Origin: Fusobacterium perfoetens ATCC 29250 | Lineage (GTDB): Bacteria > Fusobacteriota > Fusobacteriia > Fusobacteriales > Fusobacteriaceae | NCBI RefSeq assembly: GCF_000622245.1 | Contig: NZ_KK211416.1 | Location: 230,296-294,295, forward strand | DNA: 64,000 nucleotides | Reading direction: 5' to 3' | Part shown: positions 1 through 64,000 of the stretch, piece by piece | How positions within the stretch are numbered: position 1 is the stretch's first letter | Layout: each line of letters opens with the position of its first letter | The notes under the pieces: model-generated | What the model was told of the DNA's origin: nothing | Seen by the model: only the letters and a program-made list of their open reading frames with translations | The model's database searches: none | Translations under genes and position numbers: made by a program

Positions 1-354
1 ATATCTACTAAATTTAATCTTGATGGAACAAGTGAAGTTTTAGATTATGAGGGAGAAGAAGAGAATTATTTTAGTGAAAATATAATAGATGAAATGGTAA
101 ATAATAAATTTGTTGTTTCAGTTAAAGAAAAACCTTTATTTTATGGTGCTTTTGGAGATGATGTAAGCACTATAGGTGGATTTGCTAGTTGGGTACAAGA
201 TTGGGAATATAGGGAGTGTCCAGAGTGTGGAAAGAAAATGAAATACCTTGCTCAAATTCATTGGGACACTATAATGGATTCAGCAGAGGGAACTTTGTAT
301 ATAGAAATTTGTCCAGATTGTAAAATTGTAACAGCTTTTCATCAACAAACTTAA
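1..354 (+). CDS. DUF1963-like protein, C-terminal part (cut by window edge)
   Basis: The frame is open from base 1, so the gene starts outside the window and 117 codons are visible. The segment GGFASWVQDWEYRECPECGK followed by KYLAQIHW is typical of the C-terminal half of DUF1963 (YwqG-like) proteins. A CPEC / CPDC pair (about residues 72-75 and 106-109 of the visible part) could bind zinc. It is the first of three DUF1963-type genes here (others at 8459 and 16555). Function is unknown; the family is common among immunity-type genes. The N-terminus cannot be judged. Confidence 0.72.
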   Translation: MSTKFNLDGTSEVLDYEGEEENYFSENIIDEMVNNKFVVSVKEKPLFYGAFGDDVSTIGGFASWVQDWEYRECPECGKKMKYLAQIHWDTIMDSAEGTLYIEICPDCKIVTAFHQQT

Positions 355-373
355 TTAAAAGTAAGTGATAAAA

Positions 374-556
374 ATGAAAAATTTTGATATAGTTGCCTTT
401 ATATGTGTTGTAATTGTTGTTTATATGATAATAGGTTCTACAATATTTATCTTAAAACAACTTAAATATAATTTAAAATTTACAATAGTAATATTTATTT
501 CTGTGATAATAGGATTGGGATTAATTTGTCTTTATAATTACTTTAAAAATTTTTAA
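374..556 (+). CDS. Small two-helix membrane protein
   Basis: A 60-residue protein with two hydrophobic segments (about residues 5-28 and 36-55) separated by a short basic loop (KQLKYNLK), so it should sit in the inner membrane as a hairpin. A GTG at 365 in the same frame is possible, but the ATG at 374 is preferred; neither has a good ribosome binding site. It lies 19 bases after the preceding gene and 15 before the next, so it is probably part of the array operon. No family recognised. Confidence 0.55.
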   Translation: MKNFDIVAFICVVIVVYMIIGSTIFILKQLKYNLKFTIVIFISVIIGLGLICLYNYFKNF

Positions 557-571
557 ACAGGAGGAATTTAT

Positions 572-1783
572 ATGTCAAATGAAATGAAAAAAGCTCAAGA
601 AGAAATGGAAAAATTAATGAAGGAACATATGAAAGATGTCTATGGAGAAAATTTTGAAAATATGGGAGATTTAATGAAACAAGCTTTTGAAAATTCTTTA
701 TCTAATTTAGAAAAAGAAATAGATATAGAAGCTATTCAAAATGTAGCTCCTGGTGTTGATATGGCAACTATATTACAAAAAACTCAAGAAGCTAAAGAAG
801 AAGCTCTTAAAAGAGGAAATGATGCAATAGCCTCTCAATCTGAAGCTATAACAAAAGCTATGAATGAAATGTTTTCCTCAGGAAATACAGGACTTCAAGA
901 TATGATATCAGAGCAAATGAAACAATTTCAAGCAATGACAGGAATAGAAGATTTTACAAAAATGACTCCAGAAGATATGCAAAATTATTATGAAAGTCAA
1001 ATGAATATGTGGAATGGATTGGAAAATGGAGAAGAGGAAGATGTATCTTTAGAGGGTGTTGGAAGTTTAATTGAAAATATGTATAATTCATTACCTGATG
1101 GAAATAAAATAAAAGTAAAAAATGGAGATGAATATATAGAAAAATTTGAAATTTTACTTTCTGGAATTTTATCTTATATAAATGGACATGAGAATGATAC
1201 TTTAGATGTAGAAGAACATGATGATTTCTTTAATGAAAAGATAAATTATATTCTTACAGAATTTTGGGGAATAGAAAGTAAAGAAGATGTATATGATACA
1301 ATAGGTTGGTTATTAAATGAAGGACATACAGATGAATATTTAAGTTATGTAAATGCTAATACTATTGACGAGTTAATAACAGAAGATATGGATGAAGAAG
1401 AAGTTGAAATTACAAAAAATGGATTTGAATTTGCAAAATATTTTAAAGATAAATTACCAGAAAATATTATGCTTGGTTGGGACTACGGAAGAGCTAGTGC
1501 AATAGTTCGTTGGGCATATTTTATGAATTATATTAACGAAGAGGAAGCTTGGGAAATTTTAGATAAAATAGCAGGAGTTATGATAGGTACATTTAATTCT
1601 TGGAAAGAGTTTGGAATATCTTACATTGTAGGTGGATTATTCTGGACTTATAGAAAAGACCCATCAGAAACATATAATCGTTATTATGAAACAGTAGAAG
1701 CTTTAGAGGGACTTTTAACTGAAACAGATGATGAGGATGATGGAGAGTGGTTGAGAAATCCTTGGATTGAAGAGGTGTTATAA
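572..1783 (+). CDS. DUF1266 domain protein
   Basis: 403 residues. The N-terminal 180 residues are a charged helical region rich in Met, Glu and Gln, probably coiled coil. The C-terminal half carries the DUF1266 signature: LGWDYGRASAIVRWAYFMN near residue 306, then EEAWEILDK, FNSWKEFG and SYIVGGLFW. The family is of unknown function and often sits in immunity arrays. A GGAGG site precedes ATG 572. The stop overlaps the next start by one base (TAATG), which indicates translational coupling with the ankyrin gene downstream. Confidence 0.72.
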   Translation: MSNEMKKAQEEMEKLMKEHMKDVYGENFENMGDLMKQAFENSLSNLEKEIDIEAIQNVAPGVDMATILQKTQEAKEEALKRGNDAIASQSEAITKAMNEMFSSGNTGLQDMISEQMKQFQAMTGIEDFTKMTPEDMQNYYESQMNMWNGLENGEEEDVSLEGVGSLIENMYNSLPDGNKIKVKNGDEYIEKFEILLSGILSYINGHENDTLDVEEHDDFFNEKINYILTEFWGIESKEDVYDTIGWLLNEGHTDEYLSYVNANTIDELITEDMDEEEVEITKNGFEFAKYFKDKLPENIMLGWDYGRASAIVRWAYFMNYINEEEAWEILDKIAGVMIGTFNSWKEFGISYIVGGLFWTYRKDPSETYNRYYETVEALEGLLTETDDEDDGEWLRNPWIEEVL

Positions 1784-3267
1784 TGGAAATTGATGTATAT
1801 TCTTTAGAAGAACTTTATAGAAAAAATTTATCCTTTGAAGAAAGAAAAAAAGAGTATGAAAAATATCAAATAGATGATGAAGATTCTTATGGAAATACAG
1901 TTTTTCATATTACAACAAAGTTTGCAGATAGTGAGATTTTTGAATACTTTTTTATGATGGGTAAACTTCAAGGAAAAACAAGGCTTTTTAAGACTAATAA
2001 ATATGGAAAAACACCATTTTTTATGTTAAATGATATAAAAAATCCAGAAGAAAAATACGAGGATATAAAAAAAATAATGAAAATTCTTGTAGAAAATGGT
2101 GGAAATATAAATAAAAGAGATGAATCAGGAGAGATGTTTTATCATAAATGTGCTGATTTTCAAAAATATATAATTTTTGAAATAATGAATGAGCTAGGAA
2201 TAAAATATGATAAAGTTATTTTATCTAATGGCTGGAATGTACTACATATAGTTTGTAATTCTCTACATAGAATAGATTTTTATTTAAAAAGAGAAGAAGA
2301 ATATAGAAAACAAGAAGAACCATATTTAAGAACTATAAAAGCAATTTTAAATTCTGGAATAGATGTTGAAACAAAAACAGCAATAGATAAATTAGCTTAT
2401 GACTTGGCTTTTGAATCTAAAAATAAAAGAGCATGTGCATTATTAAAAGGTGTAAGTGAAGATGATAAAACTTTTGGAATTGGTTTACATGAAGCCTGTT
2501 GGTTTGGATATGAAGATATAGTAAAAGAATATATATCAAGAAAAAGTAACTTAAATGAAATTTATGAGGGAAATATGGGAGAGTTAAAAAAACTCTCTCC
2601 CCTTGCTATAGCTTCTAAACATTTACAAAAAAATATTGTAAAACTTCTTATAGAAAATGGAGCTAATGTTTGTGAAAGAAATGGTGAAACTGGATTAAGT
2701 AGTTTTTATTATTTTGTAAAAACTATGATGACTACAGGTATAAATATCAAAGGGGAAAAAACAAAAGAGAATTTTCAAGAGATAACAAAATATTATCTTA
2801 AAGATGAAAAATTTTTAAATAGTTATGTTGATGATGAATATAATACACCAATTAATTTAATATGTAGTATATCACATAGATTTAATTGGGTAGAAGATGA
2901 AAAAGCAGAATTTATTATTTTTGAAAAATTAATAGATAGAGGAGCAGATGTAAACATAGGAGATAAAAATGGAAATACACCACTTCACAAATTATTTAAA
3001 AATGGTGGAGATAAAATTGGTGATATGACAGAACTTTTAATGGAAAGTGGAGCTAATCCAAATAGTAAAAATATAGATGGTGAAACTCCTCTTATGTTAC
3101 TTCCTAATATTTGGAGAGAAGAAGAGGGAGTAGAAGCTTTAGAAGTTTTAGAAAATTATGATGTAGATACTTCTATTACAAATAATAATGGGGAAACTGC
3201 TTTGGATATAGCTTTAAAAATGAAAAAAGAAAAATTGGCACAATATCTTTTAAATATAGGAGGTTAG
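1783..3267 (+). CDS. Ankyrin repeat protein
   Basis: 494 residues with degenerate ankyrin repeats along the length. Recognisable units include NKYGKTPFFMLN near residue 70, LSPLAIASKHLQKNIVKLLI near 268 followed by ENGANVCERNGETGL, DKNGNTPLHKLF near 400 and NIDGETPLML near 427. No signal peptide. Ankyrin repeats bind proteins. It overlaps the DUF1266 gene by one base and is followed four bases later by a second ankyrin gene. A specific partner cannot be read from sequence. Confidence 0.85.
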   Translation: MEIDVYSLEELYRKNLSFEERKKEYEKYQIDDEDSYGNTVFHITTKFADSEIFEYFFMMGKLQGKTRLFKTNKYGKTPFFMLNDIKNPEEKYEDIKKIMKILVENGGNINKRDESGEMFYHKCADFQKYIIFEIMNELGIKYDKVILSNGWNVLHIVCNSLHRIDFYLKREEEYRKQEEPYLRTIKAILNSGIDVETKTAIDKLAYDLAFESKNKRACALLKGVSEDDKTFGIGLHEACWFGYEDIVKEYISRKSNLNEIYEGNMGELKKLSPLAIASKHLQKNIVKLLIENGANVCERNGETGLSSFYYFVKTMMTTGINIKGEKTKENFQEITKYYLKDEKFLNSYVDDEYNTPINLICSISHRFNWVEDEKAEFIIFEKLIDRGADVNIGDKNGNTPLHKLFKNGGDKIGDMTELLMESGANPNSKNIDGETPLMLLPNIWREEEGVEALEVLENYDVDTSITNNNGETALDIALKMKKEKLAQYLLNIGG

Positions 3268-3271
3268 ACTT

Positions 3272-4231
3272 ATGGGAGTAAATTCGTTTATAATAGCTTG
3301 TAAAAATAGACAAAAATCTGTTATAAAAGTATTTCTAAACTCTAAAAAAATAGATGTAAATGAAAGAGATGATATGGGAAGAACTGCTCTTTTTTATAGC
3401 TGTGGTGAAGGAGATAGAGAGATAGTTAAACTTTTAATAGAAGCAGGAGCAGATATAAATTTAGGAGATAATAACAGTATAACTCCTCTTCATCAAGGGG
3501 CTATGAAAGGAAATAAAGAAATTTTAGATATATTGGTAAAAAATGGTGGAGATATAAATGCCACAGATTTTAAAGGAAGAACACCTATAATTTATGCTAT
3601 TATGCAAAATAAAAGTGAGGCTGCCTTTAAATGTATAGAGCTTGGAGCTGATACAACTTTAAAAGATAATGATGGACATTTACCAATAGATTATGCTACT
3701 ACCAACGGATTAAAAGAACTTGTAAATTTTTTGTCAACAGGGGAAAAAGATAATTTTGGAAATACAGCTTTGCATCAAGCTTGTTATAATAACCAAAGTG
3801 AAGTGGTAAAAACTCTTCTTAAATCTTCTTCCTCTACAATAAATAATATAAACGATAGTGGAGAAACCCCACTTATTTTAGCTGTAAAAAATGAGAATCA
3901 ATATATAGTAGAGTTATTGATTGAAAATAAAGCAGATGTAAATTTAGCTAATAATAATGGAGAAACCCCACTTCATTTCAGTGTTAAAAAGGATAATCAA
4001 AATATTTGTAAAGTTTTATTAGAAAATGGTGGAAATGTAAATGCTAGAAATAAAAGTGGAGAAACTCCACTTATAATAGCAGTTCAATGGGGTAAAAAAG
4101 ATAATGTATTAGAACTTATAAATCATGGAGCTGACACTAAGATTTCAGATAATAATGGAAAAACTCCAGAATATTATGCAAGTGAAAAAGGATATACAGA
4201 AATTCTTGAATTACTTATTATGTCTGAATAA
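3272..4231 (+). CDS. Ankyrin repeat protein
   Basis: 319 residues made almost entirely of about nine ankyrin repeats with good consensus: DDMGRTALFYSC, NNSITPLHQGAMKGNKEILD, FKGRTPIIYAI, NFGNTALHQACYNNQSEVV, DSGETPLILAVKNENQYIVE, NNGETPLHFSVKKDNQNICK and KSGETPLIIAV. Cytoplasmic scaffold or binding protein. An AGGAGG site ends the preceding gene and serves ATG 3272. Its repeats are far more regular than those of the neighbour at 1783. Confidence 0.88.
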   Translation: MGVNSFIIACKNRQKSVIKVFLNSKKIDVNERDDMGRTALFYSCGEGDREIVKLLIEAGADINLGDNNSITPLHQGAMKGNKEILDILVKNGGDINATDFKGRTPIIYAIMQNKSEAAFKCIELGADTTLKDNDGHLPIDYATTNGLKELVNFLSTGEKDNFGNTALHQACYNNQSEVVKTLLKSSSSTINNINDSGETPLILAVKNENQYIVELLIENKADVNLANNNGETPLHFSVKKDNQNICKVLLENGGNVNARNKSGETPLIIAVQWGKKDNVLELINHGADTKISDNNGKTPEYYASEKGYTEILELLIMSE

Positions 4232-4243
4232 AAGAGGTAAATT

Positions 4244-5575
4244 ATGAAAAAATATAATCTGTCAGCAGAAGAAATGGTAAAATTTTTATACAGAGGAAAA
4301 ATAAAAAGAGTAAAAGAAGAGGATATATATTCTTTTTATAAAAATCCTAGTAAAATAGAAATAGAATATTTTAAAGAACATTTTGTTGATAAAAGTAAAT
4401 ATAAAATAAGTTGGGAAGAGATAGAGGAAACAGAAAAAAGATTAGGAGTATTTTTACCTAAAATTTTAAGAGAATATTACCATGAGTGTGGAGATTTAGA
4501 TATAAATACCTCTTTTAGTGAACTTTTTAAATTAGAAGATATAGAGTTTTCTCATAATTGGTTAAGGGAAGACTTAGAAGAAGATGAGTATTCAGAGGAA
4601 GAAATAAAGAAAGAGTTAGAAAAAATAGATAATTTTCTTATATTTTGGTGTGAAAATCAAGGTGTATGGAATGCTGGAATAAAAAAAGAGGATTTAGAAT
4701 TGGAAAATCCCCCAATTTATATAACAACTAATGATGATTTATATTCTTGGGCAAAAATTACAAATGATATAGAAACTTTTATTATATTTCAAATCATAGA
4801 TAATATAAATGATAGTGATTTTTATAATGAAGAGATAGAAAAGGAAGATTTAAAGGATATTTTATTAGATGAAAAAATATCTTTAGAAGAGATTAGAATG
4901 AGTAATTTTCTAAGCTCAAACAAAAAAATTAAATGTTCTAGTTATGCTGATTATGATAATGATAAAATATATTTCTTTATATTAGAAAATAATATGATAA
5001 AAAAAGCTTATCTTGTAAAACCTAAAGAGAAAAAAGTAGATTATGGTATAAATGAAAAGATTGATAATGGACTTTTAATAGAGTTAGGAAATATTATATC
5101 AAATGGAGATAATGAAGTCATAAATCAATTAAAATGTAGTTTTGATAATATAAGAAAATACTTAATAGAAAATAAAGAATTTATATATATGGAAAAAGAC
5201 ATAGATAATATGTCTAATAGTGAGATAAAATTTGTAAAATTTTATATATTATCTCAAATCTTAGAAAAAAATGGATATTTATATTATTTAGATTGGAAAT
5301 GTGAATTAGAAGATTTTAAAATGATTGAAAATTTATTAAAAAATATCTCTAATGACTATAGTTTGGATAATATAGAGTTTGACGAAGATGATGATATAAC
5401 TACTTGGAGTGAAATTTTTGATGAGGAATTTAAAAGTAAAAATATTTTACTAGCAAGTTTTGATTTAGATTCAGATACATATGGAGTATTTTTGATTTCT
5501 TATAAAGAATTTGAGAGAATAGAAAAATTGCTTAAAAATAGTGGTTTAAGGATAGACTTTACTAAAAATTTATAA
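4244..5575 (+). CDS. SUKH (SMI1/KNR4) domain protein
   Basis: 443 residues. Residues about 62-165 fit the SUKH/SMI1-KNR4 fold: ISWEEIEETEKRLGVFLPKI, LREYYHECG, then LIFWCENQGVWNAGIKKEDL and ENPPIYI. SUKH proteins are a major superfamily of immunity proteins against nuclease and other polymorphic toxins. The remaining 270 residues are charged and helical and not recognised. Spacing to both neighbours is small (12 and 20 bases), so it is part of the array operon. Confidence 0.75.
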   Translation: MKKYNLSAEEMVKFLYRGKIKRVKEEDIYSFYKNPSKIEIEYFKEHFVDKSKYKISWEEIEETEKRLGVFLPKILREYYHECGDLDINTSFSELFKLEDIEFSHNWLREDLEEDEYSEEEIKKELEKIDNFLIFWCENQGVWNAGIKKEDLELENPPIYITTNDDLYSWAKITNDIETFIIFQIIDNINDSDFYNEEIEKEDLKDILLDEKISLEEIRMSNFLSSNKKIKCSSYADYDNDKIYFFILENNMIKKAYLVKPKEKKVDYGINEKIDNGLLIELGNIISNGDNEVINQLKCSFDNIRKYLIENKEFIYMEKDIDNMSNSEIKFVKFYILSQILEKNGYLYYLDWKCELEDFKMIENLLKNISNDYSLDNIEFDEDDDITTWSEIFDEEFKSKNILLASFDLDSDTYGVFLISYKEFERIEKLLKNSGLRIDFTKNL

Positions 5576-5595
5576 TGATATAAGGAGAGAAAATT

Positions 5596-6333
5596 ATGGA
5601 AAAAGAAAGAAAAATTTTAAATGGATTTATACTTTTTGAAGATGAGAATTGCAATTTTGATGAAATAATAAAAAATTTAAAAGAAGATTGGGAAATAGAA
5701 ATTGATAAATCTGAAATTAAAGATGATGTTTTAGTTTTTGAAATTGATGGAATGAGGGGTTCATTAGCTTTTATTAAATCCCCTGTTCCAAATAAAGAGG
5801 CAGAGGAAAATGCTAAAAATAATTTTTTATGGCAAGGTGGAGTAGAGAAAGTTTCAAAACATAAATCTCAAATGATTGTAGCTACTTTTGGAGAAAATCC
5901 AATAGAAACAGGAAAACTTTTTGTAAAACTTTCAAGCTCTGTATTGAAATTAGAAAATACAATAGGAATTTATAAAGCTCCTACTGTAATGGCAAGAGAA
6001 GAATTTTTAAGCCATACACAATATTTAAAAGAAGAGAAAGAACTTCCAATTCAAAGTATAGTATATATAGGACTTTATCGTACAAAGAAGGGAATAGGTG
6101 GATATACTGATGGACTTAAATTTTTTGATAAAAAAGAGATAGAAATTTTAGATTCTAAAAAAGAGGCTTTTGATATATATGATTTTATCTTTGATATTAT
6201 ATATTATGTAGTTGGAAATAATGTTGAATTAAAAGATGGAGAAACTATTGGATTTTCAGTACATCAAAAATTACCAATTACAATATCAAAAGGAGTGGCT
6301 TTTGAGGAGGACACTATAAAAATTAAATTTTAA
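5596..6333 (+). CDS. DUF4261 domain protein
   Basis: 245 residues. The pattern fits DUF4261: SLAFIKSPVPNKEAEENAKN near residue 56, then SQMIVATFG, GIYKAPTVMAREEF, LPIQSIVYIGLY and GIGGYTDGLKFFDKKEIEIL near residue 170. No signal peptide or membrane segment. Function unknown; family members recur in immunity-type loci. AAGGAGAG precedes the ATG. Confidence 0.7.
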   Translation: MEKERKILNGFILFEDENCNFDEIIKNLKEDWEIEIDKSEIKDDVLVFEIDGMRGSLAFIKSPVPNKEAEENAKNNFLWQGGVEKVSKHKSQMIVATFGENPIETGKLFVKLSSSVLKLENTIGIYKAPTVMAREEFLSHTQYLKEEKELPIQSIVYIGLYRTKKGIGGYTDGLKFFDKKEIEILDSKKEAFDIYDFIFDIIYYVVGNNVELKDGETIGFSVHQKLPITISKGVAFEEDTIKIKF

Positions 6334-6358
6334 TTAGACTAATTAAAGGAGGGATTTT

Positions 6359-7660
6359 ATGATTAGTTTAAGAGATAATAACTCTCTTGTAAAAAAAATA
6401 GGATTTCTTTTTATATTAGCTATTTTATTACAAATACCAATGTTTTTTATAAATAGAATAATTGATGAAAGAGATTATTCATATAGAAATATGGTAGAAG
6501 AAATTGGAAATGAATGGGGTAAAAAACAAACTATTGCAGGAGCATTTTTAATAATTCCGTATAGTGATAAAGAAGTAAGTTATGATGATTCTGGAAAAAA
6601 ATTAGAGAAAACTATTGTAAAAGATTGGATAGTATTACCAGATAAACTAAATATAAAAGTTGATTTAAAAGACGAAGTAAGAGAAAGGGGAATATATAAA
6701 ACAATAGTTTATAATGGAGATGTTACATTAGAGGGAGAATTTCCAAAATTAAAAGATGTATTGCCAGCTAATATGTACCCATATAATATTGGGATAGGAT
6801 TAGGAATAACAGATACTAAGTCTATAATGAAAGTTGAAAAATTTCAAGTAGGAGAGGAAGATATATACTTAGCATCAGGGACTGGACTTAAACAATGGAA
6901 TTTAAGTACAGGAATATCGGGAACTATAGAAAAAAATTATTTAGAAGAAGGAAAAATAACTTTTTCTATTAAGTTAAATCTAAGAGGTAATGGTGGTATA
7001 AATATTTTACCTTTTGGAAAGGAAAATCATTTTGAAGTGACTTCTCCTTGGAAAGCTCCAAAATTTTATGGAATTTTACCAAGTGCAAAAGTAATTGATG
7101 AAAATGGATTTAAAGCAGAATGGGATATATCATCATTTGTAAGAAATTATAAACAGGATTTTGCAGATGGATTTTATTCTGATATATCAGAAGGAAAAAT
7201 TGGAGTAGATTTATATGAGGGAATAACTCATTATAGACAAGTTATGAGAGCTGTAAAATATAGTATGCTTTTTATAATGTTAAGTCTTTTTGTAGTATAT
7301 ATTTTTGAAGTAACAAGTAAAAGATTTACTCACTATATCCAATATGGTGTAGTAGGATTTTCACTTACAATGTTTTATTTGGTTTTACTTTCAATGTCAG
7401 AATATTTTAGCTTTGAATTAGCTTATATAATAGCCACTTTAATGGTGGTAATTCCAAATTCATTGTATATAAAAGCAGTAACTAAGAATAATAATTATGG
7501 TATAGGAATTTTTGTATTCTTATCAGGAATATATGCAGTACTATATTCTATTTTAAAGATGGAACAATATGCACTTATGACAGGAACTATTTTAATAATG
7601 ATAGTTCTTTATGTAATGATGTATATTACTAGAAACATTGAAACTTTTAGGGAGGAATAA
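6359..7660 (+). CDS. creD: CreD-like inner membrane protein
   Basis: 433 residues. An N-terminal membrane anchor (about 13-31, KKIGFLFILAILLQIPMFFI), a region beginning RDYSYRNMVEEIGNEWGKKQ then IAGAFLIIPY, a large non-cytoplasmic domain, and five or six C-terminal membrane helices from about residue 298 are the CreD layout. CreD belongs to the CreBC envelope-stress regulon in enterobacteria and protects some strains against colicin E2; its biochemical role is unknown. No creB or creC is seen here. An AAAGGAGGG site precedes the start. Like CbrC at 21298, it links the array to colicin tolerance. Confidence 0.85.
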   Translation: MISLRDNNSLVKKIGFLFILAILLQIPMFFINRIIDERDYSYRNMVEEIGNEWGKKQTIAGAFLIIPYSDKEVSYDDSGKKLEKTIVKDWIVLPDKLNIKVDLKDEVRERGIYKTIVYNGDVTLEGEFPKLKDVLPANMYPYNIGIGLGITDTKSIMKVEKFQVGEEDIYLASGTGLKQWNLSTGISGTIEKNYLEEGKITFSIKLNLRGNGGINILPFGKENHFEVTSPWKAPKFYGILPSAKVIDENGFKAEWDISSFVRNYKQDFADGFYSDISEGKIGVDLYEGITHYRQVMRAVKYSMLFIMLSLFVVYIFEVTSKRFTHYIQYGVVGFSLTMFYLVLLSMSEYFSFELAYIIATLMVVIPNSLYIKAVTKNNNYGIGIFVFLSGIYAVLYSILKMEQYALMTGTILIMIVLYVMMYITRNIETFREE

Positions 7661-7666
7661 AAAATT

Positions 7667-8449
7667 ATGATTAGAGTAGACTCTAATAAATGTATTAAAT
7701 GTAAAATGTGTATTAAGGATTGTTTTCCAGAAAATATTATATTTGAAGAGGAAAAAATAAAGATAAAAAGTGATTGTATGATGTGTGGGCATTGTGTAGC
7801 TGTGTGTCCAACAAATGCTATAACTTTTGAGGGATATGAAGAAACACAAGAATTAAAAAGTTTAGATTCTAAAATAAATTCAGAAGTCTTTTTAAATTTT
7901 GTAAAGTCAAGAAGAAGTATCAGACATTTTAAAGATAAAAAAATAGATAGAGATATTATTGAAAAATTATTAGAAGTTGGAAGATATAGCCCAACAGGAG
8001 CTAATATCCAAGATGTAAAATATTATGTTATTCAAGATAAATTGGAAGAATTTAAGCCACTTGTTTGGGAGGGAATAAATAATTTTACTAATTCTGGAGA
8101 AAATAATATGTTTCTAAGAAAATATAGAAGTCTATTTGTAGAAATGTATGAAAATCGTGGTATAGATGATAAACTTTTCTTTAAAGCACCAATGGTTTTA
8201 GTAATCACAAGTTCAAATAAGACTAATGGAGTATTAGCTGGAGATAAAATAGAGATGATGGCTAATATGATGGGATTAGGAGTTCTTTTTAGTGGATTTA
8301 TAGAAATGGGAATTACTAGCAATGAGGAACTTATTAAAAAATTCAAATTAAAAAGAAATGTTGTATGTACATGTATGTTGATAGGATATCCTGATATAAG
8401 TTATCAAAGAACTGCTCCGAGAAAAGAAATTAATATAGAGTGGTTGTAG
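7667..8449 (+). CDS. Ferredoxin-nitroreductase fusion protein
   Basis: 260 residues. Residues 1-50 hold two 4Fe-4S motifs (CIKCKMCIKDC and CMMCGHCVAVCP); residues 70-260 are a nitroreductase-like FMN domain beginning KSRRSIRHFKDKKIDRDIIE and YSPTGANIQ. Family members pass electrons from the iron-sulfur clusters to FMN; the substrate is unknown. It starts 6 bases after creD and ends 9 bases before a DUF1963 gene. A redox enzyme is unusual among immunity-type genes. Confidence 0.87.
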   Translation: MIRVDSNKCIKCKMCIKDCFPENIIFEEEKIKIKSDCMMCGHCVAVCPTNAITFEGYEETQELKSLDSKINSEVFLNFVKSRRSIRHFKDKKIDRDIIEKLLEVGRYSPTGANIQDVKYYVIQDKLEEFKPLVWEGINNFTNSGENNMFLRKYRSLFVEMYENRGIDDKLFFKAPMVLVITSSNKTNGVLAGDKIEMMANMMGLGVLFSGFIEMGITSNEELIKKFKLKRNVVCTCMLIGYPDISYQRTAPRKEINIEWL

Positions 8450-8458
8450 GAGGTAAAT

Positions 8459-9349
8459 ATGGGTAAGAAAAAACTTACAGAAGAGGAATTAAAATTTAAT
8501 GAGGAAATTAAGAAAATTGTTTTAGATATTTTAGAAAAAAATAAAAAACCTATGATAAAAATAAAAGTATCAGACGATAAACCTAATTTATTCCAAAGTA
8601 AATTTGGGGGACTTCCATACTTACCTAAAGATAAGGAAGTTCCAAAAGATAAAGAAAATAGACAATTTACATTACTTGCTCAAATAAATGTAGAGGAATT
8701 ACCAGAAAATAATATTTATCCAATGAAAGAGGGAATGTTACAATTTTGGGTATTAAATGATGATTGTATTGGACTTGATTTTGATAATCCTTTAGGAAAT
8801 GGATATAAGGTAGTGTATTATAAAGAAATTGATAAAAATGTAACTGAGGAAGAAATTTTAGGAAAATATAAACCATATGAAGATGAAGATAGTTATTTCC
8901 CAATAGAAAGTGAATTTTCTTTAAAATTTGAATTAAAAGATGGATATTTTTCAGATAGTAATGATGATTTTAGAGAAATAGTAGCTGAGGAAATGAAAAA
9001 ATTCCATCTTGAAAATAAAGAGAAATATCAAGAAATATTAAAAGTATATAAAGATGGAGAATATTTAAGTTATTGGGATATATGGGACATATTAGAAGAA
9101 GATAAAGAAGTTGGAGAAAAATTATTTGATGCAGGGCATAAAATAGGAGGTTATCCTAACTTTACACAAAGTGACATAAGAGATTTAAAATCTGGATATA
9201 ATATTTTACTTCTTCAAATAGACAGCGAAGGAACAGATGAGCATGAAATTATGTGGGGAGATTGTGGAATAGCTAATTTCTTTATAAGAGAAAAAGATTT
9301 AAAAGAACTTAATTTTGATGAGGTAATATATAATTGGGATTGTTGTTAA
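8459..9349 (+). CDS. DUF1963 (YwqG-like) protein
   Basis: 296 residues. Typical YwqG/DUF1963 features: FGGLPYLPKDKEVPK near residue 48, FTLLAQINVEELP near 71, MLQFWVLNDD, then HKIGGYPNFTQSDIR near 230, LLLQIDSE, MWGDCGIANFFI and a final IYNWDCC. Soluble, function unknown. AGGAGGT precedes the ATG. This is the most complete DUF1963 copy in the window. Confidence 0.85.
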   Translation: MGKKKLTEEELKFNEEIKKIVLDILEKNKKPMIKIKVSDDKPNLFQSKFGGLPYLPKDKEVPKDKENRQFTLLAQINVEELPENNIYPMKEGMLQFWVLNDDCIGLDFDNPLGNGYKVVYYKEIDKNVTEEEILGKYKPYEDEDSYFPIESEFSLKFELKDGYFSDSNDDFREIVAEEMKKFHLENKEKYQEILKVYKDGEYLSYWDIWDILEEDKEVGEKLFDAGHKIGGYPNFTQSDIRDLKSGYNILLLQIDSEGTDEHEIMWGDCGIANFFIREKDLKELNFDEVIYNWDCC

Positions 9350-9388
9350 AGAAGATTGATATAATTCAATAAATTAGAGGGAGTTTTT

Positions 9389-9937
9389 ATGATAAAAAAT
9401 CCAGTTAAAATAACAGGTTCTTTGCAAGAAAAAGTAAAAAAATTACTAGAGTGTGCTGGTTGGTATAAGGGAAGAAGTGTTGATATTTCTATAGTGGAAA
9501 AACATTATCAGAAATATGGATTAGAAATGATGAAAACTACTAAGAGATTTTATAAAAAATATTTTGGATTATGTAGTGAATGGTATTTTACAGATAGAAA
9601 TATAAAAAGAAAAAATTATTTTGAATTTGGGCTTTTTCCCTATCTTCAAAATGGTATAAAGGATAAATTAGAAGAAGCAGTTTTTAGGGATATGATAACT
9701 AGAGGAAAAGAAGAGATAGAAAAAATAGCTGGGCAGACTTGCCAACCTCTTGGAGTTATAGGATATATTTATCCAGCAGAAGTGTGGATTTCAGAATATG
9801 GAAAACTATATGCACAATATGAATATAGAGATAATATTCTTTGTTTTGATAATATTTATTCTTTGATTGAAGAAGATTTAAAAAAAATAGATATAGAATA
9901 TGTAACTATGAGGACTTTAGAAATTTTAGATAAATAA
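9389..9937 (+). CDS. SUKH-3 family immunity-type protein
   Basis: 182 residues. LLECAGWYKGRSVDI at residues 15-29 is the SUKH-3 opening motif. Later QPLGVIGYIYPAEVWISEYG and KLYAQYEYRDNILCFDNIYS match the family's second half. Related in layout to the gene at 20732 (LEYAGWYEGRKVDI), but the two are diverged, so this is not a recent duplication. Predicted cytoplasmic immunity protein; the cognate toxin is unknown. Confidence 0.75.
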   Translation: MIKNPVKITGSLQEKVKKLLECAGWYKGRSVDISIVEKHYQKYGLEMMKTTKRFYKKYFGLCSEWYFTDRNIKRKNYFEFGLFPYLQNGIKDKLEEAVFRDMITRGKEEIEKIAGQTCQPLGVIGYIYPAEVWISEYGKLYAQYEYRDNILCFDNIYSLIEEDLKKIDIEYVTMRTLEILDK

Positions 9938-9987
9938 AGTTAAAATTAAATTTTTGAAAAAATATAATAGATTAGGAGGAATGTCAT

Positions 9988-10572
9988 ATGTTAAAAGTAG
10001 AAGATATTTTAAGAGAAGATTTTGATTGGGAAAACATAGAAATTGATGAAGATGAATTTGATGAGTTAGAAAATGAATTGATTATAGACTATTTAAAGAA
10101 AAACTCTCCAGAGACAAGACAACTTTTAGCAATAGATTGGAACTTTGATAATTCTAAAGAAGTTATTAAATGGATAGCAGAACAACCTGATACTGACAAA
10201 GGAACAGCACTATTTTTATATTGGTATATGAACCCTCAAGATTTTAAACAATATGAAAATAGAGAGGATTGTAAAAAGAAAGATTCTTGGCTTTTGGAAG
10301 ATTATGATATTATTGAAACTCTTGAGAAAAATTATATTTCAGGATTTTATAAAAATCAAAAATATGCTTTTGACCCTAAGAGTGATCCATATAATTCTGG
10401 ATATGATTGGACAGAAGAAGTTGATGAAGATGAGATGAAAGCTAAGATACCTGAAGAGATGTATATAGCTTTAGAGGGAGAAGTTTTAGAAAGTCCAGGT
10501 TGGGGAGAGGGAATACCTGATGATATTATACCTATTTTGGATAAACTTTATGAAGCTTTAGATGAAGAATAG
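9988..10572 (+). CDS. DUF4274 domain protein
   Basis: 194 residues. Residues about 38-78 (PETRQLLAIDWNFDN, KEVIKWIAEQPDTDKGTALF and LYWYMNP) match DUF4274, a small domain found among predicted immunity proteins. The rest is strongly acidic. It is preceded by AGGAGGAATGTCAT and followed 8 bases later by a DUF4299 gene. No catalytic residues can be proposed. Confidence 0.7.
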   Translation: MLKVEDILREDFDWENIEIDEDEFDELENELIIDYLKKNSPETRQLLAIDWNFDNSKEVIKWIAEQPDTDKGTALFLYWYMNPQDFKQYENREDCKKKDSWLLEDYDIIETLEKNYISGFYKNQKYAFDPKSDPYNSGYDWTEEVDEDEMKAKIPEEMYIALEGEVLESPGWGEGIPDDIIPILDKLYEALDEE

Positions 10573-10580
10573 GAGGTTTT

Positions 10581-11501
10581 ATGAGTATAAATTTTTTTAT
10601 AAAAAATTTAAAAAATAAGGAAAGTATAACTATAGAAAAAGTCTTAGAAATAGGAGAAACAATTTCTCAATATACTTTAGATGAAGCTGATGAAAATATA
10701 GAAAAATTTTTAAATGAAAAGTTAGAAAATTTTGAATGTATTCTTCTTGGAGAAGAGGAAAAAAGTGCTAGAGGTTTTGAACTTTCATATAATAAGGAAA
10801 ATAAATACTATGGAATAAGAGTTTTCACTCCTTGTAGTATTGGAGATTGGGAAGTAGTATTTGATTTTATTGAAAAGTTAGGAAAGTTTTTAGAAAATAA
10901 CAAGATAGTAAATGAGCATGGAGAAGACTATACTTTAGAAACTATTAGAACTTATCCATATATTGAAGATATAAAGTATGGAATACAAAGTTTAGAAGAT
11001 AATCTTAAGGAAAAAGGAAGTGAAATTTCAAAACTTTATGGAATATATAGACCAATATCATTTAATAATGAATTACTAAATGATATTAAGAATTCTAAAA
11101 ATTCAGTAGAAACTTTTAGTAAAATTATAACAGAAATTCAATATATAGATGCTTTTTCTGCTAATCAAAGATTTTATAAAAATAATAATGAAGAGATATT
11201 TGGAGCTTATACTTTAACTGAAAGCGTAAGAACGATATTACCATTTAAGCCAAGTGTTGAATATGAAAATCTCCATATAGTAAAAAATGAGGATGTAAAA
11301 TTTTGGAGATTAATTTTTGTAATTATAAATGGAAATCCTGATGATGAAAATTCTTATGAAATGCTTGGGGATATAGATTATACTAAATTTATTCAAAATT
11401 TATCTAAGGATAAATACTCCTTTATAGATGGGGAATATATTTTAGTAGAGCCATTAGAAAAAAACGAGATAGAGAAACTTTATAAATTATTAGGAGAATA
11501 A
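10581..11501 (+). CDS. DUF4299 family protein
   Basis: 306 residues. The stretch ARGFELSYNKE, then YGIRVFTPCSIGDWEVVFDF at about 92-111 and EHGEDYTLETIRTYPYIEDI fits DUF4299. Soluble, acidic, function unknown. The stop is separated from the next ATG by one base, so the two genes are probably translated together. Confidence 0.62.
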   Translation: MSINFFIKNLKNKESITIEKVLEIGETISQYTLDEADENIEKFLNEKLENFECILLGEEEKSARGFELSYNKENKYYGIRVFTPCSIGDWEVVFDFIEKLGKFLENNKIVNEHGEDYTLETIRTYPYIEDIKYGIQSLEDNLKEKGSEISKLYGIYRPISFNNELLNDIKNSKNSVETFSKIITEIQYIDAFSANQRFYKNNNEEIFGAYTLTESVRTILPFKPSVEYENLHIVKNEDVKFWRLIFVIINGNPDDENSYEMLGDIDYTKFIQNLSKDKYSFIDGEYILVEPLEKNEIEKLYKLLGE

Positions 11502-11502
11502 A

Positions 11503-12096
11503 ATGGTAAATATTGATGGAAATCTTGAATATATAAAAAAAGTGAAAGCTAATGAAATAGACTGGACAAAACTTTTTGGAGCTTATAACTGTGGTAAAAA
11601 GATAGGAGAAGATATAAAAAATAAGAATCTTCTTAATTTAGAAGTTTTGAAGGATATAGAAAGTAATATAGAACATCAATCAACTTTTTGGACCTTAACT
11701 CCTTTTGTAATGATTTTTTTAACTCGTCAATTAGAAAAAGGATATGGAGATAAAAAGGAAGAATATTACTATATATTAAAAATCTATAAATTAATAGCAG
11801 AAACTATAAAAGATATAAAAAAAGAGTTTTTTATTGAAGAATCCATTGATGATTTAGAAGTTTATCCAGATATGAAAAATATTCTTAATATAGATTTAAA
11901 ATTGGAAGATTTTGATGATGAAGAAGAATATATAGAAGCCCATTTTGAAGAGGAAGACTTAGAAAGAGAATACAATAGTGCTTTTTATTATACTAATTTT
12001 GTAGTAGAAAATAGTAAAGATATTATAGAAAAACTTTTATTAAATGATGATGAAAATATTAGAACTTTTGCAAAAGAAATCTTAGAAAATTTATAG
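11503..12096 (+). CDS. Hypothetical helical protein
   Basis: 197 residues, not recognised. The sequence is helical with the motif EHQSTFWTLTPFVMIFLTRQ near residue 57, which is partly hydrophobic but looks like a buried helix rather than a membrane segment. The C-terminal third is very acidic and ends NDDENIRTFAKEILENL, like the last helices of HEAT-type repeats. Its position in the array suggests an immunity-type role; that is inference from context only. Confidence 0.6.
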   Translation: MVNIDGNLEYIKKVKANEIDWTKLFGAYNCGKKIGEDIKNKNLLNLEVLKDIESNIEHQSTFWTLTPFVMIFLTRQLEKGYGDKKEEYYYILKIYKLIAETIKDIKKEFFIEESIDDLEVYPDMKNILNIDLKLEDFDDEEEYIEAHFEEEDLEREYNSAFYYTNFVVENSKDIIEKLLLNDDENIRTFAKEILENL

Positions 12097-12109
12097 GAGG
12101 TATTTAATT

Positions 12110-12442
12110 ATGGCAAAAAAATTAAATTCTGATTTTGTATATTTAAAAGATATGTATAATGATGATTACTACCCAAGATTTTTAGTAGATAAAGTAAAAG
12201 ATTGTATAGTAGAAGTAGTTGAATTTTTAGAAAAAGAAGAGTATGAAGATTTAGAAGAAGTTCAAGAGAAACTTGATGAAATGACAGAAAAAATTAATGA
12301 TTTACAAGAAGAGTTTGATGAAAACGATAGTGAGATAGAAACAGTAGCAAGAGATAGTATAGGAGTAACAGTAGGGAAAATACTTGAATATTTTGACATA
12401 AACATAGATATAGAAGAGGCTATAAGAGAAAGAGATTGGTAA
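12110..12442 (+). CDS. DUF5713 family protein
   Basis: 110 residues, all helical and acidic. The pattern VYLKDMYNDDYYPRFLVDKV, then EKINDLQEEFDENDSEIETV and ARDSIG matches DUF5713. Function unknown. The gene is followed by a hairpin leader (12460-12530), the only sizeable intergenic element in this part of the array. Confidence 0.72.
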   Translation: MAKKLNSDFVYLKDMYNDDYYPRFLVDKVKDCIVEVVEFLEKEEYEDLEEVQEKLDEMTEKINDLQEEFDENDSEIETVARDSIGVTVGKILEYFDINIDIEEAIRERDW

Positions 12443-12459
12443 AATAAATATAACTAGAA

Positions 12460-12530
12460 GAGAGGTGATGCTTATGACATTGATTGTTCTTTAATTTAGA
12501 GTAAGGAACAATTTTGTCATGAGCATTTTT
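12460..12530 (+). promoter_or_regulatory. Hairpin leader: SD-like site, mini-ORF and terminator-like stem
   Basis: AGAGGTGAT, which matches the anti-SD complement, is followed by an 8-codon reading frame (12468-12494, MLMTLIVL). The 5' arm at 12468-12478 pairs with 12516-12526, an inner helix forms between ATTGTTC and 12506-12512, and a short T run follows at 12526-12530. It sits between two array genes. The arrangement is shared with 39165-39230. It could be an attenuator or an internal terminator; translation of the mini-ORF is not shown. Confidence 0.5.
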
Positions 12531-12545
12531 ATTATAGGAGGAATT

Positions 12546-13244
12546 ATGAAAAATATAAAATTTTTTCCTAATTACAAAGATGTTTTTATAGATGAAAAAT
12601 TAAAATATTATTTTAAACCTATTTGTACAATAGGGGATTATCATTTTTTAACAGTTGATGGAATCTTTTGCATAAAGTCCTATAAATTTTCTGAAAATTA
12701 TTATTTTGGGTTTAAATTAAAAGATGGTAAGTATGAGTTTTTAGGAAATATAGATTGTTTTGGAAAAAATGATGTGGAAAGACTTTATGAAATTTTAGAA
12801 AGAGATTTTGAAGAAAATAAAAAATATTATCTTGATAAAAAAATAAAAATAGTAAATTATGTAGAAAATATTTTAAATAAAATAGAGGGAATAATTTTTA
12901 AAGAGGAACAAGATTTAGAATATTATATTGAAAGTTTTTATTGTTATAATATGGCAAAATATTATTATGAGTTAAAAGAAAAAGTTGTATCTGTTAAAGC
13001 TCTTACAGAAAATTATGGAATAACTCCTGAAGATGAATTGCTTATAGATAAAGAAGAGTTAAAAAATTGTTTGGGAGATTTCTTTGTTAATATTGAAGAT
13101 GAATTGGAATTGACACCAGCACCTACTGAGGATATGTGTGTAATGGGAATGGAGATTATACCATTTACAATGTGGGGAGAAATAGTTGGACTTTTATATG
13201 ATGAAAAAGAAGATATTATATATTTAAGAGAACAACATTCATAA
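12546..13244 (+). CDS. Hypothetical protein
   Basis: 232 residues, no family recognised. The start is placed at ATG 12546 because TAGGAGG ends 5 bases upstream; an in-frame ATG at 12519 lies inside the preceding hairpin stem. The N-terminal half is beta-rich (GDYHFLTVDGIFCIKSYKF, FGFKLKDGKYEFLG); the end (MEIIPFTMWGEIVGLLYDEK) looks like a substrate-free globular fold. No membrane segment. It is the first gene after the hairpin leader, so that leader may control it and the genes behind it. Confidence 0.65.
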   Translation: MKNIKFFPNYKDVFIDEKLKYYFKPICTIGDYHFLTVDGIFCIKSYKFSENYYFGFKLKDGKYEFLGNIDCFGKNDVERLYEILERDFEENKKYYLDKKIKIVNYVENILNKIEGIIFKEEQDLEYYIESFYCYNMAKYYYELKEKVVSVKALTENYGITPEDELLIDKEELKNCLGDFFVNIEDELELTPAPTEDMCVMGMEIIPFTMWGEIVGLLYDEKEDIIYLREQHS

Positions 13245-13254
13245 GGAGGATTCT

Positions 13255-14409
13255 ATGAGTTATGATTTAATGGCATTTGAGATTTCAAAAGCACCTAGAA
13301 AAAGAGAGGAATTTTTGAAGTGGTATGATGAGCAGACAGAGTGGGGAGAAGAGCATGATTATGATGATATAAATGTTTCATCAGAAAAACTTCAAGATTT
13401 TTACAAAGAGATGATAAAAACTTTTCCTCCTATGGATGGGGAAGATAGTCCAAATGATGAGGAAATAGAAAATAATCCAGAATTAGAAGATTATTTAACA
13501 GATTATTGTATAGGTTATGATGTGATATACCTTGCATTTCCATGGAGTAAAGATAAAGAAGCATATAATTTGGTAAAAAAACTTTGTGAAAAATATCAAG
13601 TGGGATTTTTTGATGTAAGTGGAGATGGAGAGATTTTTTATTGGGATAAAGGAGAAGAAAATATGAAAGAAGTTGTAAATAATAATTGGCAAGATATGTA
13701 TGAGAGAAATAAAGAAAAATTAAGATGTAAAATTGATTTAGAAAGTTATTTTAATGAAAAGAAAATTGGAGAAATGGAAGTTGATATTTTAGATATTGGA
13801 GAGGTAAACTTACCTACTGGAGAAATTTTAGCTTGTGACCCATTGGTAGATTTAATGGACGCAAGAACATTTATTCAAAAAGTTCCTGTTGGAAAATATC
13901 CTATAAAAATATCAGTAGTTCTAAGTAAAGATTATGGAGATAGATATGCTTGTGTAAAAGTGGAATTCAATAAAAATAAACCAATAGTTTATGAATTAGC
14001 TATGACAGGAGTTGAAGAAAATTTAGATGAGGCTAAAGAAGATGAGTTTTATGGTTTTGGTGTAGATGCTGGAATGGGTTGTATTGTAGATAAAAAAACT
14101 CAAGAGGAATATATAAAATATTGGGAAAAACTTGAAGAAGAGGAAGAAGCAGATAATCCATTTGATGATATATTTGATGATTTATTGATAGAAAATGCTA
14201 AGAAATATCCTAAATATCAAAGAGAATATGGAGATTGGGTAAATTGGACAATTCCTGATACAGAGTTAAATATTCCAATTTTTACATCAGGTTGGGGAGA
14301 TGGATATTATCCTTGTTATTTTGGATATGATGAAAATGGAGAAATTTGTGGATTTTATATCCATTTTATAGATATTGAAAAAGAATATTCTGATGAAGAG
14401 GAAGAGTAA
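13255..14409 (+). CDS. DUF4241 domain protein with N-terminal immunity-type domain
   Basis: 384 residues, two parts. Residues 1-130 start MSYDLMAFEISKAPRKREEF and end GFFDVSGDGEIFYW, an arrangement seen at the N-terminus of several immunity-type proteins. Residues about 180-384 fit DUF4241: GEVNLPTGEILACDPLV, VPVGKYPIKISV, YGFGVDAGMGCIVDKKTQEE and FTSGWGDGYYPCYFGYDENG. Soluble, acidic, function unknown. AAGGAGGA precedes the start. Confidence 0.75.
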   Translation: MSYDLMAFEISKAPRKREEFLKWYDEQTEWGEEHDYDDINVSSEKLQDFYKEMIKTFPPMDGEDSPNDEEIENNPELEDYLTDYCIGYDVIYLAFPWSKDKEAYNLVKKLCEKYQVGFFDVSGDGEIFYWDKGEENMKEVVNNNWQDMYERNKEKLRCKIDLESYFNEKKIGEMEVDILDIGEVNLPTGEILACDPLVDLMDARTFIQKVPVGKYPIKISVVLSKDYGDRYACVKVEFNKNKPIVYELAMTGVEENLDEAKEDEFYGFGVDAGMGCIVDKKTQEEYIKYWEKLEEEEEADNPFDDIFDDLLIENAKKYPKYQREYGDWVNWTIPDTELNIPIFTSGWGDGYYPCYFGYDENGEICGFYIHFIDIEKEYSDEEEE

Positions 14410-14410
14410 A

Positions 14411-14839
14411 ATGAAATATAAAATAATTCAAGATGATGTGTTTAATCATAAAGATTGTTATTATGCTCATTGCATAAGTAGGGATTATGCACTTGGAGCT
14501 GGAATAGCTGTTGAATTTAATAGAAGATATAATATGAAAAAAATTCTAATAGAACTTTCTAAAGAAAAACCAGAAACTTTAAAAGAAAAATGTATTGAAG
14601 TAGACAATGTATTTAATTTAATAACTAAAGATAGATATTGGCAAATACCTAGTTATAAATCTTTAGAAGAATCATTAATAGAAATGAAAGAGAAAATATT
14701 AAAAAATAAAGATATAAAAAAATTGGTTATGCCTAAAATAGGTTGTGGACTTGATAGATTATCATGGGATAAAGTTGAACCTATGATAAAAGATGTATTT
14801 AAAGATTTAGATATTGAAATAGTGGTGTGTTATTTATAA
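14411..14839 (+). CDS. TARG1-like macrodomain protein
   Basis: 142 residues, a single macrodomain. YAHCISRDYALGAGIAVEF near residue 17 and MPKIGCGLDRLSWDKVEPMI near 110 are close to the TARG1/ALC1-like class, which removes ADP-ribose from acidic residues and binds or processes ADP-ribose derivatives. Start chosen at ATG 14411, directly after the previous stop. In the array it could undo an ADP-ribosyltransferase toxin, or handle the ADP-ribose phosphate product of KptA (29213). Both roles are inference. Confidence 0.85.
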   Translation: MKYKIIQDDVFNHKDCYYAHCISRDYALGAGIAVEFNRRYNMKKILIELSKEKPETLKEKCIEVDNVFNLITKDRYWQIPSYKSLEESLIEMKEKILKNKDIKKLVMPKIGCGLDRLSWDKVEPMIKDVFKDLDIEIVVCYL

Positions 14840-14853
14840 ATCAAGGAGGAGTT

Positions 14854-15201
14854 ATGAATAAAGAATTGGAAGAAAAAATAAAACCATTCTTTTGGGTAGA
14901 ACATGACACTTCATGTTCAGTTTGTTTATCAGTAGGAGAATATTTGCAGGAAGTATTTGATACTCGAGAAGATGAAGGCTTTGAAGGAAATGGATATGAT
15001 TGGGCTAGTTTAGCACAGGTATTTTTAGATGAAAAATGTCCAGAGTTACAAGAAAAAGTTGATTTTGATCCAGAGGGAAGTATGTTTGTAGCATATTCAA
15101 AAGATAAAGATTCTTTAGTTGAATTTATTTGTAAATTTAAAAAGAGTTGTGAAAATAAAGAGGAGATTTTAGATTTATTTAGTAGAGCAGAATTAGATTA
15201 A
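14854..15201 (+). CDS. Immunity protein Imm51 family
   Basis: 115 residues. FFWVEHDTSCSVCLSVGEYL then QEVFDTREDEGFEGNGYDWA and a terminal LDLFSRAELD are the Imm51 family pattern. Start set at ATG 14854, with AAGGAGGA upstream; an earlier GTG at 14827 overlaps the macrodomain gene and lacks a site. Imm51 proteins are predicted to neutralise toxins of polymorphic secretion systems; none is encoded nearby. Confidence 0.83.
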   Translation: MNKELEEKIKPFFWVEHDTSCSVCLSVGEYLQEVFDTREDEGFEGNGYDWASLAQVFLDEKCPELQEKVDFDPEGSMFVAYSKDKDSLVEFICKFKKSCENKEEILDLFSRAELD

Positions 15202-15215
15202 CTGGAGGGATTCAT

Positions 15216-15764
15216 ATGTCAAAGAAAGTATGTGAAAGAAAAGCTGGTTATTTGGGATTTTGGGTAGGAAACTTTAAAAATGTAGAAGATTTCTATAAAT
15301 ATATTCAATCATTTTACTGTATCTTTGAGGGAGAAGAGGACGAATATAATCCTGAATATAATTTTTTAGAAAAAGATTTTAATAAAGAGTTAGAAAAAAT
15401 CTTTTCTGTAGAAAAAGAGTGGAAAGAAGAATTTGAAGAGATGTTTGAAGAATATTTTAATAGATTTGAATATGATTTTGGAGTAACTTTTGATGAGGAT
15501 TTTCAAGTATGTGGAAGTAGTGAAGAGCCAACAGATGAGTTAGAAATTTTATTTAAAGATTGGGAGGAGTTAATTGAGCCTGTAAAAAAATTCTTAGGAA
15601 AAGATAAATTTGATAAAAAATATAATTGTTTCTTTGGAATACCCTCTTGCAAATATAGTGGAGTTATTCCAAAAATTTCTAATGAATGGGGAGAACTTGA
15701 ATTTTTAGGAAATGTAGAAGAAAATACTTTTTCAAATGATATGGCAGAAGAGTATAATTGTTAA
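15216..15764 (+). CDS. Immunity protein Imm22 family
   Basis: 182 residues. GYLGFWVGNFKNVEDFYKYI at residues 11-30 and the acidic NFLEKDFN ... FEYDFGVTFDEDF region match Imm22. Soluble and very acidic, consistent with a nuclease-binding immunity protein, although the target is unknown. It lies 14 bases after the Imm51 gene and 15 before a DUF4253 gene. Confidence 0.75.
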   Translation: MSKKVCERKAGYLGFWVGNFKNVEDFYKYIQSFYCIFEGEEDEYNPEYNFLEKDFNKELEKIFSVEKEWKEEFEEMFEEYFNRFEYDFGVTFDEDFQVCGSSEEPTDELEILFKDWEELIEPVKKFLGKDKFDKKYNCFFGIPSCKYSGVIPKISNEWGELEFLGNVEENTFSNDMAEEYNC

Positions 15765-15779
15765 AAGGAAAGTGATATT

Positions 15780-16544
15780 ATGGTAGAAATGAGTGAATTA
15801 GCAAAGGAATTTGTAGAGTTTTTTGACTGTGAGTGTGAATATTTTCCTAATAACACTTATGAAGAGATAATGGAAAAGTTTGAAAAGTATGTAGAAGAGG
15901 GAAAAAAGAAAGAATATTTCCCTGTAATTGTAACAGTAGATGAAACTCTTTTAGAAAGTTTTTCTTTTAATATATCAGATGATGAAGAATTTAATATAGA
16001 AGATGTAAGAAAATATAGAGAAAAATATATCTCCTCTATTTATTCAGAGGGTGGAGAAAATATATTGAGAGATTTAATAGCTAGAAGAAAAGATGAAGCT
16101 GAAGATGATGAAGTGGATTGGGAAGATGAGATATTAGGAGAGTTTGAAGATAGTGGAGAGGATAGACTTAACTCTCCAATAGGATTTTTAAATTATAGAA
16201 CAAATAAACCTGAAGAACTATTTATAGTAAAAGTTCCTGTAAAAAATCCTTGGGAAATTTTTGCTTGGTTTCCTATGGGAAATTGGAATGAGTGTCCTAG
16301 TATATCAGAACATATGGCAATCTCAAGATATTGGTTTGAAAAATATGGAGCTGTACCAATTAGCATAACTCATGATGTATTAGAATATAGAGTGGAGAAA
16401 GTTATAAAAACAGAAAAAGAAGCTATGGAAGTGGCAGTAGAGATGTATGGATATTGTCCAGATGTAGACCAAAGTTATGATACTCTTGGAAAACTGGCAG
16501 GAAGTCTAGTTAATTCTAGTGTTTGGTATTTCTGGTGGGATTAG
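15780..16544 (+). CDS. DUF4253 domain protein
   Basis: 254 residues. The last 110 residues are a good DUF4253 match: FAWFPMGNWNECPSISEHMA, YWFEKYGAVPISITHDVLEY, MYGYCPDVDQSYDTLGKLA and a final SSVWYFWWD. The N-terminal half is acidic and unrecognised. Predicted immunity-type protein. Stop and next start are separated by 10 bases. Confidence 0.8.
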   Translation: MVEMSELAKEFVEFFDCECEYFPNNTYEEIMEKFEKYVEEGKKKEYFPVIVTVDETLLESFSFNISDDEEFNIEDVRKYREKYISSIYSEGGENILRDLIARRKDEAEDDEVDWEDEILGEFEDSGEDRLNSPIGFLNYRTNKPEELFIVKVPVKNPWEIFAWFPMGNWNECPSISEHMAISRYWFEKYGAVPISITHDVLEYRVEKVIKTEKEAMEVAVEMYGYCPDVDQSYDTLGKLAGSLVNSSVWYFWWD

Positions 16545-16554
16545 AGGTGGTAAT

Positions 16555-17409
16555 ATGATAGATAAAAAAGAATTAGAACCTTTAAAAAGAAATGCAATAG
16601 TAATAAATTATAACGAAGAAAATAGTGAAAAAATTCCTAAAGGAAGTTCAAAAATTGGAGGAAAACCTGATTTACCAAAGGATTTTCAATGGTATTACTA
16701 CAATGGAGAAGATTATAAAAAAAGAGTTGCAAATAGACCACTTTCATTTTTAATGCAAATTAATTGTGAAGAGGTACATAAATATGATAAAGAAAGTCTT
16801 TTACCAGAAAAGGGAATACTATATTTTTTCTATGAGTTACTAACTATGACTTGGGGATTTTCTCCTAATGATAGGGGAAGTGCAAGAGTTTTTTATTATG
16901 ATGGAAATGTGGAAGATTTAGTATCTACTGATTTTCCAGAGGATATGGAAAAAGATTGTATAATTCCTGAAGCTAAAATAGATTTTGAAAGTATGAATGA
17001 TTATCCTATTGATTTTTTTGATTACTATGATGATGAAGATAGTGATGAAGAGGTAAGTAGAAAAGAAAAAGAGTTTGAAAAAGATTTAGAGGAGTTGGGA
17101 TATAAAACTGATACCACAAAACTTTTAGGACACCCAGAACTTATTCAAGGGGAGTATTTTGAAGAGTGTGAGGGAGTTGCTAGAAAAAATCTTTATTATG
17201 GCTCTGCACCTATAAAATATGGAGATTTAAAAGATGAGATAATAGAAAATGCTAAGGATTGGATACTGCTTATGCAAATGAGTGAGATTGAGTTTGAAGA
17301 TTATGGACTATATTTTGGAGATAGTGGAAAGATATATTTTAATATTAGAAAAGAGGATTTAAAAAATAGAAATTTTGATAATGTATGGTTAATTCTTCAA
17401 TGTTACTAA
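16555..17409 (+). CDS. DUF1963 (YwqG-like) protein
   Basis: 284 residues. The start is ATG 16555 after AGAGGTGG; an upstream in-frame ATG at 16519 overlaps the previous gene. Features: SSKIGGKPDLPKDFQWYYYN, LSFLMQINCEEVHKY, GILYFFYELLTMTWGF, LLGHPELIQGEYFEECEG, WILLMQMSE and YFGDSGKIYFNIRKEDL, a standard DUF1963 layout. Function unknown. Confidence 0.83.
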   Translation: MIDKKELEPLKRNAIVINYNEENSEKIPKGSSKIGGKPDLPKDFQWYYYNGEDYKKRVANRPLSFLMQINCEEVHKYDKESLLPEKGILYFFYELLTMTWGFSPNDRGSARVFYYDGNVEDLVSTDFPEDMEKDCIIPEAKIDFESMNDYPIDFFDYYDDEDSDEEVSRKEKEFEKDLEELGYKTDTTKLLGHPELIQGEYFEECEGVARKNLYYGSAPIKYGDLKDEIIENAKDWILLMQMSEIEFEDYGLYFGDSGKIYFNIRKEDLKNRNFDNVWLILQCY

Positions 17410-17424
17410 AAAAAGGAGGTTTTT

Positions 17425-18708
17425 ATGAAAAGAGCCTTTGAATTTGTTGATGAAAAATCTCAAAAATTTTGGTGGATAGAAACATCAGAAAATAAATTTG
17501 TAGTTAACTATGGAAAGATAGATACCATAGGAAAATATGAGATTAAAGAGTGGGATAGTGTAGAAGAGTGTGAAAAACAAGCTACAAAACTTATTAACTC
17601 TAAAATAAGAAAAGGTTATGAAGAGGTTAAAAGTTTTGATTTTGAAAACCACTACTATTTTGATGATATGGAGTACGATATTGATTTTCTTACTTCACAC
17701 CCTAATTTTAGAGAACATTTTACTGATGAACAGCTTTATTGTAATTGTGGAGATGAGGAAACACCTTTTGGAAGTGATACAGGAAATGATGTACTTCATA
17801 TAATAGAGGAGAAAATAAGAAAAAATAAAAATTTTAATTTTACAGATTTTCCAAAATATTTAATAGAAAAAGAGTGGGGAATAGAGTATTTTGAACCTAT
17901 ATCTATAACTGATGAGAAAGCTTTTGCAGAGGAATTAAAAATAAAAGATAAAGGATTGAGTAGAGAATCTATAATTAATGAAAGTGATGAGGTAGTTATA
18001 GCTATAGCTTTTGCACAGATAAAAATTACAGGTAAGATAGATGAAGAGTTAAAAGAAAAGGCTTTATTATCTTTAAAAAGAATGGAATTAATAGCTAAAA
18101 TATGTGGTTATGGAGAATCTGAAATTAATAAACAACTTTATAGTGATTTAGAGAGTTTTACAAATAAAGAAAATATAAAAGTTCCTACATATCTAAGAAA
18201 TAATATTAAAGATTATGAAGAAAAAACTTTTAGTACTATGACAGTTGTTTCATCATCTGGAAATGATTTATTAGAATTATGGTATTGTGGAGAATTATTT
18301 GAAGTAAAAGGAGAAAAAGTAAAATATATAGGAAATATAGATAATATTCCAATTAAAATAGTAGCAATAGATAGGGATACTAAAGAGGAGATAACAATTT
18401 TTGATGAAGGTTATCATGGATATAATAGTATGTTTTGTGATGAATATAGTGAAGAACAGTTAGAAAATCGTTCTCTGAAAAAATATGATATTCCTCCTTC
18501 AAAACTAATATTAGAACTTGGATATAGCATTGATTATGAAGATGAAAAAGAAGAATTTATAAATGAAGATAATAAAACAGTAACTCTTATTAATGGGGAT
18601 ATAATCTCTTGGGAAGATGTGAAAGTAAATGGATATGATTTTTTAAGACTTTCATATATTAATGATAATGGAGAGAAAATTTCTATTGCTGAATATGAAT
18701 TAGCTTAA
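17425..18708 (+). CDS. WGR domain protein, YfeS-like
   Basis: 427 residues. Residues 1-70 are a WGR domain (FWWIETSENKFVVNYGKIDT, GKYEIKEW). Residues about 90-160 (SHPNFREHFTDEQLYCNCGD then ETPFGSDTGNDVLHII) resemble the YfeS-type domain. The last 190 residues, with VVSSSGNDLLELWYCGELFE, are unrecognised. WGR domains bind nucleic acid in PARPs; the role in bacterial stand-alone proteins is unknown. AAAGGAGG precedes the ATG. Confidence 0.75.
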   Translation: MKRAFEFVDEKSQKFWWIETSENKFVVNYGKIDTIGKYEIKEWDSVEECEKQATKLINSKIRKGYEEVKSFDFENHYYFDDMEYDIDFLTSHPNFREHFTDEQLYCNCGDEETPFGSDTGNDVLHIIEEKIRKNKNFNFTDFPKYLIEKEWGIEYFEPISITDEKAFAEELKIKDKGLSRESIINESDEVVIAIAFAQIKITGKIDEELKEKALLSLKRMELIAKICGYGESEINKQLYSDLESFTNKENIKVPTYLRNNIKDYEEKTFSTMTVVSSSGNDLLELWYCGELFEVKGEKVKYIGNIDNIPIKIVAIDRDTKEEITIFDEGYHGYNSMFCDEYSEEQLENRSLKKYDIPPSKLILELGYSIDYEDEKEEFINEDNKTVTLINGDIISWEDVKVNGYDFLRLSYINDNGEKISIAEYELA

Positions 18709-18724
18709 GTTAAGGAGATTAACT

Positions 18725-19249
18725 ATGGAATATATAAAAAATTTTTTAAAAAATGAAGATAGAGAGAGTTTTGATAAATTATGGGAAAATTCTGCAAAAC
18801 TTGTTTGGATAGATTGGAGAGAATACGACGAGGATATAATTAATTATATAGAAAATGTAATTCACTCTGGAAAACTTATTGGAAAAAATGAAGATACTGA
18901 CAACAAAATGGGATTTAATATAATTATCGAATGGAAAGGAAAGGAGTATAAAATATCTTATCCTAATGAGGAAGGGTCTGATAGAGATACTACAATAAAA
19001 ACTTTAAATAAGGTAATACAGCCAGAGTATGAGATAAGACTGTTTATGGAAAGTTTAGGAAGTGATACTTTAGCTTTTGTTCCTCTTGCTAAAGAAGAAT
19101 GGGAAGAATTAGAAAAAGATTTTGGAGAGGAAAAAGTAAATTATTATTTCTCTAAAATAAATGATGATAGTAAAATGTTTGATTTGGATATGGACAAACT
19201 TTTTGAAATCTTAGATAAGAGAAAAGAGATAAAAAATTTTTTTGATTAG
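18725..19249 (+). CDS. Hypothetical protein
   Basis: 174 residues, no named family recognised. It contains KLVWIDWREYDEDIINYIEN and EYKISYPNEEGSDRDTTIKT followed by IRLFMESLGSDTLAFVPL. A conserved-looking core of this kind suggests a widespread small immunity-like family, but I cannot name it. Acidic, no signal peptide, tight spacing on both sides. Confidence 0.65.
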   Translation: MEYIKNFLKNEDRESFDKLWENSAKLVWIDWREYDEDIINYIENVIHSGKLIGKNEDTDNKMGFNIIIEWKGKEYKISYPNEEGSDRDTTIKTLNKVIQPEYEIRLFMESLGSDTLAFVPLAKEEWEELEKDFGEEKVNYYFSKINDDSKMFDLDMDKLFEILDKRKEIKNFFD

Positions 19250-19258
19250 AGGTGTAAT

Positions 19259-19681
19259 ATGGAAGTTACAGAAGATTTATGGTGGAAAACCTTTGAGAAA
19301 TATGGAGAAAAATTTGCAGAGGCAAAACCTAATTATGATAATTTAGATGAAAAAACACAGGAAATAGGAGCATTATTCCAATATGAATTAGATATTTATA
19401 ATGGTGGATTTCTTCAAGCATTTTGTAATTGGGGTTATAATTCTTATTTGTTAGAAATAAAAGCTCTTGAAAAAATAGGAGCTAATAATTCTAAAAGAAT
19501 TTTAGAAGAGTGTTATTCTGTTATAGTTAAACTTGAAAATGATGATAGATTAAAAGAATTATGGGATATACCTAAATATTTAACTATAGAAGATGAGGAA
19601 AAATTAAATTCTCTTGGTGAAGAATATTGGGAAGATGAAGATAATATAATGGAAAAAATGTATAATTTTTATATTAAATAG
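19259..19681 (+). CDS. DUF4375 (DMP19-like) protein
   Basis: 140 residues, helical. IGALFQYELDIYNGGFLQAF then CNWGYNSYLLEIKALEKIGA is the DUF4375/DMP19 signature (an NGGF motif followed by a Leu-Glu-x-Ile-Gly-Ala helix). Proteins of this family are found as immunity-type or DNA-mimic-like proteins. The gene uses an AGAGGTG site; the same TAGAGGTGTAATATG string precedes both this gene and the next one. Confidence 0.75.
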   Translation: MEVTEDLWWKTFEKYGEKFAEAKPNYDNLDEKTQEIGALFQYELDIYNGGFLQAFCNWGYNSYLLEIKALEKIGANNSKRILEECYSVIVKLENDDRLKELWDIPKYLTIEDEEKLNSLGEEYWEDEDNIMEKMYNFYIK

Positions 19682-19690
19682 AGGTGTAAT

Positions 19691-20224
19691 ATGGAAAAAT
19701 TAAGAGTAGATGATTTTGAAATAGAGGAAAATGATTGGGGATATTATTTTACTTCTTATATTGATTTTTTAGGACAAAAATCAGAAGTACTTTTAAACTA
19801 TGATACAGAAGAAGAAGTTTCTGAAAGCGAATTAAAAAATATTTTAAATAAATCTTTAGAAAAAATAAATACTATTCTTGAAAAAGCTGAAAAAAATAAA
19901 GTACAACTTATGGAACTTTTAAAAGGAGGAGATTATATAAATCTTGCAACAAAATGGGTAAAATGGGAAGAAGGAGGGATAAAAGACGACAAAGAAGAAA
20001 ATTGTTATCTTATAAATGGTACTAAAGTTTATACTCCAATAACTGAAGAAGATTTTGAAAAAAGTATGAATTTTACAGAAATTGCAACTGATATTTATTC
20101 AGATGGAGAAATAGAACTTTTGTCAGTATCTCTTACTTTTGAGCCTGATTATTTTGTAGGACATTGTATAGAATGCTATATAGAAGAAGACGGAAGTTTT
20201 TCAATTAATGGTTTAGCTGGATAA
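19691..20224 (+). CDS. DUF2262 domain protein
   Basis: 177 residues. The C-terminus (LLSVSLTFEPDYFVGHCIEC then YIEEDGSFSINGLAG) matches DUF2262, whose members end in a PDxFxGH-I motif and a Leu-x-Gly tail. The N-terminal half is a beta-rich domain followed by a charged helix. Immunity-type family in polymorphic toxin loci. Soluble. Confidence 0.73.
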   Translation: MEKLRVDDFEIEENDWGYYFTSYIDFLGQKSEVLLNYDTEEEVSESELKNILNKSLEKINTILEKAEKNKVQLMELLKGGDYINLATKWVKWEEGGIKDDKEENCYLINGTKVYTPITEEDFEKSMNFTEIATDIYSDGEIELLSVSLTFEPDYFVGHCIECYIEEDGSFSINGLAG

Positions 20225-20234
20225 GGAGGTAATT

Positions 20235-20720
20235 ATGGGGGCTTGGGGTATAAAAGCATTAGAAAGTGATGAGGGATTAGATGTTGTCGATGTTTTAAGA
20301 GAATACCTTGAAGGATTTAAAAATAAGAAAGTGATTACTTTAAAAGAAATAATAAATTTAATGATTGAAGAAGGAATGTTAGGAGAAACTTTTGAAGATA
20401 TAGAATTTCTTTATGATAATACAGCAATAGCTATATCAGAACTTTATTTTGATTTTAAAGAAAATGGAAAATTAGATTATGACGACGAAGAGGAAGGTGA
20501 AACTACTTTTTCTAAATTAGAAAAATTTTCTAGTGATAAAAAATCTTTAAAATACCTTATTGATTATTTAACTAATATTTATAATAAAGTTCCAGATGAA
20601 GATGGCGAAAGAGAAATAGTAGATTTGTGGTATGATAATGGACAAAATCCAAGTTATGAAGAATGGTATAATCATCTAGGTTCTTTAATTGAAAAATTAA
20701 AAGCTGAATATAAAAGCTAG
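20235..20720 (+). CDS. DUF4259 domain protein
   Basis: 161 residues. MGAWGIKALESDEGLDVVDV at the very N-terminus is the hallmark of DUF4259 (MGxWGxxxxxxDxxLD). The rest is helical and acidic. The family occurs widely among immunity genes. AAGGAGGT precedes ATG 20235, only 10 bases after the previous stop. Confidence 0.82.
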   Translation: MGAWGIKALESDEGLDVVDVLREYLEGFKNKKVITLKEIINLMIEEGMLGETFEDIEFLYDNTAIAISELYFDFKENGKLDYDDEEEGETTFSKLEKFSSDKKSLKYLIDYLTNIYNKVPDEDGEREIVDLWYDNGQNPSYEEWYNHLGSLIEKLKAEYKS

Positions 20721-20731
20721 GAGATGATTAT

Positions 20732-21271
20732 ATGGGAAAAGTCTATAAACTTAATAGTGAAAAATCTTTAGCCCATCAAGTTTTAGAATATGCTGGTTGG
20801 TATGAGGGAAGAAAAGTAGATATAGAAAAAATAGTAGAGTATTACCAGAAGAATGATTATATTCTAAATGACTTTGCTAAAAAATTTTTACAAGAATTTT
20901 TAGGGATAAAAGAGGATTGGTTTTTCAAATATATAGGTAAAAATGGAGAAGTACGAATAGGGGGAAATGATTTTAGCTTTTCCATTCCTTATGATTTACC
21001 TTTTGAAGAACAAGATAAAGAATATGAATTAAAACAAATTCCAGAAGAGGTAAGAGATAAAGTAATTCCAATAGTTGAAACAGGTTGGCATATTGGTGGA
21101 ACTTTATGGATAGATGATAGAGGAAAATTTTATCATACTCTTTATTATAGAAATGATTGTATGGAACAGTATGATTCTATCTTTGATTACTTAGAATATA
21201 ATTTTAGGCACTATTTAGGAAATGAAATTTATGTAACTTTTGAAAATCAAAGAGATTTAGAGAAAAATTAA
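20732..21271 (+). CDS. SUKH-3 family immunity-type protein
   Basis: 179 residues. AHQVLEYAGWYEGRKVDIEK at residues 11-30 and KVIPIVETGWHIGGTLWIDD then RGKFYHTLYYRNDCM give a clear SUKH-3 match. Second SUKH-3 gene of the array (first at 9389); the two share motif order but little exact sequence. Confidence 0.82.
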   Translation: MGKVYKLNSEKSLAHQVLEYAGWYEGRKVDIEKIVEYYQKNDYILNDFAKKFLQEFLGIKEDWFFKYIGKNGEVRIGGNDFSFSIPYDLPFEEQDKEYELKQIPEEVRDKVIPIVETGWHIGGTLWIDDRGKFYHTLYYRNDCMEQYDSIFDYLEYNFRHYLGNEIYVTFENQRDLEKN

Positions 21272-21276
21272 TATGA

Positions 21277-21837
<561 letters not shown>

Positions 21838-21849
21838 GGGGAAAGAAGT

Positions 21850-22578
21850 ATGAGTTTATTAAAACAAGATTTTTTTACAATAAATAATATTCCTGTAATT
21901 TTATGGGGAGAAAAGAGTAATAAAATTATAATAGCAGTTCATGGAATGATGTCAAATAAAGCTGATATTCCAATTGAGATACTAGCTAAAATTTCAATAA
22001 AATATGGTTATCAAGTTTTAAGTTTTGATTTACCAAAGCATGGGGAGAGAAAAAATGAGATAATACCTTTGACTCCTCAAGTTTGTGTAAAGGAATTAAA
22101 TAATATATATGAAAAATTACAAAAAAATTGGGAAGAAATTTCTTTATTTGCCAATAGTTTAGGGGCATATTTTAGCCTTTTAGCCTATAAAGATAAAAAA
22201 ATAGAGAAAGCTTTCTTTTTATCTCCTCTTATAGATATGAGAGAACTTATTGAAAATATGATGAAAGCTTTTGAAGTAACTGAAGCTAGATTAAAAAAAG
22301 AAAGAGAAATAGCTACACCAATAGGAGAAACATTATCTTGGGATTATTATTCATATGTTAAGGAAAATCCAATAACGATATGGACTCCTTTTACACATAT
22401 TTTATGTGGGGATAAAGATGAAATTTGTAATATAGAAACAACTAAAAAATTTTCAAGTCAATTTAATTGTGAATTGGAAATTTTAAAAGATTCAGAACAT
22501 TATTTTTATAAAGAAGAACAATTAAAAAAGTTAGTTGAAGATTTGGAAAAATTTTTAAGTTTAGAAAATAAGAGGTAA
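21850..22578 (+). CDS. Alpha/beta hydrolase
   Basis: 242 residues. KIIIAVHGMMSNKADIPIEI then YGYQVLSFDLPKHGER give the oxyanion-hole strand and following strand. FANSLGAYFS (near residue 100) is the nucleophile elbow with the serine in ANSLG, an acid is likely in ILCGDKDEICN and the histidine in DSEHYFY. No signal peptide, so cytoplasmic. Substrate unknown. Start 21850 follows GGGGAAAGAAGT. Confidence 0.8.
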   Translation: MSLLKQDFFTINNIPVILWGEKSNKIIIAVHGMMSNKADIPIEILAKISIKYGYQVLSFDLPKHGERKNEIIPLTPQVCVKELNNIYEKLQKNWEEISLFANSLGAYFSLLAYKDKKIEKAFFLSPLIDMRELIENMMKAFEVTEARLKKEREIATPIGETLSWDYYSYVKENPITIWTPFTHILCGDKDEICNIETTKKFSSQFNCELEILKDSEHYFYKEEQLKKLVEDLEKFLSLENKR

Positions 22579-22583
22579 AACTT

Positions 22584-23078
22584 ATGAAAAAGTTGATATT
22601 GATGATATTTTTTAGCTTAATAACTTATTCTTTTAGTTATCAGATAGAAGAAAATTTTACAGGACAGATAATAAAAAAATATGAAAATGGACAAGTACAG
22701 TCAATAGAAAATTTTAAAAATGGAAAACTTAATGGGGAGTTTAAAGAATTTTATAAAGATGGGACTCTATCTCAAATAGGAAGTTTTAAAAATGGAGATT
22801 TAGAAAGTATAAAAGCTTTTTATGAAAATGGAAATTTAAAATTTGAAGAAAATTTAAAGGATAGAAAAGGAAAATATAGAGGATATTATCCTAATGGACA
22901 GTTAGAAGAAGAGGGAGAAGTTTTTCAAGGAGAAGAAACAGGACTTTGGAAATATTATAATGAAAATGGAAAATTACTTTCAGAGGGAAAATATAAAGAG
23001 GGTAAAAAGATAGGAAAATGGAAATTATATAATCCTGATGGAAGTTTATTAAAGATAGAAAATTATAAAGAAAAATAG
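22584..23078 (+). CDS. Secreted YwqK/MORN-variant protein
   Basis: 164 residues. A signal peptide (KKLILMIFFSLITYSFSY) is followed by about six MORN-variant repeats of the YwqK type: KKYENGQVQSIENFKNGKLN, EFYKDGTLSQIGSF, AFYENGNLKFEENL, GYYPNGQLEEEGE, KYYNENGKLLSEGKYKEGKK and KLYNPDGSLLKIENY. These proteins are annotated as antitoxin-like in Fusobacterium, but function is unproven. Exported, unlike most array members. Same family as the genes at 39261-45106. Confidence 0.82.
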   Translation: MKKLILMIFFSLITYSFSYQIEENFTGQIIKKYENGQVQSIENFKNGKLNGEFKEFYKDGTLSQIGSFKNGDLESIKAFYENGNLKFEENLKDRKGKYRGYYPNGQLEEEGEVFQGEETGLWKYYNENGKLLSEGKYKEGKKIGKWKLYNPDGSLLKIENYKEK

Positions 23079-23087
23079 GGAGGGACT

Positions 23088-24170
23088 ATGTATAAGATTG
23101 GTTATCTTGGAAATTTTGAAACAGTACCTCAAGTAGTAGAATATATCATAAATGGTGATATTGAAAAATTGGAAGAGGAATATAAAAAAGGTTGGGATAT
23201 AAATAAAAAAATTACTTTAAATGAATTTATAACTGAAACTCCTTTAGAAATGGCTATACAATGTGTCAATGAAAAAGTTATACTATGGCTTTTAGAAAAG
23301 GGAGTGAATGTAAAAGCTGAAATAGATGATTGGGTAACTCCTATTTCAAGTGCAGGACGTTTTTTATCTTCAGAGATATGTGAATTATTAATAAAACATG
23401 GAGCATTAGAAAATTTAACTGAAAGGCAATATAAAAGAATTTATACTGATATTTACTATGGAGAAAAATTTAAAAATATAGATGTTTTTGAGAAGTATAG
23501 AGTAACAGTTAAAAAATATGGAAATAACTGTTTACGACAAGCTATCTATGATAAAAATAAAAATTTAGCTCAAATGTTTTTAGATTATGGAGCTGATATA
23601 AATTACCATGAATATGAGATGGTTTTTACTGATAATTCAACTCCTGTGATGGTAGCTGTTCAAAGAAACTCTCTTGAATTAGTAAAATGGTTAGTAGAAA
23701 AGGGAGCTGATATTACAATTAAAAATAAATTTGGAGAAAGACCATATACAATAGCAGTTTTAAATAAAAATCAAGAGATGATAGAGTATATTAAAAGTTT
23801 AGAACCAGTAGATTTTCATAATGAAGAAGCTAGAAAAAGCATAATAAAAAAATATAAATTGCCAAAAGATATGGTAGAGTTCTTTGATAAGGGAGATTTA
23901 AAGATAGAGTTCTCTGAAAATATTGATAGTAAATATATTGAGTTTTTTAAATTAGAAGATACAGTTGAAATGATTTGGAAAAGAAAAAAATATCTCTCTT
24001 TAGTAAAGGATTTAGAAAATTATTGGTTACATCTTTTATGGTATTCTAAAGAAAAAACTTTGTATATTTTTGATGGAGAGCATGAGGAGATTTATAAAAT
24101 AGGAGATTGGAGCTATTTTATAAATAATTGTGAGGAAATTGTTGAAAAGTTTTTAACTGAAGAACTGTAA
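23088..24170 (+). CDS. Ankyrin repeat protein with C-terminal SUKH-like region
   Basis: 360 residues. Residues 15-240 hold ankyrin units (ETPLEMAIQCVNEKVILWLL, STPVMVAVQRNSLELVKWLV, KFGERPYTIAVLNKNQEMIE). Residues about 250-360, with KKYKLPKDMVEFFDKGDLKI and LLWYSKEKTLYIFDGEHEEI, resemble a diverged SMI1/KNR4-like domain, which I call with low confidence. Cytoplasmic. GGGAGGG precedes the start; 13 bases separate it from the broken membrane gene downstream. Confidence 0.78.
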   Translation: MYKIGYLGNFETVPQVVEYIINGDIEKLEEEYKKGWDINKKITLNEFITETPLEMAIQCVNEKVILWLLEKGVNVKAEIDDWVTPISSAGRFLSSEICELLIKHGALENLTERQYKRIYTDIYYGEKFKNIDVFEKYRVTVKKYGNNCLRQAIYDKNKNLAQMFLDYGADINYHEYEMVFTDNSTPVMVAVQRNSLELVKWLVEKGADITIKNKFGERPYTIAVLNKNQEMIEYIKSLEPVDFHNEEARKSIIKKYKLPKDMVEFFDKGDLKIEFSENIDSKYIEFFKLEDTVEMIWKRKKYLSLVKDLENYWLHLLWYSKEKTLYIFDGEHEEIYKIGDWSYFINNCEEIVEKFLTEEL

Positions 24171-24183
24171 AGGGGCTGATATT

Positions 24184-25746
24184 ATGCTGGAGATATTTAA
24201 AATTAGTGTATCAGAACTTTATAGAAAGTCATTTAGAATAGCTATAATATTTTTATTAAATCTAGCTATTATCTTTGGAATAAATAAATTTGATATAAAA
24301 GTTGAAACCTTTACTATATTTATTCCAGTTATGTTGGGAACAGTTTTTATAGAGGAATGAAAAGGAAAAAGGGGAAAAGATATAGCAATAAATAGTTTAA
24401 TCTATATAGTTATTTTCTCTTTAAATGCTTTTTTACTCTATAAACAGATAGAAATTTTAGATAGAAATGAGTTTTTAAGTAATAGTCAAATACTTTTCTT
24501 TAATCTAAAAACAGTATCTACTGATATTATAGTATCTATCTTTGTTATGGGATTTTTATATTCTTTAGTAAAAGATTTAGAGTGTAGAGTAGCTGTAATA
24601 GATATGTTTAGGTACTTTAAAGAAAAAGCTTCAAGAATTTTAGTCTTATTTTATGGAGTAATTTTTACTTTGTATATCTCTGTTTTAATATATTATGGAT
24701 TAAATACTGATGTTTGCCATGATTTATTAAACTTATTTTTTCTTTTCTTTGTAACAATTTTTATTTGTTTTCTGATGTTAGTTTTTAAAAACTTTCTAAT
24801 TTCAGATAGAAAAGATGAGGTTACTTATAGATTAAGAGAAAAATCTTTAGGATTTTATATGAAATCTATATTAAGTATAGGAGCAGTAATAGTTATATTT
24901 GGAACAGGATTATCTTTTTATTTTGTAATTAGTATTTTGGCAGATAAGATACTTTTATTGATAGTTTGGGGAGTATTAGTTTTATTGGTAATAACAGGAT
25001 TAGAAATTTTAATTCTAAATATGTTAATTAAAATTAATGGAAGAGTTCAACCAAAATCAATGAATGTAAGAAAATTTTTCAATATTTTAATTATTAATAT
25101 TATAGGGGGAATACTCTTAACAATTATTGTATTTATAGAATATAGTATTAATATGAATATAAATTTTATTCTTGAAAATGATTTCTTACATAATTTTTTA
25201 CTTATTCTAATGATAAGTTTTATAGGGTTAGTTATAAATTTTCAAATACTAAGTGCTTTCATTGATAATCCACTTACTTTAGCTTTAAAAGATGGATTTT
25301 ATTTAACTGCAAAATTTTTAAATCCTAAAGTTCTATTAATTTTAATAGGAGAAAATACTTTTTTAATGATTAGTATTCTAAATGGAAGTTTTACAGGGCT
25401 TATATACTTTATAAATTTAATTATATCATTTTATTTAATAGAGTTTTATTTAGATGAAAAGGAGAGTTTAATGTGTAATTACTGCTATAATATTCAACTA
25501 TGGAAGAAATTTGATTCCCCAAAAGAATATTTAGACTGTATTGAATATATTAATCAACTTATAGAAAATGGTAACTTTGAATTAATTAAAGAGGAATCTA
25601 CCTGTTCTCTAAACCAAGTAAAAACTGAAAAAGGTTGGGCTGATGAAATTATGGTTCATATAATACGTTGTAAACATTGTGGACAAATTTTTACTTGTGT
25701 TGTTAATACTTATAGAGGGAGTGGTTCATTTAGAAAAGGGAAATAA
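24184..25746 (+). pseudogene. Membrane protein gene interrupted by in-frame TGA
   Basis: From ATG 24184 (after AGGGGCTGAT) the frame reads 58 codons, meets TGA at 24358-24360, then stays open in the same frame to TAA at 25746. The restored product would be about 520 residues with many membrane helices and a soluble tail bearing two CxxC pairs (CNYC, CKHC), probably a zinc ribbon. The interrupted stretch reads TVFIEE-stop-KGKRGKDIAI, where Trp (TGG) is the simplest ancestral codon. The downstream part alone could be expressed from ATG 24547. No family recognised. Genuine mutation or sequencing error cannot be separated here. Confidence 0.75.
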
Positions 25747-25827
25747 TAAAAATAGTTTTTATAATCTTAAGTGAAAGGAAAGAATAATATAATTAAAACT
25801 CACAAGGAATATTAAATAGGAGAAAAA

Positions 25828-26265
25828 ATGAAGAAAATCATCATTATAGGATTATTTTTTATAAACCTAATATCTTATGTTTTTTGCTATAAAATAGATT
25901 GTATAGATAACACAACAAACAATAAGGAGTGCATTAAAATGAGATGTAAGACATGCAAGGAATTAGGAAAATATGGTTATTCTAATTACCCTACAACACT
26001 TATAGAAAAAGGATTGGTTATAACTTCTTATAAAGGACATGAAATAAAATTTAAAAAAATAATTGTTAAATGTGAAGAATGTGGAGAATTATGGGCTTTT
26101 GAATATAGAGATAAAGCTTATCCAAAACTTCTTTCAAGTTTAAATAAAATTTTTGAAATTGAATATAAAAAAGGCTCTTCTAATTGTACCAGAACTGAAG
26201 ATTTAGATAAAGTAATGAAAGATATTCTAGTAAATATTCCTATAACTCTTAAAGATGAAATTTAA
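25828..26265 (+). CDS. Small CxxC (zinc-ribbon-like) protein
   Basis: 145 residues. The first 20 residues (MKKIIIIGLFFINLISYVFC) look like a signal or anchor segment; the rest has CKTC near residue 40 and CEECG near 73 and resembles a small zinc-ribbon protein. A second in-frame ATG at 25939 has its own AAGGAGT site and would give a 108-residue cytosolic form that begins just before the first CxxC. Both starts are supported, so the true N-terminus is open. The CxxC style echoes the tail of the preceding broken gene. Confidence 0.6.
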   Translation: MKKIIIIGLFFINLISYVFCYKIDCIDNTTNNKECIKMRCKTCKELGKYGYSNYPTTLIEKGLVITSYKGHEIKFKKIIVKCEECGELWAFEYRDKAYPKLLSSLNKIFEIEYKKGSSNCTRTEDLDKVMKDILVNIPITLKDEI

Positions 26266-26303
26266 AAATTAATTAAAATATCAAAAATAAAGGAAATGAT
26301 AAA

Positions 26304-26612
26304 ATGGGAATACAAATAATTTTAATTATATTTTTAATTATGGCTGTTTTTTATACCTTTATATACTTTCTATTTATAAGAAAATATGAAGATTTAAGAA
26401 AACTTTTTATATTGAATAAACTCTATGATATTTTTATTATAATTCCAGGATTTTTTATAGGCTTTTATAGTTTAATATTTTTTAGAATCTTAATTCTTGT
26501 AAATCTTCTAAGCATTATTTATATAGTTATTAAAGTTATTAAAAATAAAGAGCCTAAAAGAAAAATTATATATGCAATAGTTAGTCATTCAGAATGGTTA
26601 ATCTTTTTTTAA
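26304..26612 (+). CDS. Small membrane protein
   Basis: 102 residues with three or four hydrophobic segments (about 3-26, 38-58, 60-80) and a basic loop KVIKNKEPKRK, so an inner-membrane protein. No family recognised. GGAAATGATAAA precedes the start. The 78 bases that follow hold an imperfect hairpin but no clear terminator. Confidence 0.6.
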   Translation: MGIQIILIIFLIMAVFYTFIYFLFIRKYEDLRKLFILNKLYDIFIIIPGFFIGFYSLIFFRILILVNLLSIIYIVIKVIKNKEPKRKIIYAIVSHSEWLIFF

Positions 26613-26690
26613 AAGATTTTATATTTTAAAGATGGCCTGATAAAAAAATCAGACCACTCATTAAGATATAAAACAGAGGAGGAGATTTTT

Positions 26691-27815
26691 ATGAGATATA
26701 CTGAAAATGAAAGAATAGAGATTATAAAATTTATAGAGAAAAATTTTGGTAAAGTTGAGGAGATATATGAAATTGGATATGATAATTATTATTTAGATGT
26801 AGCTCAAATTAATCCAACAGAGGAAAAACCATATTACACACTTATAACTCTTGGAATGGGAGAATATGAGATGTATAACCAAAATAATGAAAATTTTTCA
26901 AGTTTTGCAGAGCTTATGATTTCTTTCCCTCCTGACTGGAATTTTGATGATAAAAATTATACTTGGGCAATAGATGAATTAATACAATTAACATATATTC
27001 CATTTACTTACTTTTTCGCATATGAGTGGGGACATTTAGAAAATAATTTTGAGCCTTTTAATTCTAAAACTAATTTAAGTGCAGTAACTATATTATATCC
27101 AGAAATGAAAGAAGAAAACTCTGGACTTTTAAAACTTGAAAATAGAGATTTACAATTTTATCAAATAGTTCCTTTATATGATGAGGAATATACTTTTGCT
27201 TTAAAAAATGGAATGAAAAATTTATTGTTACTAGATGTAGAGAAAAAAATAAACTATGTTGTAGATATGCAAAGAGAAAAAGTTCTTGAATATTCAGAGG
27301 AAGAAAAAGAGTTGCAAAATGATATTATGGATTCATCAGAATGGCATTTAGGAGATTACTATTCAAAAGGAATAGAGGTAGATGAGATAAATATATATAA
27401 TCACTTAGCTATCTTTCTTCGTTGGTGTATGGAAAATAATTTTTTAAGTGATAATTTCTTAAAAGCTTATGGTAAAGAGTTTGAAAAATACACTTCTCAA
27501 GATTTTATTGATTTAAGAGAGTTGGTAAAATATAGGTTAAAAGGAGATTTAAGAAAATCATTCTTTAATGATGTAGGAAAAGAATTTATTAGATATTACT
27601 ATGACTATGATTTTGATAATGAAGATTTTTTCCCAGGAGATATAGACAACTATGCTAAAAGAATCTTTGGAGAGGAGAAATATTATTCCCCAGAATTAAA
27701 AAGAGAAGCTTATTTATATCTAAATTTTGATGAAAAATATTATCAAGATATGAAAGAGGTTATAGATAAAGTCTATAACAAATGGTTAAAAGAGTTAGAA
27801 AGTTATAAAAATTAG
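26691..27815 (+). CDS. SUFU-domain protein with C-terminal DUF7832-like domain
   Basis: 374 residues. Residues 1-185 fit the bacterial Suppressor-of-fused (SUFU) domain: PYYTLITLGMGEYEM, FAELMISFPPDWNFDD and IPFTYFFAYEWGHLEN, then AVTILYPEM and FYQIVPLYDEEYTFAL. Residues about 215-374, with WHLGDYYSKGIEV and NHLAIFLRWCMENNFLSDNF, resemble the domain I recall as DUF7832. Both halves are immunity-type, so this is a double-domain immunity candidate. GAGGAGGAG precedes the ATG. Confidence 0.75.
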   Translation: MRYTENERIEIIKFIEKNFGKVEEIYEIGYDNYYLDVAQINPTEEKPYYTLITLGMGEYEMYNQNNENFSSFAELMISFPPDWNFDDKNYTWAIDELIQLTYIPFTYFFAYEWGHLENNFEPFNSKTNLSAVTILYPEMKEENSGLLKLENRDLQFYQIVPLYDEEYTFALKNGMKNLLLLDVEKKINYVVDMQREKVLEYSEEEKELQNDIMDSSEWHLGDYYSKGIEVDEINIYNHLAIFLRWCMENNFLSDNFLKAYGKEFEKYTSQDFIDLRELVKYRLKGDLRKSFFNDVGKEFIRYYYDYDFDNEDFFPGDIDNYAKRIFGEEKYYSPELKREAYLYLNFDEKYYQDMKEVIDKVYNKWLKELESYKN

Positions 27816-27824
27816 GAGAATCCT

Positions 27825-28304
27825 ATGGAAAATTATAAGATTAAAAGCAAGATAAATATTTTATCAAAAATAATAGATAGTATTTTTATAAGTTTTTCTT
27901 GCTTTGTAGTTTATTTTGGATTAAAAACAAAAGTTACTTTCTCTAAAAATAGTTATATAATTTTTACAATTTTATTGGCAATTTTTTATGGTTGGATATT
28001 TATAAGAGATTTTATTTTATATAAGACTATGAAGATTACTCATTATGAATTAATATTTTTTTATCCAATTTTAAGAAAAGAAGTTAGAATTAAGAAAAAA
28101 GATATAGAAAAAATAAAATTTATAGAAAGTGAATTTATACCTAAAATTCATCTTTATTATTACAGAGTTAAAATAATTGTAGAAGATAAAAGTTATATTA
28201 TATCCTCAAGAGATTATAAAAATTTTTGGGATATATTAGATAATATAGGGACAAAATTGCCAAAAAGAACTATTGAAAGTTATAGGAGAAATACTAGATT
28301 GTAG
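27825..28304 (+). CDS. Membrane protein with PH-like tail
   Basis: 159 residues. Two membrane helices (about 15-33 and 42-60) form a hairpin; the remaining 95 residues (KITHYELIFFYPILRKEVRI, KKDIEKIKFI, KIIVEDKSYIISSRDYKNFW) look like a bacterial PH-type beta domain. No exact family named. Tightly placed between the SUFU gene and a GNAT gene. Confidence 0.6.
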   Translation: MENYKIKSKINILSKIIDSIFISFSCFVVYFGLKTKVTFSKNSYIIFTILLAIFYGWIFIRDFILYKTMKITHYELIFFYPILRKEVRIKKKDIEKIKFIESEFIPKIHLYYYRVKIIVEDKSYIISSRDYKNFWDILDNIGTKLPKRTIESYRRNTRL

Positions 28305-28319
28305 AAAGGAAGAGATTAT

Positions 28320-28775
28320 TTGAAAATTTTAAAAGTAGAAACTAATAAGAAAAAATATATTGATTTATTGTTATTAGCTGATGAAGAAGAAAAAATGATT
28401 GATAAATATCTTGAAAGAGGAGAAATGTATATTCTTGATGATAATGGAGTAAAGGCAGAGTGTGTTGTAACAGATGAGGGGAATGGAATATTAGAAATAA
28501 AAAATATAGCAACTTTACCTAATTGGCATAAGCAAGGTTATGGAAAGAAATTAATAGAGTTTATAATAAAAAAATATTCAAAAAATTATTTAGTCATACA
28601 AGTAGGAACGGGAGATAGTCCAACTACTATCCCTTTTTATGAAAAGTGTGGTTTTAAAAAATCTCATATTATAAAGGATTTTTTTATTAAAAATTATGAT
28701 AAGCCTATAATTGAAAATGGAGTTCAATTAGTAGATATGATATATTTGAAAAAAATTTTGAAAAGAGGGGAGTAA
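28320..28775 (+). CDS. GNAT family N-acetyltransferase
   Basis: 151 residues. The acetyl-CoA motif is visible: LEIKNIATLPNWHKQGYGKK (motif A, Q/RxxGxG/A type) followed by TTIPFYEKCGFKKSHI (motif B). The start is TTG 28320 after GAAAGGAAGAG. Its substrate is unknown; in this context it could modify a toxin or its target, which is speculation. Its TAA is directly followed by the next ATG. Confidence 0.85.
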   Translation: MKILKVETNKKKYIDLLLLADEEEKMIDKYLERGEMYILDDNGVKAECVVTDEGNGILEIKNIATLPNWHKQGYGKKLIEFIIKKYSKNYLVIQVGTGDSPTTIPFYEKCGFKKSHIIKDFFIKNYDKPIIENGVQLVDMIYLKKILKRGE

Positions 28776-29198
28776 ATGAGTGAGAAAATTTATATAGAAA
28801 GAGAAAGCAAAGTTAGATTGTGGTTTGAAATGTGGTTACAAAAAGAAAATAAGGGTATAGAAAATATATTTTCAGAATCAGCAATTTATATAGAAAGTTG
28901 GGGACCTCAATATGATAATTTATCAGAAATTACTTATTGGTTTAATGAGTGGAATCAAAGAGGAACAGTAAAGAAATGGGATATATTAAAATTTACTCAC
29001 AATAAAGATAAAACTCTTGTTGAGTGGAAATTTTTTTGCGAAATGAATGATGGGGAAATACAAAAGTTTGATGGTATTTCTATAATAAAATGGAATGATT
29101 TTAATAAAATTATTTATTTAAAAGAATTTGGTTGTAATGATGATACTTATAACCCTTATGAAGAAAAGAGAAAATCTAAAAAATATAATTGGTTTTAG
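28776..29198 (+). CDS. SnoaL/NTF2-like protein
   Basis: 140 residues. The order helix-helix-beta sheet with FSESAIYIESWGPQYDNLSE, then ITYWFNEWNQRGTVKKWDIL and TLVEWKFFCEMNDGEIQKFD fits the SnoaL/NTF2 cone fold. No catalytic residues can be assigned. The start codon abuts the preceding stop, so the two are translationally coupled. Confidence 0.72.
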   Translation: MSEKIYIERESKVRLWFEMWLQKENKGIENIFSESAIYIESWGPQYDNLSEITYWFNEWNQRGTVKKWDILKFTHNKDKTLVEWKFFCEMNDGEIQKFDGISIIKWNDFNKIIYLKEFGCNDDTYNPYEEKRKSKKYNWF

Positions 29199-29212
29199 AT
29201 ATAGGAGTAAAA

Positions 29213-29770
29213 ATGAAAAAATTAGATGATGTAAAACTTGGAAAATTTTTAAGTCTTATTCTTAGACATAAACCAGAAACAATAGGAATAACTTTAGATA
29301 AAAATGGCTGGGCAGATGTAAAAGAGTTGATAGAAAAAATAAAACTTTCTGGAAGATATATTGATATGGAAATACTAGAAAAAATAGTTAGAGAAAATAA
29401 TAAAAAGAGATATTCTTTTAGTGAAAATAAAGAAAAAATAAGAGCTAGTCAGGGACACTCTATTGAAGTAGAATTAAATTTAAAAGAAATGACACCTCCA
29501 ACTATTCTATATCATGGAACAGCAACTAGATTTTTGGAAAGTATTAGAGAAAAAGGGATAATAAAAGGGAATAGGCAATATGTTCATCTATCTAAAGATA
29601 TAGAAACAGCTAGAAATGTTGGGAAAAGACATGGAGAAGTAGTCATTTTACCAATAGATATAGAGGGCTTGAAGAAAATTGGACATAAATTTTATCTATC
29701 AGAGAATAAAGTTTGGTTAAGTGATGATATTCCAAGTAAGTATATTTTATGGGATAAGATTATTTTTTAA
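29213..29770 (+). CDS. kptA: RNA 2'-phosphotransferase KptA/Tpt1
   Basis: 185 residues. It removes an internal RNA 2'-phosphate using NAD+, giving ADP-ribose 1'',2''-cyclic phosphate. Motifs: LGKFLSLILRHKPETIGITL and NGWADVKEL in the winged N-terminal lobe, RASQGHSIEVEL, ILYHGTATRF, YVHLSKDIETARNVGKRHG in the ADP-ribosyltransferase-like lobe. Start ATG 29213 after ATAGGAG; an upstream in-frame GTG/ATG lies in the preceding gene. Neighbouring rtcB and the macrodomain gene suggest an RNA-repair role. Confidence 0.93.
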   Translation: MKKLDDVKLGKFLSLILRHKPETIGITLDKNGWADVKELIEKIKLSGRYIDMEILEKIVRENNKKRYSFSENKEKIRASQGHSIEVELNLKEMTPPTILYHGTATRFLESIREKGIIKGNRQYVHLSKDIETARNVGKRHGEVVILPIDIEGLKKIGHKFYLSENKVWLSDDIPSKYILWDKIIF

Positions 29771-29789
29771 TAAGTAGAGAGGAAAGAGA

Positions 29790-30278
29790 ATGATTGAATT
29801 TGGTAAAGAGCATAGTAAAACCTGGATAGAACTTATGACAGCTTATCAAGATTATAAGATTAAAATTTTTAATTGGACTAAAGAAGATATAGATGTAAAA
29901 TATAATGATTTACACATAGAACTCAATCAATCTTTGGTTAAAAGAGATTTACATAAAAGATTACTAATAATGGACTTTCTAAGAGGAACTGATATGTGGG
30001 ACGAAAGTGTAATATTATCTGTTTTTAAAGAGTTAACTGAAATTGCTTTACATGACCAAGAAGTAATTGCGTCTTATGCAAGAATGATATTGAAAAAAAT
30101 TAAACATCATTCAAAACAAATAGAAATAGCAAAGCAAGTATTTATATTAGCAGAGAAGGAAGAAAAACAAAAAGACCCAGATTATGATATTTTCCATAAT
30201 GGTTATATGCTTTTATTTGATTTAGGTTATAAAAAAGAACTTCAACAGTTTATAGATAAATATAAAAATTTTATTTAA
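29790..30278 (+). CDS. Hypothetical helical protein
   Basis: 162 residues, all helical, not recognised. The sequence RDLHKRLLIMDFLRGTDMWD and IASYARMILKKIKHHSKQIE suggests HEAT-like helical pairs. It contains no Cys and several His. Located between kptA and the frameshifted gene. An AGAGGAAAG site precedes the start. Confidence 0.62.
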   Translation: MIEFGKEHSKTWIELMTAYQDYKIKIFNWTKEDIDVKYNDLHIELNQSLVKRDLHKRLLIMDFLRGTDMWDESVILSVFKELTEIALHDQEVIASYARMILKKIKHHSKQIEIAKQVFILAEKEEKQKDPDYDIFHNGYMLLFDLGYKKELQQFIDKYKNFI

Positions 30279-30308
30279 AATAAATAAAATTATAAAGGGA
30301 GTTTTATT

Positions 30309-31215
30309 ATGAAGAATATATATTGTTATCAAAGAATTGAGGGAAGATATATCCCAGGTATTATTAAAAATGGAAATTATTTTTTTTACAACAGTAGCTC
30401 TTTATGAAAATGGTGTAATTAATTGTTGGGAAAAAGTGGAATTTCAGGATATTAAAGAAGTTATTGATAAAGATTGGTTATGTTGTGAAATTCCAAATGG
30501 AAAAAATATTTCTATTTTTGAAGTTGGAGATTATGTTATAAAATCAGCTAATTGGGAGTATAATAAAGATACATATTATAAATCTATTATAGAAAATATA
30601 AAAGAGTTAAATCCTTATATAGAAGAAATTAACAAAATAGTTAAAAAAATTCCAAAGGAAGATTATAAAAAAGAGATGATGATTACTTCTACTCCATTTA
30701 AAATGGAGCATAAATCTAAATTATATAGCTGGTTTGATGGAGATGATACTTTTATTTTTTATAATTTTGGAGAGAAATTATATTTAACTACCTTAATAGC
30801 TTATGAGGATAAAACTTTTAAAATTGGAATGTTAGAGGAAAAATATTTTTCTTTAGAAGAAATAAAAGAGATGTTTGATAAAAATATTCTTACAACAGAG
30901 GTAAAAGATAGATTTTTTATAAAAGATTTTGCAGAGATAGAAATAGAAAAAATTAATTATTTTGTAGAAAAAAGCCAAAAATTTAAAGAAGTAGAAGATA
31001 TGATGAAAAAAGTTTGTGAAGAAGAAACAACTCTTGAATTATGTAGAGAAGCATATTTTGAGTATTTGGCTGACCCTTGTGATTATACAAAAGAGAAATT
31101 AAGAAAAACTTATGAAGCTGTTCCTGAACATGAAAGAATGTATTTAGGGGATATGGATTCTAAAGATTGGGACTACCAAAGAATTTTATATTCTGATAAA
31201 AAAAGAGAAGTATAA
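30309..31215 (+). pseudogene. DUF7638-like gene, frameshifted at a T8 tract
   Basis: ATG 30309, with AAAGGGAG upstream, begins MKNIYCYQRIEGRYIPGIIK then NGNYFF, but this frame ends at TGA 30405. The continuing protein (TTVALYENGVINCWEKVEFQ and onward to 31215) is one frame over. The switch lies in the T8 run at 30380-30387; with seven T the two pieces join into about 301 residues that resemble the family I recall as DUF7638. The downstream piece could start at TTG 30337 or ATG 30370 but has no good site. Mutation, slippage or read error are all possible. Confidence 0.7.
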
Positions 31216-31224
31216 GGAGGAACT

Positions 31225-31704
31225 ATGGATATAAAATATTTTAAAAATGTGGATTTTAATACTGATTATCTTGAAACTAGAATAGAATTTCAAAATAGGG
31301 AAATAGAGCTTGATATAAATACTGATGTAGTTCTTGGAAAAGATAGTTGGGTAAAAGAATACGAAGAATATATTTCTAAATTAGAAGTTTTTAAAGAAAA
31401 AATTGATAAAGAGATTATAAAAGATTTTGAAAATGATGGAATAACAAAAGAATGGGTTGATTTTCATTTGGAAGAATTAGGAGAAGCTATTGAAGAAGAA
31501 AGATTACTTGAAAGGTGTGATAAAAAATTATCTTTAGATAGGCAAGTTCTTTCAATAATAAAACTTAGAAGAATAGGAATTTATCCTGAATATGAAGATT
31601 ATGCTATTTGGGATTATATTCTTGATGATGAGATAAGTGATGAAATTTTAGTTATAGTTACTGATAAAAATGGAGAAATAGTAGATATTACTTGGGAAAG
31701 TTAA
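31225..31704 (+). CDS. DUF2004-like protein
   Basis: 159 residues. FKNVDFNTDYLETRIEFQNR then IELDIN at the N-terminus, and IKLRRIGIYPEYEDYAIWDY with a terminal IVDITWES fit DUF2004, a family of predicted immunity-type proteins. Acidic and soluble. AAGGAGGA precedes the start, 9 bases after the frameshifted gene. Confidence 0.65.
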   Translation: MDIKYFKNVDFNTDYLETRIEFQNREIELDINTDVVLGKDSWVKEYEEYISKLEVFKEKIDKEIIKDFENDGITKEWVDFHLEELGEAIEEERLLERCDKKLSLDRQVLSIIKLRRIGIYPEYEDYAIWDYILDDEISDEILVIVTDKNGEIVDITWES

Positions 31705-31713
31705 AATTTCATT

Positions 31714-31737
31714 TCTCCATTAAGTTAGAGATGGAGG
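31714..31737 (+). promoter_or_regulatory. Hairpin masking the rtcB ribosome binding site
   Basis: TCTCCAT (31714-31720) can pair with ATGGAGG (31731-31737) across a 10-base loop. The second arm contains the GGAGG site of rtcB, whose ATG is at 31745. This could limit rtcB translation unless the stem is opened or cut. Stem is 7 pairs including one G-U; its use in the cell is untested. Confidence 0.45.
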
Positions 31738-31744
31738 ATAATTT

Positions 31745-32926
31745 ATGTATAAAATAATGTCAAATAATTTGACTGATTATGAAGCTATAAATCAGATAGA
31801 AGAAATTAATAGAATATTTAATGATAATAATATAGTAATTATGCCAGACTATCATGCTGGAAAAGGTTGTGTAGTAGGAACTACTATGCTGATAACTGAT
31901 AAAGTTTGCCCTAATCATGTAGGTGTAGATATTGGTTGTGGAATAGCTGGATATAAAATAGATAAAAGATATTTTAAATTTCATATAGAGAAATTAAAAG
32001 AGTTAGATGATATAATAAGAAAAAATATTCCAAGTGGTTTATCAATAAATAAGAGAAAATCAAAATTTATACCTAAAGGTTATGAGATAAAATTAAGAGC
32101 TAAGGTAGATAGACAGGCTATGGATAGAGCTTATTTAAGTTTAGGAACTCTTGGTGGAGGAAATCATTTTATAGAAGTAGGAGAAAATGAAGAGTGTTAT
32201 ATTCTATTTGTTCACTCTGGAAGTAGAAATTTAGGAGTTCAAGTAGCAAGTTATCATCAAAATATCGCAATAGATACTTGTAATAAAGAGAGAGTAGAGT
32301 ATATTTATAATATAACTAAAAATGTAACTCCAGAAGAAAGAGAAAAAATGATAGAGGAATATAAGAAAGAAAATCCTCATATTCCTAATCCAAGCTGTTA
32401 TTTAAAAGAAAGTTATTTAGAAGATTATCTTTTTGATATGAGAGTTATGGAAGAGTTTGCTTGTTTAAATAGAGAGATAATGATAAAAACTATTTTAGAA
32501 AAGTTGGATATTCCCTTTGTTAAAGGAAATTATATAGAGAGTACTCATAATTATATAGAGGATTATAAAGGACTTCATATTTTAAGAAAAGGTGCTACAT
32601 CAGCTAAAAAGAATGAAAGAGTTATAATTCCTTTAAATATGAGAGATGGAATTATCATAGGAATAGGAAAGGGTAATCCAAAATGGAACTATTCAGCTCC
32701 ACATGGTGCTGGAAGGATTCTTAGTAGAAAAAAGGCTAAAGAAAATCTATCTTTAGATGAGTTTAAAGAAACTATGGAAGGAATATTTACTACCTGTATA
32801 TCTAATAGTACCTTAGATGAATCTCCTATGGCTTATAAACCTATGGAAGAGATTTTAGAAGTTATTGGAGATACTATTGAAATAGAGGAGATAGTAAAAC
32901 CAATTTATAATTTTAAAGCTAATTAA
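31745..32926 (+). CDS. rtcB: RNA-splicing ligase RtcB
   Basis: 393 residues, the compact RtcB form. It joins RNA ends with 2',3'-cyclic phosphate or 3'-phosphate to 5'-OH, using GTP and Mn2+. Visible metal and active-site motifs: HVGVDIGCGIAGY (Cys65), GTLGGGNHFIEV (His141), LFVHSGSRNLG (His157), LRKGATSA and YSAPHGAGRILSRKKAK (His320 is the expected guanylylated residue). No archease gene or RtcR activator is adjacent. It lies in one line with kptA and a P-loop kinase, suggesting repair of cleaved RNA. Confidence 0.94.
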   Translation: MYKIMSNNLTDYEAINQIEEINRIFNDNNIVIMPDYHAGKGCVVGTTMLITDKVCPNHVGVDIGCGIAGYKIDKRYFKFHIEKLKELDDIIRKNIPSGLSINKRKSKFIPKGYEIKLRAKVDRQAMDRAYLSLGTLGGGNHFIEVGENEECYILFVHSGSRNLGVQVASYHQNIAIDTCNKERVEYIYNITKNVTPEEREKMIEEYKKENPHIPNPSCYLKESYLEDYLFDMRVMEEFACLNREIMIKTILEKLDIPFVKGNYIESTHNYIEDYKGLHILRKGATSAKKNERVIIPLNMRDGIIIGIGKGNPKWNYSAPHGAGRILSRKKAKENLSLDEFKETMEGIFTTCISNSTLDESPMAYKPMEEILEVIGDTIEIEEIVKPIYNFKAN

Positions 32927-32956
32927 AATTTTAAAATTAAATTGTGGAGAATAGAA

Positions 32957-33454
32957 ATGAAAAAATTATATATAATTAAAGGAACAATGGGAATTGGAAA
33001 AACAACTGTATCAAAGTTATTAAAAAATTCTTTAGATAGAAGTGTTTTTTTAGATGGAGATTGGTGTTGGGATATGTCTCCTTTCATAGTAAATGAAGAA
33101 ACTAAAAAAATGGTTATTGATAATATAATTTATCTTTTAAATAATTTTTTAAAATGTAGTGAATACAAGAATATAATTTTTTGTTGGGTATTAAATTTAA
33201 AAGAAGTAGAGAAAGAAATATTAAGTAGGTTAAATTTAGAAAAAGTAGAAGTATTTTCTATTTCTTTAGTATGCAATGAGATAGAATTAGAGAAAAGATT
33301 AAAAAAAGATATAGAACTAGGATTACGAAAAGAAGAAATTATACTGAAAAGTAAGGAGAGATTAAAAGATTATAAAAATCATGAGGGGATAAAAATAGAA
33401 GTTTCTAATTTAACTCCTGTTGAAATAGTAAATATAATAAAAAATATAAAATAA
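32957..33454 (+). CDS. Small P-loop kinase-like ATPase
   Basis: 165 residues. IIKGTMGIGKTTVSKLL is a Walker A motif near the N-terminus; FLDGDWCWDM looks like the acidic substrate-side motif and LEKRLKKDIELGLRKEEI a basic lid. This matches small nucleotide- or polynucleotide-kinase-like P-loop proteins. Start at ATG 32957 after TGGAGAA; a TTG at 32942 is less likely. Being behind rtcB, it might prepare RNA ends, which is inference only. It closes the tight run of genes; the 108 bases after it hold a weak promoter. Confidence 0.75.
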   Translation: MKKLYIIKGTMGIGKTTVSKLLKNSLDRSVFLDGDWCWDMSPFIVNEETKKMVIDNIIYLLNNFLKCSEYKNIIFCWVLNLKEVEKEILSRLNLEKVEVFSISLVCNEIELEKRLKKDIELGLRKEEIILKSKERLKDYKNHEGIKIEVSNLTPVEIVNIIKNIK

Positions 33455-33508
33455 GATTAAAAAAACTACAAAATAAAAATAGAAAAATTATTTAAAAATG
33501 AGAAAATT

Positions 33509-33537
33509 TTATATTAAACTAAAAAATAATATATAAT
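33509..33537 (+). promoter_or_regulatory. Possible promoter for the first TPR gene
   Basis: TATAAT at 33532-33537 with a poor -35 (TTATAT, 33509-33514, 17-base spacer) in a 108-base gap ahead of ATG 33563. The sequence up to the start resembles the region ahead of the paralogue at 36387 (both end TTAAT/ATAATTAAGG-G/A). Confidence 0.35.
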
Positions 33538-33562
33538 TTTAAAGATAATTAAGGAGAACTCT

Positions 33563-36241
33563 ATGGGAATTTTAACTAAGAAAATAATTAAAGAATTAGA
33601 AAAACAAGAATATGCAGTTGATGTCCTACCAATACTAGATAAATTTCAAGTTAAAAACAACTATTCTGATGAAGAGATGGATAATGATTTAGATGTTGCC
33701 CTTTGGAGAGCCTATGCTTATAATAATGTTAATAAATATGAGTTTTTTGAATTGACAGAAAAAACTCTTTCTAAAGTTAAAGAAGAAGGAATAAATAATA
33801 GTGAGTGGTGTTGTACATATGCTTGTGCAATAGTTTATTTAAGAAGATTTGAAGAAGCTTTAGAATATTGTAAAAGAGCAGTAGAATTAAATCCTAAATA
33901 TCCATGGGCTTGGTTAGAACTAGCAAAACTTTATTATAAGTTTAATTTATTAGATGAAGCTTATAAAGCAATAGAAACTGGACTTCAATTAAGACCTAAT
34001 GATTATACTTTTTTAACTTTAAAAGATGATATAGATAATGATAGAGGATTTGCTTTTTGTCTTACTCATTATGTTGATGAAGAAGTAGATAATGATGAAT
34101 CAGAAGACGACCTTCTTAATATTGATGATGAGAAGCTATACAATGAATTTTTAAGTAGAAGTGATATAGAAAAAGAAATTATTATTTTAGATGAATTAGA
34201 AAAATTCCAAGAAATAATAGATTTAATTAATTCTCTTCCTAATGAAAAACTAACAGCTGGAGTCTTATATTCTCTTTCTAAAGCATATAATAATAATTCT
34301 GAACCAGAAGAAGCTATAAAAGTTTTACTTAGACTGAAAGCTAATGAAGAGAATACAGCTCTTTGGAATCATAGAATGGCTTATTCTTATTTATGTTCAA
34401 ATAATTTAGAGGAAGCTGAAAAATATATTGTAAAAGCCTTAGAAATAGAGCCTGAAAGAAAAAATTCAATAATGATGTATAGATTAATATGCTCAAAGAT
34501 AGGAAATAGTAAAGTTGAATCTGGAGAATCTGAAGTTGGATTAAAATACCTTTTAAAAGCTAGAGATTTAGCAACTGATGAAGAAACTATTATTTTAACT
34601 GAAAGAGATTTAGGCTGGGCATACGACCATATAAAAGAATATGAAAAGGCATATAATCACTTACAAAATGTTGTTGCTTTAGGAAGAGATGATATTTGGT
34701 TACATTCTGAATTAGGATTTTGTTTAGGTGGATTAGAAAAATATCAAGAAGCTATAAAACATTTTGAAAAAGCTATTGAAATGGGAAGAAATGACGATTG
34801 GATATATGCAAGACTTGGAACTATGTATGAAAGATTAGAAAATTATGATAAAGCTTTAGAAATTTTCTTAAAAGGACTTGAAGCTGAAGAAAAAAATTCA
34901 GAAATTTGGTTACTTTCAGAGATAGCTTGGATTTATAATAATAAAAAATCAGATTTTTCTAAGGGATTTGAATATTTAGAAAAAGCTAAAAAATTAGGTA
35001 GAGATGATATTTGGATAAATTCAGAATTTGGTTGGTTATATAATCATTTAAAAGATTATCTAAAGGGATTAAAACATATATTGAGAGCTAAAGAGTTAGG
35101 AAGAGATGATGAATGGATTAATTATGAAGTTGGATTTTCTCTTAATAGAATGAATAGAGAGGAAGAAGCACTAGAATATTTATTAAAATCTGAAAAATTA
35201 GGTAAAAATGATGAATGGCTTTACTCTGAAATTGGATATTGTCTTGATTGTTTAAATAGATATGAGGAAGCTTTTCCTTATTTAATAAAAGCTAGAGATA
35301 AAAGAGATGATGAGTGGATTAATTCTGAAATAGGTTATTGTTTAAATAGATTAGATAGATACGAAGAAGCTATTTTATATTTACAAAAAGCTAAGACTTT
35401 AGGAAGAAAAGATGATTGGTTATTTACTGAAATAGGATTTTGCTTAAAAAATTTAGAAAGATATGAAGAAGCTTTAGAATATCTATATAAAGCTGAAGAA
35501 TTAGGAAAAGATAATGATTGGATTAATGTTGAAATAGCTGAATGTTTAACAGAAATGGATAAGTTAGAAGAAGGAATTATAAGACTTAAAAAAGCTCTTA
35601 CTTATGAAGATTGTGATAAACTTTATATAAACTCTGAAATAGGAAGAATATTAGGAATAGAGGAAAATTATGAAGAAGCTTTAAAATATTTATATGAAGC
35701 TGAAAAATTAAAAAGTGATGATACTTGGGTTCTTTCAGAAATAGCTTGGAACATATTAAATATAGCTGATGAAATGGAAAGTAGTAAAGATAAGTTAGAG
35801 AATTATAAAAAAGGATTGGAATATTTAATTAAAGCTCAAGAGTTAGGAAAAGATGATAAATGGATTAATGGACAAATTGGGTTTGCTTATATGAAACTTG
35901 AAAAATTTAAAGAAGCCATAAAATATTTTGAAAAAGCTAGATTTATAGAGCCTGATGATGAGTGGATATTATATAATTTAGGGGCAACTTATAGAAAGTT
36001 TGGAGAAATATCAAAGGCAATAGAGTTATTAAATATAGTTTTAGAAATAGGAGAATTTAAAGGTTGGACAGAATTAGAACTTGCTTGGTGTTATGCTCTA
36101 ATTGATGAAAAAGAAAAAGCACAAAAATATTTAGAGGAAGTTGATTTATATATTGGAGGAGAAATTGCAAAATCTTTAGAAATTAAAAAAGAGTATGATA
36201 CAGTTAAACAATTAATTTCTAATAAAAGTTTTTTATCTTGA
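33563..36241 (+). CDS. Giant TPR-repeat protein
   Basis: 892 residues. After an N-terminal 170-residue TPR block (FEEALEYCKRAVELNPKYPW, ALYKFNLLDEAYKAI-like), the protein consists of about 15 tandem TPR-like units of 34-36 residues with the repeated signature LGRDDxWIxSEIGxxLxxLxR followed by YEEALxYLxKA. No signal peptide or membrane helix, so a cytoplasmic binding scaffold. Paralogue of the next gene; some DNA segments, such as the 40 bases around 33670, are nearly identical between the two. Confidence 0.88.
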   Translation: MGILTKKIIKELEKQEYAVDVLPILDKFQVKNNYSDEEMDNDLDVALWRAYAYNNVNKYEFFELTEKTLSKVKEEGINNSEWCCTYACAIVYLRRFEEALEYCKRAVELNPKYPWAWLELAKLYYKFNLLDEAYKAIETGLQLRPNDYTFLTLKDDIDNDRGFAFCLTHYVDEEVDNDESEDDLLNIDDEKLYNEFLSRSDIEKEIIILDELEKFQEIIDLINSLPNEKLTAGVLYSLSKAYNNNSEPEEAIKVLLRLKANEENTALWNHRMAYSYLCSNNLEEAEKYIVKALEIEPERKNSIMMYRLICSKIGNSKVESGESEVGLKYLLKARDLATDEETIILTERDLGWAYDHIKEYEKAYNHLQNVVALGRDDIWLHSELGFCLGGLEKYQEAIKHFEKAIEMGRNDDWIYARLGTMYERLENYDKALEIFLKGLEAEEKNSEIWLLSEIAWIYNNKKSDFSKGFEYLEKAKKLGRDDIWINSEFGWLYNHLKDYLKGLKHILRAKELGRDDEWINYEVGFSLNRMNREEEALEYLLKSEKLGKNDEWLYSEIGYCLDCLNRYEEAFPYLIKARDKRDDEWINSEIGYCLNRLDRYEEAILYLQKAKTLGRKDDWLFTEIGFCLKNLERYEEALEYLYKAEELGKDNDWINVEIAECLTEMDKLEEGIIRLKKALTYEDCDKLYINSEIGRILGIEENYEEALKYLYEAEKLKSDDTWVLSEIAWNILNIADEMESSKDKLENYKKGLEYLIKAQELGKDDKWINGQIGFAYMKLEKFKEAIKYFEKARFIEPDDEWILYNLGATYRKFGEISKAIELLNIVLEIGEFKGWTELELAWCYALIDEKEKAQKYLEEVDLYIGGEIAKSLEIKKEYDTVKQLISNKSFLS

Positions 36242-36303
36242 AATTATCTAAAGTAAAAGATTTTTATATAAAGATATGTTAATTTAAAATCTTTTATAAA
36301 TAA

Positions 36304-36332
36304 TTGACTTTACTCTAAAATTAAATTATACT
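36304..36332 (+). promoter_or_regulatory. Possible promoter for the second TPR gene
   Basis: TTGACT at 36304-36309 and TTATAC at 36326-36331 with a 16-base spacer. A second candidate -10 (TGTATAAT ending 36355) has no matching -35. The preceding stem (TAAAAGATTTT, about 36255, with AAAATCTTTTA, about 36289) lacks a T run and is not called a terminator. Confidence 0.4.
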
Positions 36333-36386
36333 TTAATATAAAATAAATGTATAATATTTAAAAATTAATTAAGGGAGGTTATACTT

Positions 36387-39032
36387 ATGTCACTGGTAAC
36401 TAAAGAATGGGCTAAAGAATTTGAAGAAGCAGAATATCTTGATGAAATAATAAAAGGATTAGAAGCCTTACAAAAAGAGAATAATTATACAGATGAAGAG
36501 ATGGATAATGATTTAGATGTTGCCCTTTGGAGAGCTTATGTTTATAACAATATGGATATGTATGAATATTATGAACTTTCAGAAAAAACTCTTGCTAAAG
36601 TGAAAGAAGAAGGTGTAAAAAGTGGAGTTTGGTGTTATAGATATTCTTGTGCATTAGTTTACCTTAGAAGATTTGATGAAGCTTTAGAATATAGTAGATT
36701 AGGGACTAAGATAGAGCCTAATTATCCTTGGGGTTGGTTACAACTTGGAAGACTATGTTATAAATTTAATCTTTTAGATGAAGCTTTTAGAGCTATAGAT
36801 AAAGGATTGGAGCTTGTACCAAATGATTATGAATTTTTAACATTAAAAGATGATATAGAAAATGATAGAGGATATGCTTATGCAAACTCTCACTATATAA
36901 ATGAAGAAGCAGATAAAAACCTAGAAGAAAGATTAATAAATATTGATGATGAAAATTTATATAATCAATTTTTAAATAAAAGTGATTTAGAGAAAAAGTT
37001 AGATATGTTACATAAGGATAATCAACATAAAGAAATTATCAATATAATTACCTCTCTTCCAAAAGAAGAATTAACTTATGATATTCTTGGAAAACTTGCA
37101 AGAGCATATAATAATAATGATGAATATGAAAAAGGAATGGAGATTTTACTTTCATTAAAAGATGAGGGAGAAAATACATCTCTTTGGAATTTTCGTATAG
37201 GATATTCTTGTTATTATTCTGGAAAACTTGAAGAAGCTCAAAAATATTTTGAAAGATGTTTAGAGCTAAATCCTGATGAACCAGATGGAGATACTCTTTT
37301 AAGATATACTTATTCTGATTTAGGAAATAAAAAAATAGAAGAGGGAAAAAACGAAGAAGCTATAGAGTATTTTAAAAAAATATTATCTATTGCAAAAGAT
37401 GATGAAGGAATTATCTATGGAGAATCTGAACTAGCTTGGGCATATGACTATATGAAAGAATATGAAAAAGCCTATGAACATTTACAAAAAGTAGTAGAGT
37501 TAGGAAGAGATGATATTTGGTTACACTCTGAATTAGGATATTGTTTATCAGGATTAAATAGATTTGAAGAAGCTGCTGAAGAATATAAGAAAGCTATAGA
37601 GCAAGGAAGAGAAGATAGTTGGATATATGGAAGATTGGGATTAGCTTATAGAGAATTAGAAAAATATGACGAAGCTATGGAAAGTTACCAAAAAGGTTTA
37701 GAAATAGATTCGGAAGATATTTACATTACTTCTGAAATAGCTTGGATATATGATAATGTAAAAAATGATATTGAAAAAGGGTTAGAATATCTTAATAAAG
37801 CTAAAGAACTAGGAAGAGATGATATTTGGATAAATTCAGAATTTGGTTGGGTGTATAATCATATTAGAGAAAATGAAAAAGCTTTATTATATATAGAAAA
37901 AGCTATGGAATTAGGAAGAAATGATGAATGGATTTATTTTGAAAAAGGTTATGCTCTTGCTAGAATAAATAAAATAGAGGAAGGAATAGAGTGTTATAAA
38001 AAAGCTAAAGAATTGGGAAAAAATGATGTAGGAGTCAATGCTGAAATTGGATATTGGCTAAATGCTTTAGGAAAAAATCAAGAAGCTCTTGAGTATTTAG
38101 AGATAGCCAAAGAATTATTAGGAAAAGATGATTCATGGATAGATTCAGAAATAGGTTTTTCTTTAAATAGGCTAGATAGATATGAAGAAGCTGTTTTATA
38201 TTTACAAAAAGCTAAATCTTTAGGAAGAGAAGATGAGTGGATATTTACTGAAATAGGTTTCTCATTAAAGAAATTAAAAAAATATGAAGAAGCTTTAGAA
38301 AATTATTTAAAAGTAGAAGAATTAGGAAGAAATGATGATTGGATAAATGTAGAGATAGCTGAATGTCTTGGAGAATTAGGAAATATAGAAGAAGCCATTA
38401 TAAGATTAAAAAAAGTACTTACATTTGAAAATTGTGATAAAATATTGATAAATTCTCAAATAGGATATTTATATGGAAAACTAAATAAATCTAAAGAAGC
38501 TTTAAAATATCTATTTGAAGCTGAAAAACTTGGAAGAAAAGATATTTGGTTGTATTCAGAAATAGGTTGGAATTTATCAGATGATTCTACAAAATATAAT
38601 GAAGCTTTTGAGTATCTTAATAAGGCAATAGAATTAGGAAGAGATGATAACTGGATTTTTGGACAAATAGGATTTGTTTCATCAAAACTTAATAAGAAAA
38701 AAGAAGCACAAAAATATTTTGAAAAAGCTTTATTTATAAATCCAGATGATACTTGGGTTGCATATCATTTAGGTGTGGTTTATAGAAAAGGTGGAGAAGT
38801 TCAAAAAGCTATAGAAGTTTTAGAAAATAGTTTAGAGAACACATTATTTAAAGGTTGGGTAGAATTAGAACTTGCTATTTGCTATGCTTTAATAGAAGAT
38901 AGAGAAAAAGCTCAAAAATATTTAGAGATTGCTGAATCATTTATAGGAGGAGAAAAAGAAAATTCTTCTGATGTAAAAAAAGATTTCGATATGGTAAAAC
39001 AATTATTACAACCACTAAATTTATTATCATAA
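36387..39032 (+). CDS. Giant TPR-repeat protein (paralogue)
   Basis: 881 residues with the same plan as the gene at 33563: an N-terminal block opening NNYTDEEMDNDLDVALWRAY, an acidic linker, then a long array of DDxW-type TPR units (LGRDDIWLHSELGYCLSGLN, LGREDEWIFTEIGFSLKKLK) and a C-terminal WVELELAICYALIEDREKAQ. Clearly a tandem duplication. AAGGGAGG precedes the ATG. It ends with its own terminator. Confidence 0.88.
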   Translation: MSLVTKEWAKEFEEAEYLDEIIKGLEALQKENNYTDEEMDNDLDVALWRAYVYNNMDMYEYYELSEKTLAKVKEEGVKSGVWCYRYSCALVYLRRFDEALEYSRLGTKIEPNYPWGWLQLGRLCYKFNLLDEAFRAIDKGLELVPNDYEFLTLKDDIENDRGYAYANSHYINEEADKNLEERLINIDDENLYNQFLNKSDLEKKLDMLHKDNQHKEIINIITSLPKEELTYDILGKLARAYNNNDEYEKGMEILLSLKDEGENTSLWNFRIGYSCYYSGKLEEAQKYFERCLELNPDEPDGDTLLRYTYSDLGNKKIEEGKNEEAIEYFKKILSIAKDDEGIIYGESELAWAYDYMKEYEKAYEHLQKVVELGRDDIWLHSELGYCLSGLNRFEEAAEEYKKAIEQGREDSWIYGRLGLAYRELEKYDEAMESYQKGLEIDSEDIYITSEIAWIYDNVKNDIEKGLEYLNKAKELGRDDIWINSEFGWVYNHIRENEKALLYIEKAMELGRNDEWIYFEKGYALARINKIEEGIECYKKAKELGKNDVGVNAEIGYWLNALGKNQEALEYLEIAKELLGKDDSWIDSEIGFSLNRLDRYEEAVLYLQKAKSLGREDEWIFTEIGFSLKKLKKYEEALENYLKVEELGRNDDWINVEIAECLGELGNIEEAIIRLKKVLTFENCDKILINSQIGYLYGKLNKSKEALKYLFEAEKLGRKDIWLYSEIGWNLSDDSTKYNEAFEYLNKAIELGRDDNWIFGQIGFVSSKLNKKKEAQKYFEKALFINPDDTWVAYHLGVVYRKGGEVQKAIEVLENSLENTLFKGWVELELAICYALIEDREKAQKYLEIAESFIGGEKENSSDVKKDFDMVKQLLQPLNLLS

Positions 39033-39041
39033 TTTAATATG

Positions 39042-39081
39042 AAAAGAGTTGATAGAAAACAGAACTTATCAACTCTTTTTT
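39042..39081 (+). terminator. Rho-independent terminator after the TPR gene
   Basis: AAAAGAGTTGAT (39042-39053) pairs perfectly with ATCAACTCTTTT (39068-39079), followed by further T. It closes the second TPR gene. Confidence 0.85.
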
Positions 39082-39125
39082 ATATAAAAATAACTTATTT
39101 TTATCTTTTAATTATAATAAAAATA

Positions 39126-39134
39126 TGATATAAT
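39126..39134 (+). promoter_or_regulatory. Extended -10 promoter ahead of the hairpin leader
   Basis: TGATATAAT (39126-39134) is an extended -10 element (TGnTATAAT); no good -35 is needed or seen. Transcription would start near 39141 and run into the leader at 39165-39230. Confidence 0.55.
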
Positions 39135-39164
39135 ACTCAACAGAAAAACATATTTTTACAATGC

Positions 39165-39230
39165 TAAGAGAGGTGATGCCCAAAGTAAAATTATTTTAAA
39201 AAGAATAATTTTATTATGGGTATTTTTTTT
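39165..39230 (+). promoter_or_regulatory. Hairpin leader: SD-like site, mini-ORF and terminator-like stem
   Basis: AGAGAGGTGATGC is followed by a 7-codon frame (39176-39199, MPKVKLF). The arm 39176-39195 pairs with 39204-39223 (17 Watson-Crick pairs, two G-U, one mismatch), followed by T8 at 39223-39230. It lies downstream of a promoter and upstream of a gene, so it could act as an attenuator or give a short RNA. Same design and opening sequence as 12460-12530. Confidence 0.55.
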
Positions 39231-39260
39231 ATTAAAAAATATTTAATTATGGAGGAGAAT

Positions 39261-40622
39261 ATGGAAAATCAAAAAAGTATTGTACTAGATTATTTAGAAA
39301 GTGGTTTAAAGAAAAAGAATGAGATAATGTTTAATTTAAAAAATATGGAGAAATTTAATTTTTCTAAAAATAAAATTTATATCTTTATTTTTCTGCATAT
39401 TGTTACTATATTAGGATTTTATATAATATTTTATATAATTAGTGAACCTGTTTTTTATTATAAAAATTTTATGGAATATATATTAAGCCCTGTATTGTCT
39501 GTAATTAATATTATAGCAATTATATATATGATTGCACTTATTATAACATTAAAACAAAGAGTAATTAAAATATATTTTGATAACTCATATATAAAAATAA
39601 AATTATTTAAAAAAGTATATTTTGATGATATTGCAACAATTAGAGTTTCTCAAATAAAAAATAAAGTAGAGATAGGGATAATAAAGTATAATGGAGAAAA
39701 CATCACTTTAGATACAGAAATAAAAAATCCTAACTCTATTCAAAAAATTACAAAAGAAGATGAAAATTTTGAAAAATTTTTAGTAATATTAAAAGAAACT
39801 TTTAAAGAAAAGCTTATAGTGGAGGAATATCAGAGAGAAGCTACTAAAAAATCTATTTTAAAAATTATCGGAAAAGTTATAGTTGTATATATTATAATAA
39901 ATTTACTTTCATCTCTAACTAGTAAAATGATGACAAATTATACAAGAGGAAAAGATTTTTCGAGAAATGGTGTTGAGATTGAAACTTATGATGGTGGATA
40001 TGCAGAAATTCCTTATAAATACGGACAAAGAAATGGAATAGCAAAATATTATACAAGTGATAAAAGACTTGAAAAAGAGGTTGAATATAAAAAAGGAGAA
40101 AGAGTATTTGAAATTGAATATGATAAAAATGGAAAACTTTATATGGAAACAAAATATAAAAATGATAAAATAGAACATCATCAAAGTTACTATCCAAATG
40201 GAAATATAGATATGGAATTTATACATGAAGATAATTATTGTAAAGAGAAATATTATTCAGAAGATGAAGTTCTTGTTAAAGAGGAAAATTATAAAGATGA
40301 GAAACCTCATGGAAAAAGAACTGTTTATTATCCAAATGGAAAAACTTTTATAGAACTAGAATATAATATGGGAAAAGTAGTTTGGCCTATTAAGGTTTAT
40401 GATAAAGATGGAAAATTAAAATTAGAAGAAGTAGCAAGAAGTTCAGATAATTTTATTGAAAGAAAAATATATAATAATGATGGAAAACTTAAAGATACAC
40501 AAATTATTAAAAAAGAAGATTTAGAAGTTTGGGAAATATATTATAATAAAATTCGTGCTCTTAACTACTTTACACAAAAAGGAGTTATGGAAAAGGAAAT
40601 TGAACTTTTAGAAAAAATATAG
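39261..40622 (+). CDS. Membrane-anchored YwqK/MORN-variant protein
   Basis: 453 residues from ATG 39261; the ATG at 39216 is in the leader hairpin and GGAGGAG precedes 39261. Membrane helices at about 38-58, 77-97 and a third near 200-215 surround a PH-like segment (KIYFDNSYIKIKLFKKVYFD). The C-terminal half has YwqK repeats (YYPNGNIDMEF, VYYPNGKTFIELEY, VYDKDGKLKLEE). Localisation of the repeat part is probably outside. First of a five-gene cluster. Confidence 0.75.
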   Translation: MENQKSIVLDYLESGLKKKNEIMFNLKNMEKFNFSKNKIYIFIFLHIVTILGFYIIFYIISEPVFYYKNFMEYILSPVLSVINIIAIIYMIALIITLKQRVIKIYFDNSYIKIKLFKKVYFDDIATIRVSQIKNKVEIGIIKYNGENITLDTEIKNPNSIQKITKEDENFEKFLVILKETFKEKLIVEEYQREATKKSILKIIGKVIVVYIIINLLSSLTSKMMTNYTRGKDFSRNGVEIETYDGGYAEIPYKYGQRNGIAKYYTSDKRLEKEVEYKKGERVFEIEYDKNGKLYMETKYKNDKIEHHQSYYPNGNIDMEFIHEDNYCKEKYYSEDEVLVKEENYKDEKPHGKRTVYYPNGKTFIELEYNMGKVVWPIKVYDKDGKLKLEEVARSSDNFIERKIYNNDGKLKDTQIIKKEDLEVWEIYYNKIRALNYFTQKGVMEKEIELLEKI

Positions 40623-40635
40623 ATAAGGTGATTGT

Positions 40636-42174
40636 ATGAAAAAAATAATACTTGGATTTTTAATTCTCTCTTCTTTAGCTTTAGCAGATAAACACCCTGA
40701 TAAAAGAGCTGACTTGTATCTTAAAAATGGAAAATATTATTCTCCAGACATTAATGATGTTTTTACAGGGACTCTAATTTATGCTACAAAACCAGAAAAT
40801 ATAGATTATCTTGAGATAATTTATAGAGATGGATTAATTTCAGAGGAAAAAGAGCTTTATGAAAGTGGTGCTATAAAAAAATTAACAAAATATGATGAAG
40901 AGGAAGATGCCTATTTAGAAGAAAAATATTATGAGGATGGAACTTTATCTCAAAGAAAATTAATAAAAGATGGACAAGAAAGAATAGTTTTTATTAATGA
41001 TAACAATATTCCTAATGATAGAAATTATTTTTCTTTTGATGGAAGATTAGATAAAAAATTAGAAGTGAATGGCAATGTCCGAATAAGATATAGAAAAGAA
41101 GATAATTTTGTAAATGATGCTGACCTTTATTCTAAATTTTATAATGATATTAATATAAAAGAGGAAAAAACAGGAAATTTAGAAAATTTTTCTAGAAAAT
41201 ATGAATATGGACTTTTAGTTAATGAAAGTTATAGTAAAGTCAATGAGAAAGAAAAAATCATAAAACAAATAAATTTTGAAGATAATATTTTGACTGTAAC
41301 AGAAGATAATAAAGAAACAAAATATTATTTGAATGGTAATAAAAAATATGAAGATATTACCTTCAAAGATAAAAATAATATTTTACATAATGAAACAAGA
41401 TATTTTGATGAAAGTGAAAAAATAATTTCTGAAAAAATATATTTGAATAATGATTTAAAGAAAGAGTATAAAGATAAAGATTATGAAAATTATAGGGAAA
41501 GATTAAATAAAAATCTTCCTTATACTATAAAGTATCCAGATGGAAAAATAGCTTATGAAAAATATCTTACTAAAGATAATAAAACAATAGAAAAATATTT
41601 TTCAAAAAATGGAACTTTAACTTTTTCAGGAGAATATTATCCTAATATCTATAAGAAAAGTATAAAAAAATTAATAAGTGAATATGATGATGGACTTGAA
41701 GCAAAAGTTGAGTTACCTAAAAATATAAAAAGATATACAGTTGAGGGAAAACTTATATATGAATCTAAGTTTGAAGAAAATGAAAAATTTACTAAATTTC
41801 ATAAAATAAGTTATCATAAAAATGGAAAAATTTATTATGACGAATTAGAAACAATAGATAATACAACAGATATAATGGTTAGAGAATTAAAAAGATATGA
41901 TGAAAAAGGAAATTTAGAATACAGTCTAAAATTAGACAATAAAATAAAAATCGAAAGTGCATATAGAGATAATAAAATTCAATATAAATACGAATTAAAA
42001 AAAGAAGATGGAGACCTAATAGAAGAATATAGTATTTACTATAAGAATGGAAAGAAAAGATATTCAAGTGAATATCATACAAATTATAGAACAGGAAAAG
42101 GATTTAGTTATATAAGAACTTATGATTTAGTTGGAAAAATGAAAAAAGAATCTAAGAGAGAATATCAATATTAG
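40636..42174 (+). CDS. Secreted YwqK/MORN-variant protein
   Basis: 512 residues. A signal peptide (KKIILGFLILSSLALA) precedes a long mature part with MORN-variant units (YESGAIKKLTKY, YYEDGTLSQRKLI, YYLNGNKKYEDI, SYHKNGKIYYDELET, YYKNGKKRYSSEY). AAGGTGATT precedes the ATG. Large for the family. Likely periplasmic or outer-membrane associated. Confidence 0.78.
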   Translation: MKKIILGFLILSSLALADKHPDKRADLYLKNGKYYSPDINDVFTGTLIYATKPENIDYLEIIYRDGLISEEKELYESGAIKKLTKYDEEEDAYLEEKYYEDGTLSQRKLIKDGQERIVFINDNNIPNDRNYFSFDGRLDKKLEVNGNVRIRYRKEDNFVNDADLYSKFYNDINIKEEKTGNLENFSRKYEYGLLVNESYSKVNEKEKIIKQINFEDNILTVTEDNKETKYYLNGNKKYEDITFKDKNNILHNETRYFDESEKIISEKIYLNNDLKKEYKDKDYENYRERLNKNLPYTIKYPDGKIAYEKYLTKDNKTIEKYFSKNGTLTFSGEYYPNIYKKSIKKLISEYDDGLEAKVELPKNIKRYTVEGKLIYESKFEENEKFTKFHKISYHKNGKIYYDELETIDNTTDIMVRELKRYDEKGNLEYSLKLDNKIKIESAYRDNKIQYKYELKKEDGDLIEEYSIYYKNGKKRYSSEYHTNYRTGKGFSYIRTYDLVGKMKKESKREYQY

Positions 42175-42186
42175 GAGAAATTATCT

Positions 42187-43317
42187 ATGAAAGAAAAAAA
42201 TAATATTAAATTTAAAATAATAGTATTTTTATTGATTGCTTTAGGAATAGGAAATGAATTTTATCCCTATAAAAAAGTTATACAAGACTATCGAGAATAT
42301 AAAAAGAGAATAGCTCCATATACTGCAGATAGAGAGGTATTTTATCCTGACGGAGTTTTAAAATATAAAAAAGAGGGAAAAAAAGAGGAGTATTATCATA
42401 GAAATGGTGCTTTAAGAAGGGTAGAAGAAAATTCTAAAGGTGATACTAGATATGATATTGGAGGAAATATTATAGAAAGATTTGCCCAAGAAGAGAGTAA
42501 AGTAGAAAATGGTGTAGATAAAATATACTCTGTTAATGGGAATATAGTAGCAGAATCTAATTATAAAAATGGAAAATTAGATGGAAGTAAAAAAATATAT
42601 TTCATTGACTCAAAAGATATTTTTGCAGAAGAAAATTATAGAGATGGAATGAAAGTAGGGGAACAAAAATATTATTTTAAAAATGGAGATATAGAAGTTT
42701 ATGAGAAATATGATGAGAATGGAAAATTAAAAATTAAAAATGAATTTTTCTTTTCAGGAGAACCAAAATCTTCTTATGATTTCACAGAAAAAAATAGAAG
42801 AGAAAGTATAGAGTATAATGAAGATACTAAAAAAATAAAAGAGAAAGAGATAATTTTATACTCTGATAATGAAGAAATATTAGAAGAAATTAAAGAACAC
42901 TATAACGAAAATGGAGTTAAAAAATATACAACAAGAGAAGTAAAAAAATCTAATTTAGAAGAAACAAATATTTATTATGAAAATGGAAATCTTCAATATA
43001 CTTATTATGAATTATTTGGTAAAAGAATGCCTGTTGGAAAAATATATTATAAAAATGGAAATCTTGATACTAATAATTATTATGATGAAACTAATAAAAA
43101 ACTTATATCAGAAAAATATTTTGAGAATGGGAAACTTGAATCTAAAACTATTCATAAAAATAAAGAGATGATTAGTGATATAGAATATTATATAGAATAT
43201 AGAAATAATGGAAAGAAATTTTATGAGGTAAAAAAAGTAGGGGATAAGAAGATAGAAAAGTTTTATGGAAAAACAGAAAAATTATTATATGAAAATGTGA
43301 TAGAAGGTGATAAATAA
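42187..43317 (+). CDS. Membrane-anchored YwqK/MORN-variant protein
   Basis: 376 residues. An N-terminal anchor (FKIIVFLLIALGIGNEFY) is followed by about nine YwqK units (VFYPDGVLKYKKEG, EYYHRNGALRRVEE, IYSVNGNIVAESNYKNGKLD, YFKNGDIEVYEKY, YYENGNLQYTYY, YYKNGNLDTNNYY, YFENGKLESKTI). TAA overlaps the next ATG by one base, so translation is coupled to the small membrane protein that follows. Confidence 0.78.
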   Translation: MKEKNNIKFKIIVFLLIALGIGNEFYPYKKVIQDYREYKKRIAPYTADREVFYPDGVLKYKKEGKKEEYYHRNGALRRVEENSKGDTRYDIGGNIIERFAQEESKVENGVDKIYSVNGNIVAESNYKNGKLDGSKKIYFIDSKDIFAEENYRDGMKVGEQKYYFKNGDIEVYEKYDENGKLKIKNEFFFSGEPKSSYDFTEKNRRESIEYNEDTKKIKEKEIILYSDNEEILEEIKEHYNENGVKKYTTREVKKSNLEETNIYYENGNLQYTYYELFGKRMPVGKIYYKNGNLDTNNYYDETNKKLISEKYFENGKLESKTIHKNKEMISDIEYYIEYRNNGKKFYEVKKVGDKKIEKFYGKTEKLLYENVIEGDK

Positions 43318-43766
43318 TGGAAAATCTATATGATAAACTTTGGGAAAATACAAAAACTTGGAAATTTGACCCCTTTGTATTTATAGTCTGTTTATTTACC
43401 TTAAAAAATTATCTTATATCAATTCCACTTAACCTTAGTATACTTATTTTTTATTGTATGTTAAGTGAAAAATATACTATTAAACATTCAAAAAAGTTTT
43501 TTTTATCTTATTTATTATGGGGAATAGTATTTTTAATTCTGATTATTATAATAACTGTTCCTGTAATATTCTTTTTAGGATTTGATGATGCTGGAAGTAT
43601 AAGCTCTGAAACAAAAACTTTTATAATGTCTGGCTCTCTTCCTATGATATTTAGTAGTATAAAAATTTTATTTTCAGTAATTTTATCATATAAATCTCAA
43701 AAATGTAAAAGATTGGCATATGAAGAATATGAGGAATCTAAAAAGGGAGAGGAGGAAAATTTGTGA
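43317..43766 (+). CDS. Small membrane protein
   Basis: 149 residues with three or four membrane helices (about 19-33, 37-50, 64-88, 110-125) and a charged cytoplasmic tail (YEEYEESKKGEEEN). It overlaps its neighbours by 1 base upstream and 4 bases downstream (GTGA), so it is coupled to both YwqK genes and probably works with them. No family recognised. Confidence 0.68.
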   Translation: MENLYDKLWENTKTWKFDPFVFIVCLFTLKNYLISIPLNLSILIFYCMLSEKYTIKHSKKFFLSYLLWGIVFLILIIIITVPVIFFLGFDDAGSISSETKTFIMSGSLPMIFSSIKILFSVILSYKSQKCKRLAYEEYEESKKGEEENL

Positions 43767-45106
43767 AAAAAATAATTGCTTTAGGAAGTTTAATTTTAAC
43801 TTTATGTAGTTGCAGCTTTTTAGAGCCAAAAACAGAAGTGGGAGCTTATGGAATGGAAGCAGCAGCTTTAGCTCTTTCTCCAATAATTTATCCAATTGTC
43901 AAAGTAAAAGAGGAATTTAAGTTCCAAGTGGAACAATCTCAAGAGGAAAAAGAGAGAAAGCAAGGCTTAACAACTGTACCTGGAAAATCAAAATCACAAG
44001 GATATTTTAGTAGTGATTGGTTTATGGGAAATTTTTATAGGAATGAATATGTTATATATGATATTTTTTCTGACAAAAGTGGATTTATTACAGAAAGAAA
44101 AGGGTATCTTCCAAGTGGACAATTAATAGTCCATGAAAAATTTAGAAGAAGAAAAAAAGTTTATGAAAAAGTATATTATCCAAATGGAAAACAATATTAT
44201 TTAGTAGACCATGATAATTCTCAATATATATCTTATGATATAAATGGAAATTTAACAAAAAATTTAACAGGAAAAGAAAAGTTAACTAGAGAATACAATG
44301 GAGAAACTTTAATTAAAGAAAGTTACTCTAAGGGAGAAATGGGATATTGGAAAAATTATTATGATACAGGAGCTCCTAAAGGAGTAGAAGTAACAAATAT
44401 GATTCTTGAAGACCAAAAATTATTTTCAGAAGCTGAAAAAACATTAAAAGATTGGAATGAAGTTTATGAAGAGGTAAGAAAATCTGAAAAAACAAAATAT
44501 AATGGAAAATATAGAATTTACTCACCAAACGGTGATATTTATGCAGATTTTAATTTCAAAAATGGATATGCTATTGGAGAGCAAAAACAATATTATTGGA
44601 ATAGTAAAAAATTATTTTCAAAATTTATATATGTAAATGGAAATTTAGAAAAAATTATATACTATTTTAAAAATGGAAAGATTAAAGAAATCCATGATAA
44701 TAACTCATATAAAAGCTATAATTTAGCTGGACAATTAATAGGAGAAGGGAATAGTAAAGGAAGAAAAGAATATTATAATGGAAAGTTAATAGTATTTAGA
44801 CCAAAAACTTCTGATTGGGCTGATGATGAAACTAAATATTATTTAGATGGAAAACTAAAAGCTCAAATGCAATTTGTGGATAATGATTCTAGAATAAGAG
44901 TATTAACTTATTATCATTATAATGGAAAGAGAAAAGAAGAATACATAAGTACTATTTATCCTGACCAATTATCTATATACAGAGAATATTATATGAATGG
45001 AAAAATGAAATATGAAGAGATAAAAAATTCCAATATATATAGAAAAATAATAAGATTTTATGATATAAATGGAAATCTTTTAAAAGAAAAAAATCAGAAA
45101 TTTTAA
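43763..45106 (+). CDS. YwqK/MORN-variant lipoprotein
   Basis: 447 residues, GTG start at 43763 after GGAGAGGAGG. The N-terminus KKIIALGSLILTLCSCSF is a lipoprotein signal with Cys15 or Cys17 as the anchor. Repeats: YLPSGQLIVHEKF, YYPNGKQYYLVDH, IYSPNGDIYADFNFKNGYAI, YYLDGKLKAQMQF, YYMNGKMKYEEI. An early AYGMEAAALALSPIIYPIVK segment is hydrophobic. Last gene of the cluster. Confidence 0.8.
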   Translation: MKKIIALGSLILTLCSCSFLEPKTEVGAYGMEAAALALSPIIYPIVKVKEEFKFQVEQSQEEKERKQGLTTVPGKSKSQGYFSSDWFMGNFYRNEYVIYDIFSDKSGFITERKGYLPSGQLIVHEKFRRRKKVYEKVYYPNGKQYYLVDHDNSQYISYDINGNLTKNLTGKEKLTREYNGETLIKESYSKGEMGYWKNYYDTGAPKGVEVTNMILEDQKLFSEAEKTLKDWNEVYEEVRKSEKTKYNGKYRIYSPNGDIYADFNFKNGYAIGEQKQYYWNSKKLFSKFIYVNGNLEKIIYYFKNGKIKEIHDNNSYKSYNLAGQLIGEGNSKGRKEYYNGKLIVFRPKTSDWADDETKYYLDGKLKAQMQFVDNDSRIRVLTYYHYNGKRKEEYISTIYPDQLSIYREYYMNGKMKYEEIKNSNIYRKIIRFYDINGNLLKEKNQKF

Positions 45107-45167
45107 GTCATAAACAAATATATACAAAATATCGTCTTAAAAAGAAAAAAGAAAGGGAAGACTGATT

Positions 45168-45575
45168 ATGGAAATTTGGTTTGCTGTAGGAATTATATTT
45201 TTAATAATTGAAGGAATTAGTTTTGGTTTAATTTCAATTTGGTTTTCTTTAGGTGCTTTTATAACTATGTTCTTTTATAAATTGGAATTTATGAATCAGT
45301 TTTATATTTTTGTAGCAACTTCAGGAATATTTTTAATTTTTATAAGAAAAATAGCTGTAAAAAAGTTTAAAGGAAAGAGTAAGGAATTAAATAGAATTCA
45401 AAATAAAAAAGTCAAAATTGAAAAGGTTGAAGAGAGAGGAGGAGAGAATATATATACAGTTTTTCTTGATGGAAAATATTGGTACGGTATTTCTGAAGAA
45501 AAACTTAATCTTGATGAAATTGTTAATGTAAAAAAAATAGAAGGAAATAAACTTATACTAGAAAAATCTAAATAA
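45168..45575 (+). CDS. NfeD family membrane protein
   Basis: 135 residues. Helices at about 4-22, 27-40 and 46-63 (WFAVGIIFLIIEGISFGLIS, IWFSLGAFITMFFYKLEF) precede a soluble OB-type C-terminal domain (VKIEKVEERGG, YWYGISEEKLNLDEIVNVKK). NfeD proteins pair with SPFH proteins in membrane microdomains, and the next gene is exactly such a partner. GAAAGGGAAG precedes the start. Confidence 0.87.
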   Translation: MEIWFAVGIIFLIIEGISFGLISIWFSLGAFITMFFYKLEFMNQFYIFVATSGIFLIFIRKIAVKKFKGKSKELNRIQNKKVKIEKVEERGGENIYTVFLDGKYWYGISEEKLNLDEIVNVKKIEGNKLILEKSK

Positions 45576-45590
45576 TATTAGGAGGGACAA

Positions 45591-46472
45591 ATGTTTTTTA
45601 TATTTTTACTAATTTTAGTTATTATAGTTTTAGCTGCTATTCATATAAGAATAGTTGCTCAATCACAAGCTTATGTTATTGAAAGATTAGGAGCTTATTT
45701 AACTACTTGGGATGTTGGTTTAAATATTCTTATACCTTTCATTGATAGAGTTGCTAAAAAAGTTTCTTTAAAAGAACAGGTATTGGATTTTCCACCACAA
45801 CCTGTTATTACAAAAGATAATGTTACTATGCAAATAGACTCTGTTATATATTTTCAAATTACAGACCCAAAATTATATACATATGGAGTTGAAAGACCAC
45901 TTAATGCTATTGAAAATTTAACAGCTACAACTCTTAGAAATATTATTGGAGAGATGGAGCTTGACCATACTCTTACTTCAAGAGATACAATAAATACTAA
46001 AATGAGAGCTATACTAGATGAGGCAACAGACCCTTGGGGTATAAAAATTAATAGAGTAGAATTAAAAAATATTATTCCACCAGCTGAAATTCAAGATGCT
46101 ATGGAAAAACAAATGAAAGCTGAAAGAGAAAGAAGAGAATCAATATTAAAAGCAGAAGGACAAAAAAAATCAGCTATTCTTGTGGCTGAAGGAGAAAAAG
46201 AAGCAGCTATTTTAAGAGCTGAGGCTAAAAAAGAAGCTGAGATAAGAGAGGCTGAAGGAAGAGCTGAAGCTATATTAAAAATTCAAAATGCTCAAGCAGA
46301 GGGAATCAAACTTCTAAAAGAAGCTGGAGCAGATAAATCTGTACTTGCTTTAAAGAGTATGGAAACTTTCGTAAAAGTGGCTGATGGACAAGCTACAAAA
46401 ATAATAATTCCTAGTGACTTACAAAATCTTACAACATTTAGTGAAATCTTTCATGAAGGAACAAAAAAATAG
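45591..46472 (+). CDS. qmcA: SPFH/Band 7 (QmcA-like) membrane protein
   Basis: 293 residues. One N-terminal membrane helix (FIFLLILVIIVLAAIHIRIV), then the SPFH domain (YVIERLGAYLTTWDVGLNIL, LDFPPQPVITKDNVTMQIDS, AIENLTATTLRNIIGEMELD, WGIKINRVELKNIIPP) and a helical Ala/Glu-rich coiled coil (AAILRAEAKKEAEIREAEGR). It forms large membrane-bound oligomers. Paired with NfeD 15 bases upstream; terminator follows directly. Confidence 0.92.
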   Translation: MFFIFLLILVIIVLAAIHIRIVAQSQAYVIERLGAYLTTWDVGLNILIPFIDRVAKKVSLKEQVLDFPPQPVITKDNVTMQIDSVIYFQITDPKLYTYGVERPLNAIENLTATTLRNIIGEMELDHTLTSRDTINTKMRAILDEATDPWGIKINRVELKNIIPPAEIQDAMEKQMKAERERRESILKAEGQKKSAILVAEGEKEAAILRAEAKKEAEIREAEGRAEAILKIQNAQAEGIKLLKEAGADKSVLALKSMETFVKVADGQATKIIIPSDLQNLTTFSEIFHEGTKK

Positions 46473-46480
46473 TTTTTTTT

Positions 46481-46507
46481 AAGAGTTGGGCAACCAACTC
46501 TTTTTTT
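46481..46507 (+). terminator. Rho-independent terminator after qmcA
   Basis: AAGAGTTGG (46481-46489), loop GCAA, CCAACTCTT (46494-46502), then T7. A T run also precedes the stem, but no opposing gene is present. Confidence 0.9.
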
Positions 46508-46566
46508 AAACTTTTTATAAAAAAATAAACTCTAAATAATGAATTAAAGTACAAAGGAGTATTACT

Positions 46567-47229
46567 ATGAAAAAAAATTTATTATTTTATTTTTTATTTT
46601 CTACTTTAGCTTTAGCTAGTGTAGATATAAAAACAATATCAAAAAATGAAGAAACAGAAAAATATAAATATGAATTTTCATATCCTAAATTTATTTTAAA
46701 TGAAAAATCTTTATCAGTAAATAATGAGATTGAAAAAATTGTTAACGATAATATAAAAGGATTTAAAAAAGAGGGAGTAACTAACCCATATAAAAATAGA
46801 CCTTATGAAGCTAAAATGATTTTTAAAGAGTTCAAAAATAATTTTGGAATAACATCTACTTTGGTAATGAATTATTTTTATACAGGAGGAGCTCATGGAA
46901 TAACAGGACTTACTTCTTATAATATAAATTCAGAAACAGGAAAAAATTTAACTTTTAATGATATTTTTTCTAGAGGAGCAAAAAAATATTTCGAGCAAGA
47001 GATAACTAAAAAAATAGAATCTGAGTTGAGAAAACCTTTAGAGAAAAGAGAGATTAATTATTTTGGTGAAAAAACAATGAGGACTGTTGATTTAGATAAT
47101 GCTGTTTTATTTTTTAGAGGAAATGAATTTGTAATTAGATACCAACAATATGCCATAGCACCTTATTCAGAAGGTACACCAGAATTTACATTTACAAAAG
47201 AGCAAATAGAAAAATATTTAAAAATATAA
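46567..47229 (+). CDS. Secreted DUF4163/DUF3298 domain protein
   Basis: 220 residues. Signal peptide KKNLLFYFLFSTLALAS, then a DUF4163-type first half (YEFSYPKFILNEKSLSVNNE) and a DUF3298 second half: MNYFYTGGAHGITGLTSYNI then SETGKNLTFNDIF, and YQQYAIAPYSEGTPEFTF near the end. The same pair of domains forms the extracytoplasmic part of RsiV, which binds lysozyme; here no anti-sigma part is present. AAAGGAG precedes the ATG. Confidence 0.82.
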   Translation: MKKNLLFYFLFSTLALASVDIKTISKNEETEKYKYEFSYPKFILNEKSLSVNNEIEKIVNDNIKGFKKEGVTNPYKNRPYEAKMIFKEFKNNFGITSTLVMNYFYTGGAHGITGLTSYNINSETGKNLTFNDIFSRGAKKYFEQEITKKIESELRKPLEKREINYFGEKTMRTVDLDNAVLFFRGNEFVIRYQQYAIAPYSEGTPEFTFTKEQIEKYLKI

Positions 47230-47241
47230 TGGAGTGATATT

Positions 47242-48441
47242 ATGGGAGCTTTAACAGGATTAAAAATATTAGATTTTTCAACATTATTACCAGGACCTTA
47301 TGCTACTCTTATGTTAGGAGATTTAGGAGCTGATATTATAAAAATAAGTGCTCCTGATAAAAAAGATATAGTGGCTGATTATCCTCCTTATATAGATGGT
47401 TGTGATATTACTGCCAATCAAGCTTGGCTTGGAAGAAATAAAAAAAATCTTTTTCTTAATTTAAAAACAGAAAAAGCTAAAGAAATTATATATAAATTGA
47501 TAAAAGAATATGATATAGTAATTGAACAATTTAGACCTGGAGTAATGGATAGATTGGGATTTGGTTATGAAGATTTGAAAAAAGTAAATCCTAAAATTAT
47601 ATACTGTTCTCTAACAGGTTATGGACAAACAGGACCTTTAAAAAATAATGCTGGACATGATATAAACTATCTTGCTAGAAGTGGAAATATGAATTATTCA
47701 GGAAAAGAAAATATAGGTCCTGTATTAACAAATATGCAAATAGCAGATATAGGTGTAGGCTCTCTTCATTCTATTATAGGTATTCTCTCTGCTGTATATT
47801 TTAGAGAAAAAACAGGAAAAGGACAATATATTGATATATCTATGTTTGATGGACTTATTCCATTTCATGCTATGGAAGGAGCAAGTTTTCTAGTTAATGG
47901 AATAGAGCCACAAAGAGAAAAAACAAGACTTAATGGTGGAAGTGCCTATGATTTTTATGAAACAAAAGATAATAGATATTTAAGCGTTGGTTCTCTTGAA
48001 CCAAAATTTTGGGAAAACTTTTGTAATTGTATAGAACTTCCAGAACTTATCAAAGAAACAGTAATGCCTGAAAATGTAAAAGAGATGAAAGAAAAAATTA
48101 GAAAAAGATTATTAGAAAAAACTTTAAAAGAATGGTTGGATATATTTGAAGGAAAAGATGTTTGTGTAGAACCTGTTTTAAATATGAGGGAAGCTCTGTT
48201 AGAAGATGAACATATAAAAGATAGAAAATTAGTTGTAGATGTAAAAGTGGCTAATTCTCAAGAAAAAATTGTAAAACAAATGGGAACTCCATTAAAACTT
48301 TCAGAATGTCCTATAGAATATAAAGAGAGTGGATATCCTTTAGGTTACCATACAAAAGAGATACTTGAAAAATTGGGATATTCAGAAGAAGATATTAAAA
48401 ACTTAACAGAAACTGGAGTAACATCTCTGTATGAAAAATAA
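47242..48441 (+). CDS. CaiB/BaiF-type CoA-transferase (family III)
   Basis: 399 residues. LTGLKILDFSTLLPGPYATL then MLGDLGADIIKI, FRPGVMDRLGFGYEDLKKVN, IYCSLTGYGQTGPL and NAGHDINYLARSG (Asp140 is the expected catalytic residue) and GKGQYIDISMFDG are the family III pattern. Substrate not readable; racemases, carnitine and bile-acid CoA-transferases are relatives. The HdhA-like gene at 48900 makes a bile-acid role possible. It overlaps ogt by 11 bases. Confidence 0.9.
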   Translation: MGALTGLKILDFSTLLPGPYATLMLGDLGADIIKISAPDKKDIVADYPPYIDGCDITANQAWLGRNKKNLFLNLKTEKAKEIIYKLIKEYDIVIEQFRPGVMDRLGFGYEDLKKVNPKIIYCSLTGYGQTGPLKNNAGHDINYLARSGNMNYSGKENIGPVLTNMQIADIGVGSLHSIIGILSAVYFREKTGKGQYIDISMFDGLIPFHAMEGASFLVNGIEPQREKTRLNGGSAYDFYETKDNRYLSVGSLEPKFWENFCNCIELPELIKETVMPENVKEMKEKIRKRLLEKTLKEWLDIFEGKDVCVEPVLNMREALLEDEHIKDRKLVVDVKVANSQEKIVKQMGTPLKLSECPIEYKESGYPLGYHTKEILEKLGYSEEDIKNLTETGVTSLYEK

Positions 48442-48910
48442 TTATAAAAAATATTATAAATCTCCTATTGGACTTCTAGAAATAATTTATGATGAAAATT
48501 ATATAAATTCTGTGGAATTAATAGAAAATATAGATTTTGAAAATAATCAAAATGATGATATGGGAGAAAAAGCTATAAAACAATTAAAAGAATATTTTTT
48601 AGGACAGAGAAAAAAATTTGATTTACCTTTAAATTTTAAAGGAACAGATTTTCAAATAAAAGTTTGGCGAGAATTAGAAAAAATTCCTTATGGTGAAACT
48701 AGAACTTATAAAGAAATTGGTATAAATGTAGGATGTCCAAAAGGAGCTAGAGCCATAGGAAATGCTAATAATAAAAATCCTTTTATAATAGTAGTTCCGT
48801 GCCATAGAGTTATAGGAAGTAATGGAAAATTAGTAGGTTATGCTAAAGGATTAAATATAAAAAAATATTTATTAGAATTAGAAATGAAAGGAGTCAAATG
48901 TGGGAATTAA
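48431..48910 (+). CDS. ogt: Methylated-DNA-protein-cysteine methyltransferase
   Basis: 159 residues. It removes O6-methyl from guanine and O4-methyl from thymine by transfer to its own cysteine. NFKGTDFQIKVWRELEKIPYG then TRTYKEIGINVGCPKGARAI, NANNKNPFIIVVPCHRVIG with Cys124 in PCHRV. The N-terminal domain is short, as in Ogt. It overlaps the CoA-transferase gene upstream (11 bases) and the SDR gene downstream (11 bases), so all three are one transcript. Confidence 0.93.
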   Translation: MKNNYKKYYKSPIGLLEIIYDENYINSVELIENIDFENNQNDDMGEKAIKQLKEYFLGQRKKFDLPLNFKGTDFQIKVWRELEKIPYGETRTYKEIGINVGCPKGARAIGNANNKNPFIIVVPCHRVIGSNGKLVGYAKGLNIKKYLLELEMKGVKCGN

Positions 48911-49676
48911 AGAAAAATATGATTTAAGTGGAAAAGTTGCGATTATTACAGGAGCTGGAGATGGAATAGGAAAAGCTAGTGCTTTAAAACTTGCTGAAGC
49001 AGGAGCTAATGTAGTATGCAGTGATATAAATGAAGAAAAAATTAATCTTCTTGTAAAAGAGATAGAAGAAAAATTTAAAGTAAAAGCATTAGCTGTAAAA
49101 TGTAATGTTTTAGAAGAAAAAGATTTAATAAATCTTGTAAATAAAACTGTTGAAACTTTTGAAAAAGTTAATATTTTAGTAAATAACGCTGGTGGTGGTG
49201 GAGCTGGACGTGAGAATATAGATTCACTTACTCTTGAATATATAACAAAAACTTTTACTTTAAATCTTTTTGCAGGACTTATGCTTATAAAGCTTTGTGC
49301 TCCACATATGAAAAAAGACAAATATGGTTCAATTATCAATATTAGTTCTATGTCAGCTAATATGGTAAGTCATAATATGATTATATATGGAAGTTCGAAA
49401 GCTGCTGTAAACCAAATGACTAAATATGCAGCTTATGATTTAGGACCAGAGATAAGAGTCAATGCTATTGGACCAGGAGCTATAAAAACTCATGCTCTTA
49501 GTACAGTTCTTACTGAAAAAATAGAGGAAAAAATGTTGTCAAAAACTCCATTAGGAAGACTAGGAGATGTTGAAGATATTTCTATGGCTGTTCTTTATTT
49601 TGCAAGTCCAGCTTCTTCTTGGACAAGTGGTCAAATAATTTATATAAATGGTGGAGGAACTCAAGAATTAGATTAA
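48900..49676 (+). CDS. hdhA: SDR oxidoreductase, 7-alpha-hydroxysteroid dehydrogenase-like
   Basis: 258 residues, GTG start at 48900 after GAAAGGAG. NAD-binding ITGAGDGIGKA near residue 16, NILVNNAGGGGAGRENID, catalytic IYGSSKAAVNQM (Tyr-x-x-x-Lys), RVNAIGPGAIKTHAL and the C-terminal WTSGQIIYINGGGTQELD. The NAGGGG motif and GGG-x-QEL ending closely follow E. coli HdhA as I recall it, which oxidises the 7-alpha-hydroxyl of bile acids. SDR substrates are easy to misassign. Confidence 0.72.
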   Translation: MGIKEKYDLSGKVAIITGAGDGIGKASALKLAEAGANVVCSDINEEKINLLVKEIEEKFKVKALAVKCNVLEEKDLINLVNKTVETFEKVNILVNNAGGGGAGRENIDSLTLEYITKTFTLNLFAGLMLIKLCAPHMKKDKYGSIINISSMSANMVSHNMIIYGSSKAAVNQMTKYAAYDLGPEIRVNAIGPGAIKTHALSTVLTEKIEEKMLSKTPLGRLGDVEDISMAVLYFASPASSWTSGQIIYINGGGTQELD

Positions 49677-49710
49677 AAAAATAGGAGCTAATAAAATAGC
49701 TCCTATTTTT
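49677..49710. terminator. Bidirectional terminator between hdhA and the permease
   Basis: AAAAATAGGAGCTA (49677-49690) pairs with TAGCTCCTATTTTT (49697-49710) around a 6-base loop, with A/T runs on both sides. It can end both the + strand operon and the - strand permease gene; it overlaps the permease stop region. Confidence 0.88.
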
Positions 49711-51088
49711 ATTTTTTTTCTTCTTCTTTAGGAAGGAGAAGATTTAATAATAAAGCAAGTAATGTAGACATAACAACACTAGAACCAAATATTAATTTTA
49801 TAATTTGTGGAAATTGAGCTATAGCTTGAGGAACTTGCCCAATTCCAGAACCTAAAGCTACAGATAATCCAACTATTATCATTGTTCTTCCTGTAATTCC
49901 ATTTTTGCTGATAATTTGTATTCCTGTCATACTTATCATAGAGAAAACAGTTATAGTTCCACCACCAATTACAGCAGAAGGAATTGTATTTATTAAAGCT
50001 CCAAATTTTGGAACAAATCCTGCTATCAATAAGAAAGAGGCAGCTATTCCAATTACATATCTACTTACAACTTTTGTTAATACCACTAAACCAACATTTT
50101 GAGAATATGTTGCTGTTGGAAAAGAGTTTAAAGCAGAAGCAACTAAGGCTCCAAATCCATTTCCTATAACTCCACCAGATAATTCTTTATCAGTAACTTC
50201 TCTATTCATTCCACCTAAAGTAACAGCAGATAAATCTCCTACAGCTTGAATGGCAGTCACAAGATACATAATAGACATAGCTATAATAGAACCAATTTCA
50301 AATTTTGGTGCTCCAAATACAAAAAATTTAGGTAAAGCAAACCAAGAAGCTTCTTTTACAGGAGTAAAATCTACAATTCCTAAAAATAGAGAAATTATAT
50401 ATCCTATACTCATTCCAATTAAAATAGAAGATAATTTAGTTATTCCTTTTGTATAGTGGTTAAAAAATAAAACTATTCCTAAAACAATTAAGCTTATAGC
50501 CCAATTTTCATATGAACCATATGTAGGACTTCCAACTCCACCAGCCATATAATTAATTCCTATTGGAAATAGAGATAATCCAATAGAAAAGACTACTGTT
50601 CCGGCTACTAATGGTGGAAAGAATTTTCTTATTCTTTTTAAATAACCACCAATTAATATAGAAACTATTCCACCCATTATTTGAGAACCAAAAAGAATAG
50701 GTAAATTTTCTGAGCCACCAGCTAAAATAGCTAAGGTTGTTGGTAAAAATCCAAAACTTACTCCCATTACTATAGGTAAACCAGAACCTGTTTGTAATCC
50801 AAAAATACTAATAGGATAAATTTGAATAAAAGTAGCTATAGCAGCAGTAAGCATAGAACATTGAATTAAAATTGTAATAATATTTTGATCTAATTTGGCA
50901 ACTCTAGAAACAATTAATATAGGAGCAACATTTCCTACAAACATAGCTACAATATGTTGAAAAGCAAGTGGTAGAGCTTCTAAAAAAGAAGGTTTTCCAT
51001 CTATTTTAAATAACTCATTAGATTCAGTTAAATTATTATTTTTTTTAACATTTTTCCTCCATAAAAACAATTGTAATTTTAAATCCAA
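49709..51088 (-). CDS. NCS2 family purine/uracil permease
   Basis: About 450 residues with 12-14 membrane helices. FQHIVAMFVGNVAPILIVSR, LQTGSGLPIVMGVSFGFLPT and TYSQNVGLVVLTKVVSRYVI are typical NCS2 segments; xanthine/uric acid or uracil are likely substrates. The frame opens at TTG 51088, which lacks a ribosome binding site. The start with a proper GGAGG is ATG 51051 (read leftward), but it is one base out of frame: an A8 tract follows, and one more A would link MLKKNNNLTESNELF to the protein. See findings. Terminators lie at both ends. Confidence 0.85.
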   Translation of the reverse strand: MDLKLQLFLWRKNVKKNNNLTESNELFKIDGKPSFLEALPLAFQHIVAMFVGNVAPILIVSRVAKLDQNIITILIQCSMLTAAIATFIQIYPISIFGLQTGSGLPIVMGVSFGFLPTTLAILAGGSENLPILFGSQIMGGIVSILIGGYLKRIRKFFPPLVAGTVVFSIGLSLFPIGINYMAGGVGSPTYGSYENWAISLIVLGIVLFFNHYTKGITKLSSILIGMSIGYIISLFLGIVDFTPVKEASWFALPKFFVFGAPKFEIGSIIAMSIMYLVTAIQAVGDLSAVTLGGMNREVTDKELSGGVIGNGFGALVASALNSFPTATYSQNVGLVVLTKVVSRYVIGIAASFLLIAGFVPKFGALINTIPSAVIGGGTITVFSMISMTGIQIISKNGITGRTMIIVGLSVALGSGIGQVPQAIAQFPQIIKLIFGSSVVMSTLLALLLNLLLPKEEEKK

Positions 51089-51126
51089 AATATTTTAACA
51101 TATTTTTTTAATAAAATCTAGTAATG

Positions 51127-51172
51127 AAAAAAATGTTGATTATAAGATTTAATTATAATCAACATTTTTTTT
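51127..51172 (-). terminator. Terminator after the NhaC-family gene
   Basis: AAAAAATGTTGATTATA (51127-51144) pairs with TTATAATCAACATTTTTT (51153-51170). On the - strand it follows the NhaC gene and separates it from the permease promoter region; the A run on the + strand gives T on the - strand. Confidence 0.85.
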
Positions 51173-51185
51173 AATTTTTATTAAA

Positions 51186-52769
51186 TTAGATATGTTTTTT
51201 TCTTGTTATTAATAAAATAACTGCAAGAGCTATCATTCCAAAAGGAAGAGCTAAGAATAAACTTCTAGTATATCCTACTATAATATAAGAAACAAAAGAT
51301 ACAGCAGCTACTGTTAAAGCATAAGGTAATTGAGTATAAACATGATTTACATGATTACTTTGAGCTCCAGCAGAAGCCATTATAGTAGTATCAGAAATTG
51401 GAGAACAATGGTCTCCACAAACAGCCCCAGCCATACAAGAAGAAATTGCTATTATCATCATTTGATGGTCACCTTCAAAAACAGCAACAACTATCGGAAT
51501 TAAAATTCCAAATGTTCCCCAAGAAGTTCCTGTAGCAAAAGCAAGTCCACAACCAACTAAGAATATAATTGCTGGTAACATATTCATTAAAGAACTTGCT
51601 GAAGTCTCCATAAAGTGAGCTACATAAGGAGCTGCTCCTAAACTATCAGTCATAGCTTTTAAAGTCCAAGCAAAAGTAAGAATTATAATTGCTGGAACCA
51701 TTGCTTTAAATCCTTCTGGAATACATCCCATACATTGATGGAAAGTTAAAACTCTTTTTAATGAATAAATAATAATTGTAAATATCATTGCAAAAATACT
51801 TCCTAAAGAAAGACCTAGAGATGCATCACTACTAGAAAATGCCTCAACAAATGTAGCTCCACTGAAAAATCCTCCAGTATAAATCATTCCAATTACACAG
51901 CAAATAATTAATAAAGCAATAGGAATTACTAAATCTAAAACAGAACCTTTTTTATTTTCTTGAACTTCTTCTGTAACAAATGAACGGTCAGCAGTTGTAA
52001 ATAAATCTCCATTTAAAGCATTTTCTTCATGAATTCTCATTGGTCCATAATCTATTTTAGAAATAACTAAAGTTACTAACATAAATATTGTAAGTAAAGC
52101 ATAAAAGTTATAAGGAATCGCTTGAATAAATATTGAAAATCCGTCTTCACCAGGAACAAATCCTGTAACTGCTGCTGCCCATGAAGAAATAGGAGCTATA
52201 ATACATACAGGAGCTGCTGTAGAGTCTATAATATAAGCAAGTTTTGCACGAGATACATTATATTTATCAGTAACAGGACGCATAACACTTCCAACAGTTA
52301 AACAATTAAAATAGTCATCAACAAATATTAAACATCCTAGTAATATTGTAGCAAGTTGAGCTGATACACGAGATTTTATTTTTTTACTAGCCCATAATCC
52401 AAAAGCTAATGAACCACCAGCTGAATTCATAAGACAAACCATAGTTCCTAGTACAACTAAGAAAATTAAAATTCCTACATTATAACTACTAGAAAGAACT
52501 GAAATAAAACCATCTTGTAAAATATGAGTAGCCGTTCTTTCAAAAGTAAAACCAGAATAAAATAAACCTCCAACAGTAATTCCTATAAATAGTGAACTAT
52601 AAACTTCTTTAGTTATAAGTGCAAGAACTATCGCCACTATAGGTGGAACTAAAGACCAAAATGTAGAATAAAGTGCTGGTTGATATCCTTCTTCTCCAGC
52701 AAAACTAAAACTAGATAACAGTAAAAACATTGAGCATATAAGAATGCTTCTAATAAAACTTTTTTTCAT
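51186..52769 (-). CDS. NhaC-family transporter under lysine riboswitch (LysW type)
   Basis: 527 residues from ATG 52769, preceded by GGAGGG; an ATG four codons earlier lies in front of the site. An N-terminal signal-like helix (FIRSILICSMFLLLSSFSFA) and about 12 membrane helices with NhaC-superfamily motifs (CLIFVDDYFNCLTVGSVMRP, SSWAAAVTGFVPGEDGF, GDHCSPISDTTIMASAG). A lysine riboswitch and terminator upstream make lysine uptake the likely role; NhaC proteins controlled this way have been proposed as lysine transporters (LysW). Substrate not tested here. Confidence 0.88.
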   Translation of the reverse strand: MKKSFIRSILICSMFLLLSSFSFAGEEGYQPALYSTFWSLVPPIVAIVLALITKEVYSSLFIGITVGGLFYSGFTFERTATHILQDGFISVLSSSYNVGILIFLVVLGTMVCLMNSAGGSLAFGLWASKKIKSRVSAQLATILLGCLIFVDDYFNCLTVGSVMRPVTDKYNVSRAKLAYIIDSTAAPVCIIAPISSWAAAVTGFVPGEDGFSIFIQAIPYNFYALLTIFMLVTLVISKIDYGPMRIHEENALNGDLFTTADRSFVTEEVQENKKGSVLDLVIPIALLIICCVIGMIYTGGFFSGATFVEAFSSSDASLGLSLGSIFAMIFTIIIYSLKRVLTFHQCMGCIPEGFKAMVPAIIILTFAWTLKAMTDSLGAAPYVAHFMETSASSLMNMLPAIIFLVGCGLAFATGTSWGTFGILIPIVVAVFEGDHQMMIIAISSCMAGAVCGDHCSPISDTTIMASAGAQSNHVNHVYTQLPYALTVAAVSFVSYIIVGYTRSLFLALPFGMIALAVILLITRKKHI

Positions 52770-52807
52770 AAAACCCTCCATATTTATAAAAATTTAATAT
52801 TAACAAA

Positions 52808-52838
52808 TAAAAAAAGCCACAAATAAAATGAGGCTTCA
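52808..52838 (-). terminator. Riboswitch terminator hairpin
   Basis: Read leftward, AAGCCTCA and TGTGGCTT form a stem (one T/A mismatch), followed by a T run (complement of 52806-52815). It lies between the lysine aptamer and the transporter gene and is the expected expression platform: terminate when lysine is bound. Confidence 0.75.
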
Positions 52839-52884
52839 CAAAAATGAGTTATATGCAATTAGTGTAATGATAATAACAAAACTA

Positions 52885-53064
52885 ATATACTTTGATAGCT
52901 CTCCACAAATTTGTGACAGTCTATTATATATTTTATAATAGCCCAAGAATTATTTGATGATTATAATCCTTTCGGCAATTCTCCCTTTTATCTAAACAAC
53001 AGTCCATCAACTTTTTACATTTAGATTACTCTTGAAAATTGCAACCTCTATCCTCTAGCTTATT
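52885..53064 (-). promoter_or_regulatory. Lysine riboswitch (L box)
   Basis: Read leftward, the conserved blocks of the L box occur in order: AGCTAGAGG, GATAGAGGTTGCAA, CAAGAGTA, GGGAGAATTGCCGAAAGG, CTTGGGCTAT with its partner ATAATAG, ACTGTCAC and GTGGAGAGCTATC closing the basal stem. Boundaries are approximate. It binds lysine and controls the NhaC-family gene through the terminator at 52808-52838. Confidence 0.92.
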
Positions 53065-53075
53065 TACTTTTGTGC

Positions 53076-53104
53076 ATTATACTACTTATTTATATAAAAG
53101 TCAA
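53076..53104 (-). promoter_or_regulatory. Promoter of the lysine riboswitch transcript
   Basis: TTGACT (53104-53099, read leftward), a 17-base spacer and TATAAT (53081-53076). Transcription would begin near 53069, a few bases before the aptamer. One of the best promoter matches in the window. Confidence 0.85.
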
Positions 53105-53267
53105 TATAAAACTTAAAAAATATATTTTAGAAAATATATGAGTAATATAAATAAAAGTTATAATAGAAAACTATTGTAATTTTTAATAGAGTTATAAAAA
53201 AATATATTGAATATACCAAAAATATATGATAATATATGTTAATATTTAATAAAAAGGGGTGAGGGTG

Positions 53268-54461
53268 ATGAATTTTATATTTTTATCTCCAAATTTTCCA
53301 AAAAGTTATTGGAATTTTTGTAGAGGATTGAAAAATAATGGTGTTAATGTATTAGGGATTGGGGATGCAGAATATGACAGTTTATCTCCAGAATTAAAAA
53401 ATTCTCTTAATGAATATTACAAGGTTTCATCATTAGAAAATTATGATGAAGTTTATAGAGCTTGTGCTTTCTTTGCTTTTAAATATGGAAAAATTGATTG
53501 GATAGAAAGTAACAATGAATATTGGTTATTAAGAGATGCTAGACTTCGTACAGATTTTAATGTAAACACAGGATTAAAAAATGATAAGATAGCTGGTATA
53601 AAATATAAAAGTAAAATGAAAGAATTTTATGCTATGGCAGGAGTTAAAACAGCTCGTTATCATATAGTTGATAATTATGAAAATTCTTTAGAATTTATTA
53701 GAGAAGTAAGCTATCCTGTAATTGTAAAACCAAATAATGGAGTTGGAGCAGCTGCTACTTATAGACTTGATAGTGATGAAGAATTTAATTTTTTCTATGA
53801 AACTTATGATAAAGATATAGAATATATAATGGAAGAATTTATAAATGGAGAATTACTTTCATATGATGGTATAGTAAATAGTAAAAAAGAAATAGTTTTT
53901 GAAACAGCTCATGCTTATCCTACACCTATTATGGATATTGTAAATGAGAAAAAAGATGTAACTTACTATTCTTATAGAATTATACCAGAAGATTTAAAAG
54001 AGGCAGGAAGAAAAACTGTTCAAACTTTTGATACAAATAGTCGTTTTTTTCATTGTGAATTCTTTAGACTTTTAGAAGATAAACCAGGATTAGGAAACAA
54101 AGGAGAAATAGTAGGATTAGAAGTTAATATGCGTCCACCTGGAGGATATACTCCTGATATGATGAATTTCGCTAATAATATAGATGTTTATCAAGTTTGG
54201 GCAAATATGATTTGTTTTGATGAAGGAAAATTTGATGTTGATTCAAGACCATATCATTGTATTTATGTTTCAAGAAGAGATGAACATAATTATGTAAATT
54301 CAAAAGAATATGTTTTAGAGAAATATAAAAATAATATAGTGATGATAGAAAGAATGCCTGATATATTTTCAGCAGCAATGGGAAATGATATGATTACTGC
54401 AAGATTTGAGACACTAGAACAATGCTTAGAATTTGAAAATGATTATCTAAAACAATACTAG
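53268..54461 (+). CDS. ATP-grasp ligase-like protein
   Basis: 397 residues. ATG 53268 is preferred over GTG 53259 because AAGGGGTGAGGG lies upstream. The ATP-grasp fold is visible: a pre-ATP-grasp region, IAGIKYKSKMKEFYAMAGVK, SYPVIVKPNNGVGAAATYRL (ATP-binding loop), YIMEEFINGELLSYDGIVN, and metal-binding GEIVGLEVNMRPPGGYTPDM. It should activate a carboxylate with ATP and join it to an amine or other nucleophile. Product unknown. It stands first in a cassette with two esterase-fold genes. Confidence 0.87.
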   Translation: MNFIFLSPNFPKSYWNFCRGLKNNGVNVLGIGDAEYDSLSPELKNSLNEYYKVSSLENYDEVYRACAFFAFKYGKIDWIESNNEYWLLRDARLRTDFNVNTGLKNDKIAGIKYKSKMKEFYAMAGVKTARYHIVDNYENSLEFIREVSYPVIVKPNNGVGAAATYRLDSDEEFNFFYETYDKDIEYIMEEFINGELLSYDGIVNSKKEIVFETAHAYPTPIMDIVNEKKDVTYYSYRIIPEDLKEAGRKTVQTFDTNSRFFHCEFFRLLEDKPGLGNKGEIVGLEVNMRPPGGYTPDMMNFANNIDVYQVWANMICFDEGKFDVDSRPYHCIYVSRRDEHNYVNSKEYVLEKYKNNIVMIERMPDIFSAAMGNDMITARFETLEQCLEFENDYLKQY

Positions 54462-54478
54462 AAAAAGGGGGAGAGAAT

Positions 54479-55234
54479 ATGTATATAGCTTATTATAAAG
54501 AATATAGCCATTTTTTAGGAAGAGATATGGAATTTAAAGTTTATGGACATAGTGGAAAACCATGTGTAGTTTTTCCAGCTCAAGATGGAAGATTTTTTGA
54601 TTATGAAGGATTTGGAATGGTTGAATGTATAAAAAATTATATAGAAGAGGGGAAAATTCAACTATTTTGTGTTGATAGCATAGATTTAGAAAGTTGGTCT
54701 AGAAAAAATGGAGATTATCAGCAAAGAATAGAACAACATGAAAAATGGTTTAATTATATAATTAATGAAGCTATTCCAAGATTTAGAGAAATTTATGGTG
54801 AAACTTCTGGAAATTATTATTATGGAAAATTTTTAACAACAGGTTGTAGTATGGGAGCGTATCATTCAGCAAATTTCTTTTTCCGTCGTCCTGATGTATT
54901 TGATAGTGTTATATCATTAAGTGGATTATATGATGCAAACTTCTTTTTTCCAAACCATTTTAATGAACTAATTTATAATAATTCACCTGTTGAGTTTTTA
55001 AGAAATATGCCTTGGAATCATCCATATCTAGATATATATAGAAATTCTAAAATTGTAATTTGTGTAGGACAAGGTAGATGGGAAGAAGAATGTATTAGAG
55101 ATACAAACTATATGAAAGAAAATCTTGAAAGATTACAAGTTCCAGCTTGGATAGATTATTGGGGATATGATGTTGACCATGATTGGCCATGGTGGAGAGT
55201 TCAACTTCCATATTTTTTAAGTCATATATTGTAA
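54479..55234 (+). CDS. Esterase family (alpha/beta hydrolase) protein
   Basis: 251 residues, esterase-D-like (Pfam putative esterase). FLTTGCSMGAYHSANFFFRR holds the GCSMG nucleophile elbow; KIVICVGQGRWEEECIRDTN and YWGYDVDHDWPWWRVQLPYF carry the probable acid and histidine (DHDW). No signal peptide. GGGGGAGAG precedes the ATG. 17 bases after the ATP-grasp gene and 10 before the next esterase. Confidence 0.82.
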   Translation: MYIAYYKEYSHFLGRDMEFKVYGHSGKPCVVFPAQDGRFFDYEGFGMVECIKNYIEEGKIQLFCVDSIDLESWSRKNGDYQQRIEQHEKWFNYIINEAIPRFREIYGETSGNYYYGKFLTTGCSMGAYHSANFFFRRPDVFDSVISLSGLYDANFFFPNHFNELIYNNSPVEFLRNMPWNHPYLDIYRNSKIVICVGQGRWEEECIRDTNYMKENLERLQVPAWIDYWGYDVDHDWPWWRVQLPYFLSHIL

Positions 55235-55244
55235 GGAGTGATTT

Positions 55245-56003
55245 ATGATTATCAAAGAGGAAATTTTTATAAAACCTTTTAAAACAAATAGACTTTTACA
55301 TATTTATTTACCAGACAATATAAAAGAGGGAGAAAGATTTCCTGTTATGTACATGTTTGATGGACATAATCTTTTTTATGATACAGATGCTACATATGGA
55401 AAATCTTGGGGTATAAAAGATTTTTTAGATTCTGTTAATGGAAGAATAATTATAGTTGGTATAGAATGTAATCATGAAGGAAATATGAGATTATGTGAAT
55501 TTTCTCCATACTCTTTTACTGATGAAGAATGGGGAAAAGTAAGAGGTCTTGGTAAAAAAACTACTAATTGGATAGCAGATGTTTTGAAGCCATATATTGA
55601 TTCTAAATTTCCAACTTTACCAGAAAGAGAATTTACTGGTATAGGTGGAAGCTCAATGGGAGGATTAATGTCTGTTTATGGAATAGCAACTAGGTCAGAT
55701 GTTTTTTCAAAAGCTGCTTGTGTTTCGCCTTTTTATGATTATATATTTGGAAAACTTGTTAAAGATATAGAAAATACGTCTTTTAATTCTGATACTACTA
55801 TATATATAAGTTGGGGAAAAAGAGAATTTGCAGGAGCTAAAAATCTTGCTATAGGAACTGAAAAAAATCTAATAATAAGTAGAATGTTTACAGAAAAAGG
55901 AGCTAAAGTTTTTCCTCATTTAATGGTTAGTGGTGGACATGATGAAACTTCTTGGGAAAAAGAGTTGCCATCATTTTTCTATGAGTTGGGATATATAAAA
56001 TAA
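55245..56003 (+). CDS. Esterase family (alpha/beta hydrolase) protein
   Basis: 252 residues. NRLLHIYLPDNIKEGERFPV then MYMFDGHNLFYDTDATYG, SWGIKDFLDS, TGIGGSSMGGLMSVYGIATR (GGSSMGG elbow), and MVSGGHDETSWEKELPSFFY (His). A Fes/esterase-D-type fold, distinct from the gene upstream. Cytoplasmic. Substrate unknown; together with the ATP-grasp gene it suggests making and breaking an ester or amide product. Confidence 0.84.
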   Translation: MIIKEEIFIKPFKTNRLLHIYLPDNIKEGERFPVMYMFDGHNLFYDTDATYGKSWGIKDFLDSVNGRIIIVGIECNHEGNMRLCEFSPYSFTDEEWGKVRGLGKKTTNWIADVLKPYIDSKFPTLPEREFTGIGGSSMGGLMSVYGIATRSDVFSKAACVSPFYDYIFGKLVKDIENTSFNSDTTIYISWGKREFAGAKNLAIGTEKNLIISRMFTEKGAKVFPHLMVSGGHDETSWEKELPSFFYELGYIK

Positions 56004-56011
56004 AAAAATAG

Positions 56012-56049
56012 GGTATTACAAAGTTGATTAATTTGTAATACCTTTTTTT
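56012..56049 (+). terminator. Terminator after the esterase cassette
   Basis: GGTATTACAAA (56012-56022) pairs perfectly with TTTGTAATACC (56032-56042), followed by T7. It closes the three-gene cassette. Confidence 0.9.
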
Positions 56050-56077
56050 ATTTTGTGTATATATAAATATTTTTAAT

Positions 56078-56365
56078 AATAGGACTTTATATAGAATATT
56101 TAACTGTTTTATTATAAAAATAAAAATTATTTTTGTAAGTTAAATAATTTAACTCAATATAATGTTAATTATATCTAATTTAATAAATCCACTTATTATT
56201 ATAAAAATAAAAATTATTTTTATAAGTTTTTAATTTTGCATAAAAATATATAATTTAACTTAAAGATTATATAATACTAATTAAAAAATAAAAATATCTT
56301 AAAATCCTTTATAAATTAAAAAACAAAAATATAGTATAAAAAGTCCTATTATTTTTTATATTTAT
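56078..56365. repeat. Repeat-rich intergenic region, left of the recombinase
   Basis: No gene. Inverted copies of a 16-base repeat stand at 56078-56093 (AATAGGACTTTATATA) and 56335-56350 (TATAAAAAGTCCTATT). Between them a 30-base element occurs twice as a direct repeat with 29 of 30 bases identical (56111-56140 and 56198-56227). Partial inverted copies of both kinds lie on the other side of the recombinase gene (57362-57539). Possible recombination sites. Confidence 0.75.
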
Positions 56366-57343
56366 TTAATCAGGGATTTTAGATATAACCTTCTTATCAA
56401 GTAAAGATTTTGCATTGATATATATCTCTGTTACTTTAGTATCTGAATGTCCTAAGAAATCTCTAATCTCTATTAAGTCTGCTCCATTAGAAGAAAGTTC
56501 CGTAGCGATTGCATGTCTTATATTGTGTGGGCTTATATTTAATCCTATAACTTTTCCCATATCTTGAATTATATTATAGAGAGCTTTATATGAAAGTTGA
56601 GAGTTTTTTTCATAAGAACTAGAAAAAACATATCTCTCTTCTAACTCCTCTTCTGAATATCCATACATATTCATAATATAATTTTTAAATTCTAAAAGTT
56701 TTTCTACAAGAATATTATGAAGTGGTTTATATAACTCCTTACCACTTTTAGATTTTTCAATTTTTATAAAGTAATCATTATCTCTTTTAAGTATATTTTT
56801 ATATCGGACATTTAATAATTCTTGACTTCTCATTCCTGTATAAAATAGTGTATACATAATAATGGTATTTCTATATTCCTTTTCTCCAGAAACTTTGTAA
56901 TTAGCTAAAATATTTTTTATATCTTCGTAAGATACTTTTAAAATGTTATCTAAGTTTCTAGAAGTTTTAAAAAGCTTTATATGTTTTAAAGGGTTAAGAA
57001 CATTATATTTTTCTAACTCCTTATATAAAGATTTAAGGGCTGACATAATTTTATTAACAGATGTTTTTTTTAGTTTTCTTTCATATAATAAATGAGAAAG
57101 ATAATCTTCTACATCTTCTTCTGTTATATCAGACATAAGTTCTAAAACTTCATCATTTTGTATAGGTTCTCCATTGTCATAAACAAAAAGTAAAAAATCA
57201 TTCAAATAAAAAAAATAATCTTTCATAGTTTTTTCACTACGATAGATTTCAAATATGGATTTTCTATTTTCTTTTTCTCTTTTTTTTCTACGCCGAACAG
57301 AAACTTCATTTTTTTCTTTTACTATTAAATCCAAAAACAACAC
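56366..57343 (-). CDS. Tyrosine recombinase (XerC/XerD-like)
   Basis: 325 residues. N-terminal helical core-binding domain (KTMKDYFFYLNDFLLFVYDN, TEEDVEDYLSHLLYERKLKK) and a catalytic domain with LFYTGMRSQELLNVRYKNIL (first Arg), SPHNIRHAIATELSSNGADL (His-x-x-Arg), IEIRDFLGHSDTKVTEIYIN (His and nucleophile Tyr). All catalytic residues are present, so it should be active. AGAGGTG lies before the start. Flanked on both sides by matching inverted repeats. It could be a chromosome-dimer resolvase with its site next to it, an invertase, or the remnant of a mobile element. Confidence 0.87.
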   Translation of the reverse strand: MLFLDLIVKEKNEVSVRRRKKREKENRKSIFEIYRSEKTMKDYFFYLNDFLLFVYDNGEPIQNDEVLELMSDITEEDVEDYLSHLLYERKLKKTSVNKIMSALKSLYKELEKYNVLNPLKHIKLFKTSRNLDNILKVSYEDIKNILANYKVSGEKEYRNTIIMYTLFYTGMRSQELLNVRYKNILKRDNDYFIKIEKSKSGKELYKPLHNILVEKLLEFKNYIMNMYGYSEEELEERYVFSSSYEKNSQLSYKALYNIIQDMGKVIGLNISPHNIRHAIATELSSNGADLIEIRDFLGHSDTKVTEIYINAKSLLDKKVISKIPD

Positions 57344-57361
57344 CTCTTTTATATATTAATC

Positions 57362-57539
57362 TATAGGACTTTTTATAAAAATTATATATTTTTATTTTTC
57401 TAAATTTTAATAATTAATTTATATCTTTAATTTTTTTATCAATGTATAAATATAAAATTAATAATTTACAAAAATAATTTTTATTTAAGAAAAATTAAAT
57501 AATTTATATTAAAAACTACATATTATAAAAAGTCCTATT
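57362..57539. repeat. Repeat-rich intergenic region, right of the recombinase
   Basis: The 16-base repeat occurs in inverted orientation at 57362-57377 (TATAGGACTTTTTATA) and 57524-57539 (TATAAAAAGTCCTATT, identical to 56335-56350). At 57466-57486 is an inverted copy of 21 bases of the 30-base element from the left side. No gene. It sits directly upstream of the recombinase start and downstream of the rsuA stop. Confidence 0.75.
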
Positions 57540-57553
57540 CTTAATTATATTTA

Positions 57554-58234
57554 TTATATAATATCTTCTAAAGATATTTCTTTTACTTCTCCAATTTTTA
57601 AATCTCCTATTTCTAATTTTCCAAAAGAAATTCTATATAGATATATAACTTTATTGTTTACAGCTTCTAACATTTTTTTTACTTGATGAAATTTTCCCTC
57701 TTTTATGATTAAATGAATTTTTTTATCTTCTATTTTTATAGCTTTTGCTGGCATTGTTATATATCCACCTATATCAACACCATTTCTTAATTTTTCTAAA
57801 TCTTCTTCTGATATATCTTTTTCTAATATGACCATATATGTTTTTTCAACATGACTTTTAGGAGAAAGTAATTTATGATTAAGCACCCCATCATTAGTAA
57901 GAAGTAATAATCCTTCTGTATCTTTATCTAATCTCCCTACTGGAGCTAAGTCTTTTTTTATAACCCAATCTGGCAAAAGTTCCATTACCGTTTTTTCTCT
58001 TGGGTCATCTACAGCAGTTATAAAACCAGCTTTTTTATTTAGAATATAATATCTAAATTTTTTATATGTAAGAATTTCTCCATTTACTTTTACTGTATCC
58101 TCATTTTCATTGATATTATCTTTTGGAGAAATTTTAAAGTTATCATTAACAGATATTTTTTTACTTTCAATTAAAGATTTTACATCTTTTCTACTTCCTA
58201 AACCACATTCAGTTAAAAATTTATCTAATCTCAT
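57554..58234 (-). CDS. rsuA: 16S rRNA pseudouridine synthase RsuA-like
   Basis: 226 residues. An S4 domain (MRLDKFLTECGLGSRKDVKS, then IESKKISVND) and the catalytic domain with APVGRLDKDTEGLLLLTNDG, where Asp in GRLDKDTEG is the catalytic residue, then HKLLSPKSHVEKTYMVILEK and KEGKFHQVKKMLEAVNNKVI. RsuA makes pseudouridine 516 in 16S rRNA. The start overlaps the stop of the upstream small gene by four bases (ATGA). Confidence 0.92.
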   Translation of the reverse strand: MRLDKFLTECGLGSRKDVKSLIESKKISVNDNFKISPKDNINENEDTVKVNGEILTYKKFRYYILNKKAGFITAVDDPREKTVMELLPDWVIKKDLAPVGRLDKDTEGLLLLTNDGVLNHKLLSPKSHVEKTYMVILEKDISEEDLEKLRNGVDIGGYITMPAKAIKIEDKKIHLIIKEGKFHQVKKMLEAVNNKVIYLYRISFGKLEIGDLKIGEVKEISLEDII

Positions 58235-58524
58235 TTTTTTTCCTTTCTATATTTATTATAGGCATTTATAAGAATTAAAATTTCCTTTTGAGATTCTATA
58301 CTGTATAAATCACTATCAGTATAAAAATTAAAAAGTTTCCATATCTCAAGAGAATCTATATGATATAGCTTTATATTCTCATCATCAAGATATTTTATAT
58401 AGTTATAAACTTCAGTATAAAAATTAATTTCAAATGCTCTGTTAAAAATTTCCTTTTTTTCTAAAGTTAAAATATAATTTTTAAAGGCATTATATTCTTT
58501 ATATATATTACTTTCTCTATTCAT
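58231..58524 (-). CDS. Hypothetical protein, coupled to rsuA
   Basis: 97 residues from the ATG at 58524, which follows TGGAGAG; an in-frame ATG at 58536 has no site. All helical and charged (FKNYILTLEKKEIFNRAFEI, KEILILINAYNKYRKEKK), no family recognised. Its last codon overlaps the rsuA start. Confidence 0.65.
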   Translation of the reverse strand: MNRESNIYKEYNAFKNYILTLEKKEIFNRAFEINFYTEVYNYIKYLDDENIKLYHIDSLEIWKLFNFYTDSDLYSIESQKEILILINAYNKYRKEKK

Positions 58525-58658
58525 TTTACTCTCCAAAATACAATATATATTATTGTATCATAAAATTATTAATAAATAAAATTATATTTTCTTTCTTTAA
58601 CAATAAGAGTACAAAGTTAGTCTAAAGAATAGATTAAATTTTAAAGGAGATGGAATTT

Positions 58659-59183
58659 ATGGATTTTTATGGAAGAAGAAGTATTAGAAAATATAAAAAT
58701 ATTCCTATAGAAAAGGAAAAATTAGATGAATTATTAAAAGTTGCTTTGGTATCTCCTACTGGTCATAATGCTAGAGCTTGTGAATTTGTGGTATTTGATA
58801 ATGAAAAAGATGTAAAATCTTTGATTGGGATAAAAAGTTCTGGAGCTGGTTTTTTAGAAACTGCTCAAGCTTGTATAGGTGTGATTTGTGATGGAGAAAA
58901 AGCTATGACTTGGGTAGAAGATGCTTCTATTGCTGCTTATGTTATACAATTAAAAGCACATGAGTTAGGGCTTGGAAGTTGTTGGTGTCATTTAAAAGAA
59001 AGACAAAGTGTAGATGGAAAGCCATCAGAAGAAGTTTTTAGAAAACTTACTAATACACCTGAAAAATATCAGGTATTATGTTTAATAGCTTTAGGTTATC
59101 CTGATGAAGAAAAAACTAGTTACACAGAAAAAAATATAAATTTCGAGAAGGTAAGCTATGGAAAATATGGAAACAGAGGATAA
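58659..59183 (+). CDS. Nitroreductase family protein
   Basis: 174 residues. MDFYGRRSIRKYKNIPIEKE then LVSPTGHNARACEFVVF, LGLGSCWCHLKERQS and LCLIALGYPDEE fit the small FMN-dependent nitroreductase family. Start at ATG 58659, 9 bases after AAAGGAG; ATG 58650 directly abuts that site. Substrate unknown. It overlaps the next gene by 26 bases. Confidence 0.88.
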   Translation: MDFYGRRSIRKYKNIPIEKEKLDELLKVALVSPTGHNARACEFVVFDNEKDVKSLIGIKSSGAGFLETAQACIGVICDGEKAMTWVEDASIAAYVIQLKAHELGLGSCWCHLKERQSVDGKPSEEVFRKLTNTPEKYQVLCLIALGYPDEEKTSYTEKNINFEKVSYGKYGNRG

Positions 59184-59922
59184 AGAGTTAGATTTAATAA
59201 ATATAGATTGGAATCAAAAAAATTATAAAGAGTTTATTAAGTTTTTACACATAAAAAAAGAAAAAAATTGGGATATAGGAAGACATTGCAAAGTTCTTAA
59301 TATTCCAGTAGATACTTGTATTGGATTGAAAACTCCTATTATAAAAAAGATAGCTAAAGATATTTCTAAAGGAGATTATAAAAATTTTTTAAAGCTTGAT
59401 ATTAATAATACATATGAAGAAAAGTTAATAAGAGGATTAGTCTTAAGTTATTTAAAACTTCCTTATAATGAATTGGAAAATTATCTAAAAGATTATTTTG
59501 AAAAATATGTAGATTCTTGGAATTTATGTGATTGTCCTATAGGAAGTTATAAATTTATAAAAAAATATAAAAAAGAATATTTTAAATTTATAAAAAATTT
59601 TTATAAATCTAAAAATCCTTGGCTTATAAGAATAGAATTAGTCTCTCTTCTAAGTTATTATACAGATGATGAATATATAGATATAGTTCTTGATATATGT
59701 GAAAAGATAAAATCTGATGAATACTATGTAAATATAAGTTTAGCTTGGTTACTGTCTGAGCTTTTTGTAAAGCAGAGAGAAAAAACTTTAAATTTTTTAA
59801 TTGAAAAAAGAGAAACTTTTGATGTGTGGACATATAATAAAACTATACAAAAAATTAAAGAATCTTTTAGAGTTTCAAAAGAAGATAAAAAATTTTTAGA
59901 GGATTTAAAGATTAAAAAATAG
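59158..59922 (+). CDS. DNA alkylation repair (AlkD-like) protein
   Basis: 254 residues, all helical HEAT-like repeats. GRHCKVLNIPVDTCIGLKTP then IIKKIAKDI, EEKLIRGLVLSYLKLP, VDSWNLCDCPIGSYKFIKKY, NPWLIRIELVSLLSYYTDDE and YYVNISLAWLLSELFVKQRE are the AlkD-type pattern. AlkD-family glycosylases remove alkylated purines; several homologues have lost activity. Starts at ATG 59158 inside the nitroreductase gene, with AAGGTAAG upstream. Confidence 0.82.
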   Translation: MENMETEDKELDLINIDWNQKNYKEFIKFLHIKKEKNWDIGRHCKVLNIPVDTCIGLKTPIIKKIAKDISKGDYKNFLKLDINNTYEEKLIRGLVLSYLKLPYNELENYLKDYFEKYVDSWNLCDCPIGSYKFIKKYKKEYFKFIKNFYKSKNPWLIRIELVSLLSYYTDDEYIDIVLDICEKIKSDEYYVNISLAWLLSELFVKQREKTLNFLIEKRETFDVWTYNKTIQKIKESFRVSKEDKKFLEDLKIKK

Positions 59923-59993
59923 ATTTTCCTTTGATTTTTTTATTATATAGTGTATAATATACCTTATAAATTACATGGTAAGGAGAGCTTTTA

Positions 59994-60545
59994 ATGGTTG
60001 ACTTTAATAAATTAGATAAGTATATAGACTATATAGAAAAAGGAGAAGTCCCAGATATATTTACATTTAATGAATTTGCTGTAGAATTTTATAATGTTTC
60101 TAAAGTTGTACCTTTATCTAAGTATCTAAGGACAAAAGGAAAAGTAACAAAACTTCCCAAAGTTATGAATATGAAAAAAGCAGGAGAAGTTTTACAAGAA
60201 ACTAAAAAAGATAGTTCTGAAATCAGAAATTTTCTTAGAAGAAAAGGATATGTAAATATCCCTGAACTAAATTATACTTCTATTATGCTTTTAAGAAAAG
60301 TAGACTTAATGGATAATTGGAAGAGACTACTTATTTATTTTGGCGGAGGAAAAACTATTGGAGAAATAAATGATTCTACTAAAATAAATCTATTTCCTGA
60401 AGAAATAAAAAAATTAGAAGATTTTATAATGGAAAATTTAGATATAAATGAAGAACAATTAAATTGGTTTTTAAGTATGTTTGAAAAAATTAATACCAAC
60501 AAATTATTGTTAAAAGCTGTCAAAAAATTAAATAAACAAATGTAG
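59994..60545 (+). CDS. Hypothetical protein
   Basis: 183 residues, soluble and mainly helical, no family recognised. It contains the stretches VVPLSKYLRTKGKVTKLPKV and NWKRLLIYFGGGKTIGEIND. AAGGAGAG precedes the ATG. TATAAT-like sequence (TATAGTGTATAATATACC) lies just upstream (about 59945-59960), so it probably has its own promoter. Confidence 0.62.
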   Translation: MVDFNKLDKYIDYIEKGEVPDIFTFNEFAVEFYNVSKVVPLSKYLRTKGKVTKLPKVMNMKKAGEVLQETKKDSSEIRNFLRRKGYVNIPELNYTSIMLLRKVDLMDNWKRLLIYFGGGKTIGEINDSTKINLFPEEIKKLEDFIMENLDINEEQLNWFLSMFEKINTNKLLLKAVKKLNKQM

Positions 60546-60557
60546 TAGGAGAATTTT

Positions 60558-60707
60558 ATGAAAAAAAATATTTTTTATAAATATTTATTAAAAATATCTA
60601 TTTATATATTTTTATTTCCTATATTTATAACAGGATATTTCTTAAGAATTTATGATAATTTTTTAAAAAAATATAAAATAGAAAATAGAACTTATAAAAT
60701 GAAATAG
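60558..60707 (+). CDS. Small membrane peptide (49 residues)
   Basis: ATG at 60558 after AGGAG, 49 codons, stop TAG at 60705-60707. The product has one long hydrophobic helix (YLLKISIYIFLFPIFITGYF) between basic ends, like a small membrane-bound peptide. The stop codon lies inside the stem of the terminator 60702-60734. No family recognised; could also be a short regulatory peptide. Confidence 0.55.
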   Translation: MKKNIFYKYLLKISIYIFLFPIFITGYFLRIYDNFLKKYKIENRTYKMK

Positions 60708-60734
60708 CTGGAGATTATCTCCAGCTATTTTATT
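60702..60734. terminator. Bidirectional terminator between the small peptide and corA
   Basis: AAATAGCTGGAGA (60702-60714) pairs with TCTCCAGCTATTT (60718-60730), 13 perfect pairs around a 3-base loop, with A/T runs at both sides. It can stop both the + strand genes and corA. Confidence 0.85.
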
Positions 60735-60736
60735 AA

Positions 60737-61711
60737 TTATAACATTTTATTTTTTGATAACCAAAGAGCTATTAGAAAACTAAGAACAATTGATATAATA
60801 ATCACACTTAAAAATCCAAAATTACTTTCACCAAATGGAACTAATACATTCATTCCCCATATTCCCGAAATAATAGTAGGAACAGCTAGAACAACTGTAA
60901 TTGATGTAAGTCTTTTCATAACATTATTTAAGTTATTTGACATAATGGTAGAAAAAGCATCTCTTGTACTACTTAAGACACTAGTATAAATACTTGCCAT
61001 TTCTATAGCCTGTTTTGTATCAATAATTATATCATCAAGAAGCTCCATATCATCTGGATATTTTTTTACAAGTTGCATTCTCATAATTCTATCTAAAACA
61101 GCTTCATTAGATTTTAATGAAGTTGTAAAATAAACTAGTGATTTTTCTAGTTCAAGTAACAACATAAGTTCATCATTATCTAAGTTTTTCTTTAAACGAC
61201 TTTCTACAACATCACTAACACGACCAATCTGTCTTAAATAATATAGATAATATGATGTATTTCTAAAAAGAAGTTGTAAAATGAATCTAGTCTTTTTATA
61301 AGTAAAAAACTCTTTAACTTTTCCTTTTATAAATTCATCTATTAATGGAAATTTATCTATAGTAATTGTAATAATATTATCTGGTAAAAGTATAATACCA
61401 AGAGGGATTGTTGTAAAGGAACATTTATCATCACCATCATTATGAATGGGAATATCTATAATAATCAAGATTATGTCACCATCTATTTCCAAACGTGATT
61501 TTTCTTCTTCATCTAAGGCTGCACGTAAATGTTCTTGTGGAATATCTAACACTATTTCCAAAGCTTCAATTTCTTCATCAGTAGGAGCAGTTAAATTTAT
61601 CCAAGTGTTTTTTTCTTTTAAAATTTCATAGTTAACTATATCATCATCATCAGTTTTATAGTATAAATAATCTAACTTATTTTTTTCATTAGTTTTTATA
61701 ACTTGTATCAT
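60737..61711 (-). CDS. corA: CorA-type magnesium/divalent cation transporter
   Basis: 324 residues. A long N-terminal cytoplasmic domain (EALEIVLDIPQEHLRAALDE, TTIPLGIILLPDNIITITID) is followed by a stalk helix and two membrane helices; the signature GMN is in SGIWGMNVLVPFGESNFGF. CorA takes up Mg2+ (also Co2+, Ni2+). AAGGTGG precedes ATG 61711. A structured leader lies upstream (61720-61830). Confidence 0.93.
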   Translation of the reverse strand: MIQVIKTNEKNKLDYLYYKTDDDDIVNYEILKEKNTWINLTAPTDEEIEALEIVLDIPQEHLRAALDEEEKSRLEIDGDIILIIIDIPIHNDGDDKCSFTTIPLGIILLPDNIITITIDKFPLIDEFIKGKVKEFFTYKKTRFILQLLFRNTSYYLYYLRQIGRVSDVVESRLKKNLDNDELMLLLELEKSLVYFTTSLKSNEAVLDRIMRMQLVKKYPDDMELLDDIIIDTKQAIEMASIYTSVLSSTRDAFSTIMSNNLNNVMKRLTSITVVLAVPTIISGIWGMNVLVPFGESNFGFLSVIIISIVLSFLIALWLSKNKML

Positions 61712-61719
61712 TTAAAATC

Positions 61720-61830
61720 CACCTTTCATAACAAAACATCTCTTTATCATGAAAGTTTGATGATAAAGAGAACTATATTTTTTTATAACACAAGGAATAC
61801 GTGTCCATATAACAAAACCACCTCTTTAAC
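61720..61830 (-). promoter_or_regulatory. corA leader with mini-ORF and hairpin
   Basis: Read leftward: AAAGAGGTGG, then an 11-codon reading frame (61808-61773, MDTYSLCYKKI), then a 12-pair perfect stem TCTCTTTATCAT / ATGATAAAGAGA (61771-61739) and the AAGGTGG site of corA. The arrangement suggests control by translation of the short leader, as known for enterobacterial corA and mgtA, but the peptide sequences are unrelated and no Mg riboswitch consensus is recognised. Confidence 0.5.
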
Positions 61831-61850
61831 TAAAATTTTATTTACATTAC

Positions 61851-61879
61851 ATTTTACTAAAATTTTTATAACTTGTAAA
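61851..61879 (-). promoter_or_regulatory. corA promoter
   Basis: TTTACA (61879-61874, read leftward), 17-base spacer, TAAAAT (61856-61851). Start point near 61844, giving a leader of about 130 bases before corA. Confidence 0.65.
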
Positions 61880-61905
61880 GTATTTTTTAACTAATAATTA
61901 TTTAC

Positions 61906-61934
61906 TTGTGAATTTAAAAAAATTATTGTATAAT
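61906..61934 (+). promoter_or_regulatory. potD promoter
   Basis: TTGTGA (61906-61911), 17-base spacer, TATAAT (61929-61934). Divergent from the corA promoter 27 bases away. Start point near 61941, 30 bases before the coding start. Confidence 0.8.
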
Positions 61935-61970
61935 AACTTAGTTAATATTTTATTTTATGGGAGGTCTAAA

Positions 61971-63029
61971 TTGAAAAAAAATATGTTCAAATCATTTTCA
62001 AAAATTTTTTTGGCTGGAACAATAGCAATGGCTACAGTGTCATGTGGGGGAAATAAGCAAGAGACAAATTCCAATATTCTTCATGTTTATAGCTGGGCTG
62101 AATATATTCCAACAGAAGTCTTTGATGGTTTTGAAAAAGAAACAGGAATTAAAGTAGTAGAGGATATTTATTCTACAAATGAAGAGATGTTTACAAAATT
62201 AAAAGCAGGAGCAACAGGATATGACTTAGTTATGCCTTCACCTGATTATGTAGAAATTATGATAAAAGAGCAAATGTTAGATAAAATTGATAAATCAAAA
62301 ATATCTACTTTTGAAAATATAGATAAAGAAATGTTAGAGAAATTGGCTGTCTTTGATGCAAATAATGATTATTCAATTCCTTATGCAGTAAGTTCAACTT
62401 TAATAGCAGTAAATACTAAATATGTAAAAGATTATCCAAGAGATTACTCTATTTATGAGAGGGAAGATTTAAAAGGAAAAATGAGCCTTTTAGATGATAT
62501 GAGAGAGGTTATGGGAGCAGCTTTAGGAATGTGTGGATATCCACAAGATGTAGCTGATGAAAAAGCTTTTAAAGAAGCAGAAACAAAAATAAATAAATGG
62601 AAACAAAATATAGCAAAATTTGATTCTGAATCTTTTGGTAAGAATTTTGCTAGTGGAGATTTTTGGGTAGTGCAAGGTTATGGAGAAAATATTTATATGG
62701 AACTTTCTGATGAGCAAAAGAAAACTACTGACTTTATAGTTCCTGAAAAAGGTGGAATTTTCTGTTTGGATTCTTTTGTAGTATTAAAAACTGCTCCTAA
62801 TAAAGAAGCTGCTCATAAATTTATGGAATATATCCATAAGCCAGAAGTTTATGCAATGATTGCAGATTATTTAGTAGTTCCATCAATAAATGTCCCTGCT
62901 AGAGAGCTTACAAAAGAAAAACCTTTATTCCAAATGGAAGATTTAAAAAATAGTCAATTATTAAGAGATACAACTGCTACTTTACCAATGCAAAATAGAT
63001 ATTGGGAAAAAATAAAAGGTGGTTTTTAA
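61971..63029 (+). CDS. potD: Spermidine/putrescine-binding lipoprotein
   Basis: 352 residues. The start is TTG 61971 after GGGAGGT; an earlier GTG at 61908 would place the start inside the promoter. A lipoprotein signal ends in AMATVSCGG (Cys25). Mature part: LHVYSWAEYIPTEVFDGFEK then IKVVEDIYSTNEEMFTKL, GYDLVMPSPDYVEIMIKE, WVVQGYGENIYMELSDEQ and VVPSINVPARELTKEK, the pattern of PotD/PotF proteins for an ABC importer. No permease or ATPase genes follow, so the partner system is elsewhere. Confidence 0.9.
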   Translation: MKKNMFKSFSKIFLAGTIAMATVSCGGNKQETNSNILHVYSWAEYIPTEVFDGFEKETGIKVVEDIYSTNEEMFTKLKAGATGYDLVMPSPDYVEIMIKEQMLDKIDKSKISTFENIDKEMLEKLAVFDANNDYSIPYAVSSTLIAVNTKYVKDYPRDYSIYEREDLKGKMSLLDDMREVMGAALGMCGYPQDVADEKAFKEAETKINKWKQNIAKFDSESFGKNFASGDFWVVQGYGENIYMELSDEQKKTTDFIVPEKGGIFCLDSFVVLKTAPNKEAAHKFMEYIHKPEVYAMIADYLVVPSINVPARELTKEKPLFQMEDLKNSQLLRDTTATLPMQNRYWEKIKGGF

Positions 63030-63050
63030 ATAAATATATAGGGTGATAGT

Positions 63051-64000
63051 ATGAAATTTAGAATTAATAGAGAAAAATTTATAAATATTTTATCTGATTT
63101 TTCTCTTATATTAAAAGAAAATCCAATAAAACCTATAATAGCTGGTTTAAAAATAGAAGCTACTAAAAATAATATAATTTTTACAGGAACTTCTCTTGAA
63201 TCTAACTTAATAAAAGTTGTAGAAGGAAAAATAGAAGAAGAGGGAATAGTAGTTGTAAAATCTCAACTTATTCTTGAATATATAAAGCTTTTAGATGAAG
63301 AAGAAATAGAAATTTATTTAAAAGATAATTCATTAATAGTTCATCAAGCAGAATTTATTATTTTAGATGACAGCATATATCCAATAATAGTAAAAGAAGA
63401 ATACAATCAAATTACTACTATAAATGCAAAATTATTCTGTGAAGCACTTGAAAAATGTAAATTTTGTGCTTATCAAACTAGTGATAATTTAGCATTAAAT
63501 TGTATAAAAGTTTTATTCAATAAAGAATCTATGGAATTTATAGCTAGTGATTCATATAGATTAACTTATTTTAAGACAAATAATAATTCTAATGAAGAAA
63601 AAGAATATTCAATTCCTCTTGATAGTATAAATTCTTTTACAAAAATTATAAAAGATGTAGATAAAGATATGATTATAGGATATAGTAGTAAGCACTTAGT
63701 TTTCATATGGGAAAATACTTATTATTCTACTAGAACAATAGATTTAGCTTTTCCTAATTTCCGTCAAATTTTAGACTTTAATTCTTTTGATAAGAATATG
63801 GAATTTAATACAGATGAGTTAAAAAGTTCTTTAAAAAAAGTTATAACTGTTGCTAAAACAAGTTACGAAGCAAAATATGGAGCTATATTTGATTTTAAGA
63901 ATAATCTTTTAACAATTCAATCACATTCAGGAAAAGGAAAGATTAGTCAAAAAGTTAATATGATAAAATCAGGAGAAAATTTTAAAGGGTCTTTAAATAC
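63051..64000 (+). CDS. dnaN: DNA polymerase III beta subunit (sliding clamp), cut by window edge
   Basis: ATG 63051 after GGGTGAT; 316 of about 365 codons are inside the window and the frame is open at base 64000. N-terminal FRINREKFINILSDFSLILK and IKPIIAGLKIEATKNNIIFT, later NTYYSTRTIDLAFPNFRQIL match the clamp folds. It tethers polymerase to DNA. 21 bases after potD. No dnaA gene precedes it, unlike the common order in bacteria. Confidence 0.9.
   Translation, partial: MKFRINREKFINILSDFSLILKENPIKPIIAGLKIEATKNNIIFTGTSLESNLIKVVEGKIEEEGIVVVKSQLILEYIKLLDEEEIEIYLKDNSLIVHQAEFIILDDSIYPIIVKEEYNQITTINAKLFCEALEKCKFCAYQTSDNLALNCIKVLFNKESMEFIASDSYRLTYFKTNNNSNEEKEYSIPLDSINSFTKIIKDVDKDMIIGYSSKHLVFIWENTYYSTRTIDLAFPNFRQILDFNSFDKNMEFNTDELKSSLKKVITVAKTSYEAKYGAIFDFKNNLLTIQSHSGKGKISQKVNMIKSGENFKGSLN

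What the first reader, a model, noticed from the sequence alone, without database searches (positions are those of the whole stretch)
39165..39230. Leader element B: same design, promoter-proximal, before the YwqK cluster
An extended -10 promoter (39126-39134) drives a short leader with AGAGAGGTGATGC, a 7-codon mini-ORF (MPKVKLF) and a 20-base stem followed by T8. Two independent occurrences with the same order argue for a family of attenuators or small RNAs rather than chance terminators. Element B lies ahead of antitoxin-like genes, element A ahead of immunity-like genes.
Basis: partly seen in the sequence, partly recalled or inferred. Interest (0 to 1): 0.65.

Follow-up and report, generated by a model that had tools for sequence, protein, structure and literature searches.

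The report
Ribosome-gated leader before immunity gene arrays
A short RNA switch, a strong ribosome-binding site placed directly at the foot of a transcription-stop hairpin, sits in front of blocks of toxin-immunity-like genes in these bacteria and probably lets the genes be read only when a ribosome lands on it.

Summary
Element B (39164-39232) is an extended Shine-Dalgarno (SD) motif fused to a long hairpin with T8, 38 nt before a MORN2/YwqK gene. It is one of four copies in this genome and one of a closed family of 24 in 9 of 98 held genomes of the phylum, all in two genera. Rfam has no model for it. The helix covaries on a structure-blind alignment. Among 58 hairpin-plus-T-tract sites in 84 kb, the four own elements have the four strongest SD sequences at the foot. 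The U-tract lies 18-42 nt from the next start codon, so these genes are most simply read through the hairpin. The 7-codon ORF is real, but its peptide and length are not conserved. Of the 24, 23 lead immunity-array, MORN2-cluster or DUF2207 genes. Best reading: a ribosome-binding attenuator working like the one before E. coli ampC, where a ribosome on the SD stops the terminator from folding. Termination and regulation are inferred, not shown. The main rival is a terminator opened by a small RNA or protein.

The parts
39043..39081 (+). ordinary terminator of the upstream TPR gene (36387-39032); probably ends upstream transcription before promoter B
   Evidence: hairpin AAGAGTTGATAG...CTTATCAACTCTT + T-tract in the hairpin scan, no SD at its foot (-1.8)
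39126..39134 (+). extended -10 promoter element TGATATAAT
   Evidence: sequence; identical in sister genome G002; no start site mapped
39167..39175 (+). SD-like motif AGAGAGGTG, complementary to the 16S 3' end, at the foot of the hairpin
   Evidence: duplex energy -13.9; among the top 4 of 58 hairpin sites
39176..39199 (+). mini-ORF MPKVKLF*; AUG overlaps the SD complement; peptide not conserved in the family
39175..39224 (+). long hairpin of element B (about 22 pairs)
   Evidence: fold z -5.8; covariation over 24 members
39223..39230 (+). T8 tract directly after the stem (intrinsic-terminator signature)
   Evidence: T tract present in 24 of 24 members (G006_1 read by hand)
39261..40622 (+). 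first gene behind B: MORN_2 (YwqK-type) protein, 453 aa, 38 nt after the U-tract
   Evidence: Pfam MORN_2 E 4e-12; distance
40636..45106 (+). rest of the MORN2 cluster behind B (512, 376, 149 and 447 aa); MORN_2 below cut-off in the 376- and 447-aa proteins, none in the 512-aa one, the 149-aa one not scanned
12459..12467 (+). element A: SD-like motif AGAGAGGTG
   Evidence: duplex energy -15.9
12467..12530 (+). element A: hairpin and T5 tract
   Evidence: z -7.3; 25 pairs
12468..12494 (+). element A: mini-ORF MLMTLIVL*
12546..13244 (+). first gene behind A (232 aa, no Pfam hit), 20 nt after the U-tract, followed by a DUF4241 gene

Best explanation
Element B is one copy of a cis-acting leader attenuator gated by ribosome binding. 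RNA polymerase starts at the promoter at 39126-39134 (B, C and D types) or arrives from the preceding gene (A type), and transcribes an unusually strong Shine-Dalgarno sequence followed directly by a long hairpin and a U-tract. If no ribosome is bound, the hairpin folds and transcription ends at the U-tract. If a 30S or 70S complex sits on the SD, with the start codon(s) inside the 5' arm, the lower arm is covered, the hairpin cannot close next to the U-tract, and polymerase reads into the immunity/MORN2 genes. Shown here: conservation, covariation, SD complementarity, U-tract, spacing and gene association. Inferred: termination, ribosome binding, and the direction of control (more initiating or arrested ribosomes give more expression).
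For: (1) 24 members in 9 of 98 genomes, cleanly separated from other sites. (2) Helix conserved by pairing: 95.2% of cells paired, 10 pairs with double changes against 4.7 in shuffles, all slid controls far lower (alignment made without structure). (3) The only conserved unpaired part is the SD: columns before it are unconserved, which leaves no conserved aptamer or anti-terminator arm. (4) The SD is kept as an SD although its letters drift (AAGGAGATG, AAAGGGAGG, AAGAGGGTG, AAAGAGGTG): 22 of 22 correctly anchored members score -10.8 to -18.4 against a median of -10.0 for 65 window ORF starts; B scores -13.9; the 16S-type end CACCTCC is present in 5 of 5 complete relatives searched. (5) The four own copies rank 1-4 of 58 hairpin sites for SD at the foot. 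(6) Blocking -15..+14 around the first AUG drops the fold from -22..-37 to -2..-13.5 kcal/mol in 24 of 24. (7) U-tract to start codon is 18-42 nt, leaving hardly any room for another leadered promoter. (8) Five members lie 25-26 nt behind a stop codon, where a terminating ribosome can rebind.
Against: No transcript data. The stem is AT-rich, and termination efficiency is not known. The first AUG overlaps the SD duplex (poor spacing), and the well-spaced second AUG is missing in 4 of 24, including B itself, so initiation on B may be weak. Lower-stem letters are more conserved than pairing alone needs (UGC invariant), which a protein or small-RNA site would also explain. In 7 of 24, B among them, five or more of the 8 bases before the U-tract are still paired, with other partners and weakly, when the footprint is blocked, so blocking is not complete in every model. 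The -10 motifs found upstream of 15 of 24 were scored with a loose pattern and no background control.
Confidence: 0.47

Rival explanations
1. The hairpin is an intrinsic terminator whose read-through is controlled in trans by a small RNA or an RNA-binding protein that recognises the conserved GAGGUGAUGC foot or the lower stem, as proposed for FoxJ in F. nucleatum or as for GlpP leaders.
For: Lower-stem letters UGC are invariant in 24 of 24. In F. nucleatum ATCC 23726 the small RNA FoxJ raises genes behind intra-operonic terminators, among them a YwqK-family antitoxin gene (PMC11005410, section read). GlpP-type leaders of similar build occur in the same family and were weak hits of model R1.
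Against: FoxJ targets carry a guanine stretch; only 1 of 24 elements has a G run of 4, the rest 2-3. The own genome has no second site complementary to the 11-base core. The foot drifts between several SD forms, which fits 16S rRNA better than one fixed partner.
Confidence: 0.2
2. Ribosome-stalling leader peptide: the mini-ORF is translated, and a drug or amino-acid shortage stalls the ribosome on defined codons, opening the terminator.
For: 23 of 24 have an in-frame stop inside the hairpin, 8 codons being the commonest length. A stalled ribosome on the 5' arm would open the hairpin. Such uORFs control an E. coli toxin-antitoxin operon (toiL, PMC12121999, passages).
Against: No conserved peptide: lengths 4, 7, 8, 12, 15 and 17 codons; one member has no stop; the +2 frame looks similar, and the T-rich arm explains the hydrophobic codons.
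Confidence: 0.12
3. A partial terminator or RNA-stabilising or processing hairpin with a standby SD that keeps ribosomes or 30S subunits on the mRNA; no regulation.
For: Stabilising SD sequences are known in Firmicutes (recalled, no call). The U-tract-to-gene distance would allow constant partial read-through.
Against: A constant function would not need U-tract, hairpin and SD kept together in 24 of 24 copies; other hairpin sites in 84 kb lack an SD this strong.
Confidence: 0.13
4. A mobile or recombination hairpin that marks the borders of exchangeable gene cassettes; transcription effects are secondary.
For: Copies of different types share only the element, not the flanks. A gene is inserted just 5' of A in G002, and a 6.1-kb difference between own genome and G002 ends at the U-tract of B.
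Against: All 24 copies face the downstream gene, none are scattered elsewhere; orthologous copies stay in place; the B difference is best read as a deletion in the own genome, because the 3' end of the lost third gene remains.
Confidence: 0.08

Closest known systems
E. coli ampC (beta-lactamase) attenuator
   Same: A terminator lies between promoter and gene, and its read-through is reported to depend on growth rate (PMC6045580 and PMC3660660, passages). That the sensing part is a ribosome-binding site at the hairpin is recalled from Jaurin et al. 1981, cited in those papers but not read here.
   Different: [quoted passage not shown] Here it is a repeated family with an SD fused to the hairpin foot, both promoter-proximal and inside operons, before immunity/MORN2 genes.
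FoxJ-controlled intra-operonic terminators of F. nucleatum
   Same: Intrinsic terminators ahead of downstream operon genes, one of them a YwqK-family gene; read-through regulated (PMC11005410, sections read).
   Different: Those sites are recognised through a guanine stretch by a C-rich small RNA; the present elements lack it and carry an SD instead.
toiL / vmlR-type uORF attenuators
   Same: Short ORF near a regulatory structure; output is a toxin-antitoxin or resistance gene (toiL: PMC12121999 passages; vmlR: PMC9226507 search listing only).
   Different: They depend on stalling within a defined ORF; here the ORF is not conserved.
GlpP-dependent glp leaders
   Same: Leader hairpin plus U-tract before glpF and dhaK in related genomes, weak hits of model R1.
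   Different: No hit with the refined model R2; different genes, presumably controlled by an antiterminator protein.

Membership tests
Intrinsic (Rho-independent) attenuator | stable hairpin directly followed by a U-tract | tested here: met
   24 of 24 members (G006_1 tract read)
Intrinsic (Rho-independent) attenuator | lies between promoter and gene, so that read-through is needed | tested here: inconclusive
   U-tract to start codon 18-42 nt speaks for it; -10-like motif upstream in 15 of 24 by a loose pattern without background; no start sites mapped
Intrinsic (Rho-independent) attenuator | premature RNA 3' ends and regulated read-through | not testable with these tools
   needs Term-seq or in vitro transcription
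ampC-type ribosome-binding attenuator | SD placed so that a bound ribosome prevents the terminator | tested here: met
   SD at the foot; in silico block of the arm, incomplete in 7 of 24
ampC-type ribosome-binding attenuator | growth-rate-dependent read-through | not testable with these tools
   no expression data
Leader-peptide (stalling) attenuator | conserved coding sequence or codon run in the leader ORF | tested here: not met
   lengths 4-17 codons, no shared peptide, one without stop
FoxJ-type small-RNA-controlled terminator | guanine stretch in the terminator | tested here: not met
   G run of 4 or more in 1 of 24; used as a proxy for the paper's stretch
Rfam families (release 15) | match at or above a gathering score | tested here: not met
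   window: only the lysine riboswitch; 5 loci with members at E<=1: only microRNA models far below their gathering scores
Polyimmunity locus (genes behind the elements) | many immunity-type families in one array | tested here: met
   Imm17, SUKH-1, DUF1963, DUF4299, DUF4241, DUF6630, DUF1266; Imm17 reported in heterogeneous polyimmunity loci, fusobacteria included (PMC3482391 passage)

The most novel reading that the evidence does not exclude
The elements form a translation-damage sensor shared by the polyimmunity and MORN2 arrays. When an incoming tRNA- or rRNA-cutting toxin (or a ribosome drug) arrests ribosomes at or near initiation, they stay on the leader SD, the terminator cannot fold, and whole blocks of immunity genes are switched on together: a ribosome-read alarm for contact-dependent attack.
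Probability: 0.13. Interest if true: 0.82.

Novelty: new variant of a known kind. Interest (0 to 1): 0.52.

Why it matters
How bacteria decide when to express long arrays of immunity genes is largely unknown. Here one compact element is reused in front of several such blocks and of the expanded MORN2 genes of this group (called a Fusobacterium-specific expansion of unknown function in PMC12940168, passage). If it works as proposed, one ribosome-sensing switch would tie immunity expression to the state of translation. A single two-colour reporter with an SD mutation tests it. It would also give a simple, portable attenuator for AT-rich bacteria.

Tried and rejected
Small-RNA gene reading: not favoured, because every member lies 18-42 nt before a gene start in the same direction. 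Type I toxin mini-gene: rejected, no conserved peptide. Classic riboswitch or T-box: no Rfam hit and no conserved sequence upstream of the SD. MITE or phage origin: the 19-base pattern of the 3' arm found one chance hit in a coding region of a viral contig; no blastn match of element B in plasmids or of element A in phages. The gapped pattern found nothing in genome contigs; the allowed second scan with the 19-base arm gave 10 places, of which 9 have no matching hairpin and one (L104) an unrelated perfect hairpin. These collections may leave out the near relatives, so absence there says little. Cassette swap at B: first suspected from the abrupt loss of identity, then read as a 6.1-kb deletion in the own genome.

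Rows dropped: model R1 gave 36 matches at E<=0.1. I kept 24. I dropped G005:C19 (no SD form, no gene behind it), one antisense hit (G005:C12:28304+), four glp/dhaK-type leaders (G031 twice, G032, G034; Pfam run for two of the four, the others by likeness) and six others at E>=6e-4: G018, G049, G017, G036 and G025 judged by eye, and G002:C4 not examined. Model R2 was built from 23 of the 24 (the near-identical C of G002 left out) and recovered all 24 in 98 genomes, plus G005:C19, five antisense hits and three weak places (G030:C215, G062, G010), not followed.

Faults in my scripts: one search anchored B and B_G002 on an upstream ATG, so their two SD values are void (B re-measured, B_G002 not). 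One search mislocated the U-tract of G006_1 (53 nt; by hand about 38). Gene starts are heuristic. The notes hold interim wording that this report replaces.

Papers, what I saw: PMC11005410 outline with abstract and sections 5, 10, 11 and 18; passages only of PMC12121999, PMC3482391, PMC6045580, PMC3660660, PMC7067209, PMC12940168; PMC9226507 listing only. That the element is not in print rests on the searches and on Rfam; supplementary tables could not be opened, so its 3' ends may already stand in Table S1B of PMC11005410. The ribosome detail of the ampC attenuator and the stabilising-SD idea are recalled.

Full report
What was checked. The window lies in a 2.1-Mb draft genome (G000:C24:230296-294295). 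Element B is present as described: extended -10 at 39126-39134, AGAGAGGTGATGC at 39167-39179, the ORF MPKVKLF* at 39176-39199, a hairpin at 39175-39224 and T8 at 39223-39230. The fold is far more stable than 200 shuffles (z -5.8; A: z -7.3). AGAGGTGATGC occurs three times in the own genome, all on one strand within 42 kb. A covariance model adds a fourth copy at C24:214727.

The family. From six sequences I built model R1, collected members and inspected them one by one. A gapped two-arm pattern hits 16 places in 7 of 98 genomes of the phylum, with zero hits of the reversed control. A refined model R2 separates 24 members (E <= 3.4e-9) from everything else (next 1.2e-6, an antisense hit) in 9 of 98 genomes, all in two genera: 5 of the 7 genomes of the window's genus and 4 of the 12 of the second genus. 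The own genome has 4; sister genome G002 has 4 at corresponding places. Two genomes of the own genus (G001, G004) have none. No member reaches an Rfam family at the gathering score in the window, and five loci with members gave only microRNA models far below their gathering scores.

Anatomy. In a structure-blind MAFFT alignment of 24, conservation begins abruptly at the SD; columns further upstream are not conserved. The helix is conserved by pairing: 95.2% of 498 cells pair, 10 of 21 pairs show changes on both sides (shuffles 4.7 +/- 1.2, 0 of 500 as high), and slid controls give 45-58% paired. The conserved single-stranded part reads AAAGAGGUGAU, complementary to the 16S 3' end, whose CACCUCC was confirmed in 5 of 5 complete relatives (the own draft shows none). 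Its letters drift while SD strength stays: 22 of 22 correctly anchored members score -10.8 to -18.4, against a median of -10.0 for 65 ORF starts in the window. Among 58 hairpins followed by T-tracts in the window plus 20 kb upstream, both strands, the four elements have the four strongest SDs at their foot: -18.4, -15.9, -13.9 and -12.2; next -10.8, in a coding region.

The mini-ORF. The first AUG (GUG in 4 of 24) overlaps the SD complement. A second AUG, 8 nt behind GAGG and better placed, exists in 20 of 24 but not in B, B_G002, G029_2 or G035_3. ORF lengths are 4, 7, 8, 12, 15 and 17 codons, and one member has no stop within the hairpin; the +2 frame behaves much the same. So there is no sign of a conserved peptide, which speaks against codon-specific stalling and leaves ribosome binding as the simpler conserved feature.

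Context. The first genes behind the 24 elements are Imm17 (7), the SMI1/DUF6630 'MERYNLSAE' gene (4), the 232-242-aa gene before a DUF4241-bearing gene (3), a gene with a sub-threshold DUF3592 match followed by MORN_2 (5), MORN_2 (2), DUF2207 (2) and DUF6847 (1) (the other members of each type were assigned by sequence likeness, not by separate Pfam runs). The large array around A and C holds SUKH-1, DUF1963, DUF4299, DUF1266 and DUF5713 genes. Imm17 is reported in heterogeneous polyimmunity loci including those of fusobacteria (PMC3482391, passage). In the two genera, 7 of 10 Imm17 genes lie directly behind an element; those of G024, G032 and G034 do not. The association is therefore strong but not obligatory.

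Why an attenuator. The U-tract is 18-42 nt from the next start codon in all members. A second promoter with a usable RBS hardly fits there, so the genes are most simply transcribed through the hairpin. Five members (A, G024, G006_2, G005_3, G035_4) lie 25-26 nt after a stop codon; 15 of 24 have a -10-like motif 36-68 nt before the first AUG (loose pattern, no background control). Blocking -15..+14 around the first AUG lowers the fold from -22..-37 to -2..-13.5 kcal/mol in 24 of 24, with weak residual pairing of five or more of the 8 bases before the U-tract in 7 of 24. The design therefore works like a terminator that an initiating ribosome can hold open. The closest known case is the attenuator of E. 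coli ampC, described as growth-rate-dependent anti-termination (PMC6045580 passage; PMC3660660); its ribosome mechanism is recalled.

Rivals. In F. nucleatum ATCC 23726 the small RNA FoxJ raises genes behind intra-operonic terminators, one of them a YwqK-family gene (PMC11005410). Those sites carry a guanine stretch that the present elements lack, and no other site complementary to the 11-base core exists in the own genome, but a short-seed small RNA or a protein is not excluded. A stalling leader peptide, a stabilising hairpin and a mobile hairpin are weaker for the reasons in the rival list.

Evolution at B. Own genome and G002 are 97% identical (321 of 330 columns) up to the U-tract of B, then differ. 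G002 has three more MORN2-cluster genes (about 6.1 kb) between the element and the gene that now follows B in the own genome; the last bases of the third gene remain in the own genome, so this is best read as a deletion that kept the leader in front of the next gene.

Verdict. A real, previously unlisted leader family in front of immunity/MORN2 arrays; mechanism inferred at 0.47. The decisive experiments are simple.

Noticed in passing
window 39229-39261 against L089:7988-14069: Sister genome G002 carries about 6.1 kb (three MORN2-cluster genes of 644, 737 and 592 aa) directly behind element B that the own genome lacks; the 3' end of the third gene remains at about 39236-39247, so the own genome probably lost them.
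   Followed up: partly
L088:12998-13522 (G002), 5' of its element A: An isochorismatase-family gene is inserted between the DUF5713 gene and element A in G002; absent in the own genome and in G024.
   Followed up: partly
L050, L051, L053, L062 (G031, G032, G034, G031): Leader hairpins with U-tracts before glpF (behind a GlpP-type antiterminator gene, shown for L050) and before dhaK; similar in build, not members of the family.
   Followed up: partly
window 52888-53058 (-): Lysine riboswitch (Rfam RF00168, 100.5 bits) ahead of the 531-aa transporter-like gene at 51186-52781.
   Followed up: no
L059 (G005:C12:28288-28372, minus strand): The mini-ORF of this member has no stop and runs in frame through the hairpin into the Imm17 gene, a possible natural fusion.
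   Followed up: no
L043, L044, L041, L059, about 20-60 nt before the SD: Several promoter-proximal members share an upstream block like TAGTATACT ... AAAGCTTTATACYCTAAC, perhaps a common promoter with more than a -10.
   Followed up: no
L092:577-653 (-) (G005:C19): A hairpin clearly akin to the family but without an SD form and without a gene behind it, next to a GNAT gene that resembles an array gene of the window; perhaps a decayed copy.
   Followed up: partly

Follow-up and report, generated by a model that had tools for sequence, protein, structure and literature searches.

We find that three adjacent genes, A, B, and C, form a real, conserved, and uncharacterized ligase–esterase unit that is built from known kinds of enzymes (Table 1). 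They lie in the window, by which we mean the whole 64,000-nucleotide stretch of Fusobacterium perfoetens DNA that was analyzed. The ligase gene A and the esterase gene B are the core of the unit, A-B-C is one version of it, and C is a looser partner. An ORF check found the three genes intact and co-directional where the earlier note had placed a ligase followed by two esterase-fold genes, and the enzyme types that it proposed hold up, for B by structure model and Pfam and for C by Pfam.

Table 1. Features of the cassette, in window coordinates
Feature	Position	Strand	Description and evidence
Gene A, ATP-grasp ligase	53268..54461	+	397 aa; Pfam, AF2 model, PDB fold match, conserved residues
Gene B, CE1-type serine esterase, constant partner of A	54479..55234	+	251 aa; PF00756, AF2 model, fold, conserved residues
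Gene C, second PF00756 esterase, facultative partner	55245..56003	+	252 aa; PF00756, conserved residues
Intrinsic terminator	56012..56049	+	11-bp stem, 9-nt loop, T7; folding and sequence

The genes are closely spaced, with gaps of 17 bp between A and B and 10 bp between B and C. The start codon of A (ATG at 53268) is preceded by the ribosome-binding-like aaaaaggggtgagggtg, within which an upstream GTG (53259) falls. The terminator hairpin reads GGTATTACAAA-N9-TTTGTAATACC-T7, and the 52 nt that contain it (56004–56055) fold at −15.4 kcal/mol (z −5.05), a stability equaled by none of 200 shuffles, so the cassette does appear to be closed by its own terminator, as had been claimed. A consensus terminator scanner called none at the cassette; its loop limit is 8, versus the loop of 9 here. 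Sigma-70-like sites in 52780–56400 are no commoner than in shuffles (29 vs. 28.5). A riboswitch or T-box that might reveal the substrate was sought as well: there is none on the cassette strand within the window (the one Fusobacteriaceae locus scanned), none at all in nine scanned loci, and none directly before A in two more sets of 11 and 12 loci; in L111, a TPP riboswitch is located after B. Comparison with four relatives gives dN/dS values of 0.12–0.21 for A, 0.05–0.21 for B, and 0.10–0.28 for C, and thus all three genes are maintained as proteins.

Matches of A to ATP-grasp models in Pfam are weak overall: ATP-grasp_3 passes (25.2 bits, cut-off 23.2), CPSase_L_D2 is just at its cut-off (19.8 bits), and the remaining four listed models fail. 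None of the 25 NCBIfam families listed reaches its cut-off. We rejected A as a BacD orthologue (14.4 bits for the NF053745 equivalog, against a cut-off of 850) and, by NCBIfam score against cut-off, as PurD (29.9 vs. 288), PurK (21.1 vs. 318.4), the D-Ala-D-Ala ligase Ddl (27.3 vs. 243), a carbamoyl-phosphate-synthase-like (CPS-like) protein (36.2 vs. 286), and a member of the RimK family (13.9 vs. 143.4). In its AlphaFold2 model (pLDDT 89.9), A is nearest in the PDB to 3vot, a Bacillus licheniformis ligase (Z 30.5, rmsd 3.5, 356 residues aligned), and then to 4wd3, which is RizA (Z 30.1, rmsd 4.4, 361 residues aligned); Foldseek returns 4wd3 first and 3vot second. This likeness to L-amino-acid ligases extends over the full length of the fold and stands above that to other ATP-grasp folds, of which PurK comes next (Z 27.8, vs. 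30.5 for the best amino-acid ligase). With a profile made from 15 homologues of A, the best match among PDB sequences is RizA (E = 3.8e-14), with the R-x-x-G-G stretch aligned. K114, K154, H262, E264, E285, N287, and R289 are invariant in all 88 distinct A sequences, that of the window included, and K118 (86 of 88) and G293 and R337 (81 of 88) are nearly so. Going by ATP-grasp enzymes generally, we take the conserved residues to serve in ATP, metal, and acyl binding. Because PurK folds are close, N287 aligns with Ala in RizA, and no NCBIfam cut-off is reached, the assignment of ligase type rests on the fold: as modeled, A is an ATP-grasp ligase whose fold is nearest to those of L-amino-acid ligases (BL00235, RizA). 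That it would couple a carboxylate, as the earlier note supposed, fits this predicted fold and the intact ATP-grasp residues.

Both B and C pass the Pfam esterase model PF00756 (48.6 and 72.0 bits, respectively; cut-off 22), and both have the nucleophile Ser in GxSxG, conserved acid, and His that mark this family. The candidate triad of B (S124-E202-H234) is kept in full in 71 of 71 distinct sequences; in that of C (S137-E194-H232), the first two residues are present in 24 of 24 sequences and H232 in 23, with one gap. The roles of the triad residues, including those of E202 and E194 as catalytic acids, are putative. The AlphaFold2 model of B (pLDDT 88.9), a protein that we take to be COG4947, has a CE1-type fold, the best match being a Bacteroides feruloyl esterase (5vol; Z 22.9, rmsd 2.7, 223 residues aligned). 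FphF, antigen 85C, and S-formylglutathione hydrolases lie within ~1 Z unit of this match, and because these are several different CE1 activities, the fold of B is not informative on substrate. C resembles feruloyl esterases in sequence (E = 1.4e-5 and 9.2e-5). The description of the two esterases as “unlike” needs qualification: they are divergent, resembling each other only remotely by sequence comparison (BLASTP E = 0.002 over 31 residues; 93.8% probability when their alignments are compared using hhalign), but they belong to one Pfam family. Judged by eye from sequence, neither B nor C has an obvious signal peptide.

Within Fusobacteriota, we searched 98 genomes for strong matches (E < 1e-80 for A, < 1e-50 for B, and < 1e-100 for C). 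A is present in 30, and B is found in the same 30 and adjoins A in all 30 loci. Strong matches to C occur in 11 genomes, invariably after B, and all of these are from the window's own family, Fusobacteriaceae, which includes Fusobacterium mortiferum (L031). One of the 11 (G028, locus L023) has broken copies of A and B, each spread over two reading frames, and an uninterrupted C. The remaining 19 A-positive genomes are 18 with A-B from a single family (f4, presumably Leptotrichiaceae) and one from another family (G097) with A-B-A', where A' is a second ligase. Wider loci were read for 12 of the 18 f4 genomes, and in 10 of these 12 the genes next after B are two ABC-transporter genes in the same direction, 84–442 bp away; Pfam confirmed their membrane and ATPase domains in the one locus tested (L064).

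The pair is also found in the Erysipelotrichales, the order of Anaerorhabdus furcosa (G098, L044), for which we sampled 294 genomes (E < 1e-30 for A, < 1e-20 for B, and < 1e-30 for the C family). A occurs in 209 and B in 205 of these, with both in 201, A only in eight, B only in four, and neither in 81 (i.e., 12 discordant genomes). Among the matches listed, A and B are no more than 2.5 kb apart in 116 of the 122 genomes that could be checked. Of the six in which the listed A and B lie apart, three (G103, G297, and G312) have B beside another copy of A, in G136 the 11-kb locus around B lacks A, and the other two are G148 and G155. The 30 top-scoring loci all have A-B, in the form of A-B-C (seven), A-B-A' (16), or A-B (seven), given flanks of up to 1.5 kb. 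C-family genes are found in 219 of the 294 genomes. Among the matches listed, C is beside A or B in at least 46 of 108 checkable genomes and away from them in 62, and the trio is together in at least 24 of the 78 genomes for which places of A, B, and C were copied; these adjacency counts for C are undercounts because they cover only the matches listed, from which second copies of A are missing.

A genome scan provided 20 loci: B adjoins A in 15, only C does so in one, one is at a contig edge, and in three A is alone (L035, L047, and L050). In the Clostridia, sampled as 391 genomes from the class of G099, A is rare (six genomes, the centre included, with nine places), and a partner is beside A at all nine places (A-B at three, C-B-A at two, and C-A at four). 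Plasmids also carry the pair. It occurs on large plasmids in Peptoclostridium acidaminophilum (46% identity for A, 50% for B) and in two Rhizobiaceae, Pararhizobium qamdonense (39% and 45%) and a Sinorhizobium (39% and 40%). Massilia litorea has A (32% identity) with no match to B or C in its 21-kb locus, and five further plasmid records have distant A matches only. Where distant PF00756 relatives are found on other plasmids, the annotated regions (L137 and L139) include no annotated ATP-grasp gene.

Could the genes be adjacent by chance or shared ancestry, with no function in common? The presence of C-family genes elsewhere in many genomes would accord with this, but the association of the genes spans phyla despite changes in both order (A-B, A-B-C, C-B-A, C-A, A-B-A', A-B-C-A', and B-A) and flanks, and we give the idea almost no credence. 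In a set of 41 loci, of which some share a genome, A, B, C, and a single ABC-transporter family are the only families that are found in more than eight. The suggestion that the unit is a “dedicated” one is thus backed by conserved adjacency, by co-occurrence, and by the changing gene order. The earlier note would have abandoned it had the three genes proved rarely adjacent; A and B are adjacent almost throughout (30 of 30 and 116 of 122, above), so for them this objection fails, while C is often elsewhere. A tree built from 90 A proteins places the 10 Fusobacteriaceae rows inside a 19-row clade (support 97/90) in which the other rows are eight of Erysipelotrichales type and one from the Clostridia sample; 17 of the 19 have A-B-C, one is at a contig edge, and one is without C. 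This suggests that the trio was transferred between phyla as a unit, but the tree has an inner support of only 89/73, several rows with long branches, and a midpoint root.

A tyrosine recombinase gene close to the cassette (56366–57343) was considered as a mobile element and rejected. It is present in seven of seven genus genomes searched, whether or not they have the cassette, and adjoins a pseudouridine synthase in all seven, and thus it looks like a housekeeping gene in the genus. None of the genomes searched offers a clean empty site; in the four without the cassette, other genes occupy its place. We also rejected a known anti-phage defense system, as PADLOC models gave no family for A, B, or C at E ≤ 0.01.

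Genes beside the cassette give some hints of small-molecule chemistry, although they are weak because each is found in few loci and none recurs widely. An aminotransferase-like gene lies 27–38 bp upstream in L059 and L061 (Pfam was tested in one), a gene of the M20 peptidase family follows A-B-C-A' in L121, a GNAT gene begins 11 bp after C in L122, and a second hydrolase abuts C in L113. In Massilia, a class III aminotransferase and a methyltransferase precede A. The ABC-transporter pair of family f4 points in the same direction. No regulator or further conserved pathway gene was found in the cassette neighborhoods.

The chemistry that we infer from these genes, with their observed conservation, adjacency, and co-occurrence, is that of a small pathway that is NRPS-independent: A would turn a small carboxylate into an amide, and B, in some cases with C, would work on an ester of that compound. 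We believe this about as much as we doubt it. The trio would then be one version of a widespread, self-contained pathway of two to four genes, probably cytosolic. Going by fold and residues, A would convert the carboxylate of a small acid (presumably an amino acid) into an acyl phosphate, then couple this with an amine to yield a dipeptide-like amide. The near-obligate pairing suggests that B, as a CE1-type serine hydrolase, would cleave or transfer an ester of the compound handled by A, either freeing an acid or alcohol prior to ligation or trimming the product afterward. C may be an optional second enzyme for a related ester, or possibly a substitute for B, given that C-A pairs without adjacent B exist. 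Where it is present, A' may add a second residue. The order favored by the earlier note, with the esterases trimming or releasing a product after ligation, is one among several that are possible. More speculatively, and here our doubts outweigh our confidence, the cassette may make an undescribed class of small amides (pseudo-di- or tripeptides whose synthesis includes an ester step), both in most Erysipelotrichales and in roughly one in three of the sampled Fusobacteriota, and A-B-C may have moved as a unit from one of these phyla to the other.

Other chemistries can be proposed for the same enzymes. One is catabolic: B and C would split plant or host feruloyl-type esters inside the cell and A would ligate the acid to an amino acid, for detoxification or salvage. 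Among solved structures, Bacteroides feruloyl esterases come closest to the fold of B, C matches such enzymes (see above), and several cassette-bearing records name rumen or gut samples. We nevertheless think this conjugation unlikely, given that other CE1 activities (S-formylglutathione hydrolase, antigen 85) are as close as ~1 Z unit for B, that the A-B pair is also in mud and soil records, and that no importer family is widely recurrent beside the cassette. Nor is it probable that B or C is an acyltransferase like antigen 85, transferring the acyl or aminoacyl group that A has made to an alcohol, a sugar, or a lipid. The top 50 folds for B do include antigen 85 and corynebacterial mycoloyltransferases (Z about 20–22), and the ABC pair of f4 could export a product, but hydrolases score equally high. 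Moreover, antigen 85 acts outside the cell, unlike what the apparent lack of signal peptides (by eye) would predict for B and C.

A low-molecular-weight thiol system, in which A would make a glutathione-like pseudopeptide and B or C would hydrolyze S-acyl adducts in the manner of S-formylglutathione hydrolase, seems very unlikely: the presence of such hydrolases among the top folds of B prompts it, yet analogy is its sole basis, and we noticed nothing thiol-related in reading the neighborhoods. Still less credible is a ribosomal-peptide (graspetide) locus, with A modifying a precursor peptide that the hydrolases mature. Some graspetide loci hold alpha/beta hydrolases and an erythromycin-esterase homologue (PMC8939145), but A scores 13.9 against the RimK-family cut-off of 143.4, and a scan of 53060–53300 and 56000–56400 for plus-strand ORFs of at least 15 codons gave only two, both AT-rich and 23 codons long.

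To return to the amide-forming pathway, its interest comes from how common it is, with A in 209 of 294 Erysipelotrichales, a near-obligate esterase partner, and a function not described in the open-access literature found. Should its product be a diffusible amide, A would be a widespread bacterial source of small molecules in animal guts. Laboratory expression and metabolite analysis should be practical, as the simplest version has two genes. The earlier note knew of no described pathway with this composition, and our searches of open-access text likewise turned up no paper on the cassette. A 2009 comparative amidoligase study by Iyer and colleagues may contain related predictions.

Comparison with known systems shows how the unit relates to them. 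A shares its full-length fold with the L-amino-acid ligases (3vot; RizA, 4wd3; BacD/YwfE, 3vmm and 3wnz), and its ATP-grasp region and R-x-x-G-G stretch align with those of RizA, but it has only 14%–20% identity to these ligases and, unlike them, a near-obligate esterase partner; it also differs from BacD in being below the equivalog cut-off and from RizA in having N287 in place of Ala. Phosphonoalamide synthesis uses dipeptides made by one ATP-grasp ligase, which a second such ligase attaches to phosphonoalanine (PMC11867202), so that PnaB and PnaC build a tripeptide with two ATP-grasp ligases, as A-B-A' might. That cluster differs in having phosphonate genes, none of which was noticed beside the cassette; a hydrolase of unstated type (orf4) is named in it, with no esterase noted. 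Another ligase–esterase system that we compared has a GDSL/SGNH-like esterase and a TTL-like ligase, is secreted, and is predicted to act on a surface polymer. On the esterase side, B resembles the CE1-type Bacteroides feruloyl esterases 5vol and 7xrt, FphF/FrmB (6vh9 and 7l0a), and antigen 85C (1dqz) in fold (Z 21.8–22.9), and B and C both belong with them by PF00756; the differences are that B has 15%–18% identity to these entries and that B and C partner a ligase. In kind, the unit falls among known systems that pair an ATP-grasp amide ligase with esterases of its own.

On the complementary strand of the window, upstream of the cassette (the ATP-grasp ligase gene A and the PF00756 esterase genes B and C), a lysine riboswitch precedes the gene of an NhaC-like antiporter (table below). 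Because the riboswitch stands before this gene, its position suggests that lysine is the substrate moved by the transporter.

Riboswitch and antiporter gene upstream of the cassette
Feature	Position	Strand	Basis
Lysine riboswitch	52888-53058	-	Rfam RF00168, 100.5 bits
NhaC-like antiporter gene	51186-52781	-	name assigned by eye

In one Fusobacteriaceae genome (G028, locus L023), A and B are each split into two frames and the C frame is uninterrupted, reflecting either decay or an assembly error. Transfer or a binning error would account for a solitary A homologue (L050) on a contig binned as Bacteroidales, which clusters in the A tree with one protein of the Clostridia sample. A homologues (49-56% identity) also occur in three unannotated records from human faeces labelled Bacteriophage sp. 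(MT838712, MT836893, and MT838107), which may be bacterial fragments.

In family f4 (Fusobacteriota, probably Leptotrichiaceae), two co-directional ABC-transporter genes lie downstream of A-B in 10 of 12 wider loci (L057, L058, L060, and L062-L068), 84-442 bp from B. The A-B pair of Peptoclostridium (L131) is flanked on both sides by DAHP synthase genes, one immediately 3' of B and the other two genes upstream of A. More distant ATP-grasp genes form tandem pairs on a small, mobilizable Macrococcoides plasmid (L136), where an MFS transporter is also present, and in Paraburkholderia phymatum (L135), close to nodulation genes.

What the first reader, a model, noticed from the sequence alone, without database searches (positions are those of the whole stretch)
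56078..57539. Tyrosine recombinase framed by four alternating inverted repeats and three copies of a second element
A 16-base motif (core TATAAAAAGTCCTAT) occurs at 56078 (+), 56335 (-), 57362 (+) and 57524 (-), giving an inverted pair on each side of the gene. A second 30-base element occurs twice directly on the left and, in 21 bases, inverted on the right. The repeats could be crossover sites: the region between 57362 and 57539 lies just upstream of the gene, so inversion there could switch its own promoter. Alternatives are a dif site beside its Xer gene or a small mobile unit.
Basis: partly seen in the sequence, partly recalled or inferred. Interest (0 to 1): 0.75.

Follow-up and report, generated by a model that had tools for sequence, protein, structure and literature searches.

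The report
Fusobacterium chromosome-dimer resolution site and recombinase
The repeats sit around the gene and DNA site with which Fusobacteriaceae most likely untangle doubled chromosomes at cell division: a one-enzyme Xer/dif system that seems to have replaced the usual two-enzyme one, whose genes survive but have lost active-site residues.

Summary
The repeats are real: four copies of a 15-base motif where shuffles give 0.0015, plus three copies of the second element. The main reading (invertible promoter) is not supported: a relative with a 97% identical protein has all four motifs in the same orientation. It is a 28-bp site (ATTAGATATAA-TTAACA-TTATATTGAGT, 56152-56179, minus strand) between the two left copies of the second element.

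Its 18-bp core is unique in most genomes, usually just downstream of this xer gene, and marks the replication terminus: GC skew switches there in five genomes, within 130 bp in the best case. The recombinase is a single-copy, family-restricted core protein, active site intact in 55/55 orthologues. The family's XerD-position paralogue lost the first catalytic arginine in 50/50, the XerC-position one in 36/50; both are intact in sister families. The FtsK gamma domain is missing from 7/7 family genomes. The second element is a box at fixed distances from dif (+40; -31.5 or -46.5). The 15-base motif is a conserved xer leader element, role unknown. No recombination was measured.

The parts
56366..57343 (-). 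Xer-family tyrosine recombinase (called XerX here), 325 aa from GTG 57343; more likely start TTG at 57334 behind the Shine-Dalgarno AGAGGTG (322 aa, MDLIVKE...)
   Evidence: Pfam Phage_integrase E 1.6e-27. Catalytic R172, K199, H273, R276, H299, Y308; R, H, R, H, Y present in 55/55 orthologues; K199 invariant in the 16-row alignment. Family consensus begins MDII. Single-copy family-wide orthologue.
56152..56179 (-). dif: ATTAGATATAA-TTAACA-TTATATTGAGT (11-bp arms, 6-bp centre); invariant core ATATAATTAACATTATAT at 56157-56174
   Evidence: Only copy in the genome. Conserved beside xer across the family. At the GC-skew switch in five genomes. Outer arms co-vary as a palindrome across 40 sites.
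   Evidence: 34 of 40 genomes have their best right-hand match at +39.5 to +41.5 (coordinates)
57472..57486 (.). third copy of the box (AAATAATTTTTATTT), in the rsuA-xer intergenic region, without a dif core
   Evidence: also present in G031
57363..57377 (-). AAAGTCCTAT/ATAGGACTTT motif, copy B, about 30 nt 5' of the xer start
   Evidence: In most genera one copy in the opposite orientation (ATAGGACTTT) lies 21-41 nt 5' of xer.
57524..57538 (+). motif copy A, 15 nt after the rsuA stop codon
56335..56349 (+). motif copy C, about 17 nt after the xer stop codon
56079..56093 (-). motif copy D, beyond dif (one mismatch)
   Evidence: A copy in the same orientation beyond dif also occurs in G025-G028 and G034.
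57554..58234 (-). upstream neighbour: pseudouridine synthase (RsuA-like), same strand; keeps this position in many relatives
   Evidence: flanks printed
55245..56003 (+). downstream convergent neighbour: putative esterase (not conserved at this place)

Best explanation
This is the Xer/dif chromosome-dimer resolution module of Fusobacteriaceae. A homodimer of XerX binds the two near-identical arms of dif. Two dif sites of a dimeric chromosome, brought together at the terminus, are synapsed by a XerX tetramer, which exchanges strands through Tyr308 across the 6-bp centre and returns two monomers. One recombinase serves both arms, unlike XerC plus XerD. The flanking AAATAAWAATTATTT boxes, at fixed distances on both sides, are inferred to be accessory binding sites (architectural protein or extra recombinase contacts). 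The ATAGGACTTT boxes are inferred to be a cis element for xer expression, duplicated in this species and its closest relatives. Shown here: position at the terminus, uniqueness, conservation, active-site integrity, decay of the other two Xer paralogues, loss of the FtsK gamma domain. Inferred: binding, catalysis, dimer resolution, the role of the boxes and of the motif.
For: dif core found (at most 1 mismatch) in 35/61 family genomes, as a single site in most and never with more than one extra near-match. In 35 of 53 loci it lies on the gene-sense strand within 1.6 kb downstream of xer, with further genomes in the opposite orientation. It is retained where unlinked from xer: 22 kb away in G036, 4.3 kb in G001, another contig in G035. 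GC skew and coding strand switch there: cumulative maximum 130 bp away in G027, 1.05 kb in G015, 18 kb in G000, 34 kb in G036, 10 kb in F. vincentii. 28 bp, 11+6+11, arms palindromic and co-varying. Recombinase active site intact 55/55. Paralogue D lost ArgI in 50/50 and paralogue C in 36/50 family loci, while outgroup copies are intact, 19/19 complete sequences. X, C and D are each one clade at 100/100. FtsK gamma 0/7 in the family against 2/2 in Leptotrichiaceae. Box spacing +40 in 34/40.
Against: No recombination was measured. In g7, g8, g9, g10, g13 and g14 the XerC-position paralogue keeps R-H-R-H-Y, so a partner is possible there. In some genomes (e.g. G037, G053, G056, G058) no site with at most one mismatch was found. 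In G000 and G036 the skew maximum is 18 and 34 kb away. Near-chance AT-rich matches to the box exist elsewhere in the genome.
Confidence: 0.85

Rival explanations
1. Phase-variable switch: the AGTCCTAT inverted pair 57363/57538 is recombined by the neighbouring recombinase and flips the xer promoter.
For: Inverted pair upstream of a tyrosine recombinase gene.
Against: Same orientation of motifs, box and flanks in G031. Most genera have only one upstream copy. The motif lacks paired 11-bp arms. The recombinase is a terminus-linked core gene with a proper dif.
Confidence: 0.03
2. Two-recombinase system: XerX works with the XerC- or XerD-position paralogue on the two arms.
For: Both paralogues are retained as open genes under purifying selection between close species (dN/dS 0.06-0.26 and 0.10-0.55). 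Six genera keep an XerC-position active site.
Against: XerD-position copy without ArgI in 50/50, XerC-position copy without ArgI in 36/50. The two dif arms are near-identical palindromes that co-vary, unlike the distinct XerC and XerD arms.
Confidence: 0.12
3. The palindrome is a transcription terminator or RNA hairpin downstream of xer, not a DNA site.
For: Intergenic palindrome behind a stop codon; outer arms co-vary.
Against: Inner arms and centre conserved in sequence, AT-rich, no T-run terminator found, no Rfam match. One site in most genomes. Kept at the replication terminus when separated from xer.
Confidence: 0.02
4. The inverted ATAGGACTTT boxes around xer-dif are replication-fork-trap (Ter-like) sites.
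For: Inverted orientation on the two sides of dif at the terminus in several genera.
Against: Only a few copies, all within about 1.5 kb; in many genera only the copy at the xer leader; a Tus/RTP-type protein was not sought.
Confidence: 0.04

Closest known systems
XerS/difSL (streptococci, lactococci)
   Same: Single recombinase gene next to its site at the terminus
   Different: NCBIfam XerS 65.9 bits against a cut-off of 267. difSL is 31 bp with an 11-bp centre (PMC5357621); here 28 bp with a 6-bp centre. XerS recombination there depends on FtsK (PMC5357621); no FtsK gamma domain is found in this family.
XerH/difH (Helicobacter, Campylobacter)
   Same: Single recombinase, usually linked to its site near the skew extremum (PMC2731167)
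   Different: Sequence match to XerH is weak (E 5e-7, weaker than to archaeal XerA and E. coli XerD). difH arms AGTTATGAAAA/AAAAGTTTGA (PMC5357621) are unlike ATATAA...TTATAT.
XerL/dif (Legionellales, PMC9765430)
   Same: A distinct single-recombinase system in a group without working XerCD
   Different: Shown by experiment there, not here; XerL was not aligned here. In Fusobacteriaceae degenerate XerC and XerD genes are still present.
XerA/dif (archaea)
   Same: Single recombinase on a 28-bp dif, independent of FtsK (PMC5357621); best structural and PDB sequence matches are XerA
   Different: NCBIfam XerA 126 bits against a cut-off of 220
XerC-XerD/dif
   Same: 28-bp site, 6-bp centre, ATAA...TTAT inner arms, terminus position
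   Different: Both paralogues degenerate in most genera, arms symmetric, FtsK gamma missing

Membership tests
Xer/dif chromosome-dimer resolution (general) | One intergenic palindromic ~28-bp site per chromosome | tested here: met
Xer/dif chromosome-dimer resolution (general) | Site at the replication terminus (skew extremum) | tested here: met
   (five genomes)
Xer/dif chromosome-dimer resolution (general) | Core-genome tyrosine recombinase with intact R-K-H-R-H-Y | tested here: met
Xer/dif chromosome-dimer resolution (general) | Recombinase recombines the site; mutants show dimers or filamentation | not testable with these tools
   needs experiment
XerC-XerD/dif | Two catalytically competent recombinases | tested here: not met
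   (XerD-position copy lacks ArgI in 50/50; XerC-position copy in 36/50)
XerC-XerD/dif | FtsK with gamma domain | tested here: not met
   (0/7 family genomes, 2/2 outgroup genomes); FtsK motor not found in F. vincentii
XerC-XerD/dif | Curated XerC or XerD score | tested here: not met
   108 against 335 and 115 against 330 bits
XerS/difSL | Curated XerS score; 31-bp site with 11-bp centre | tested here: not met
   site definition from PMC5357621
XerH/difH | Sequence relation to XerH and difH arms | tested here: not met
   (E 5e-7, weaker than XerA and XerD); arms differ from those in PMC5357621
XerL | Sequence relation to XerL | not tested
   no XerL sequence was compared
Invertible promoter (inverton) | Both orientations seen among relatives or reads | tested here: not met
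   same orientation in G031; reads not available
Mobile element | Patchy presence, empty sites, target duplications | tested here: not met
   orthologue in 14/14 genera of the family, one per genome

The most novel reading that the evidence does not exclude
Fusobacteriaceae resolve chromosome dimers without canonical FtsK. XerX acts at a complex chromosomal dif with positioned flanking boxes, and the catalytically dead XerC and XerD paralogues have been kept as non-catalytic DNA-binding accessory factors at those boxes.
Probability: 0.13. Interest if true: 0.85.

Novelty: new variant of a known kind. Interest (0 to 1): 0.62.

Why it matters
The published surveys read here give no dif for Fusobacteriota: the phylum is absent from Kono 2011 Table 1 (PMC3025954), and the 2017 review and 2009 survey do not mention it. 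This supplies the site, the recombinase and an evolutionary replacement in progress: sister families keep an intact XerCD pair and FtsK gamma, while Fusobacteriaceae have a new Xer, decayed XerCD and no FtsK gamma. It makes two open questions testable: how a single recombinase takes over from XerCD, and how dimer resolution is timed without FtsK. It also gives a unique terminus landmark and a site-specific integration target for a family with few genetic tools.

Tried and rejected
Genome-wide repeat family for the 15-base motif: the exact copies elsewhere lie in coding sequence, and there is no enrichment in most genera. Rfam and terminators: nothing. Phages or plasmids carrying this Xer: only distant integrases in phages; one 64% viral contig of 5.9 kb, probably chromosomal. 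Viral contigs with the 18-mer: six, unrelated contexts. DnaA as origin marker failed, so skew was used. FtsK motor in sampled parts of four genomes: no hit, uninformative alone because only about 12-25% of each was sampled. AlphaFold model: mean pLDDT 72; Foldseek puts XerA, XerH and Cre on top but at TM 0.4-0.5, so it only confirms the fold class.

Full report
Observation. TATAAAAAGTCCTAT occurs three times exactly and once with one mismatch, as an inverted pair in each intergenic region beside the gene. Four copies in 572 intergenic bases compare with 0.0015 in shuffles. The 33-nt element is duplicated on the left and inverted on the right. The nearest relative, G031 (97% identical protein), has the same four motifs in the same order and orientation, and so shows no inversion.

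The gene. The ORF at 56366-57343 (minus) is a simple tyrosine recombinase. It is below every curated cut-off: XerA 126/220, XerD 115/330, XerC 108/335, XerS 66/267 bits. It is present as one clear orthologue in nearly all of 61 family genomes and 14/14 genera. In the rest of the phylum only distant paralogues of at most 35% identity are found. The clade is supported at 100/100. R, H, R, H and Y of the active site are intact in 55/55 orthologues.

The site. Printing the flanks of 30 orthologues showed one thing shared by nearly all: a palindrome, ATATAA-TTAACA-TTATAT, a few hundred bases downstream of the gene, in this window between the two copies of the second element. Allowing one mismatch it occurs in 35/61 genomes, as one site in most. 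It stays when the gene has moved: 4.3 kb away in G001, 22 kb in G036, another contig in G035. Over 40 sites the consensus is ACTAC-ATATAA-TTAACA-TTATAT-GTAGT, that is 11+6+11 = 28 bp. The inner arms are identical by the way the sites were picked; the four positions outside them, which were not selected, pair palindromically in 65-85% of sites against 44-51% expected. So both arms look alike, as expected for a single recombinase.

The terminus. GC skew and coding strand go from plus to minus at the site in G000, G015, G027 and G036, with the opposite switch about half a genome away in the three single-contig genomes. The cumulative maximum lies 130 bp from the site in G027, 1.05 kb in G015, 18 kb in G000 and 34 kb in G036. 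In the F. vincentii SB055 chromosome, which PLSDB lists as a plasmid, the exact core is at 1,135,025, the skew switch within about 10 kb and the origin-type switch near 0.1 Mb of 2.11 Mb. For comparison, the median distance in proteobacteria is 7.3 kb (PMC2731167). This is the evidence that the site is dif.

The old system. Fusobacteriaceae carry two more conserved Xer genes: a XerC-position gene (trmFO-xer-hslV in this genome) and a recN-linked XerD-position gene. Their outgroup orthologues lie beside topA and recN and keep R-H-R-H-Y in 19/19 complete sequences. In the family the recN-linked gene has lost the first arginine in 50/50 and the XerC-position gene in 36/50. Both evolve under purifying selection between close species, so they are not plain pseudogenes. 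The FtsK gamma domain, which activates XerD in E. coli (general knowledge; see PMC5052618), is found in 0/7 family genomes and 2/2 Leptotrichiaceae. With a Leptotrichiaceae FtsK motor as query no Fusobacterium is among the best 60 records, although a RecN control from the same source ranks F. vincentii second, and 1.45 of its 2.11 Mb hold no hit. This is strong but incomplete evidence that no canonical FtsK exists there.

Its core, AAATAAWAATTATTT, sits at a fixed place: right-hand centre +39.5 to +41.5 from the dif centre in 34/40 genomes, left-hand centre -31.5 in 21 and about -46.5 in 9. Two exceptions (G041, G042) show the mirror image, as if dif were read the other way round. Mean mismatches are 1.7 and 1.6 against 3.5 and 3.6 in shuffles. 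I infer accessory binding sites; what binds is unknown.

ATAGGACTTT lies 21-41 nt upstream of the xer start in most genera, down to 53% protein identity, and an inverted copy lies beyond dif in several. It is a conserved cis element of this locus. In G000, G031 and G032 a second, inverted copy accompanies it upstream. Its function is not resolved.

Verdict. An Xer/dif module of the single-recombinase kind, new for this family, with decayed XerCD, missing FtsK gamma and positioned flanking boxes. No paper describing it was found in the library. Binding, catalysis and dimer resolution remain to be shown.

Noticed in passing
G000 and 13 other Fusobacteriaceae genomes; F. vincentii NZ_CP084075.1: No DnaA above the curated TIGR00362 cut-off in 14/14 Fusobacteriaceae genomes, and no DnaA-type P-loop in 1.45 Mb of F. 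vincentii. The F. [quoted passage not shown] The initiator of this family looks highly divergent.
   Followed up: partly
NZ_CP084075.1 (loci L355-L384): The PLSDB record 'plasmid pSB055A' of Fusobacterium vincentii SB055 (2,108,235 bp) is the chromosome: it holds xer, dif, the XerC-position gene, recN, mreB and a chromosome-wide skew.
   Followed up: yes
G000:C4:92042-92929 and G000:C8:52111-52914: Active-site-dead XerC- and XerD-position paralogues conserved through the family; their retained function is unknown.
   Followed up: partly
window 57344-57553: The rsuA-xer intergenic region in G000 and G031 looks like a dif-less partial copy of the region around dif (motif, one box, inverted motif), absent in most genera where rsuA and xer are close together.
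   Followed up: partly
L355 7271-7288; L059; L060: In F. vincentii and genus g4 the dif core is in the opposite orientation relative to xer.
   Followed up: no
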